Notes under the pieces: generated by a model | Database searches by the model: none | Told to the model about the DNA's origin: nothing | What the model saw: only the letters and a program-made list of their open reading frames with translations | Origin: Acidimicrobiales bacterium | Lineage (GTDB): Bacteria; Actinomycetota; Acidimicrobiia; Acidimicrobiales; Ilumatobacteraceae | Assembly: GCA_030832455.1 (NCBI GenBank) | Contig: JAURJB010000014.1 | Coordinates: forward strand, 1 to 33,181 | Direction: 5' to 3' | DNA: 33,181 nt | Part shown: positions 1 through 33,181 of the stretch, one piece after another | Position numbering within the stretch: position 1 is the first letter of the stretch | Layout of the letters: each line of letters starts with the position of its first letter | Program-made: the position numbers and the translations under genes

Positions 1-360
1 ACACTTGAAACCTTTGCAGAAACAGTTATGGCTGATGGAATCACCCTGGTCGATTTCTGGGCAGAGTGGTGTGGCCCATGCAAAATGTTTGGACCAATTT
101 TCGAAAAGGCTGCAGAAGCCAATACAGACATTCGTTTTGCCAAAGTTGATACCGAAAACAATCAGGAACTTGCAGGCGGCATGGGTATCCAGTCAATTCC
201 AACGATCATGGTTTTCCGTGATGGCGTGATGCTGTTCAGCCAGCCTGGTGCGATGCCTGCTGCATCGCTTGACCAATTGATTGATGCAATCCGCAAAGTA
301 GATATGGACGATGTCCGCAAGCAGATTGCCGAAGCAGAGGCTGCAAACTCAAACGAGTAG
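1..360 (+). CDS. trxA: Thioredoxin, 5' end outside window
   Basis: Thioredoxin is a small cytosolic protein that reduces disulfides. The reading frame is open from base 1 (TLETFAETV precedes the first ATG at 28). Those residues fit the segment before the thioredoxin core, so the true start is upstream and the ATG at 28 is probably internal. Visible features are the active site WCGPC after VDFWAEW, and the cis-proline region SIPTIMVFRDG. The chain ends with an extra charged tail (DDVRKQIAEAEAANSNE) beyond the usual fold. The stop abuts the stop of the oppositely oriented next gene. The family call is secure; which thioredoxin paralogue it is cannot be told. Confidence 0.93.
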   Translation, partial: TLETFAETVMADGITLVDFWAEWCGPCKMFGPIFEKAAEANTDIRFAKVDTENNQELAGGMGIQSIPTIMVFRDGVMLFSQPGAMPAASLDQLIDAIRKVDMDDVRKQIAEAEAANSNE

Positions 361-675
361 TTACTTCAATGAAAAAGTAATCAACATTGCAAAAACGGTG
401 AACATTGCTCCCATGGCCTGCAGTGCGCGACCTTGGCCTACGGAGACAAGTTGACGCCACGCAGAGGTGAACCCAAAACGGGAGTGGAATAGTGTCACAC
501 CCAATGCAAGACCGAGGAGGAAAAGAACCGATTTCGCAGTTCCTTGAGAGGCTGCGGTGAGCCACAGAAGAAGTGCCGAACCGACGATTCCGGCGGCAAT
601 TACTGAGGATTGGATCGAGGGCAGATTCTGACGAAATACCCCAATTTGTTGGGTTTGCGGGTCTGTTGTGTTCAT
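361..675 (-). CDS. Truncated YeeE/YedE-like membrane protein (possible remnant)
   Basis: About 104 residues from ATG 675; a TTG three codons earlier is an alternative start. Two hydrophobic segments are visible, and the stretch FHSRFGFTSAWRQL followed by GQGRALQA resembles the N-terminal repeat of YeeE/YedE (TsuA-type) thiosulfate/sulfur transporters. Full family members are several times longer, so this is either a half-size member or the surviving N-terminus of a decayed gene. It ends exactly where the thioredoxin gene ends (stops at 358-360 and 361-363, convergent). A CATAAT hexamer lies just upstream of the start. The family assignment is from motif memory and is moderate. Confidence 0.6.
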   Translation of the reverse strand: MNTTDPQTQQIGVFRQNLPSIQSSVIAAGIVGSALLLWLTAASQGTAKSVLFLLGLALGVTLFHSRFGFTSAWRQLVSVGQGRALQAMGAMFTVFAMLITFSLK

Positions 676-813
676 AGTTGACAATTATGACTGATTTAGT
701 CGGGATTAGTAACCTGAAGATCACAATCTTTGTTTCACTCAGCATTTTGATGCGTTCTTGTCAGCAGCAGTAGGCATTCCCGACAAATTTGGGCAAGCGT
801 AGGATGATTCGCT

Positions 814-1854
814 ATGCCACCTGAACGCGCCGTGTCCAATATTCGTATCGGACTGTTGGCATATGGGGCGATTGGTCATGAACACAACCGGGCAGTTCAG
901 AACACGGCAGGGCTCGATCTGACCGCTGTGTGCGACACCAATCCCGAGCGCATTGCGGCCGCGAAAGAGCTGGCGCCAAACGTCGCATCATTTTCAGATG
1001 CAACAGACATTCTCGATTCAGGAATCATTGATCTAGTTGTTATTTCAACGCCACCAAATAGTCATTACGCATGGGCGAAGGAAGCTTTGCAACGCAACAT
1101 TCATGTGGTGTTGGAAAAGCCAATGGCGCTTACTGCCGAACAGTGTGACGAACTTATGGCACTCGCTACTGAAAAGAACTTGCTTCTTGTGGTGTATCAG
1201 AACCGTCGTTACGACGCTGACTTTGTCACCATGTCGCGCCTCATTTGTGAGGGCGTAATTGGCGATGTGTTTCAATACGACTGCTTTGTTGGCGGATACA
1301 GCGAGCCATGTACCTTTTGGCATTCTAATGCCGAGGTTTCGGGCGGCGCAATTTTCGACTGGGGCAGTCACTTTATTGATCAGATTCTTTCGATCATTCC
1401 CGACACGGTTGCTAACGTCAGCGGGCAAAACCACAAACGTGTATGGATGCATGCAACCAATGCAGACCATGCACAAGTCACCATCACGTTTAATTCTGGA
1501 ACGCAGGCAACGTTCATTAATTCCGATTTGGCGGCTGCGCGCAAACCAAAGTTTTATGTGCTGGGCACCAAGGGCGCAATTGTTGGAGATTGGGACCCGG
1601 CGGCCGAACCCGCAGTTGCAGATCGTCCAGCGATGCTTACGGTGCACTCGAGTGAAGGAAGCGTCTCTGCTGTTGACCTTGATGAAGTGAAGCCGTTTGC
1701 GTTTCACGCGTCTCTTGTTAACTTCCTCAACAATCAAATTCCGATGAGCGTGCAAGCATTGCAGTCGCGCAATGTAGTAGCGATTATGGAAGCAGCAGAG
1801 CGTTCTGCGGCAAACAACGCCATCCCAGTTTCACCAAATATCTCACGCCAGTGA
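814..1854 (+). CDS. Gfo/Idh/MocA-family NAD(P)-dependent oxidoreductase
   Basis: A cytosolic 346-residue dehydrogenase-like protein of the family that oxidises or reduces sugars, inositols and related polyols. An N-terminal Rossmann half (IRIGLLAYGAIGHEHNRA) has AYGAIG where the family usually has GxGxxG/A, so the nucleotide loop is slightly atypical. The family signature EKPMA is near residue 101, and GGAIFDWGSHFIDQ marks the substrate-binding domain. Its last 4 bp overlap a second member of the same family, so the two are translationally coupled. A TAGGAT hexamer lies 9-14 bases before the ATG and could act as a -10 box of a nearly leaderless transcript. The substrate cannot be deduced. Confidence 0.9.
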   Translation: MPPERAVSNIRIGLLAYGAIGHEHNRAVQNTAGLDLTAVCDTNPERIAAAKELAPNVASFSDATDILDSGIIDLVVISTPPNSHYAWAKEALQRNIHVVLEKPMALTAEQCDELMALATEKNLLLVVYQNRRYDADFVTMSRLICEGVIGDVFQYDCFVGGYSEPCTFWHSNAEVSGGAIFDWGSHFIDQILSIIPDTVANVSGQNHKRVWMHATNADHAQVTITFNSGTQATFINSDLAAARKPKFYVLGTKGAIVGDWDPAAEPAVADRPAMLTVHSSEGSVSAVDLDEVKPFAFHASLVNFLNNQIPMSVQALQSRNVVAIMEAAERSAANNAIPVSPNISRQ

Positions 1855-2798
1855 GTGTTCGCTGGGGCTTCATTGGCGCAGGGTATGTAGCCAGTAGGGC
1901 AATGGCTCCTGCGGTTCATGCAACACCGAATGCCTCGCTGTATGCGGTTGCAAGCCGCGATAACAGTCGCTCAACAGCACTTGAACCAAAAGTTGTCCAT
2001 CATTCATATATTGACTTAATCAATGACCCGCTAGTTGATGCGGTGTACATCAGCCTGACTAACGCACAACACAAAGAGTGGGTACTTGCAGCCTTAAACG
2101 CCGGAAAGCACGTGTTGTGCGAAAAGCCTTTGGCAATGAATGCCGACGAAGTTGGCATCATGATGGATGCAGCAAAACTCAATAATCGTTTGTTGGTTGA
2201 AGCGGTGTGGACACGCTGGCAGCCGCGCATGCAACGCATGGCACAGATTGTGAAAAGTGGTGGACTCGGTGAAGTGAGTGAGATTTCATCTGCCTTTACG
2301 TTTCAAGGCGACCTGACCGATAATTACCGACTTGATCCTGCGCTCGGTGGTGGTGCACTGCTCGATGTGGGTGTCTATCAAGCTCATTTATGGCTCACGT
2401 TGCTCAATGAGCATGTTGAATTCTTGGTCGAATCAGTTGAGCGGACGATGAGTTCAACCGGGGTAGACCTCACGACACGCGCTCAACTGCGCTTGAATAA
2501 CAGCGTCACTGCGCATCTGTTGTCGTCGTTTGATCTTCCGCCGCAACAACACATTGAAGTAGTGGGAACTACAGGAACTATGCGCACCGGTGATGGCGAA
2601 GCATTCACGTTGTGGAAGCAACCAGCAACACTCATCATTGGTGAATCAGTGGAACACTTTGCTCCAGATGACGCATTCGCGCTAATGGTGCAGGGCGTAA
2701 GTGCCGCAATCGAAACAGAAGATGTGACGATCTTCCCAAGTGCGAGCTCGCTTTGTGCGGCAGAAATCACCGATGCAATAAGTCGGTATGAAAGCTGA
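1851..2798 (+). CDS. Gfo/Idh/MocA-family oxidoreductase (second of pair)
   Basis: A 315-residue paralogue-level relative of the preceding gene. The GTG start at 1851 overlaps the previous TGA, giving tight coupling. It has a canonical nucleotide loop (WGFIGAGYVASRAMAPA), the EKPLA signature near residue 93, and GGGALLDVGVYQAHL in the C-terminal half, as in the dihydrodiol-dehydrogenase/glucose-fructose-oxidoreductase branch. The pairing suggests two consecutive redox steps or a heteromeric enzyme acting on the same polyol, but this is inference. The next small ORF begins inside its last codons. Confidence 0.9.
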   Translation: MSVRWGFIGAGYVASRAMAPAVHATPNASLYAVASRDNSRSTALEPKVVHHSYIDLINDPLVDAVYISLTNAQHKEWVLAALNAGKHVLCEKPLAMNADEVGIMMDAAKLNNRLLVEAVWTRWQPRMQRMAQIVKSGGLGEVSEISSAFTFQGDLTDNYRLDPALGGGALLDVGVYQAHLWLTLLNEHVEFLVESVERTMSSTGVDLTTRAQLRLNNSVTAHLLSSFDLPPQQHIEVVGTTGTMRTGDGEAFTLWKQPATLIIGESVEHFAPDDAFALMVQGVSAAIETEDVTIFPSASSLCAAEITDAISRYES

Positions 2799-3090
2799 CA
2801 AAACGTTGATGAATATGCCAGTAATTGACTTGTCGCTGGATGTACGTGAACTCATTGAAAAACACTTCACTGGTATGTTCTCGGGAGAAATTGGTGTCAG
2901 CTCAATAGCAGGTGGGCAGTCCGCTGCCAATGCAGCGTTGGCTTCACTAGATATTTCAGGGTATGCACCAGTTCCTTCGTTTAACAAGTTTGCAAATTTG
3001 GCCGAAGTGCACCCGTATCCATGGTTACGGAAACCGCATGCAGGGTCGGTACGAAGTTTTTCCTCGTGGCGTTCCCAATTTAAGTCGTAA
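2788..3090 (+). CDS. Short protein with faint photolyase-like motif
   Basis: A 100-residue ORF overlapping the end of the upstream dehydrogenase by 11 bp; ATG 2788 or 2809 could be used. The only recognisable stretch is AGGQSAANAALASLDISGYA, which resembles the start of the FAD-binding domain in some photolyase/cryptochrome proteins (GG-R/Q-x-A-A...Y). The flavin-contacting sequence that should follow (Arg-rich, then LSPYIRHG) is absent. If the similarity is real, this is a truncated or frameshifted remnant; otherwise it is an unknown small protein. A hint of RG-x-P-N-L-S around 3060-3090 in the +2 frame is too weak to prove a frameshift. Confidence 0.45.
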   Translation: MKADKTLMNMPVIDLSLDVRELIEKHFTGMFSGEIGVSSIAGGQSAANAALASLDISGYAPVPSFNKFANLAEVHPYPWLRKPHAGSVRSFSSWRSQFKS

Positions 3091-3094
3091 ACAT

Positions 3095-3496
3095 ATGAGC
3101 GTGCCTGTATTCGTTGCCCAAGAAGTTGGTCGCACCTTAAGCGAAGAGAATGTATGGCTACCTACGGTCACCATTGACACGTCGCAGTCACCAGAGATAG
3201 CCGACCTTGCTCGAGTGCATGCAGTGGAGGGAATTGGCGATGTCAGCACCCACGCAATTCGCCAAGATGACACCATTGTGGTTGGAGTGCAACTCACAAG
3301 TCCGGTGCAGGCAATGTTTGCAGTGGCATTCAGCTACTCACTTCACGCAGAGTTTCTCAATGATGTGGCAGACGCAGGGTCTCTCATTTTCGCAACAACC
3401 AACGTAGAGGCTGCGCACGAGGATCGCCCTTTATGGCTTAGTGTCGACATTGACGGAGACGCTTTGCGTCAAACCGTGAATGTGGAAGTTGACTGA
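3095..3496 (+). CDS. Hypothetical protein, 133 aa
   Basis: This ORF starts at ATG 3095, four bases after the previous stop. The open frame runs further upstream to 2963, but that extension reads like shadow sequence (Trp/Met/Arg-rich), so the shorter start is preferred. The product is acidic, has no transmembrane segment or signal peptide, and contains segments such as MSVPVFVAQEVGRTL and LWLSVDIDGDALRQ. I do not recognise the family. Its composition looks like a real soluble protein. A hairpin terminator follows about 65 bp downstream. Confidence 0.55.
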   Translation: MSVPVFVAQEVGRTLSEENVWLPTVTIDTSQSPEIADLARVHAVEGIGDVSTHAIRQDDTIVVGVQLTSPVQAMFAVAFSYSLHAEFLNDVADAGSLIFATTNVEAAHEDRPLWLSVDIDGDALRQTVNVEVD

Positions 3497-3540
3497 CTGC
3501 CATTCAAAAGTGCTGAGTAACCTTGTACGGCGAGGCCCCC

Positions 3541-3589
3541 GTGAGGCTGGTGCGTAATTCCAAACCCCAGTATCGACGGGGTAATGGCT
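3541..3589 (+). repeat. 49-bp direct repeat, copy A
   Basis: By my hand alignment this copy matches positions 4232-4280 at about 42 of 49 bases without gaps. Both begin GTGAGGCTGGTGCG and end ATGGCT. Together the copies bracket the small lipoprotein gene at 3761-4201. Copy A also carries the terminator hairpin described separately; copy B has lost that pairing. Confidence 0.8.
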
Positions 3590-3596
3590 GGGGTTT
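3562..3596 (+). terminator. Probable Rho-independent terminator
   Basis: The stem AAACCCCAG (3562-3570) pairs perfectly with CTGGGGTTT (3588-3596) across a 17-base loop, and one further T follows before the run breaks. It sits downstream of the gene ending at 3496 and overlaps repeat copy A. The long loop and short T tract lower confidence. Confidence 0.55.
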
Positions 3597-3760
3597 TAGT
3601 AAACGTTTGGAACGCGAACTGCCGTTTTAGTGGAACGCCTCATGTCGCTCCTGCTGTGGTGTGCCGGGCAAAGAACTCGAAATCGTCGATCTAGGATGAT
3701 CTTCTTCGTTTCATCACCGCTTCTTACCCTGTCATTACGTTCATTTGTAATGTTGAATCT

Positions 3761-4201
3761 ATGAGTTATCGGAAGAGATGTCGTCCCAATACACAGATCG
3801 TCATCGGTTTTTGTGGGCTAGTAATCGTTGCACTCGCATTGAGTTCATGCAGCGGTGGCAGCTCTTCAACAACAGAGGTCGGTTTGGTGCTGCCGTCATC
3901 GAGCACAGCGAACCTGGTTGGAGGTGCTGGCCCGCAAACTCCGCCATGTGGAATATTCGAAGTCACCAAGACCGAAGTTGTGTCTGGTCAACAATTCTCA
4001 ACAGGCAGATACCAGATAAATACTTTTGGTATTTCTTGTGATGAAGTGATGGGTGACGCGGGTCTTTTCAGTCAGTTCCTGCAACTTGAAGACAATGAGG
4101 CACTGCCTGATCCGTGGCGTTTCCTGGAAGGTGCGATAGGCGCACCGAAATTTGTTTCGGGACCTGCCGTTGGTTTTCGTGTGCAGAGAATTTCCGACTG
4201 A
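3761..4201 (+). CDS. Small secreted lipoprotein of unknown function
   Basis: A 146-residue precursor. A basic N-terminus (MSYRKRCR) and a hydrophobic core are followed by lipobox LSSC, giving a diacylglyceryl-Cys anchor near residue 30, then a Ser/Thr/Gly linker. The mature part has a compact domain with two Cys (TPPCGIF and FGISCDEV) that could form a disulfide, ending APKFVSGPAVGFRVQRI. I do not recognise a named family. A TAATGT hexamer 8-13 bases before the ATG fits a leaderless promoter. The gene lies between two 49-bp direct repeats, which suggests it arrived or was duplicated as a unit. Confidence 0.75.
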   Translation: MSYRKRCRPNTQIVIGFCGLVIVALALSSCSGGSSSTTEVGLVLPSSSTANLVGGAGPQTPPCGIFEVTKTEVVSGQQFSTGRYQINTFGISCDEVMGDAGLFSQFLQLEDNEALPDPWRFLEGAIGAPKFVSGPAVGFRVQRISD

Positions 4202-4231
4202 CGCTCGACTTTTCTCACCATCCCCGCTCCC

Positions 4232-4280
4232 GTGAGGCTGGTGCGAAATTCCACACACCAATATTGATGGGGTGATGGCT
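4232..4280 (+). repeat. 49-bp direct repeat, copy B
   Basis: The partner of copy A at 3541-3589 (about 42/49 identical). It lies just after the stop of the small lipoprotein gene. It contains GGTGCGAAAT (4240-4249), the reverse complement of which (ATTTCGCACC) occurs twice immediately before the tRNA gene. Confidence 0.8.
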
Positions 4281-4461
4281 ATTTCTGAACGTATGCCGCG
4301 AGCATGTTCATCTCGAGTGTGATGTGTGCTTGAACATCGATGGGCTCAGGAGTGACAACGTCGGGGAACGCCGCAAGAACAATGACTAATGCGATGAGTC
4401 GTTCGCTCACAATCTTGGCGATGGCATCATCAATGCCAAATTGATTGATGAGGGTTTCCAT
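4279..4461 (-). CDS. Doubtful 60-aa ORF
   Basis: ATG 4461 gives a 60-residue acidic peptide with a central hydrophobic stretch (RLIALVIVLAAF). No family is recognised, there is no convincing ribosome site or -10 box, and the stop overlaps repeat copy B. It is listed because its composition is protein-like and it fills an otherwise empty stretch. It may be spurious. Confidence 0.25.
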   Translation of the reverse strand: METLINQFGIDDAIAKIVSERLIALVIVLAAFPDVVTPEPIDVQAHITLEMNMLAAYVQK

Positions 4462-4514
4462 AAACAAAAAGCTGCCTAAATCCCAACACCTCTATATATA
4501 GGTAGGGAAGAGCC

Positions 4515-4538
4515 ACGCCCTGAAACGATTCAGGGCGT
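4515..4538. other. Perfect 10-bp hairpin
   Basis: ACGCCCTGAA pairs with TTCAGGGCGT across an ACGA loop. No T tract follows on either strand, so it could be a Rho-independent-like stop, an operator or a relic. Function unknown. Confidence 0.5.
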
Positions 4539-4641
4539 CAAACTTTGAGTATCACACAATCCATTGATGAATTTTGCAATACTTTCTGCGCCGTGCACCT
4601 CTCAGTAGCCTTACGAACGACGGCGCAAACTGTGTTGGTTA

Positions 4642-4663
4642 ATTTCGCACCACATTTCGCACC
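4642..4663 (+). repeat. Tandem ATTTCGCACC next to tRNA
   Basis: Two identical 10-mers (4642-4651 and 4654-4663) are separated by AC, ending 6 bp before the tRNA. An inverted copy is inside repeat B. Short repeats beside a tRNA are typical of recombinase arm or core sites; that reading is inference. Confidence 0.5.
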
Positions 4664-4669
4664 GTCCCC

Positions 4670-4742
4670 GCCCCCGTAGCTCAGTGGATAGAGCGACGGT
4701 TTCCTAAACCGCAGGTCGCATGTTCGATTCATGCCGGGGGCA
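4670..4742 (+). tRNA. tRNA-Arg (anticodon CCT)
   Basis: It folds by hand into a full cloverleaf. The acceptor is GCCCCCG/CGGGGGC with discriminator A, and the D stem is GCTC/GAGC. The anticodon stem ACGGT/ACCGC has loop TTCCTAA (anticodon CCT). The T stem is GCATG/CATGC with loop TTCGATT. The first anticodon-stem pair is an A-C mismatch. CCA is not encoded. It decodes AGG. Confidence 0.95.
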
Positions 4743-4755
4743 CTAGGACTCGTGG

Positions 4756-5535
4756 TCAGAGTTGGGTTTGACTGTCACAACGCAGGAAGTCGGGCCCGGT
4801 GTCTTTCGGACACAACTTCGGGTTCGCTGGGGCAAACATGCCATCGCGGTTGTCCCAGCCCGGAACAATCCACGCGTGAAGCATCCAAAAGTCTCCACCA
4901 GCAATAAACGAACCGTCGCATTCATCTGGCCCAGCAGATCTCTCGCGAATTACCCACCCGGATAATGCAACACATAACCCTGCATGGCGATGCCACATGT
5001 CTGCTTTGCCCGTAAAGCCCTCTGGTTCTGATGCGGATTGAACAGCATAGGAATAACCAACAAGCACTGGGGGAGACTTGCTGTGATCAAATAACACCAT
5101 CGATGGGTTGCCCGGTGTGAAGGGCTCGAGAATCTGTGACCATCGCACCCAATGGGTACCAATTCCTGGAGAAGGCGCGGTGGCGAGCACGTATCCGCGC
5201 GCCGCAACTTTTTCGATCGTGTCAAGATCGGCAATCACCAAACGAGCAGTTTCGATCTCGGTGTCAAGGACCTCTTGGTCGACATCGCCGACTGCATGCC
5301 CCGAGTGAGAGCCACCATGTTGGTGCTCGTCTGTAGGTGGGCGTTCTGCGCCGGTTGCGCCGAGTGCAATGATTGCATCCACTTCGCTTTCGGGTAGATC
5401 CTCAGAAAGAGTGTCGGTGTCGGCGGGCGCCGTGAAGATAAAACCGTCGTCAGTTTGCTGCGAACCACCTGCATCGGAATCGCTGCATGTACTGAGTGCT
5501 ACAAGTGAGGCAATGACGAAAAGTCGTGTCCACAT
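4756..5535 (-). CDS. Histidine-containing secreted lipoprotein, unknown function
   Basis: The preferred start is ATG 5535. It gives a classic lipoprotein signal (MWTRLFVIASLVALSTC, lipobox LSTC), whereas the longer frame would overlap the divergent potassium transporter gene. The mature part begins with a low-complexity acidic linker containing HQHGGSHSGH, a possible metal-binding patch. A globular domain follows with WHRHAGLC and MLHAWIVPGWDNRDG plus several Cys (GLC, KLC, RC) able to form disulfides. This His/Trp/Cys pattern recurs in uncharacterised actinobacterial exported proteins as I recall them. A role in metal or haem binding is speculation. It ends 13 bp from the tRNA, on the other strand. 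Confidence 0.8.
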   Translation of the reverse strand: MWTRLFVIASLVALSTCSDSDAGGSQQTDDGFIFTAPADTDTLSEDLPESEVDAIIALGATGAERPPTDEHQHGGSHSGHAVGDVDQEVLDTEIETARLVIADLDTIEKVAARGYVLATAPSPGIGTHWVRWSQILEPFTPGNPSMVLFDHSKSPPVLVGYSYAVQSASEPEGFTGKADMWHRHAGLCVALSGWVIRERSAGPDECDGSFIAGGDFWMLHAWIVPGWDNRDGMFAPANPKLCPKDTGPDFLRCDSQTQL

Positions 5536-5625
5536 CAAGGGATTTGGTCGTTGTGATACCACTAACTGTGGGATTAGCGGAATTCGCGGCAATAGACAGA
5601 GCCTTGGTTTCAGTAGATTGAGTAC

Positions 5626-6978
5626 ATGAATTTTTCCTCGCAACTGAGGAGATCGTTGCTATCGAACCCGTTCCGACTGTTGCCTATTTCCTTTGCGGCG
5701 ATGATTGGCATTGGAACCTCGCTTTTACTGCTTCCCCAGGCCACAGATTCTGGTCGAAAGACCACTTTTTTGGATGCGCTGTTCACTGCAACGAGTGCCG
5801 TCTGCGTTACCGGTCTCACCGTCGTGGACACTGCTACGCATTGGACAGGGTTAGGCAAAGGCATCATTTTGTTTCTTGTTCAAATCGGTGGTCTTGGCAT
5901 CGTGACCGTCGTCAGCATCGGAATACTTCTTGTCGCTGACCGAATTGGTTTGTCACATATGCGCATCCTCGCTGCGGATCTCCGCACTGATAGTTACAGC
6001 AGCGTGTCCAAACTTGTTCGCAATATCGTGCTCATCACATTGGCCTTTGAAGCAATTTTTGCAGTGCTACTTACGGCGCGCTTCTTCTTTGCGCACGATT
6101 ATGGGTTTCGCACAGCAGCAGTGCACGGTGTATTTCATAGCATCTCGGCATGGAACAACGCCGGCTTCGCTTTGTATACCGATAGTTTCATCGGTTTTGC
6201 GAATGACTGGTTTTTAAGTCTTGCGATGTGTGTTGCCATTATTTTTGGTGGAATTGGTTTTCCGGTTCTCAGAACTTTCGCAATACATAAATTCAAATGG
6301 AGAATGTGGCCGATGCACTCTAAGTTGATGATCAGCGCAACTGCTGTGCTGCTCGTGCTTGGCACAATGATGTTTCTGGCCTTTGAGTGGTCAAATCCGC
6401 GCACACTTGGGGCCCTTCCCGAGACCGCGCGTTTGCATTCCGCGTTCTTCCACTCGGTGCAAACCCGAACCGCAGGATTCAACTCTGTTGACACAGCTTC
6501 GCTAAACGAAGAGTCGCTTCTCGTATCAACAATCCTGATGTTTATCGGTGGCGGAAGCGCATCGACTGCTGGTGGAATTAAAGTGACCACGTTTGCATTG
6601 CTGGCCTTTGTGATTTGGGCAGAAATTCGTGGTGATCGCGATGTCAACATGTTTGGGCGTCGCATCTCTGAAGATTCACAACGCCAGGCACTAACGGTTG
6701 CACTCGTTGGGGTCGGGGTGCTTGCTGCGGCGACGCTCGCGCTCATGACACTGGGCGGAACGGGACTTACTGCCGCCGCATTCGAAGCAGTTTCTGCATT
6801 GTCGACAGTGGGGCTCTCTACGGGAGTGACCGGCACAGAAGGATCAGCGACACAGATCGTTCTGGTCTTTCTCATGTTCATTGGTCGGCTCGGCCCCGTC
6901 GTGTTGGTTGCGGCGATTGTTCTTCGAACACGTCCCAACATGTTTAGGTTTCCGAGTGAGCGCCCGCTCATCGGTTGA
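5626..6978 (+). CDS. ktrB: KtrB-type potassium uptake channel subunit
   Basis: A 450-residue integral membrane protein of the TrkH/KtrB/HKT superfamily, the ion-conducting subunit of a K+ uptake system. Four pore-loop signatures are visible in order: CVTGL (~60-64), NNAGF (~176), TRTAGFNS (~280) and STVGLST (~391). Each carries the filter glycine. The length is typical of KtrB. A TAGATT hexamer 7-12 bases before the ATG fits a leaderless promoter. The matching gating subunit KtrA follows 59 bp downstream, so the pair forms one transport unit for osmotic and pH homeostasis. Confidence 0.93.
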   Translation: MNFSSQLRRSLLSNPFRLLPISFAAMIGIGTSLLLLPQATDSGRKTTFLDALFTATSAVCVTGLTVVDTATHWTGLGKGIILFLVQIGGLGIVTVVSIGILLVADRIGLSHMRILAADLRTDSYSSVSKLVRNIVLITLAFEAIFAVLLTARFFFAHDYGFRTAAVHGVFHSISAWNNAGFALYTDSFIGFANDWFLSLAMCVAIIFGGIGFPVLRTFAIHKFKWRMWPMHSKLMISATAVLLVLGTMMFLAFEWSNPRTLGALPETARLHSAFFHSVQTRTAGFNSVDTASLNEESLLVSTILMFIGGGSASTAGGIKVTTFALLAFVIWAEIRGDRDVNMFGRRISEDSQRQALTVALVGVGVLAAATLALMTLGGTGLTAAAFEAVSALSTVGLSTGVTGTEGSATQIVLVFLMFIGRLGPVVLVAAIVLRTRPNMFRFPSERPLIG

Positions 6979-7037
6979 ACGCAGAGCCTGCCATATGCTG
7001 AATATCCTCGTGATTAAAGAACGGACAATCTGACACC

Positions 7038-7751
7038 ATGACGATTTCGAACCCCGCGAATTCACAAGTAAATAAGGCCGAAGCTGATGCCGCTAATCGA
7101 GGTGGCGTGCTCATTATTGGTCTCGGCCGATTCGGCGAGGCGCTGGCTCGCGGGCTTGTTGAACAAAACATCGAGGTGCTCGCTGTCGATTTTGACGAAG
7201 AGATTGTTCAACGCGTGTCGGGGGACATTCCCAACGTTGTGCAATGCGACGGCACGTCATCACGTGCACTACGTCAGATTGGTGCCGAACAGTTCACCCG
7301 CGCAGTCGTTGCGATTGCATCAAATATTGAAGCATCTGTGCTTTCGGCACTCGTACTTATTGACGAGTTAAAAGTGCCGATGGTGTGGGCAAAGGCGGTC
7401 TCTCTTGATCACGCAAAAATTTTGGAGCGAGTTGGTGTTACTCGTGTGATTCAACCCGAGCACGACATGGGATACCGCACTGCACGCAGTATCGCACGTC
7501 GTGTGACTGATTACTTCCATGTGGAAGACGACTTCGCACTTGTCGAAATGGAAGCTCCAAAGAGTTGCCTTGGCCGTCCACTAGGCGAACTAGCAATCCG
7601 CAAAAAGTATGGAGTAACGATCGTTAGCATCAAGCCGCCAGGCGGCGAATTTCAACACGCTGATCAGGCGACAATCTTGCAACCGGGTGAGTTGATTTTG
7701 CTAGCTGGTAAGCCTGCAAGCCTTGACGCATTTGTCATTGACGCTGAGTAG
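7038..7751 (+). CDS. ktrA: KtrA-type regulatory subunit (RCK domains)
   Basis: A 237-residue cytosolic gating subunit for KtrB. The N-terminal RCK/Rossmann domain has the nucleotide loop GLGRFGEALARGL (about residues 27-39) and an acidic strand end (AVDFDEE). A RCK_C domain covers roughly residues 160-237 (FALVEMEAPKSCLGRPLGEL). Nucleotide binding to the octameric ring gates the channel; this is family knowledge. The N-terminal 20 residues are Asn/Ala-rich and probably unstructured. There is no clear Shine-Dalgarno, only a GACAAT hexamer upstream. The next genes are convergent. Confidence 0.93.
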   Translation: MTISNPANSQVNKAEADAANRGGVLIIGLGRFGEALARGLVEQNIEVLAVDFDEEIVQRVSGDIPNVVQCDGTSSRALRQIGAEQFTRAVVAIASNIEASVLSALVLIDELKVPMVWAKAVSLDHAKILERVGVTRVIQPEHDMGYRTARSIARRVTDYFHVEDDFALVEMEAPKSCLGRPLGELAIRKKYGVTIVSIKPPGGEFQHADQATILQPGELILLAGKPASLDAFVIDAE

Positions 7752-7786
7752 TCATCGCATAGCGCTAGAGGCGCCAATCGAGAAAG

Positions 7787-8248
7787 CTATTTCGCGGCGT
7801 AGCCAAAGGCAAGTGAAGTGGCAACTGCCAACCAAAGTTGATAGGGCAGAAAAGCGAAGCCGAGAACCGGTGATACGCGAAACGCGATAACGAGAAGCGG
7901 GATAGTCAGCACGGTTGCAATCACCAGTGCGAAACCAGATGCAAGAAGCAAGTGCGGACCATAGAACAACCATGCCCAGGTAAGTGCGGCTGTCACGCTA
8001 AGAGTGAGCGATATCAACCAGATCAGTTGGTATGCAGTAGACAATCGACCGGCAACGAGCCAAGTAGCGGTAATCAGCATGATGAAGTTATATGGCCAGA
8101 TGATGCCGAACACACTGCTTGGGGGCTGCCAGGCTGGTTTTGCAAGTGATTGATACCACTGCGCATCAGTAGCCACCCAACGACTTGATCCAATTGCGTA
8201 GATGGCGATAATGACGGTTCCGACAACACCTACAACGTTTCGACTCAT
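7787..8248 (-). CDS. TspO/MBR family membrane protein
   Basis: A five-helix membrane protein (tryptophan-rich sensory protein, translocator-protein homologue) that binds porphyrins or related tetrapyrroles. The motif WYQSLAKPAWQPPSSVFGIIWP is the family hallmark, and Trp-rich helices follow. ATG 8248 (153 aa) is preferred over GTG 8263. It lies a short distance after the small gene on the same strand and is probably co-transcribed with it. In bacteria TspO affects tetrapyrrole-linked stress and photosynthesis-gene regulation; its role here is unknown. Confidence 0.88.
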   Translation of the reverse strand: MSRNVVGVVGTVIIAIYAIGSSRWVATDAQWYQSLAKPAWQPPSSVFGIIWPYNFIMLITATWLVAGRLSTAYQLIWLISLTLSVTAALTWAWLFYGPHLLLASGFALVIATVLTIPLLVIAFRVSPVLGFAFLPYQLWLAVATSLAFGYAAK

Positions 8249-8270
8249 GGTCAATTGTGGCACTCAGCGC

Positions 8271-8600
8271 TTAGCCGTTTTTGTGGTCGTCGAACCACTC
8301 GCGGGCCACAGCCAAAATCTGTGGTTCGGTCATAGCAGGCATGTTTACATCCAACGCCGCAACTACTTTTGCTGCAGTTTCAGGGTGAAGCCGCTCAAGG
8401 TGCTGCACCAGTTTCAGCATTAAATCTGATTTACCCTTGCCATGGCCGACAAGCAAGATCTTGCCCAACGTGGTGGTGAACATTTTCGGCATTTGGTCGG
8501 GCAACAACCTCTGGTTTCTCACCTCGTTTTGCATCAGTCGCCCAAATCGGGTTTCATTGTGTGTTAGTGCAGCAACTACGAGTTTTCCGGCAATGTCCAT
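8271..8600 (-). CDS. Hypothetical helical protein upstream of TspO
   Basis: A 109-residue soluble protein, probably all alpha-helical (KLVVAALTHNETRFGRLMQNEV, LVQHLERLHPETAAKVVAAL), without recognisable catalytic motifs. I do not know the family. ATG 8600 is supported by a TAGGGT hexamer at -12 to -7 on the same strand (leaderless arrangement). TspO follows within about 20 bp, so the two likely form an operon. Confidence 0.7.
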   Translation of the reverse strand: MDIAGKLVVAALTHNETRFGRLMQNEVRNQRLLPDQMPKMFTTTLGKILLVGHGKGKSDLMLKLVQHLERLHPETAAKVVAALDVNMPAMTEPQILAVAREWFDDHKNG

Positions 8601-8678
8601 AACTGAACCCTATGCCTACATGGTCGTGGAACATGGTCCCTGACGCGACAATCGCCTTTATTCATGAGAAGATTTGCG

Positions 8679-8695
8679 TGCGGGAAAGTCCCGCA
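8679..8695 (+). other. Hairpin upstream of fasciclin gene
   Basis: TGCGGGA pairs perfectly with TCCCGCA across AAG, ending 25 bp before the ATG at 8721. It is probably in the 5' leader, since this gene uses a Shine-Dalgarno (AAAGGA). It could stabilise the mRNA or be an operator. Confidence 0.5.
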
Positions 8696-8720
8696 TCTCA
8701 ATTGAAAGGAAATCCCCCCA

Positions 8721-9263
8721 ATGAAGAAAGTTCTTGGAGGCGTCATTGCCGCGCTCGTATTGCTTACAGCATGCGGAAGCGATGGAAGCACAAGTGAAGA
8801 AGAAGCAGTAGACACCACCGTGATGGAAGAAGTTATGGCTGGCGACATTGTGACAATTGCAAGCGAAACAGAAGGCTTCAGCACGCTTGTTGCAGCATTG
8901 ACTGCAGCCAGCTTGGTAGAAACATTGCAAGGCGAAGGCCCATTTACCGTGTTTGCACCAACAGATGATGCATTCGCGGCACTGCCAGAAGGACTTCTCG
9001 AGAAGTTGCTCTTGCCAGAAAATGTAGGTGTACTCACCTCAATCTTGACCTACCACGTAGTGTCCGGAAAAGTGATGTCAACTGACATCATGGCAGGCGA
9101 TGTGCCTTCAGTAGAAGGTTCAGCAATCACACTCACAACCGATTACGGCGTGCAAGTAAATGATGCATTGGTTATTTCAGCAGATATTGAAGCCAGCAAC
9201 GGCGTCATTCATGTGATTGACCTGGTCATTGTTCCACCAACCGTGGACTTGGCAAGCCTCTAA
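8721..9263 (+). CDS. Fasciclin (FAS1) domain lipoprotein
   Basis: A 180-residue exported lipoprotein. The signal peptide has lipobox LTAC (Cys about residue 18) and an acidic Ser/Glu linker. A single FAS1 domain follows with both conserved boxes (TVFAPTDDAFAALP and the final NGVIHVIDLVIVP). FAS1 domains mediate adhesion or weak ligand contacts on the cell surface; the mycobacterial antigen MPT70/MPT83 is the same fold. AAAGGA lies about 11 bases before the ATG. A stable hairpin follows the stop, so it is probably a single-gene transcript. Confidence 0.92.
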   Translation: MKKVLGGVIAALVLLTACGSDGSTSEEEAVDTTVMEEVMAGDIVTIASETEGFSTLVAALTAASLVETLQGEGPFTVFAPTDDAFAALPEGLLEKLLLPENVGVLTSILTYHVVSGKVMSTDIMAGDVPSVEGSAITLTTDYGVQVNDALVISADIEASNGVIHVIDLVIVPPTVDLASL

Positions 9264-9283
9264 ATCCAAAAATCTGTTCGTTG

Positions 9284-9312
9284 GTCAAACGGCGTGGTTT
9301 TACGCCGTTCGA
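9284..9312 (+). terminator. Stem-loop after fasciclin gene
   Basis: AACGGCGT (9288-9295) pairs with ACGCCGTT (9302-9309) across GGTTTT. GTC/GAC extends the stem after one mismatch. No T tract follows, so intrinsic termination is likely but not proven. Confidence 0.55.
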
Positions 9313-9340
9313 CACGAATGACGCACACTAAAGTTTTGCC

Positions 9341-9976
9341 ATGGCAGAACCAACCCCACAGCGACTCATTGATGGCATGCGTGGGGTTCGGTACGGAGAG
9401 GTACTTGCCATGTTCTTGCGCGATACCGGGCTAGAGGCCGAGGTGTTTGGAACGCAGATGTTGAATGATTGCCCGCAAGCGCTGTGGGATGCGCTAGATG
9501 CTGATGCGATCGCTAAAGACATGGGTGCGGTGATTGTGAAACTGAACGGCCCTCGTTATTGGCTGCTTGATGGATTGGGCTCAAAAGTTGCAGTAGTGGA
9601 GCCAGTGTTTAAGGATTTCAATGGCATTCAGATGCGTCGCATCGCCACGATTCCGTTAGGTGTTGACTTTGCTGCAGGCGCATACGTAGTGCGCAATGTC
9701 AACCGCGGCGCTGTGTTCTTCTTTGATGCAGGAAAGACTGTTTATGAATTGGTTGACCCGGAAGGTCGAGCTTTCGTCATGCAAGCGCGTTGCGTAGGTG
9801 TTGACCCAGGCATGACCGAAGAATCGTTGGCAAACCTTGGCGAGCGCCTTGCCCTTCCAGAGGGCTGGTCGTATCGCACACGGGTGTTGGACAGCGAGCT
9901 GGTGATTGATACCAGTGCGACGTTGGCCACTGTGGTGCAAGACGAATTCGAGAACACCTACACCCTGCCGTATTAA
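9341..9976 (+). CDS. Conserved hypothetical protein, 211 aa
   Basis: A soluble protein with the segments NDCPQALWDALDADAIAKDMGA, VKLNGPRYWLLDG and YELVDPEGRAFVMQA. I recall a similar layout in uncharacterised bacterial proteins, but no biochemical function. No signal peptide or transmembrane segment is seen. The start at ATG 9341 is supported by TAAAGT at -12 to -7, a leaderless -10 box. It stands alone, with the toxin-antitoxin pair starting 46 bp after its stop under its own promoter. Confidence 0.8.
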   Translation: MAEPTPQRLIDGMRGVRYGEVLAMFLRDTGLEAEVFGTQMLNDCPQALWDALDADAIAKDMGAVIVKLNGPRYWLLDGLGSKVAVVEPVFKDFNGIQMRRIATIPLGVDFAAGAYVVRNVNRGAVFFFDAGKTVYELVDPEGRAFVMQARCVGVDPGMTEESLANLGERLALPEGWSYRTRVLDSELVIDTSATLATVVQDEFENTYTLPY

Positions 9977-9993
9977 TCCTTTTTCGAGTAATT

Positions 9994-10022
9994 GTGTCCA
10001 CATTAGGTGGTAATGTGGACAC
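9994..10022 (+). promoter_or_regulatory. Palindromic operator over the phd-vapC promoter
   Basis: The arm GTGTCCACATTA (9994-10005) is the exact reverse complement of TAATGTGGACAC (10011-10022), separated by GGTGG. The right arm ends on the base before the antitoxin ATG and contains TAATGT at -12 to -7, which fits the -10 box of a leaderless promoter. Binding of the antitoxin (or its complex with the toxin) here would block RNA polymerase directly, as is usual for autoregulated toxin-antitoxin operons. Confidence 0.8.
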
Positions 10023-10283
10023 ATGAATATTGGCGTGCGAGAACTCAAACAAAACCTTTCTGAATACCTGGACAGGGCCGCGAATGGCGAATTGGTTGTG
10101 GTCACTGATCGCGGCGTTCCAAAGGCGTTGATTGTGGCAATACCGGGCGGAGATCAAATGTCGCTGGGCGTTGAAGAGGGTTGGATAACACCACCAACAC
10201 GAACTGGGAAATTGAATGCTCCCTTGCACCTGCTATCACAGCGCAGATCAATGGATGTGATTACCGAGGATCGTGGCGAATGA
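10023..10283 (+). CDS. Phd/YefM-type antitoxin
   Basis: An 86-residue antitoxin. The N-terminal Phd/YefM DNA-binding fold is typical (MNIGVRELKQNLSEYLDRAANGELVVVTDRGVPKALIVAI). The C-terminal tail, probably unstructured alone, should wrap the toxin. It overlaps the PIN toxin gene by 4 bp (ATGA), which couples translation. The palindrome abutting its start is the likely autoregulatory operator. The antitoxin also neutralises VapC by blocking its active site (family knowledge). Confidence 0.92.
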   Translation: MNIGVRELKQNLSEYLDRAANGELVVVTDRGVPKALIVAIPGGDQMSLGVEEGWITPPTRTGKLNAPLHLLSQRRSMDVITEDRGE

Positions 10284-10684
10284 CAACGTATGTCGATTCA
10301 AGCGCTCTGTTAAAGCGATATGTGAAAGAACCAGATTCCGAGTACGCCACGTCGCTTGTAGACGCAGATGAAGTTCTCGCAACAAGTTGGCTCACGGTTG
10401 TCGAAGTTCGTCGTTCGTTATCAAAGTTGCTGAAGGGGAGTGATCTTGGAAGAGCAAACCAAGTTGCTCAAGAAGACATGGACAAAATGGCGCTAGTTCT
10501 GCCAGATGCAACAACATGGTTGGCAGCTGCAGAAATTGGTGCTGCGCTTAATGTTCGTTCACTGGACGCGCTTCATTTGGCTTGTGCTCAGCGGTTGCGC
10601 ATTCCCTCAATTCGCTTTGTCACATTTGATATTCGCCAAGCAATTGCTGCGCGAGCACTTGGGTTTTCTGTAGTCGGTGCTTAA
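10280..10684 (+). CDS. vapC: VapC-type PIN-domain ribonuclease toxin
   Basis: A 134-residue PIN-domain endoribonuclease. The start at ATG 10280 is fixed by overlap with the antitoxin stop; the longer frame merely runs through the antitoxin gene. The acidic Mg2+-binding residues appear intact: D6 (YVDSSALLKRY), E42 (TVVEVRR), D96 (RSLDALHLA) and D117 (VTFDIRQ). VapC toxins cleave tRNA or rRNA when the antitoxin is degraded. Only one base separates its stop from the stop of the convergent DUF2855 gene. Confidence 0.93.
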   Translation: MTTYVDSSALLKRYVKEPDSEYATSLVDADEVLATSWLTVVEVRRSLSKLLKGSDLGRANQVAQEDMDKMALVLPDATTWLAAAEIGAALNVRSLDALHLACAQRLRIPSIRFVTFDIRQAIAARALGFSVVGA

Positions 10685-10685
10685 C

Positions 10686-11756
10686 TTAAGAGAACGACAG
10701 GATGTTGCCGATTTCGGGCGACATTTTTCCCGCAACTAAATGTGAGTAGGTGTCGCTGACCGCATCTGGTCCACGCTGATGATCAATGTTCAGCCACTGC
10801 TTCGAGCCCTCAATGAAGGTGTTTAAGGCCACGTCGATGCGACTATTCAGTTCTGCACGACCCCATTCTTTGCCACGCTTTGCCAGTTGCGAAGGAGCAA
10901 AAAAGAACTCGGGTTTTGGTCCGGGGATATCAACGCGGTGGCGTGTCTGTTCCCAATGTGTTGCCCCAATACTGCAGGAGTACTTCAATGCAACGCCGAA
11001 ATGGGTGTGCACGGCAGCGATGATTTCGGGGTTGCCCGCCATGTCAACCACGACACTGGGTATCGCAGCATCGAGTGATGCCACATCGCTGTATGTCACC
11101 ACTTCGTGGTATTCACCAACGCTGCGCACAAAATCGACGTTTAGATCGGATGTGAGACCAACAACATTCATTATTGAATGTGCCCGCAAACAGTGCGCAA
11201 GGGCGATAGATGTTTTGCTTGATGCACTTGTTACTAGCACTTGGGTTGCGCCCAAAAAGTCTTGTTCGTGAAGAAAGTCTTCGGCAAGAAACGACGTGAG
11301 AAACAACCCCCGAAAGATCAGCATTGCGTTGTCGTTGCTGCCTTCGTTGTCTGGAACTCTGTCAAATGTGCGGTAGGCCATTGCGTGTTTTTCGCGATGC
11401 GCAGCAACGTCAATGAATCCGCTACTTGAAGATTGAGCGAGCACGATGTGTTCGTTGCCAACAGGAAAGAATCCGAAGTATCGACCGCCAATGGCAATAT
11501 CTGGGTTTGCCGATTCACTCACGATTCCATAACCCATTGCTGGCAATCTGCCCCAGCCTTCCGCTGCGGGAAAGAACCCCCAATAATCGAGGAAGTCGCC
11601 ACTGAGGGCATAGCTGATGTTGTTTGAAGTAAGCGCAAACCGATCAATGGTCAAACGAACCTCACCGGGTTGAAGGGCAGCGGAATTGCTTGTCGCCATG
11701 CGGAACTTGCGAATATCTGAGCGATCAATTTCGAGACAAATGTGTTGTGGCTGCAC
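10686..11756 (-). CDS. DUF2855 family protein (MDR-like fold)
   Basis: A 356-residue protein of the DUF2855 family, distantly related to medium-chain dehydrogenases. The signature VRLTIDRFALTSNNISYAL, then DYWGFFPAAEGWGRLP and YFGFFPVG, is characteristic. A Rossmann-like middle segment follows (VLVTSASSKTSIALAHCL). The enzymatic reaction is not known to me. The start is set to GTG 11756 because the family begins shortly before this region and a TACAGT -10 box lies at -12 to -7. The longer frame would run under the divergent regulator gene. It sits between two toxin-antitoxin modules. Confidence 0.82.
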   Translation of the reverse strand: MQPQHICLEIDRSDIRKFRMATSNSAALQPGEVRLTIDRFALTSNNISYALSGDFLDYWGFFPAAEGWGRLPAMGYGIVSESANPDIAIGGRYFGFFPVGNEHIVLAQSSSSGFIDVAAHREKHAMAYRTFDRVPDNEGSNDNAMLIFRGLFLTSFLAEDFLHEQDFLGATQVLVTSASSKTSIALAHCLRAHSIMNVVGLTSDLNVDFVRSVGEYHEVVTYSDVASLDAAIPSVVVDMAGNPEIIAAVHTHFGVALKYSCSIGATHWEQTRHRVDIPGPKPEFFFAPSQLAKRGKEWGRAELNSRIDVALNTFIEGSKQWLNIDHQRGPDAVSDTYSHLVAGKMSPEIGNILSFS

Positions 11757-11819
11757 ACATGCACTGTAGGCCCTTTGATTTTGGGGCAACGAAGTAAAGG
11801 AATGATCAAAAATAGTATC

Positions 11820-11825
11820 TACAAT
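11820..11825 (+). promoter_or_regulatory. Leaderless -10 box (TACAAT) of the XRE gene
   Basis: TACAAT lies 8-13 bases before the ATG at 11833 with no Shine-Dalgarno between. Transcription would start at or near the first codon. The divergent DUF2855 gene has its own TACAGT at 11763-11768 on the minus strand. The 76-bp region also has a weak TTTGAT/ATCAAA inverted repeat at 11774-11779 and 11805-11810. Confidence 0.5.
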
Positions 11826-11832
11826 CCGATAT

Positions 11833-12420
11833 ATGGAATCAAGCAAATCAGGAGCGCTTGTAAAGGCAGCACGAATGCGGGCTGGGCTGACCCAGGCCCA
11901 ATTGGCCGAACTTGCGGACACCAGCCAATCTGCGATTGCCGCGTATGAGGCAGGTGAGAGAGAACCAACCATCCCCGTGCTTCAACGGATGGTGAGCGCA
12001 ACGGGACATCGTCTACTCATTGAAATTGATTCGAACCGATCGTTGTATCGACTATCGGATCTCGCACTCGACATCAAAAAGGTGCCAAAAAGAGACATCA
12101 CAAAGCGGATGCGTCTTGTTTTTGAATTCCTGAGAGGTGCTGAGGAAGACGGTCATTCATTGCAGTTGTTGATTACGGCCGAACCGCAATTAACAGGGGA
12201 CACCCGATTTGATGTGTTGCTTGCTGCCGTTGGCGAATACTTGGCAGTGAAGCACGACATTCCACCACCACGGTGGGTACAAAGCAAAACAAGGTTCTTG
12301 GATGGTGCATGGTGGATTAGTGCCATGCCGTCTGCGCGAGTACGAGCCTTGGTACATACACCGGCGTCTTTCCGTAGACGAGGTGTGATGATAGATCGCC
12401 GTGATCTGGAGTCAAAGTGA
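11833..12420 (+). CDS. XRE-type HTH regulator, probable antitoxin
   Basis: A 195-residue protein. The N-terminal XRE helix-turn-helix covers about residues 8-60 (ARMRAGLTQAQLAELADTSQ, then YEAGEREPTIPVLQRM). The C-terminal domain (LLAAVGEYLAVKHDIPPPRWV, ALVHTPASFRRRGVMIDRRDLES) recurs in actinobacterial regulators paired with nucleotidyltransferase-like genes. Its 4-bp overlap with the next gene (GTGA) and the linked NTase argue for an antitoxin-type repressor that neutralises the partner. The pairing is inference; the HTH is clear. Confidence 0.85.
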   Translation: MESSKSGALVKAARMRAGLTQAQLAELADTSQSAIAAYEAGEREPTIPVLQRMVSATGHRLLIEIDSNRSLYRLSDLALDIKKVPKRDITKRMRLVFEFLRGAEEDGHSLQLLITAEPQLTGDTRFDVLLAAVGEYLAVKHDIPPPRWVQSKTRFLDGAWWISAMPSARVRALVHTPASFRRRGVMIDRRDLESK

Positions 12421-12938
12421 CCGACCGACTACTGAATCGCGAGGTGTTAGAGAAAGCATTTCAAGCACTTGCTGCGAAGTTAAAGCGACGCGGAATCGTT
12501 GGCGAACTACATGTCTTTGGTGGAGCAGCAATGGTGTTGGCTTTTAATGCACGCGAGGCAACACGCGATGTAGATGCTGTATTTGCACCCGACACTCACG
12601 TGATTATGGCTGCGCAAGAAGTTGCAGAAGAATTAAAACTTCCAAAAACATGGCTGAACAATCAAGCATCGAACTACGTTTCGGGAGTTGCAGGCCGTGG
12701 TACACCAGTGTTTGATCATCCATTTCTGCGTGTAATGGTGACACCACCCGAGCATCTGTTAGCTATGAAGGTTCGCGCGGCACGCGCCCTTCGTGATGCG
12801 GACGATATTCGTTTTTTGCTGAAGCACTTAAACATTGATCGCATTGAAAACGTGAAAAAAATTGTGTCTCGGTACTTTCCTGATGATGCGATATCAAACA
12901 GATCTGTGCAATTGGTAGAAGATATTTTGTCCCTGTAA
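12417..12938 (+). CDS. Nucleotidyltransferase-fold protein (DUF6036/AbiEii-like), probable toxin
   Basis: A 173-residue small nucleotidyltransferase-like protein. It shows the beta-polymerase-type motif FGGAAMVLAF, then TRDVDAVFAPD (the D-x-D metal pair), and a later VTPPEHLLAMKVRAARALRDADDIRFLL as in AbiEii/DUF6036 proteins. The GTG 12417 start overlaps the regulator stop. Related toxins transfer nucleotides to tRNA or proteins; whether this one is toxic is untested. A strong bidirectional terminator follows. Confidence 0.82.
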   Translation: MTDRLLNREVLEKAFQALAAKLKRRGIVGELHVFGGAAMVLAFNAREATRDVDAVFAPDTHVIMAAQEVAEELKLPKTWLNNQASNYVSGVAGRGTPVFDHPFLRVMVTPPEHLLAMKVRAARALRDADDIRFLLKHLNIDRIENVKKIVSRYFPDDAISNRSVQLVEDILSL

Positions 12939-12943
12939 ATGCA

Positions 12944-12971
12944 AAAGACCCGCCCTTGCGGGCGGGTCTTT
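12944..12971. terminator. Strong bidirectional terminator
   Basis: AAAGACCCGCCC pairs perfectly with GGGCGGGTCTTT across TTGC (12-bp stem with built-in A/T flanks on both sides). It separates the toxin-antitoxin operon from the convergent HU gene and can serve both. Confidence 0.9.
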
Positions 12972-12993
12972 CAACTTCTTGTAAAGAAGTGAA

Positions 12994-13404
12994 TTACTTC
13001 TTCTTCTTTTTTGCAACTTTCTTAGGAGCAGCCTTTTTCGGTGCTGGCTTCTTTGGTGCTGCAGCCTTTTTTGGCGCTGGCTTTGCAACTGGCGCGATTG
13101 GCTTGGTGTTGAGTTTTGGTGCAGGAGCGGCGCCAAGAGCAATGTCCTTGAAACCCTTCAACGCGGTGATCTTTGCAACGGTCTTTGCTTTGATCTGAAT
13201 CGTCTCACCAGTGGCCGGGTTACGACCTTGGCGTGCTGGACGCTTGATCTTTGCAAACTTTGCAAAGCCTGAAATGTTTACGATTTCGCCCTTGGCAACT
13301 GTTGCCAAGATGACATCGATGGTTCCTTCGACAGTTGACGTTGCCGTCTTCTTGTCTACGCCGGTATGAAGTGCTACTGCTTGGATGAGGTCACGTTTTT
13401 TCAT
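12994..13404 (-). CDS. hupB: HU-type nucleoid protein with H1-like basic tail
   Basis: A 136-residue HupB-like protein. The N-terminal HU domain occupies residues 1 to ~90 (MKKRDLIQAVALHTG; the DNA-embracing arm RPARQGRNPATGETIQI). A tail of repeated PAPKKAAAPKK units, ending in a poly-Lys run, follows, as in actinobacterial HupB/Lsr2-era histone-like proteins. It compacts DNA and can affect global transcription. ATG 13404 is preferred over TTG 13410. TACATT at -13 to -8 supports a leaderless promoter. Its tail makes the ORF highly biased in composition; this is normal for the family. Confidence 0.92.
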   Translation of the reverse strand: MKKRDLIQAVALHTGVDKKTATSTVEGTIDVILATVAKGEIVNISGFAKFAKIKRPARQGRNPATGETIQIKAKTVAKITALKGFKDIALGAAPAPKLNTKPIAPVAKPAPKKAAAPKKPAPKKAAPKKVAKKKKK

Positions 13405-13444
13405 AATCAAAAATGTATAGCAACGGTGGCCTCGGGTAGTGGAT

Positions 13445-13490
13445 AGTGCCCATTTTCAGGGCACTTTTGAACCATCAGGGATAGCCTGAT
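13445..13490 (+). promoter_or_regulatory. Two inverted repeats over the OYE-gene promoter
   Basis: The first stem is AGTGCCC/GGGCACT (13445-13451 and 13459-13465), followed by TTT. The second is ATCAGG/CCTGAT (13474-13479 and 13485-13490), ending 4 bases before the ATG. The putative leaderless -10 box TAGCCT (13482-13487) is inside the second repeat. As DNA they look like operators for a repressor; as RNA they would look like a terminator plus a start-blocking stem. If the transcript is leaderless, the operator reading is preferred. Confidence 0.5.
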
Positions 13491-13494
13491 CGCC

Positions 13495-14571
13495 ATGGCC
13501 TCCCTTTTTGATTCAGTCCCACTTTCTCGTGGTCCAGCCCTTCCCAACCGATTCATGTTGTCTCCGCTCACTAACCACCAGAGCAACGCGGACGGCACGC
13601 TGTCAGATGGCGAGCATCATTGGCTTGAAATGCGTGCAACTGGTGGGTTTGGGCTGGTGATGACGTGTGCTTCACACGTGCAACGGGTGGGCCAGGGGTT
13701 CCCAGGGCAATTGGGTTGTTTTGGCGATCATCACCTTTCGGGCCTGACACAAATCGCCGACACCATTCGCGCAGCCGGAAAGGTGTCGTATGTGCAGTTG
13801 CACCATGCCGGAAATCGTTCACCGAAAGACCTCATTGGCGAAGCGCCAGTGTGCCCTTCGGACGATGCCGAAACGGGTGCGCGCGCCTTGACCCACGCAG
13901 AAGTAGAGCAACTCATTGCAGATTTTGTTGCAGCAGCAGTCCGTTGCGACAAAGCAGGCTTTGATGGCGTCGAACTACATGGTGCACACGGTTACATCCT
14001 CTGCCAGTTCCTTTCGCCCGAAATCAACAAGCGCACCGACGAGTTTGGCGGATCGTTAGAAAACCGCGCTCGCGTTTTGATGCGCATCGTTGATGGCGTG
14101 CGCGAGCATTGTCGACCTGATTTGCAACTTGCTGTGCGTTTGTCTCCCGAGCGATTCGGAATGAAAGTGGATGAAATCCGCGAAGTGTTTTCGTGGCTTG
14201 TGGCGAGCAACAAGATTGATCTCATTGACATGTCGTTGTGGGACGTGTTCAAGGAAGCACATGAGCCTGAGCATGCGGGCAAGCAGTTGCTTGAGTTGTT
14301 TACGTCTATTCCGCGCGGGGCAGTAAAGCTTGCTGTCGCGGGAAAAATCGCAACACCTCAAGATGCGCAGAAGGTGATCGATTTAGGTGCAGATATTGCT
14401 GCATTAGGCAGAGGTGCAATCTTGCATCACGACTTCCCAAACAAAACAAAAGCCGACCCCAACTTCACACCACGATCACTGCCTGTGGCAGCCGAGGTGT
14501 TGCGTTCCGAAGGGCTTTCTGAGCCCTTCGTGAACTACATGAAGGTATGGGCCGGCTTTGTAAGTGAGTAA
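13495..14571 (+). CDS. Old yellow enzyme family FMN oxidoreductase
   Basis: A 358-residue NADH:flavin oxidoreductase/OYE-type TIM barrel that uses FMN and usually reduces activated C=C bonds or acts on related small molecules. Motifs are NRFMLSPLTNHQS, the substrate-binding region YVQLHHAGNRS, HGAHGYILCQFLSPEINKRTDEFGGSLENR (His and the conserved GGSLENR), and phosphate-binding VAGKIATPQDAQKV with ALGRGAI. No iron-sulfur or extra NADPH domain is present. Its stop lies 4 bp from the convergent dehydrogenase stop. The substrate is unknown. Confidence 0.9.
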   Translation: MASLFDSVPLSRGPALPNRFMLSPLTNHQSNADGTLSDGEHHWLEMRATGGFGLVMTCASHVQRVGQGFPGQLGCFGDHHLSGLTQIADTIRAAGKVSYVQLHHAGNRSPKDLIGEAPVCPSDDAETGARALTHAEVEQLIADFVAAAVRCDKAGFDGVELHGAHGYILCQFLSPEINKRTDEFGGSLENRARVLMRIVDGVREHCRPDLQLAVRLSPERFGMKVDEIREVFSWLVASNKIDLIDMSLWDVFKEAHEPEHAGKQLLELFTSIPRGAVKLAVAGKIATPQDAQKVIDLGADIAALGRGAILHHDFPNKTKADPNFTPRSLPVAAEVLRSEGLSEPFVNYMKVWAGFVSE

Positions 14572-14575
14572 TTAA

Positions 14576-16996
14576 CTACGAACGAAGTCGATCGTTCTTC
14601 GGGTCAAACAACGGTTCTGCACCTACGGTGACAGCAACGCGCTTGCCAAAGATTTCAACTTCCAACTTTGTTCCTGCTGCTTCAAATTCTGGGAACACAT
14701 AGCCAAGAGCAATGCTCTTGTTCAACGTGAAGCTCCAGCCACCTGACGTTGCGATACCGATGCGCTTGTCGCCATTGAAGATTCCTGCGCAGAACGGAAC
14801 GTCTGCATCGCCATCAACGTCGAGCGTCATTGGCACGAAGCGGTATGGCGAACCCTTCTTCTTTTCTTCAACGAGTGCCGCCTTGCCCACGAACTCTTTG
14901 TTCATGTCAACAAAACGGTCAAGCGATGCATCGAATGGGGAGAATCCAATCTCAAGGTCGCCCTTCCATCCGCGGTAGCACTTGTCGAGACGAAGGCTGT
15001 CTACTGCGTAGATACCCATGTCGCGAATGCCATGCTTTTCGCCCGCTGCCCAAATTTGGTCATACAACGCAACCATCTGGTTGTTTGCTGCGTGCAACTC
15101 CCAGCCAAGTTCACCCACGTAGTTGACGCGCAGTGCAAGCACCGTGCCAACTGAGGTTTCAATCAACTTGTGTGACAACCATGGGAAGTCAGCATTTTCA
15201 AGTGAGGTAGTGGTCACCTTCGAGAGCACTTCACGAGCCTGTGGTCCTACCAAGATGAGCGAACCGTAATCTTTCGTTACGTTCTTAATGGTGACGCTGC
15301 CATCTGTTGGCATTGCCATCTCCAAAACATCAAGGTCGTGCCACTCGGAGCTTGCTGCACCAACGAGGTAGAACTTGTCTTCGGCCAAACGAGCAACCGT
15401 AAGTTCGCTCAGCAACTTGCCATCTGGCAAGAGTGCATAACTGAGGCTCAAGCGACCAACTTTTGGCAACTTGGTGCAAATGAGATTGTCGAGGAACGCA
15501 AATGCGCCTGGCCCTGCAACCTCAATCTTGGTGAAACCTGGAAGGTCGAGCAATGCAACGGTGTTTCGTGCTGCATGACATTCTTCGGCAACAACTGTGC
15601 GCCAACCGTTTTTGCGGAAGAACGACAAGGTGTGGTCGGTAACTTCGCCTTTCGGGTCGAAATAGGTTGGACGTTCCCAACCACCGCGAGCACCAAATGC
15701 TGCACCTTTTGCCTTCAATTTGTCGTACAACGGCGACAGGTATGAAGGTCGGCCAGCAGGACGCTCTTCAAATGGGAAGCCCATTGCGTATTCGTTTTGG
15801 TACACCTCAAGCGCGCGATCAATGGTGTACTGCGTGGTTGCGTACTCCTTGAAACGACGTCGATCGATTCCCCAAATATCGAACTCTGGACGACCATTCA
15901 ACATCCACTCTGCAATTGCTTTACCTGCACCACCACCTTGTGCGATACCAAAGCTGAACGTGTTGCAATGGAAGAAGTTGCGGAGTCCACGTTCTGGTCC
16001 GAGGTATGGGTTGCCGTCTGGTGCGTACGGAATGGGTCCGTTCACCACGCGAGCGATACCTGCTTCTGCAATCAATGGCACGCGCTCACCGGCATCAAGA
16101 ATTTGCGGTTCCAAACGCTCGAGTTCTGCTGGCCACAACTTTCCTGCGAAGTCGTCTGGAATTCCATCGAGCCACATTGCAGTGGACTGCCACTCGTACG
16201 GTCCGAGGATGTAACTGTGACGCTCCTGTCGCAAGTAGTACGACGTGTCTGGGTCGCGCAACAACGGAAGTGGATTGGCAAGTGCAGCAAGTTCTGGAAT
16301 TTCTTCCGTCACTAAGTACTGGTGAGCCATCGTCATGATTGGCAAGTGTCGACCAATGAGCGCCATCACTTCACCCGCTCGGTAACCAGCGGCGTTCAGC
16401 ACCATTTCGCATTCGATGGTTGCTTTGTCCGTGGTAACAATCCATTCGTGGTTTGGCTTTTGCTCAAGACCGGTTACGCGCTCGTGACGACGAATTTGTG
16501 CGCCCATTGCCCGAGCAGCGCGAGCAAGTGCTTGCGTTACTTGTGATGGGTCGATGTCGCCGTCTAGTGGGTCCCACAATGCGCCGACAAGATCATGTGT
16601 TTCTACGAATGGATAAATCTTTTGCAATTCAGAAGGAGTGAGGACGTCATACTCCATTCCGTTTGCGCGCGCCATTGACTTCACGTGCTTGAACTCGGCC
16701 ATGCGCTCTTCGCTGTGTGCGAGACGTACCGAACCCGTGACGTGATAGTTGATGGGGAAGTCAGGATCTTTGGCGAGTTCGGTGTACAACTCGGCGGTGT
16801 ACTTTTGCACCTTCATGATGCTCCAGCTACCCGAGTAGGTCGGAACGTTGCCGGCCGCGTGCCAGGTGGAGCCTTCGGTCAACTCGTCACGCTCGAGCAG
16901 CAACACATCGGTGCAGCCCATCTTTGCAAGGTGATACAAGGCGCTCACACCTGCAATGCCGCCGCCGATAATGACAATCCGTGCGCGCTCACTCAT
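14576..16996 (-). CDS. Dimethylglycine/sarcosine dehydrogenase-like flavoprotein (leftward)
   Basis: An 806-residue two-part enzyme. The N-terminal DAO-type FAD domain has GGGIAG (11-16) and GSTWHAAG, with His46 in the position that covalently holds FAD in DMGDH/SarDH relatives. The FAO_M-like linker and C-terminal GcvT-like half (YVGELGWELHAAN, DSLRLDKCYRGWKGDL) bind tetrahydrofolate and accept the formaldehyde unit from N-methyl oxidation. It is a diverged paralogue of the divergently transcribed 17126 gene. GGGGA serves as a Shine-Dalgarno before ATG 16996. The amine substrate (dimethylglycine, sarcosine or another) cannot be fixed from sequence. Confidence 0.88.
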   Translation of the reverse strand: MSERARIVIIGGGIAGVSALYHLAKMGCTDVLLLERDELTEGSTWHAAGNVPTYSGSWSIMKVQKYTAELYTELAKDPDFPINYHVTGSVRLAHSEERMAEFKHVKSMARANGMEYDVLTPSELQKIYPFVETHDLVGALWDPLDGDIDPSQVTQALARAARAMGAQIRRHERVTGLEQKPNHEWIVTTDKATIECEMVLNAAGYRAGEVMALIGRHLPIMTMAHQYLVTEEIPELAALANPLPLLRDPDTSYYLRQERHSYILGPYEWQSTAMWLDGIPDDFAGKLWPAELERLEPQILDAGERVPLIAEAGIARVVNGPIPYAPDGNPYLGPERGLRNFFHCNTFSFGIAQGGGAGKAIAEWMLNGRPEFDIWGIDRRRFKEYATTQYTIDRALEVYQNEYAMGFPFEERPAGRPSYLSPLYDKLKAKGAAFGARGGWERPTYFDPKGEVTDHTLSFFRKNGWRTVVAEECHAARNTVALLDLPGFTKIEVAGPGAFAFLDNLICTKLPKVGRLSLSYALLPDGKLLSELTVARLAEDKFYLVGAASSEWHDLDVLEMAMPTDGSVTIKNVTKDYGSLILVGPQAREVLSKVTTTSLENADFPWLSHKLIETSVGTVLALRVNYVGELGWELHAANNQMVALYDQIWAAGEKHGIRDMGIYAVDSLRLDKCYRGWKGDLEIGFSPFDASLDRFVDMNKEFVGKAALVEEKKKGSPYRFVPMTLDVDGDADVPFCAGIFNGDKRIGIATSGGWSFTLNKSIALGYVFPEFEAAGTKLEVEIFGKRVAVTVGAEPLFDPKNDRLRS

Positions 16997-17125
16997 ATAT
17001 ATGTCCCCGATTTCGTCAGATCAGGCCCGAGTCTGGGCCGGCCAGTGCGTGATATATCTCGCCGTGACATACTAGACAAGCAATTATTCGATGCCAATTT
17101 GTGCCAGTCCGCCCGAGGAGTTTCC
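16997..17125. promoter_or_regulatory. Divergent control region of the catabolic cluster
   Basis: A 129-bp spacer between the two divergent dehydrogenase genes. It holds an inverted repeat GGCCC (17024-17028)/GGGCC (17035-17039), AT-rich boxes near both starts and a good GAGGAG ribosome site (17115-17120) for the rightward gene. It probably contains back-to-back promoters and the operator of any cluster regulator; no regulator gene is seen in the window. Confidence 0.45.
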
Positions 17126-19573
17126 GTGTCAAATCTGCCAAGTAACGCCAAGGTGGTCATCGTCGGCGGCGGAATTGTCGGTTGCAGCATTGCTTACCAT
17201 CTCGCCAAGCGGGGAGAAACCGACGTCTTGCTTCTCGAGCGCAAGCAGCTCACGTCAGGAACCACCTGGCACGCAGCAGGTCTTGTTGGTCAGTTGCGCG
17301 CAACTCAAAACCTCACGCGTCTTGCGCAGTACACCACAAACCTTTTTGCAACTCTTGAAGAAGAAACTGGTCAAGCAACTGGTTTTCAACAGCGAGGTTC
17401 GGTTGCCATTGCAACCAATGAAGAACGCTTTGAAGAATTGAAGCGCGGTGCGTCAATGGCACGCGTGTTTGGTTTGCCAGTGAACATCATCACTCCTGCA
17501 GATGTGAAAGAACTTGTTCCACTCGCGCGCATTGACGACCTAGTTGGTGCGGTGCACTTGCCTGGTGACGGAGTGGTTAACCCGATCGACGTAACTCAAG
17601 CGCTTGCCAAAGGCGCGCGTGCTCACGGTGTGCGCATTGTTGAAAATGTAAAAGTTGATCGCATCGTTGTTGAAAATGGCCGTGCAGTTGGCGTTGAAGT
17701 TGAAGGACAAATCATTCGCGCTGAAGCAGTGGTCAACGCAGCAGGTATGTGGGCTCGCGAACTTGGCGATCAGGTTGGAGCAACTGTTCCATTGCATGCA
17801 GCCGAACACTTCTACATCGTTACTGAAGCTGTTGAAGGAATTTCTCCAACAATGCCAGTGCTTCGCGACCAAGATGGCTCGGGTTACTTCAAAGAAGATG
17901 CAGGCAAGTTGTTGGTGGGTTGGTTCGAACCAGTTGCCAAGCCTTGGGGCATGAAGGGAATTTCAGAAGAGTTCTCGTTCACTTCTTTGCCAGAAGATTT
18001 CGAACACATTGCACCACTTATTGAAAATGCAACTCACCGTATGAACCTCTTGGAACAAGTTGGAATTCGTTTGTTCTTTAACGGGCCAGAGTCGTTTACG
18101 CCTGATGATCGTTACTTGCTCGGTGAACAACCAGAAGTGAAAGGTCTGTACGTTGCCGCTGGCTTTAACTCCATTGGTATTCAGTCATCGGGTGGTGCCG
18201 GCAAGGTGCTTGCCGACTGGATCGTTGATGGTCGTCCGCCGATGGACTTGTGGGATGTTGATGTTCGTCGCGTGATGCCGTTCCAAAGCAACAAGAACTA
18301 CTTGCACGACCGCACGGTCGAGTCGCTTGGTTTGTTGTACGCAATGCACTGGCCATTCCGTCAACCCGAAACAGCACGCGGAGTGCGTCGTTCGCCATTG
18401 CATGATCGTTTGGTGGCAAAAGGCGCATGCTTCGGTGAAGTTGCTGGCTGGGAGCGCACCAACTGGTTTGCCCCTGCTGGTGTAAAGGCTGAATACGAAT
18501 ACACCTACGGCCGCCCAAACTGGTTTGAGTATTCGGCAGAAGAGTGCCGCGCAACCCGCGATGCCGTGGCCATGTTTGATCAGTCGTCGTTTGGCAAGTT
18601 TGTTCTCAAAGGCCCAGATGCCGAAAAGATCATCAACCGTGTGTCGGCCAACGACATGTCGGTGCCTGTTGGCAAGTTGGTGTACACGCAGTGGCTGAAC
18701 GAGCGAGGTGGAATTGAAGCCGACCTCACCGTTACTCGCGAATCGAAAGACCGCTATTTGATTGTTACGGCGGCAGCAACACAAACACGCGACTACACAT
18801 ATTTGAAAGACCACATTGGCAAAGATGAGCGCGCTGCGGTTATTGACGTCACGTCGGGATCAGCAGTGCTCAGCATCATGGGTCCAAATTCGCGTGCATT
18901 GTTGCAGTCGCTTACATCAACCGATATGTCGAACGAGGCGTTCCCATTTGGAACCTCACAAATCATTGACATCGGTTATGCGCGAGTGCGCGCTAGTCGC
19001 GTCACGTTCGTGGGTGAGCTTGGATGGGAGTTGTACATTCCAACCGAATTTGCAACAGGTGTATTTGATGTGATTGTTGCAGCAGGACCGCAGTTTGGTC
19101 TGAAGCATGCTGGTTACCACGCACTGAACTCGTTGCGCATGGAAAAGGGATATCGCCACTGGAGCCACGACGTGTCACCAGACGACACTCCGCTTGAGTC
19201 GGGCCTTGGTTTCACTGTTGCATGGAACAAGCCGGGCGGGTTCATTGGCAAGGAAGCTTTGTTGAAGCAAAAGGAAACTGGCGTGAAGAAGCGTTTGGTT
19301 CAGTTTGCAATGAAAGATCCAATGAAGAACCTGTACCACAACGAACCAATTTGGCGTAACGGCGAAATCGTCGGTCACATCACATCGGGAATGTTTGGGC
19401 ACGCCATCGGCAAGTCCATTGGTATGGGTTATGTTGAAAATCATCATGGCTTGGTCGATAAGGCCTTTGTTATGGATGGAACATATGAAATCGAAGTTGC
19501 GGGCGAGCGGTTTGCGGCAGAGGCGCAACTCGATCCGTTTTATGATCCAAAGAGTGAACGCGTAAAGGCATAA
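17126..19573 (+). CDS. Dimethylglycine/sarcosine dehydrogenase-like flavoprotein (rightward)
   Basis: An 815-residue FAD-dependent amine dehydrogenase fused to a GcvT-like half. GTG 17126 is chosen as start because GAGGAG lies 5 bases upstream and the FAD loop (VVIVGGGIVGCSIAYHLA) begins right after. The longer open frame to 16685 is only the antisense of the divergent gene. SGTTWHAAG has His49 for flavin attachment. The C-terminal half (FVGELGWELYIP, NSLRMEKGYRHWSHDV) is the folate-dependent C1-transfer domain. It leads an operon with the MttB-like gene 12 bp downstream. It likely oxidises an N-methyl group and passes the C1 unit to tetrahydrofolate. Confidence 0.9.
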   Translation: MSNLPSNAKVVIVGGGIVGCSIAYHLAKRGETDVLLLERKQLTSGTTWHAAGLVGQLRATQNLTRLAQYTTNLFATLEEETGQATGFQQRGSVAIATNEERFEELKRGASMARVFGLPVNIITPADVKELVPLARIDDLVGAVHLPGDGVVNPIDVTQALAKGARAHGVRIVENVKVDRIVVENGRAVGVEVEGQIIRAEAVVNAAGMWARELGDQVGATVPLHAAEHFYIVTEAVEGISPTMPVLRDQDGSGYFKEDAGKLLVGWFEPVAKPWGMKGISEEFSFTSLPEDFEHIAPLIENATHRMNLLEQVGIRLFFNGPESFTPDDRYLLGEQPEVKGLYVAAGFNSIGIQSSGGAGKVLADWIVDGRPPMDLWDVDVRRVMPFQSNKNYLHDRTVESLGLLYAMHWPFRQPETARGVRRSPLHDRLVAKGACFGEVAGWERTNWFAPAGVKAEYEYTYGRPNWFEYSAEECRATRDAVAMFDQSSFGKFVLKGPDAEKIINRVSANDMSVPVGKLVYTQWLNERGGIEADLTVTRESKDRYLIVTAAATQTRDYTYLKDHIGKDERAAVIDVTSGSAVLSIMGPNSRALLQSLTSTDMSNEAFPFGTSQIIDIGYARVRASRVTFVGELGWELYIPTEFATGVFDVIVAAGPQFGLKHAGYHALNSLRMEKGYRHWSHDVSPDDTPLESGLGFTVAWNKPGGFIGKEALLKQKETGVKKRLVQFAMKDPMKNLYHNEPIWRNGEIVGHITSGMFGHAIGKSIGMGYVENHHGLVDKAFVMDGTYEIEVAGERFAAEAQLDPFYDPKSERVKA

Positions 19574-19585
19574 AGGAGAAAGAAC

Positions 19586-21157
19586 ATGACTGAATCAACG
19601 AATGCTCGGCGCGGAGGTCGCGCTGCTCGTAATGCATTACGTGCAGCACCACTAACGGATGACATCAAGCCAGTTCGCCCAGGTATGCCTGCCGGCCGCT
19701 ACAAGCCGCTTACCGACGCTGAAGTATTGAAGATTCACGAGGCAGCCATCAACGTTCTGGAAAACATTGGTATTGCCGATGCAATTCCATCCACACTTGA
19801 ATATCTGTTGCCAAAGGGTTGCAAGCTTGATGAAAACGGTCGTTTGTTGTTCCCACGTTCTCTGATTGAACACACCCTTGAAATTGCTGGTCGCAATTTC
19901 CCTCTGTATGCCCAAGACCCGCAGTACGACATGGAGCCATGGGGCACCAATACGTACTTCGGCACAGCAGGCGCTGCGGTGTACATCGCTGATTATGAGA
20001 CAGGTGAGTACCGCGAATCGGTATCGCAAGATGCGTATGACATTGCACGCATTGTCGACAAGATGGAGCATTTGCACTTCTACCAACGAGCAGTAGTGCC
20101 ACGCGATATTCCAGAAGCATCAGCAATGGATATCAACACCTGTTACCTCAGTGTGAGCGGAACCACGAAGCACGTTGGTACTTCGTGGGTGCATCCCGAT
20201 CACCTTGAAGCTTCGCTCAAGATGTTGCACGAAATTGCAGGTGGCGAAGACAAGTGGCGCGCACGTCCGTTCGTCAGCCAGTCAAACTGTTTCGTTGTTC
20301 CACCACTCAAGTTTGCAAGCGATGCATGTAAGTGTCTTGAAGTTGCAGTGCACGGTGGCATGCCAGTGTTGTTGTTGTCGGCTGGTCAGGCTGGTGCAAC
20401 AGCACCTGCAGCAATTGCTGGTGCATTGGTGCAGCAGGTAGCTGAGTGCCTCGCAGGTCTTGCGTACGTCAACGCAATTAAGCCAGGTGCTCCAGCAATC
20501 TTTGGTCTGTGGTGCTTCGTTTCTGACTTGCGTTCAGGCGCAATGTCGGGTGGAAGCCCAGAGCAAGTGTTGTTGTCGGCAGCGAGCGCGCAGATGGCTC
20601 ACTTCTACAACCTCACGGGTGGCACATCATCGGGTATTTCCGATTCAAAATTCCCAGACGCACAATCAGGTTCAGAGAAAGGCATTAATCACGCACTTGT
20701 TGGTAACGCTGGTATGAACCTCATTTACGAAGCAGCAGGCATGCACGGAAGTTTGTTGGGCTACTCGTATGAGGGAATCATTCTCGACAACGACACCATT
20801 GGTTCGGTGCAGCGCACCATCAAGGGAATCGAAGTAACTGATGAATCGTTGTCAATCGAAACGATGCGCGCGCAGTGCATTGGTGGACCTGGTCACTACT
20901 TGGGTGCCGAGCAGACGCTGCGCATCATGCAGAGTGAATACCTGTACCCAGCAATTGGAGACCGACTCAGTTCAAAAGAGTGGAAAGAAGTGGGCAAACC
21001 TGAGATTTATCATGTTGCGCACAAGAAAGTCCGCGAGATTTTGGACAACCATTACCCTGACCACATCCCAGAGGCAATGGATGCCAACATTCGCTCGTAC
21101 TTGGACATTCGCTTGCCGCGCGAAAAGATGGTCAATCCAAACCTGATTATCGCGTAG
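19586..21157 (+). CDS. MttB-family (non-pyrrolysine) methylamine/betaine methyltransferase
   Basis: A 523-residue TIM-barrel protein of the trimethylamine methyltransferase MttB superfamily. The frame is continuous with no internal amber codon, so it belongs to the non-pyrrolysine branch, which includes glycine betaine:corrinoid methyltransferase MtgB. Recognisable segments are YKPLTDAEVLKIHEAA, FGTAGAAVYIADYETGEYR, LTGGTSSGISDSKFPDAQSG and the C-terminal HYPDHIPEAMDANIRSYLDI. AAGGAG precedes ATG 19586. No corrinoid protein or corrinoid:folate methyltransferase is encoded in the window. It may rely on partners elsewhere, or hand the methyl group to a neighbour. Substrate unknown: a quaternary or tertiary amine is the family expectation. 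Confidence 0.88.
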   Translation: MTESTNARRGGRAARNALRAAPLTDDIKPVRPGMPAGRYKPLTDAEVLKIHEAAINVLENIGIADAIPSTLEYLLPKGCKLDENGRLLFPRSLIEHTLEIAGRNFPLYAQDPQYDMEPWGTNTYFGTAGAAVYIADYETGEYRESVSQDAYDIARIVDKMEHLHFYQRAVVPRDIPEASAMDINTCYLSVSGTTKHVGTSWVHPDHLEASLKMLHEIAGGEDKWRARPFVSQSNCFVVPPLKFASDACKCLEVAVHGGMPVLLLSAGQAGATAPAAIAGALVQQVAECLAGLAYVNAIKPGAPAIFGLWCFVSDLRSGAMSGGSPEQVLLSAASAQMAHFYNLTGGTSSGISDSKFPDAQSGSEKGINHALVGNAGMNLIYEAAGMHGSLLGYSYEGIILDNDTIGSVQRTIKGIEVTDESLSIETMRAQCIGGPGHYLGAEQTLRIMQSEYLYPAIGDRLSSKEWKEVGKPEIYHVAHKKVREILDNHYPDHIPEAMDANIRSYLDIRLPREKMVNPNLIIA

Positions 21158-21170
21158 TAGGGCGGTTTCG

Positions 21171-21202
21171 CTGAGGTTCGCCTCGGCATCGTCAAATAGG
21201 AT
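21171..21202 (+). promoter_or_regulatory. Hairpin and possible internal promoter before the MftD-like gene
   Basis: CTGAGG (21171-21176), a TTCG tetraloop and CCTCGG (21181-21186) form a stable stem with one G-T pair after the MttB stop. TAGGAT (21197-21202) is at -12 to -7 of the next ATG, fitting a leaderless internal promoter. The downstream genes may therefore be expressed apart from the upstream ones. Confidence 0.45.
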
Positions 21203-21208
21203 GCGTGC

Positions 21209-22381
21209 ATGGCAAATGCATGGTTCGAAACTGTCGCCGAAGCTCAGCGCCGTGCGCAAAAGCGTTTGCCGAAATCGGTGTATGGCGCACTTGTTGCTGG
21301 CTCTGAAAAGGGTCTGTCGTCGCGCGACAACTTGGACTCATTCGATCAACTTGGCTTTGCGCCACATATTGCAGGTTTGTCTGCTCAGCGCGACATGGCA
21401 GTAAGCGTGATGGGGCAGCAGTTGTCGATGCCGGTCATCATTTCGCCAACAGGTGTGCAGGCAGTGCACCCACAGGGCGAAGTCGCTATCGCTCGTGCCG
21501 CGCAGAACCGTGGCATCCCAATGGGACTCAGTTCATTTGCCAGTAAGTCGGTTGAAGAGGTTGCTGCGGTAAATACGCAAACGTTGTTTCAGATGTATTG
21601 GTGTGGCGACAAAGACACATTGGTGCAACGCATGGAGCGTGCGCGCGCAGCAGGTGCAACTGGATTAATCGTCACTCTTGACTGGTCATTTTCAAATGGT
21701 CGCGACTGGGGAAGCCCATGGATTCCCGAAAAGATCAACCTGAAAGCAATGCTCAAGCTTGCTCCTGAAGTATTAGTGAAGCCCGAGTGGTTGTGGTCAT
21801 TTGCAAAGACTGGTCGCATTCCCGATCTCACTGCGCCAAACATGCAAAAGCCTGGTCAAGATGCTCCGACATTCTTTGGTGCGTATTACGAGTGGATGCA
21901 AACACCACTTCCATCGTGGGAGGACATTGCATGGTTGCGGCAGCAATGGGGTGGGCCGTTCATGGTGAAGGGTGTCAGTCGTCTCGATGATGCAAAGCGC
22001 GTAGTTGATTTGGGTGCTACTGCGCTGTCGGTTTCTAACCATGGTGGAAACAACTTGGATGGAACACCAGCACCAATTCGTGCGCTCCCAGCAATTGCCG
22101 ATGCAATCGGATCACAGATTGATGTGTTGCTCGACGGTGGCATTCGTCGCGGAAGCGATGTTGTGAAGGCAATGGCACTTGGAGCTCGCGCAGTCATGAT
22201 TGGTCGCGCGTACTTGTGGGGTCTTGCAGCAAATGGTCAGGCAGGAGTAGAAAACGTGCTTGACGTGATTCGCGGCGGTATTGACTCTGCATTGCTTGGG
22301 CTCGGAAAATCACACGTCAATGAACTCACGCGCGACGACGTGGTCGCACCACCAGATTTCTTCCGCAAACTAGGCGCGTAG
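21209..22381 (+). CDS. MftD-like FMN-dependent alpha-hydroxy-acid oxidase
   Basis: A 390-residue FMN TIM-barrel enzyme of the lactate/glycolate oxidase family. It is unusually close to MftD, the enzyme that deaminates the mycofactocin precursor: AWFETVAEAQRRAQKRLPKS, VIISPTGVQAVHP, SNHGGNNLDGTPAPIRALPA, LLDGGIRRGSDVVKAMALGA and AYLWGLAANGQAGVENVLDV all match my memory of mycobacterial MftD. No mftA, mftB, mftC, mftE or mftF is visible nearby. It could be a real MftD away from its cluster, or a paralogue recruited to oxidise a catabolic intermediate. The next gene starts 20 bp later, so it is part of the same rightward run. Confidence 0.88.
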   Translation: MANAWFETVAEAQRRAQKRLPKSVYGALVAGSEKGLSSRDNLDSFDQLGFAPHIAGLSAQRDMAVSVMGQQLSMPVIISPTGVQAVHPQGEVAIARAAQNRGIPMGLSSFASKSVEEVAAVNTQTLFQMYWCGDKDTLVQRMERARAAGATGLIVTLDWSFSNGRDWGSPWIPEKINLKAMLKLAPEVLVKPEWLWSFAKTGRIPDLTAPNMQKPGQDAPTFFGAYYEWMQTPLPSWEDIAWLRQQWGGPFMVKGVSRLDDAKRVVDLGATALSVSNHGGNNLDGTPAPIRALPAIADAIGSQIDVLLDGGIRRGSDVVKAMALGARAVMIGRAYLWGLAANGQAGVENVLDVIRGGIDSALLGLGKSHVNELTRDDVVAPPDFFRKLGA

Positions 22382-22401
22382 GCGCAGATACAGAGGCGAA
22401 A

Positions 22402-24111
22402 ATGGCCCGTCGGACACGAAGTTTCGAACCCAACGCCTCACAGTCGGTAACTCTGCCGAGTGGGCAAATTGCCCATGAGCTACATGTTGAACAATCTCAT
22501 CGTTTGGCCCGAACGTTTAGCGAAGTGTGCCCCGGTGTGTGGTGCTTCGTTGGCAACGGATTGTCAAATCAGTCGTTTATTGATGCGCCAGATGGCATCA
22601 TTGCAATTGACACGGGTGAGTCAATAGAAGAGATGAACGAAGCAATTGCCGAATTACGCAAGGTGTCTCAGCGTCCAATCGTTGCAGTGATGTATACGCA
22701 CTTTCATTATGTAGATGGCACAAAAGCCGTAATCGCCGAGAACAATGGCAAGCAGGTGCCGATTTGGGGGCATGAGAAAATCGCAGAGAACCGACGCCGC
22801 ACCGCGAGCGAAATTGCTCCTGCGTATGGCCGTGGACTGGTTGAGCAATTTGCCATGCAGTTGCCAGAAGACGGAGAGGATGGCCGTGTCAATGTGGGGT
22901 TGGGCCACTTTTACCGCAATCCACAGCATGCACCGTTTACTCCGGGGTTCATTGAGCCAACGCACACCTTTGGCGCAGCGGCGAAGATCACCGTTGCGGG
23001 TTTAAATATTGAAGTAACCCATGCACCATCGGATGCCGATGACTCGGTGACGTATTGGATTCCTTCTCTTGGTGTTGCCGTGAACAACTTGGTCTGGCCA
23101 GTGTTGTTCAACGTGTTTGCAATTCGCGGCGAGGAGTATCGCGATCCACGAATTTTGTTGAAGGGGATTGATCACCTGTTGTCGCTGAATGCAGCACATC
23201 TAGTTGGGGCACACGGTCCACATCTTTCAGGAGTAACTGAAATCGCAACGCGTGTCACAAAATACCGTGACTCCATTCAATTCATGTGGGATCAAACGGT
23301 GCGTGCCACGAACGCTGGAATGACCAGCACAGAAATTGCAGAGTCGGTTGACTTGCCAGAAACATTTGATGGTGATTATTTAACATCAGAGTTATATGGC
23401 GTGGTTGAGCACCATGTACGCCAAATTCGCACAGGTTTGTTTGGTTTTTTTGATGGGGACGAAGCAAACTTGTTTCCTACACCACCGCGCGAGCGCTCTG
23501 CTCGACTCATTGCAGGATTTGGCGGAAGAGACGCAGTGCGAAAGCAAGTTGATGAAGCACTAACGAATGACGACGCTCGTTGGGCGTTGGAGCTTGGTTC
23601 GTGGTTGGTGCGAAGCGATGGTGCAGAAGACGCAGATCGCGCGTTGCTTGCGCGTGCCTTGAGGATGGTTGCGCAACGCACGAGCGCTGCAAATATTCGC
23701 AACTGGTGTTTAACGCGTGCACGTGTGCTGGATGGAACCGCCAATGTTGCTCGCTTGAAGAATGTCCACTTGCGTAAACCAACGCTGCTGAGTGCTGGTT
23801 ATGAAAAGGCAGTGCACATTCTGCGTGTATTACTCGTACCAGAGCGTGCAAAGAATGTGGATATGAAATTGAAGTTTGTGCTGGATGGAAATACGACAGG
23901 TTTGCATATTCGCAATTTTGTAGCCGTGCCATATTCAGGGGTTGATGCTCAAGCAACGATTACGGGAACTCTTGATACATGGACGAACGTGTTATCGGGG
24001 TCGACGACTCTGGCTGCAGTGATCTCAGATGGATTGTTGTCGATTACTGGTGATTCAGATGGTGCAGTCAGTGCACTACGTTGCTTTGATGTGAAGGGTT
24101 TAGCTTCGTAA
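22402..24111 (+). CDS. Alkylsulfatase-like metallo-beta-lactamase-fold hydrolase
   Basis: A 569-residue protein with the layout of SdsA-type alkylsulfatases: an N-terminal MBL domain, a middle dimerisation domain (YGVVEHHVRQIRTGLFGFFDG, RNWCLTRARVLDG), and a C-terminal SCP2-like domain. The metal motif reads THFHYVDGTKAV (H100, H102), whereas SdsA has THSHADHFGG. The Asp-His of HxHxDH is thus replaced or shifted, as in some uncharacterised relatives. LVGAHGPHLSG later could supply metal ligands. No signal peptide, so cytosolic. Its last base overlaps the sulfatase gene (TAATG). It may hydrolyse alkyl sulfate esters, but the altered site makes the activity uncertain. Confidence 0.82.
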   Translation: MARRTRSFEPNASQSVTLPSGQIAHELHVEQSHRLARTFSEVCPGVWCFVGNGLSNQSFIDAPDGIIAIDTGESIEEMNEAIAELRKVSQRPIVAVMYTHFHYVDGTKAVIAENNGKQVPIWGHEKIAENRRRTASEIAPAYGRGLVEQFAMQLPEDGEDGRVNVGLGHFYRNPQHAPFTPGFIEPTHTFGAAAKITVAGLNIEVTHAPSDADDSVTYWIPSLGVAVNNLVWPVLFNVFAIRGEEYRDPRILLKGIDHLLSLNAAHLVGAHGPHLSGVTEIATRVTKYRDSIQFMWDQTVRATNAGMTSTEIAESVDLPETFDGDYLTSELYGVVEHHVRQIRTGLFGFFDGDEANLFPTPPRERSARLIAGFGGRDAVRKQVDEALTNDDARWALELGSWLVRSDGAEDADRALLARALRMVAQRTSAANIRNWCLTRARVLDGTANVARLKNVHLRKPTLLSAGYEKAVHILRVLLVPERAKNVDMKLKFVLDGNTTGLHIRNFVAVPYSGVDAQATITGTLDTWTNVLSGSTTLAAVISDGLLSITGDSDGAVSALRCFDVKGLAS

Positions 24112-26444
24112 TGACGAAGAAACTGCCTCACGCAACACCAGCGTTTACGGGAACAAAAGAACGCCTAATAACCCAATCAACACCCCGCAAACTCGAGCGC
24201 CAATTGGCGCCTGAGGGTGCGCCAAACATTGTGCTGATTTTGCTCGACGATGTTGGCTTCGGTTCGTTTGGAACTTTTGGTGGCCCAGTGCCAACACCAA
24301 CCCTTGATCGCATTGCCAACATCGGCTTGCGTTACAACCAATTCCACACCACTGCACTGTGCTCACCAACGCGAGCAGCAATGCTTACTGGCCGCAATCA
24401 TCACTCGGTACATATGGGTGGCATTACGGAAATCGCAAACTCATTTCCTGGTTACGACAGCGCGATTCCACCTGAAGCAGCAACCATGGCGCAGGTATTG
24501 CGCATGTCGGGTTACGCAACGTCGGTGTTTGGCAAGTGGCACCTTGCGCCATCTTGGGAGCAAAGCCCTGCTGGCCCATTCGATCGCTGGCCAACAGGTC
24601 TTGGTTTCGACAAGTTCTACGGAATTATTGGCGCAGAGTCCTCGCAATGGGAACCACCCGTGTACGACCAAACCACGCCAATCTCTCCACATGTCGGCAA
24701 CCCGGATTATCACCTGACCGAAGATTTGGCAGATCAGACCATCGCATGGATTGAGCGTCAACAAGCATCACGCCCGAATCAACCGTTCTTTACATATTTC
24801 TCTACTCCTGCATTGCATGCACCGCATCATGTTGCTCGCGAATGGATCGATAAGTTCACAGGTCAATTCGATGGCGGTTGGGACGTATTGCGCGAAGAAA
24901 TTTACGAGCGTCAACTGAAACTCGGAGTCATTCCACCGAATACAGCTCTCACAAAACGACCGGAACAAGTTCCTTCATGGAGCGATTATCCAGAGCGTTA
25001 CCGACCAGTTGCTACACGACTCATGGAAACCTTCGCTGGCTTTCTAGCGCACACCGACGCACAGGTTGGGCGAGTAATTGATGCACTCGAGCGTCTGAAT
25101 ATCATGGACAACACGTTGGTGGTGTATATCACTGGCGACAACGGTGCTTCTGCCGAAGGAACGATTCATGGTGCATGGAGCGCTCCATCGTTTCAAAACG
25201 GTATACCGGAAGACCCTGAGTGGTTGCTTGACCATATTGATGACTTCGGTACGGCAAAGTGCGAAAACCATTTCAATGTTGGTTGGGCCTGGGCGCTTGA
25301 CTCGCCATTCCAGTGGATGAAGCAAGTTGCCTCACATTTTGGTGGAACTCGCAATGCAATGGCGCTCAGTTGGCCAAAGAAAATTCGTGATGCAGGTGGT
25401 CTGCGCGAACAGTTCCATCATGTGATTGACCTTGTACCAACGATTTATGAACTCGTAGGAATTGAAGCCCCTACACATGTCAACGGCATCGAGCAGATGC
25501 CAATTCATGGAACATCAATGGCATATTCGTTTGATAACGCAAGCGCACCAAGCACGCACACCACTCAGTATTTTGAAATTCTGGGCAATCGCGCCATCTA
25601 TCACGAGGGTTGGATGGCTTCGTGTTTCCATGGTCGTTTGCCATGGATACGCCTGCAGGGTCTTGATTTCGACGGCCCTCAAGAGGTGTGGGAGCTGTAC
25701 AACATCAGCGAAGACTTCTCACAAGCTGTGAATCTTGTGGAACAGTTCCCTGAGAAACTTGCAGAGCTGCAAGAGCTGTTTCATCAAAATGCAATTCAGT
25801 ACGACATTTATCCATTGCGTGATGCGGGTTCGCCGCGTAATAGCGACTTCGCAGTTCCGCATTCACTCGACGGAATAAACAAAGTGACATACACACGAGC
25901 CCACGTGCGTATGCCCGAGAGCTCGGTGTTAAATGTGAAGAACTGTTCGTGGAAAATGACGGCTGAAATCGTGGTTCCAGTAGGCGGGGCACGGGGAGTG
26001 ATTGCGTGTCAGGGCGGAAACATGGCTGGATGGTCGCTGTATATCGATGAATCGGGAAAACCGACATATCACTACAACTGGTTTGGTCATATGCATTCAG
26101 TTGTGAGCGACACTCAAGCGCTAAAACCTGGACGCCATGAGATTGTCGTTGATTTCGCTTACGACGGTGGCTTTGGCGCAGGTGGAGTTGCGACGTTGTA
26201 TGTGGACGATCGTGAAGCAGGAAGTATGCGCATTGATAAAACTGTGCCACTCGTGTATTCGATGAGTGGAGAAACGTTTGACATTGGCGTGGATACCGGG
26301 TCGCCAGTGGGGAACTATCCACATTTGTACACATGCACTGCCGACATTGTGGGTGTGACGATTGAACGACTCAATGAACCAAGTGCAACGACCAAACAAA
26401 AAATGCGTGAAGGCGAATTTCGCGCAAGTATCAGTACTCAATAA
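24111..26444 (+). CDS. Formylglycine-dependent sulfatase (arylsulfatase AtsA-like)
   Basis: A 777-residue type I sulfatase. CSPTR at residues 84-88 is the maturation motif in which Cys84 becomes formylglycine, and it is followed by AAMLTGR. Other site elements are LLDDVGFG (metal Asp46/47), FGKWHLAP (Lys/His), TGDNGASAEG (Asp/Asn) and PALHAPHH. The C-terminal third is an extra beta-rich domain (from about residue 600), as in long AtsA-type enzymes. No signal peptide is present, so it acts in the cytosol. It is translationally coupled to the MBL-type protein, giving two unrelated sulfatase folds in one operon. A formylglycine-generating enzyme is not seen here and must be elsewhere. Confidence 0.92.
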   Translation: MTKKLPHATPAFTGTKERLITQSTPRKLERQLAPEGAPNIVLILLDDVGFGSFGTFGGPVPTPTLDRIANIGLRYNQFHTTALCSPTRAAMLTGRNHHSVHMGGITEIANSFPGYDSAIPPEAATMAQVLRMSGYATSVFGKWHLAPSWEQSPAGPFDRWPTGLGFDKFYGIIGAESSQWEPPVYDQTTPISPHVGNPDYHLTEDLADQTIAWIERQQASRPNQPFFTYFSTPALHAPHHVAREWIDKFTGQFDGGWDVLREEIYERQLKLGVIPPNTALTKRPEQVPSWSDYPERYRPVATRLMETFAGFLAHTDAQVGRVIDALERLNIMDNTLVVYITGDNGASAEGTIHGAWSAPSFQNGIPEDPEWLLDHIDDFGTAKCENHFNVGWAWALDSPFQWMKQVASHFGGTRNAMALSWPKKIRDAGGLREQFHHVIDLVPTIYELVGIEAPTHVNGIEQMPIHGTSMAYSFDNASAPSTHTTQYFEILGNRAIYHEGWMASCFHGRLPWIRLQGLDFDGPQEVWELYNISEDFSQAVNLVEQFPEKLAELQELFHQNAIQYDIYPLRDAGSPRNSDFAVPHSLDGINKVTYTRAHVRMPESSVLNVKNCSWKMTAEIVVPVGGARGVIACQGGNMAGWSLYIDESGKPTYHYNWFGHMHSVVSDTQALKPGRHEIVVDFAYDGGFGAGGVATLYVDDREAGSMRIDKTVPLVYSMSGETFDIGVDTGSPVGNYPHLYTCTADIVGVTIERLNEPSATTKQKMREGEFRASISTQ

Positions 26445-26627
26445 TTACTGAACTATGCGTTCGTAAGTAACTTTTCTTCGAAAAGTTGAAAATCCCACTG
26501 CTGTGTACAAACCGTATGCACCAGTGGGATTTTCTGTATCTACGTCGAGGGCTGCATGGGTTAACCCATCGCGTTTGTAAGCCGCAAATGCATGCGTGAT
26601 TAGCGACTTTCCGAAGGCACAATTGAA
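26445..26627 (-). pseudogene. C-terminal remnant of a two-domain GNAT acetyltransferase
   Basis: On the minus strand, in a frame different from the upstream GNAT ORF, this segment encodes GKSLITHAFAAYKRDGLTHA, then ALDVDTENPTGAYGLYTAVG, and ends YERIVQ and TAA at 26445-26447. This is the typical C-terminal half of the second acetyl-CoA-binding domain in MshD-like tandem GNAT proteins. An in-frame TGA lies just upstream (26631-26633), there is no start codon, and the first ~90-100 residues of that domain are missing. It is therefore a leftover of an internal deletion plus frameshift. Its stop abuts the sulfatase stop. Confidence 0.75.
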
Positions 26628-27136
26628 TTTTCAGTAGCAGTAAACACCTCGGGCGAATTGGCAAGATCAATAATCAAGTCATCATTCCAGCGTACTGGGC
26701 TCATATTGAAACTTTGGAATAGCGATCCTGCGGTTGAGTTTGTTGCACTCATATCTGACCGCAAATACTTTGGAAGAGTTCGTTTGGTGGAGCGCAGCAA
26801 TGATTCGCCATGTTCGGTTGCCCATTGCATAACCGCAGTTCCAACACCATTGTTTCGGTATTCAGGTTTGGTTGTGCCAAAGATGTAGCAGCGTTCTTCC
26901 TTGGTTTCGGAAGGTAAGAAAATGGTGTAACCCACACCAATGATGTGTGACTCGTGTTCGGCAATCATGACATCGTGATCAAGATCGCAATATGTTCCAT
27001 CAAACTCTTCTGCTAGTTCTTCAGCGGTCTGGACAAAAATAAGACCGTCGAAGGACAAACCCTCTGAAATCAATGCGGCAATCGCTGGAAGGTCTGAATG
27101 AGTTGCCCTACGAAGTTGGAATTGAATCGCTGTCAT
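26600..27136 (-). CDS. GNAT-family N-acetyltransferase (truncated two-domain protein)
   Basis: A 178-residue protein from ATG 27136, which overlaps the ABC-F stop by one base (TAATG). A complete single GNAT domain is visible: LRRATHSDLPAIAALI, then the acetyl-CoA loop YRNNGVGTAVMQWATEHGES. The sequence runs on into a linker (NSIVPSESR) that normally leads to a second GNAT domain, but a stop intervenes. The remnant of that domain continues downstream in another frame. The surviving domain might still work on its own; the substrate is unknown. It is co-transcribed with the upstream ABC-F gene. Confidence 0.8.
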   Translation of the reverse strand: MTAIQFQLRRATHSDLPAIAALISEGLSFDGLIFVQTAEELAEEFDGTYCDLDHDVMIAEHESHIIGVGYTIFLPSETKEERCYIFGTTKPEYRNNGVGTAVMQWATEHGESLLRSTKRTLPKYLRSDMSATNSTAGSLFQSFNMSPVRWNDDLIIDLANSPEVFTATENSIVPSESR

Positions 27137-28935
27137 TACTGAGAAGAGGTTACGCCTTGGGCTTCCGCTTCTGCAGCAATAGTCAGCCAATGTTCTTCTG
27201 CTGCATCAACGGTTTGTTGGGCGAGTGCAAGTTCTGCACTCACTCGTGCCAGTTCAACGTGGTCGTTGCCTACCGAAGTTAATTCACGTTCAAGTTTCTG
27301 CAATTTTTCGGTTGCTTGTGCAAGTGTTTTTTCGGTTTGTCCCAACAAGCGGCGCAATGTGCTCGGACTTTTTGCTGGCTTCACCTTTGTTGGTTGCGCC
27401 GAATCGATCACAGGAGCGGATTTCAATTTTGGAGCAGTTTGATTAGTGGATTGCTTGCCTCGCTGGTGCAACCAGCCAGCAATACCGCCAACTACCTGGC
27501 GCATGCCACCATCGCCGTCAAGCGCCAACACGTCAATAACAGTGCGGTCGAGGAACACGCGGTCGTGGCTGACTACCACCACAATTCCAGGCCAGTCGTC
27601 GAGGTACTCCTCAAGTGCGCGCAATGTGTCAAGGTCGAGATCGTTGGTTGGTTCGTCCAACATCAACACGTTTGGTTGCTCAATGAGTGTGAGTAGCAAT
27701 TGCAAGCGACGGCGCTCGCCACCAGAAAGGGTAGACAACGGTGCGAACTGCGAATCACCATCAAACCAAAAACGCTTCATTAGGTTGATGTCTTCAACCG
27801 ACGGGTTTCCTTTGTCGCCCATCACCGCTTCACGCACGGTCTGTGAAAGATTCAATTCGCGACCGAGCTGGTCGTAATAGCCAATCTTTACGGTGCTGCC
27901 TACTTCAATGTGTCCACTTGTTGGTTTCAGGCGGCCAGAAATTAAATCGAGGAGTGTGCTTTTACCAGCACCGTTTGGTCCGACAATGCCAAGTCGGTCG
28001 CCGGGTTCCAGCGTGTAGTCAAATGCGTGCAACACGTGATGCTCTGCAGATTTTGCCGATGCTGGCCATGAAAATGCAATGCCTTGTAGTTCGATTCCTT
28101 TTGAACCGAGTCGCTGACTGCCAAGTGACAAGCCAAGTTCGCCTTGACGTGCCGGACCTTCGGCCTTGCGTGACACCAACTCTTTTGCGGCGTCCATTCG
28201 TGCTTTTGGTTTTGTCGTTCGTGCAGGGGCGCCACGACGTAACCATGCAAGTTCGGTGCGGGCGAGGTTTTTGCGTACTTGTTCGGCTGTTGCTGCGCGT
28301 TCTTCGCGTTCAATGCGACCTGCAAGATATGCGGCGTACCCAGAACCTGCAGTTTTGCTAGTTGGAACATGCATGTATGCAGATCCACGATCAATCTCGA
28401 GAACTTTGTTGGTCACTCTGTCGAGCACGTGTCGGTCGTGAGTAACGAGTAACAGTCCGCCGCGATATTGCGCGAGCCATTCTTCTAAATACGAAATGGC
28501 ATCAAGGTCTAAGTGGTTGGTTGGCTCATCTAAAATGAGTGCATCCCATTCATTTACTAAGAGTTGGGCAAGTGCGACACGTTTTTGTTGACCACCAGAA
28601 AGCTCGTCGGTTCGTGCATCAAGCAACCCAGACATTCCCAACTTGTCGAGCATGGCCTCGCCTCGCCAGTCTTCGCCGACTGCCTCGCGAACTGTTCCAG
28701 CGGGAAGCACGGGCTGTTGAGCAAGAATTCCAACTCGGGCATTGCGTCCGCGGTGGACCACTCCGTTATCGGGAGAGTATTCACCACTCAGGATTCGCAA
28801 CAGAGTGCTTTTCCCGCACCCATTCAAGCCAACAATGCCAATTCGGTCACCTTCGGAAACAGTGAGTGAGATATTGGTGAAAAGTGGTCGGTTAGGTCGT
28901 GATGCAGAGAGCTTTTGGGCATCGATCACGATCAC
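27136..28935 (-). CDS. ABC-F family ATPase (Uup-like)
   Basis: About 599 residues, no membrane segments, two fused ATPase domains. Walker A motifs are GLNGCGKST and GPNGAGKST, signatures are LSGGQQKRVALAQ and LSGGERRRLQLLL, and Walker B motifs are LILDEPTNHLD and LMLDEPTNDLD. A basic interdomain linker and a C-terminal coiled coil (EKTLAQATEKLQKLERELTS) match Uup. ABC-F proteins act on the ribosome in translation quality control or antibiotic protection. GTG 28935 is chosen since TATCCT lies at -14 to -9; GTG 28929 and TTG 28944 are alternatives. Confidence 0.9.
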   Translation of the reverse strand: MIVIDAQKLSASRPNRPLFTNISLTVSEGDRIGIVGLNGCGKSTLLRILSGEYSPDNGVVHRGRNARVGILAQQPVLPAGTVREAVGEDWRGEAMLDKLGMSGLLDARTDELSGGQQKRVALAQLLVNEWDALILDEPTNHLDLDAISYLEEWLAQYRGGLLLVTHDRHVLDRVTNKVLEIDRGSAYMHVPTSKTAGSGYAAYLAGRIEREERAATAEQVRKNLARTELAWLRRGAPARTTKPKARMDAAKELVSRKAEGPARQGELGLSLGSQRLGSKGIELQGIAFSWPASAKSAEHHVLHAFDYTLEPGDRLGIVGPNGAGKSTLLDLISGRLKPTSGHIEVGSTVKIGYYDQLGRELNLSQTVREAVMGDKGNPSVEDINLMKRFWFDGDSQFAPLSTLSGGERRRLQLLLTLIEQPNVLMLDEPTNDLDLDTLRALEEYLDDWPGIVVVVSHDRVFLDRTVIDVLALDGDGGMRQVVGGIAGWLHQRGKQSTNQTAPKLKSAPVIDSAQPTKVKPAKSPSTLRRLLGQTEKTLAQATEKLQKLERELTSVGNDHVELARVSAELALAQQTVDAAEEHWLTIAAEAEAQGVTSSQ

Positions 28936-28991
28936 GACAAGCAAGGATACGGGCGTTTACTGATGATCGGGTATGTGGCTACCATTTAGCC

Positions 28992-30197
28992 ATGTCTACA
29001 GCGCAACTTCGTGAGTCTTTGAAGCAACGAGCATGTGAATCCATCGACAAGATGAAACATGATCTTGTTGGGGTAAGTCACGACATTCATGCACATCCTG
29101 AAGAAAACTTTGAGGAACACTTTGCGCACAAACGTCTGACCGACGCCATTGGCGACAACAAGTTAGAAGTCTCTCGCAAGGCGTACGACATTGACACTGC
29201 ATTTGATGTTGCAGTTGGTTCAAAGGGGACCACCGTTGCTGTGCTGTGTGAATACGATGCTTTGCCCGGAATTGGGCATGCCTGCGGACACAACATCATC
29301 GCGGCAGCCGGATTGGGTGCGGGCCTTGCACTTGCCGGATTGGCGGAAGAAGCCGGAGGTAGGTTGCGTTTGATGGGTACGCCAGCCGAAGAAGGCGGCG
29401 GCGGAAAAATCGAAATGGCTCGCAAAGGCGCCTTCGTTGGTGTTGATGCAGCCATGATGATTCACCCAGCAGACCGAGATCTTGCGCGAATGAATGCCAT
29501 TGCGATTCAGCACTGTTTGGCGAAGTACACCGGTGAAGCAGCCCATGCCGCTGTATCTCCTCACTTGGGTAGGAATGCACTTGATGCAGCGGTACTTGGG
29601 TACATGAATATCGCAGCACTGCGTCAACACATCATGCCGACAGAGCGCATTCATGGAATCTTTTTGAAAGGTGGCGAGAAGCCAAACATCGTTCCTCGCG
29701 AAGCAGAGATGGATTGGTACGCTCGCTCAAATACCATCGAGACTTTGCAGCCACTCAAGGAACGTGTAGGTGCTTGTCTGCATGGTGGTGCACATGCTGC
29801 TGGTTGTCACGTTGAGTTGGAATGGCAACCAAACCCATTCGCCGACATTGTTGACAACATTCCGTTGCTTGCTGCATATGTTGAAAACTCGGCAAAGTTT
29901 GGCCGCATGTTGACAACTGAATACATGGCAGGAACAGGTGGTGGCTCAACTGATATGGGCAACATCAGCTACCTGACTCCATCGATTCATCCGATGATTG
30001 CCGTAGCGCCAGAAGGTGTGTCGCTGCACACTCCAGAATTTGCCGATTATGCAACAAACGAAGATGCCACCCGCGCAATTTTGGATGGTGCAAAGATCAT
30101 GGCAATGACTGCAATTGATGTGTGGACGAACGATCAACTTGTTGCTGAAATGCGTGAAGCATTCGGCGATGGCTTTGTGCCTGAGGGTGTGCTTTAG
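28992..30197 (+). CDS. M20-family amidohydrolase (AbgB/PM20D2-like)
   Basis: A 401-residue cytosolic metallopeptidase or amidohydrolase. Metal-site segments are DALPGIGHACGHN and GTPAEEGGGGKIEMARKGAF, and a later GGGSTDMGNISYLTP. This layout is closest to the p-aminobenzoyl-glutamate hydrolase B/PM20D2 branch, which cleaves amide-linked amino acids or odd dipeptides. ATG 28992 is chosen because TACCAT lies at -12 to -7; the longer frame runs into the divergent ABC-F gene. Its stop overlaps the stop of the convergent ABC-F gene by 4 bp. Confidence 0.9.
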   Translation: MSTAQLRESLKQRACESIDKMKHDLVGVSHDIHAHPEENFEEHFAHKRLTDAIGDNKLEVSRKAYDIDTAFDVAVGSKGTTVAVLCEYDALPGIGHACGHNIIAAAGLGAGLALAGLAEEAGGRLRLMGTPAEEGGGGKIEMARKGAFVGVDAAMMIHPADRDLARMNAIAIQHCLAKYTGEAAHAAVSPHLGRNALDAAVLGYMNIAALRQHIMPTERIHGIFLKGGEKPNIVPREAEMDWYARSNTIETLQPLKERVGACLHGGAHAAGCHVELEWQPNPFADIVDNIPLLAAYVENSAKFGRMLTTEYMAGTGGGSTDMGNISYLTPSIHPMIAVAPEGVSLHTPEFADYATNEDATRAILDGAKIMAMTAIDVWTNDQLVAEMREAFGDGFVPEGVL

Positions 30198-31834
30198 TCG
30201 CGAGTGAGCGGCTTGGCCAGGCGTAAGCCTGCCAGTTTGTCTGGTTCGCTCAGACCAGCCATTGCAATTTCATAATCGGGCAGTGCGTACACCTCGCCGT
30301 CATCAGTAATCATGATGTAGCGGTCGAACTGTGCAAGGAATGTGCGGTCGTGGCTTACTGCTATGACTGTTCCCTCAAAACCATCAAGCGCCTTTTCGAG
30401 TGCCTCAGATGATTCGATATCCAAGTTGTCTGTTGGCTCATCAAGCAGCAACACGTTGTGTCCTTCTATTTCGAGGCGCAAAATTTCGAGACGAGCTTTC
30501 TGTCCTCCGGACAACGTTTCGAACTTTTGGCGGGCATTGTTGCGCAGTCCGTAGCGAGCCAATGTTTTCATGGCTTTTTCTTCTTCCGAAATGCGATCAA
30601 GCACGATGTCAACACATTCTCTACCAAGAAAGTCGGGCCGGTTATTTACTTGGGTAAACACGCCAACCGAGGTGCGCGGTCCGAATGTGATATGGCCTGT
30701 AGTTGGATGGTTTTCGCCACTGAGCGCTTTAAGTAAGTGTGTCTTCCCAGTTCCGTTTGGACCAATGAGCCCGACGCGTTCGCCATGGTAAATTTCTTCG
30801 CTAAATGGCAGAAACAGATTGTCAATCGCAAGCTTTTCGAGCTTTGCTACTCGCCGCGCAGCATCGGCACCGCGAAGTCGAACAAAAATATGCTGATCGG
30901 CAACGGGTGGAGGTGGGGGACCAGCAGCAACGAACTTTTCCCAGCGAGTCTCTGCGCCATTTGCTTTGGTTGCATTCTTAAAGTTTTGTGCAGCGCGTTG
31001 TTTCATGATTTTCATGTGGTGAAATAGGCGGCGTTCTTCTTCGTTCCAACGTTTTAGGTCGTCACCGAGCAACTCTTGGCGCTTTGCACGTGCCTCAGGA
31101 AATGTTTTGTACGACCCACCATGTACCCAGCATCCCGAACCTTCAATGACCACAACTTTTGTCGAACATTGTTCGAGCAGAGTTCGGTCGTGGCTCACCA
31201 TCAAGATGGTGGATTTGCAAGATTTGATCTGCTCCTCAAGCCATTTGCGCGTTGGGATGTCGAGGTAGTTGTCTGGTTCGTCAAGCAACAGCACATCGGC
31301 GCCGCTGGTGAGAAGAAGATCGAGTACCAAGCGCTTGCGCTCGCCTCCAGAAAGTTCGGAAACGAGTCGAACCGAGAAATCGTCAACTGGAGTCTTCACG
31401 CTGCGTTGCGCAGATGCTTGCCACTTTGCCTCGAGGTCGTAGCCACCGAGGTCGCCCCAGTCGGCAAGTGCATTTGCGTATCCCATGCCGTCATCGTCAC
31501 CAGTACCGAGCGCTTTTTCTGCGGCAACGAGTGCCCGTCCTGCATTGCGCAAGTTCTTCGGGGCTACTTCAATCAACATCTCGCGCAACGTGTCGTTTGG
31601 TCGTGACATACCAACGTCCTGTGTCATGTTCAACAAGGTTCCGCCAATTGCGAATTCGCCACCATCCGCTTCGATCTCTTGAGTCAAAATCCGCAAGATG
31701 GTGCTTTTACCAACTCCATTTGCACCAACGATTGCTGCGTGTTCACCGGGTGAGACTTTAAAACTGACATCAAAAAACAATTGATCCGCACCTGGTGGGC
31801 CGTATTCAAGTTCACTCACCACAATGCTGCTCAT
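30194..31834 (-). CDS. ABC-F family ATPase (second)
   Basis: A 546-residue soluble twin-ATPase. Walker A motifs are GANGVGKST and GPNGTGKTH, signatures are LSGGERKRLVLDLL and LSGGQKARLEILRL, and Walker B motifs are LLLDEPDNYLD and LLLDEPTDNLD. The Thr-to-Asp change in the first Walker B (DEPDNYLD) and the basic linker (MKQRAAQNFKNATKANGAET) mark an actinobacterial ABC-F subgroup different from the 27136 gene. It probably acts on ribosomes. It is divergent from the MFS exporter gene 44 bp away, a common pairing for drug-resistance loci, though resistance is only a guess. Confidence 0.9.
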   Translation of the reverse strand: MSSIVVSELEYGPPGADQLFFDVSFKVSPGEHAAIVGANGVGKSTILRILTQEIEADGGEFAIGGTLLNMTQDVGMSRPNDTLREMLIEVAPKNLRNAGRALVAAEKALGTGDDDGMGYANALADWGDLGGYDLEAKWQASAQRSVKTPVDDFSVRLVSELSGGERKRLVLDLLLTSGADVLLLDEPDNYLDIPTRKWLEEQIKSCKSTILMVSHDRTLLEQCSTKVVVIEGSGCWVHGGSYKTFPEARAKRQELLGDDLKRWNEEERRLFHHMKIMKQRAAQNFKNATKANGAETRWEKFVAAGPPPPPVADQHIFVRLRGADAARRVAKLEKLAIDNLFLPFSEEIYHGERVGLIGPNGTGKTHLLKALSGENHPTTGHITFGPRTSVGVFTQVNNRPDFLGRECVDIVLDRISEEEKAMKTLARYGLRNNARQKFETLSGGQKARLEILRLEIEGHNVLLLDEPTDNLDIESSEALEKALDGFEGTVIAVSHDRTFLAQFDRYIMITDDGEVYALPDYEIAMAGLSEPDKLAGLRLAKPLTRD

Positions 31835-31878
31835 CCGAGAGAGTCTGTCGGAGAAATAGCTCAGTTACGCTGTGAAAT

Positions 31879-33084
31879 GTGAAGAATAAGCATGCGTTTG
31901 GTCTTTTGCAGGCAACCAACGCAGCGTCAGGAGTGTCGAATGGCGTGGTCATGATCACCGTGCCCTGGATCGTGCTCGAACTCACAGGATCGGCTGCAAA
32001 GGCAGGGCTATTGGCGGCGCTTTCCAGCCTTCCCGGCATAGTTGTTTCGCCTGTTGTCGGTGGATTGATCGATAGGTTTGGCCGTCGGGCCATTTCCATG
32101 TTCTCCGACGTGATGTCGATGGTGTCGGTATTGATGTTCTTGTTGGTAAACGCCATCGGAGAGTTGACCTATACATGGATCTTGGTGATTGCCGTGCTCG
32201 GTGCGTGTTTTGATCCTGCCGGATACACCGCCCGCAAAGCATTGATTCCTAATGCGGCCACCGCATCCGGAGTTGACATTGATTCAGCAAATGGACGACA
32301 CGAAGGTGTTTTTGCAATTGGTTGGATGGTTGGTCCAGCAGTTGGATCTGCGTGCATTCGGTGGAGTGGTCCGATGCTTGCTTTTGCGGTCACAGCAGTC
32401 ACATTTGCATGTGCTGCAATTGCGGTTTCGTTAATGCGGGTAGATGACGAACATGGCAAAAAAGTTGCGCATCACGAAGATGGGCATGAGCCATTCTTCT
32501 TGTCATTGCGTGAAGGTTTCCATGCGCTCACGCGAGATAAACCATTGTTCACACTTGCAATTGGGTTCATGTTTTTATCTGGCTTGTATATGCCTATCGA
32601 TACGGTCATCTTTCCTACATATTTTGAATCGATAGATAATCCAACTGGGCTTGGTGCGTTATTCGCCGCACTTGCTGCAGGAATGGTGATAGGGGCATTC
32701 GCATATGGACGACTTGCCGCAAAGTTTTCAACGAGCACTTTGCTGCGCTTGGTCATGATCGTGTCCACCCTTTCGCTCATTCCGCTCGTGATATTGCCGC
32801 CAACGTGGTTGTTTGTTGTACTTGGATTTTTTGCAGGGCTGTCGTGGGGGCCGTTTAATCCGCTCTGGAATTCCATCGTGCAGAAACGGGTCGCACCCGA
32901 AATGCAAGGCCGCGTATACGGATTACAGATGTCGCTGTTATACGCCGCGCCTCCACTTGGCCAGCTCATTGTTGGTGCGTGTGTTGATGCATATGGTTTG
33001 CAACCGACATTCGTTGGCGTAATGGTGCTTTTTGGGTCATTTGGACTGACCTTCGCTACAACTCCTATTTTGCGCAAGCTTTAG
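31879..33084 (+). CDS. MFS exporter
   Basis: A 401-residue, roughly 12-helix major facilitator protein of the drug/siderophore-export type (MFS_3/enterobactin-exporter-like). The start is GTG 31879, with TACGCT at -13 to -8. Motif-A-like GGLIDRFGRRAIS follows helix 2, and ACFDPAGYTARKALIPN is typical of the family's helix-4 region. The middle loop is His/Asp-rich (HGKKVAHHEDGHE). The second half has YFESIDNPTGLGALFAALAAG and PEMQGRVYGLQMSLLY. It probably exports a hydrophobic compound; the substrate is unknown. Confidence 0.88.
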   Translation: MKNKHAFGLLQATNAASGVSNGVVMITVPWIVLELTGSAAKAGLLAALSSLPGIVVSPVVGGLIDRFGRRAISMFSDVMSMVSVLMFLLVNAIGELTYTWILVIAVLGACFDPAGYTARKALIPNAATASGVDIDSANGRHEGVFAIGWMVGPAVGSACIRWSGPMLAFAVTAVTFACAAIAVSLMRVDDEHGKKVAHHEDGHEPFFLSLREGFHALTRDKPLFTLAIGFMFLSGLYMPIDTVIFPTYFESIDNPTGLGALFAALAAGMVIGAFAYGRLAAKFSTSTLLRLVMIVSTLSLIPLVILPPTWLFVVLGFFAGLSWGPFNPLWNSIVQKRVAPEMQGRVYGLQMSLLYAAPPLGQLIVGACVDAYGLQPTFVGVMVLFGSFGLTFATTPILRKL

Positions 33085-33093
33085 AGTGGCGGT

Positions 33094-33181
33094 ATGCCAC
33101 TTCATCCGCAAGCACAAGCAGTAGCCGACTTTTATGCCGCAATGCGTACCACTCCATTTGAAGAGTTGTCTCCAGAAGATG
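33094..33181 (+). CDS. Start of a probable alpha/beta hydrolase (cut by window end)
   Basis: The open frame from ATG 33094 begins MPLHPQAQAVADFYAAMRTT and continues PFEELSPED. This resembles the N-terminal cap of hormone-sensitive-lipase-type esterases (MPLDPQ...LSPEEAR). TAGAGT (33082-33087) lies at -12 to -7 and overlaps the MFS stop. The catalytic part is outside the window, so the call is tentative. Confidence 0.55.
   Translation, partial: MPLHPQAQAVADFYAAMRTTPFEELSPED

Follow-up and report, generated by a model that had tools for sequence, protein, structure and literature searches.

The DNA analysed here, referred to below as the window, is a stretch of 33,181 nucleotides that constitutes contig C25 of a draft genome (1.47 Mb, 119 contigs, 88% complete). 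The genes of interest are collected in Table 1. The reading frame of mftD runs from ATG to stop over exactly the interval in which the original prediction, made from the sequence alone, had placed a protein typical of MftD.

Table 1. Genes of the window in the region of mftD, in order of position.
Feature	Coordinates	Strand	Basis
Short OYE-type FMN oxidoreductase, NamA-like, 358 aa	13495..14571	+	Pfam
Second, divergent FAD-DAO + GCV_T fusion	14576..16996	-	Pfam
FAD-DAO + GCV_T fusion, dimethylglycine/sarcosine-dehydrogenase (DMGDH) type	16685..19573	+	Pfam
MttB-superfamily methyltransferase, 523 aa	19586..21157	+	trimeth_pyl, 358.6 bits (cut-off of 525 missed)
mftD, predicted FMN-dependent pre-mycofactocin synthase, 390 aa, sole copy found in the genome	21209..22381	+	NCBIfam, tree, residues
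Metallo-beta-lactamase fold protein with alkyl-sulfatase dimerisation domain	22402..24111	+	Pfam
Sulfatase family protein, overlapping the preceding gene	24111..26444	+	Pfam

The frame of the MttB-superfamily gene is open without TAG read-through, and the score of its product is under the pyrrolysine-type cut-off. The protein is paired with two DMGDH-type fusions, and together they probably represent a betaine-type demethylation group. In the plus-strand fusion the FAD domain starts at residue 156, and translation probably begins downstream of the listed GTG. The short OYE-type protein does not belong to the mycofactocin OYE families, its scores being 150.8 bits for TIGR03997 (cut-off 793) and 67.7 bits for TIGR03996 (cut-off 628). 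The gaps around mftD are 51 bp from the upstream MttB gene and 20 bp to the downstream metallo-beta-lactamase gene, which suggests that mftD may be co-transcribed with the surrounding DMGDH-MttB-sulfatase genes. When MftA, MftB, MftC, MftE and MftF from the same genome were used as tblastn queries, none was found in the window.

In profile searches, the protein encoded by mftD scores 688.2 bits against the NCBIfam model for the pre-mycofactocin synthase MftD (TIGR03966, cut-off 470.85), and the match covers residues 3-385 of 390, i.e. the full length. The second-best NCBIfam model is that of L-lactate dehydrogenase. The LldD and lactate oxidase models give 255, 232 and 157 bits, all under their cut-offs of 376, 550 and 645, respectively, the first being the L-lactate dehydrogenase model and the last that of lactate oxidase. 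The sequence identity is 62-81% to MftDs adjoining mftC in other Actinobacteria and 33-41% to the eight LDH/GOX relatives used, while the closest named records, from Acidimicrobium/Ilumatobacteraceae MAGs, are 96-98% identical.

One could imagine that the protein is an ordinary lactate/glycolate oxidase or dehydrogenase that is misnamed MftD. It does share the FMN TIM-barrel family with LldD, glycolate oxidase and human hydroxyacid oxidase 1 (HAO1), with a PF01070 match of 355 bits, and according to the alignment to HAO1 the catalytic H278, K254, D158 and R165 are retained. The scores given above speak against this identity, however, and the tree together with the diagnostic residues refutes it, such that we consider it extremely improbable. 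The tree, a quick IQ-TREE calculation with SH-aLRT as the only support measure, was based on 104 MftD-like rows and the eight LDH/GOX relatives. It parts the MftD clade from LDH/GOX at a support of 100, and the window protein is located inside a set of 50 rows, supported at 98, that includes 19 MftDs adjoining mftC. Detached and adjacent MftDs are interleaved on this tree, with 12-13 label changes, where some of the rows called detached come from contigs too short for mftC to be seen, so that adjacency is, if anything, undercounted.

The residues point in the same direction. At the 162 columns that are near-invariant in adjacent MftDs, the window protein departs at 5, mostly by conservative changes, and it retains all 51 of the MftD-specific positions, i.e. 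those that are near-invariant and in addition set MftD apart from LDH/GOX. Among the latter are Ala27 and Asn281, which throughout MftD take the places of HAO1 Tyr26 and Arg263. These two HAO1 residues we take to be the binders of the substrate carboxylate, and the window protein would therefore have no ordinary carboxylate clamp. The dN/dS values relative to related genes are 0.02-0.08, which corresponds to strong purifying selection on mftD.

We now turn to the remainder of the mycofactocin pathway. A profile search of the genome located MftC on a different contig, C42, with 597 bits, and an NCBIfam scan of this contig gave MftA (54 bits), MftB (87.5 bits), MftE (265 bits) and MftF (359 bits), as well as an NDMA-dependent alcohol dehydrogenase beside mftA (TIGR03989, 561 bits), all above the respective cut-offs. 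The statement in the original prediction that no mft genes are found near mftD is thus correct for the window but not for the genome, and the gene is not an orphan. Both the reading of the contig and the scan show that mftD is absent from the C42 cluster, and that a PlsY-like and a DedA-like gene lie between mftC and mftE, at the expected mftD site. The genome-wide search for MftD returned a single match above the cut-off, namely the window copy; a second mftD could be missing from a draft that is 88% complete, and the congener G003, which is 98% complete, also has one mftD. Judged by gene content, the pathway is complete in this genome and split over two loci, with mftD on C25 and the other genes on C42.

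The PlsY-like and DedA-like (undecaprenyl-phosphate transporter-like) genes are present between mftC and mftE in the genus of the window and in some relatives (L124:3365-4639, with equivalents in L125-L131, L136 and L143). In many mft loci of the family, a PlsY-like gene follows mftC. These genes may have a connection with glycosylation or with lipid carriers.

As C25 and C42 are contigs of a fragmented draft, we also considered that the window contig might have been mis-binned, with the C42 cluster coming from another organism. The split layout recurs, however, in the congeners G001, G003, G004 and G015, with MttB-MftD on one contig and mftABC-PlsY-DedA-EF on another, and mis-binning is therefore very unlikely.

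On the basis of these results, we find it very probable that the window gene encodes a true, working pre-mycofactocin synthase that was relocated out of the mft cluster, which is the first of the two options put forward in the original prediction. In common with MftD as represented by TIGR03966 and Rv0694 of M. tuberculosis, it has a full-length match well above the cut-off, the diagnostic residues, and the remaining mft pathway in the genome. It differs in that the contig is not that of mftABCEF and in that the gene is within a DMGDH/MttB/sulfatase group. These catabolic rather than mft neighbours, together with the short gaps that suggest co-transcription, are counted against this reading. 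As far as the sequence can tell, we are dealing with a bona fide and otherwise ordinary MftD in an unusual location.

In the published pathway, AHDP is liberated by MftE and deaminated by MftD, and the pre-mycofactocin formed in this way is then glycosylated (PMC11778925). In the present organism, the MftA encoded on C42, which has the C-terminus IDGMCGVY, would be bound by MftB, and its C-terminal Val-Tyr would be decarboxylated and cyclised by MftC. AHDP would be set free by MftE, and the window MftD would convert it to pre-mycofactocin by oxidative deamination, yielding the redox-active keto-amide; for this catalytic step we draw on the published work on mycobacterial MftD. Glycosylation of pre-mycofactocin by MftF would follow, and the finished cofactor would be used by the NDMA-type alcohol dehydrogenase beside mftA.

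The distribution of the genes was examined in a survey of 248 genomes of the order Acidimicrobiales with a completeness of at least 90%, with G000 (87.8%) taken in as well. MftD is present in 69 of the 248 genomes and MftC in 107. Of the 69, all but three possess both genes, i.e. 66 (odds ratio 74, p = 1e-27, ignoring phylogeny). The three genomes with MftD in which MftC was undetected (G198, G207 and G301) are drafts of 92-98% completeness, and each has a congener possessing MftC; the same combination is seen in G009, which is 55% complete. In the 66 genomes with both, MftD is within 10 kb of mftC in 33 cases, farther away on the same contig in 7, and on another contig in 26. Among the distant pairs on the same contig are those of two single-contig genomes, in which the genes lie 162 kb and, in G040, 3.6 Mb apart. 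Half of the order's MftDs that co-occur with MftC are thus more than 10 kb away from it or on another contig, and mft genes missing beside an mftD therefore carry no information on function. Annotation based on gene clusters will here miss or misname mycofactocin genes. In the literature collection searched, we found no paper linking mycofactocin to Acidimicrobi-.

These data also bear on the second option of the original prediction, in which the protein is an MftD paralogue that has come to oxidise some intermediate of catabolism, in the present setting that of the adjoining betaine/dimethylglycine type. The short intergenic gaps would fit this scenario, and MttB and two DMGDH-type genes adjoin MftD in several members of the genus (L044, L047, L048, L145 and L147). 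This adjacency is, however, limited to the genus: in other lineages the genes next to a separated MftD are unrelated to these, and beyond genus level we found no neighbourhood common to detached MftDs of different lineages. Since detachment is common throughout the order and the neighbours are shared only within the genus, we regard the catabolic setting as a landing place specific to the lineage, perhaps in an operon, and do not take it to indicate a catabolic role. Furthermore, the protein nests among mftC-adjacent MftDs and is under strong purifying selection, and both the complete set of diagnostic positions and the lack of the carboxylate-binding Tyr and Arg argue against a change of role. 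Finally, no MftD is left in this genome's mft cluster, and loss of the original function would therefore leave the pathway lacking its step. Recruitment to catabolism is thus very improbable; a position inside MftD with an mft cluster elsewhere, which the original prediction had named as speaking against its own idea, is essentially what we find. A tempting false lead, that of an MftD turned catabolic, is thereby removed.

Second copies of MftD were encountered in other genomes. G113 has two MftDs above the cut-off on different contigs (C11:7928-9076 and C28:30283-31428), and in Rhodococcus/Rhodococcoides a second MftD is present in tandem (L096:11173, L099:11176, L100:11186, L101:11207 and L104:11195). 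The tandem copies are 67-70% identical to the window protein and form a clade of their own with a support of 100. If an MftD paralogue with an altered role is sought, these copies are, on the sequence comparisons, better candidates than the gene in the window.

The explanation of the gene itself is mostly ordinary; what makes the case interesting is its split architecture, together with a complementarity between MftD and the mycofactocin OYE proteins. It has been noted that some mft genomes are without TIGR03966, although the majority have it (Haft, PMC3023750). In Acidimicrobiales, 41 of the 107 MftC genomes are without MftD, and MftE is usually present in these. An altered MftA core in the MftD-less clusters can be rejected, as all recovered MftAs end with IDGMCGVY or IDGLCGVY. 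In a local comparison of mft loci, the sole family that was found near mftC only in MftD-less genomes is a 632-aa OYE protein, present in 10 of 20 MftD-less loci vs 0 of 20. Searching the 107 MftC genomes with TIGR03996 and TIGR03997 gave 64 with MftD only, 37 with OYE only, 2 with both and 4 with neither (Fisher p = 9e-22, ignoring kinship), where G113, with a TIGR03997 match of 605 bits that is below the cut-off of 793, is counted as MftD only. Of the two genomes with both, G120 has two mftC loci and G209 has 6% contamination. The four with neither at the thresholds used (G127, G181, G234 and G278) represent either assembly gaps or a third solution. MftG as the gene replaced by OYE was rejected, MftG being above its cut-off in 1 of the 248 genomes.

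The pattern was also checked on an MftC tree of 122 rows, some of them from less complete genomes and the family-level ones searched without TIGR03997. Its well-supported branches yield 11 independent pairs in which one member has MftD and the other does not. In an average of 6.3 of these pairs OYE differs in the opposite direction, in none does it differ in the same direction, and in 4.7 it does not differ at all (median p 0.03). Seven families (f1, f3, f13, f15, f17, f45 and f50) contain both the MftD and the OYE types, and the switch has therefore happened repeatedly.

An example of an OYE pair in an MftD-less relative is found at L167:9977-11878 and 13355-15376 (TIGR03996 and TIGR03997). 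Behind the FMN barrel, OYE_1 and OYE_2 have a C-x2-C-x3-C-x11-C motif and a dinucleotide fold. In these features they resemble 2,4-dienoyl-CoA reductase, which was the best PDB match of the single OYE tested. Amine dehydrogenases, such as trimethylamine and histamine dehydrogenase, have the same architecture, and oxidative deamination of AHDP by an OYE is therefore chemically plausible. A single paper in the literature collection searched combines 'mycofactocin' with 'old yellow enzyme'; it refers to mycofactocin once, and judging from title and abstract its topic is coumarin degradation.

We tentatively propose that in Acidimicrobiales the MftD step could fall to MftD in some lineages and, in their sister lineages, to FadH/OYE flavoproteins that are unrelated to it, TIGR03996/TIGR03997, which are of the FMN, 4Fe-4S and FAD type. 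This would be a non-orthologous replacement accompanied by many reciprocal losses, and the detached mftD of the window might conceivably be one side of the exchange. The exclusivity does not hold everywhere, as 11 of 26 mft genomes of other orders have both TIGR03997 and MftD; 10 of these 11 TIGR03997 matches are above the cut-off, and several of the genomes have TIGR03996 in the same cluster. Because MftD and OYE coexist outside the order, in Rhodococcus, Prescottella, Amycolatopsis and Pseudonocardia, the OYE may serve some other function linked to mycofactocin, and the existence of two types of cluster may underlie the pattern. The complementarity provides a testable candidate for the completion of the cofactor in MftD-less species, which have been noted since 2011.
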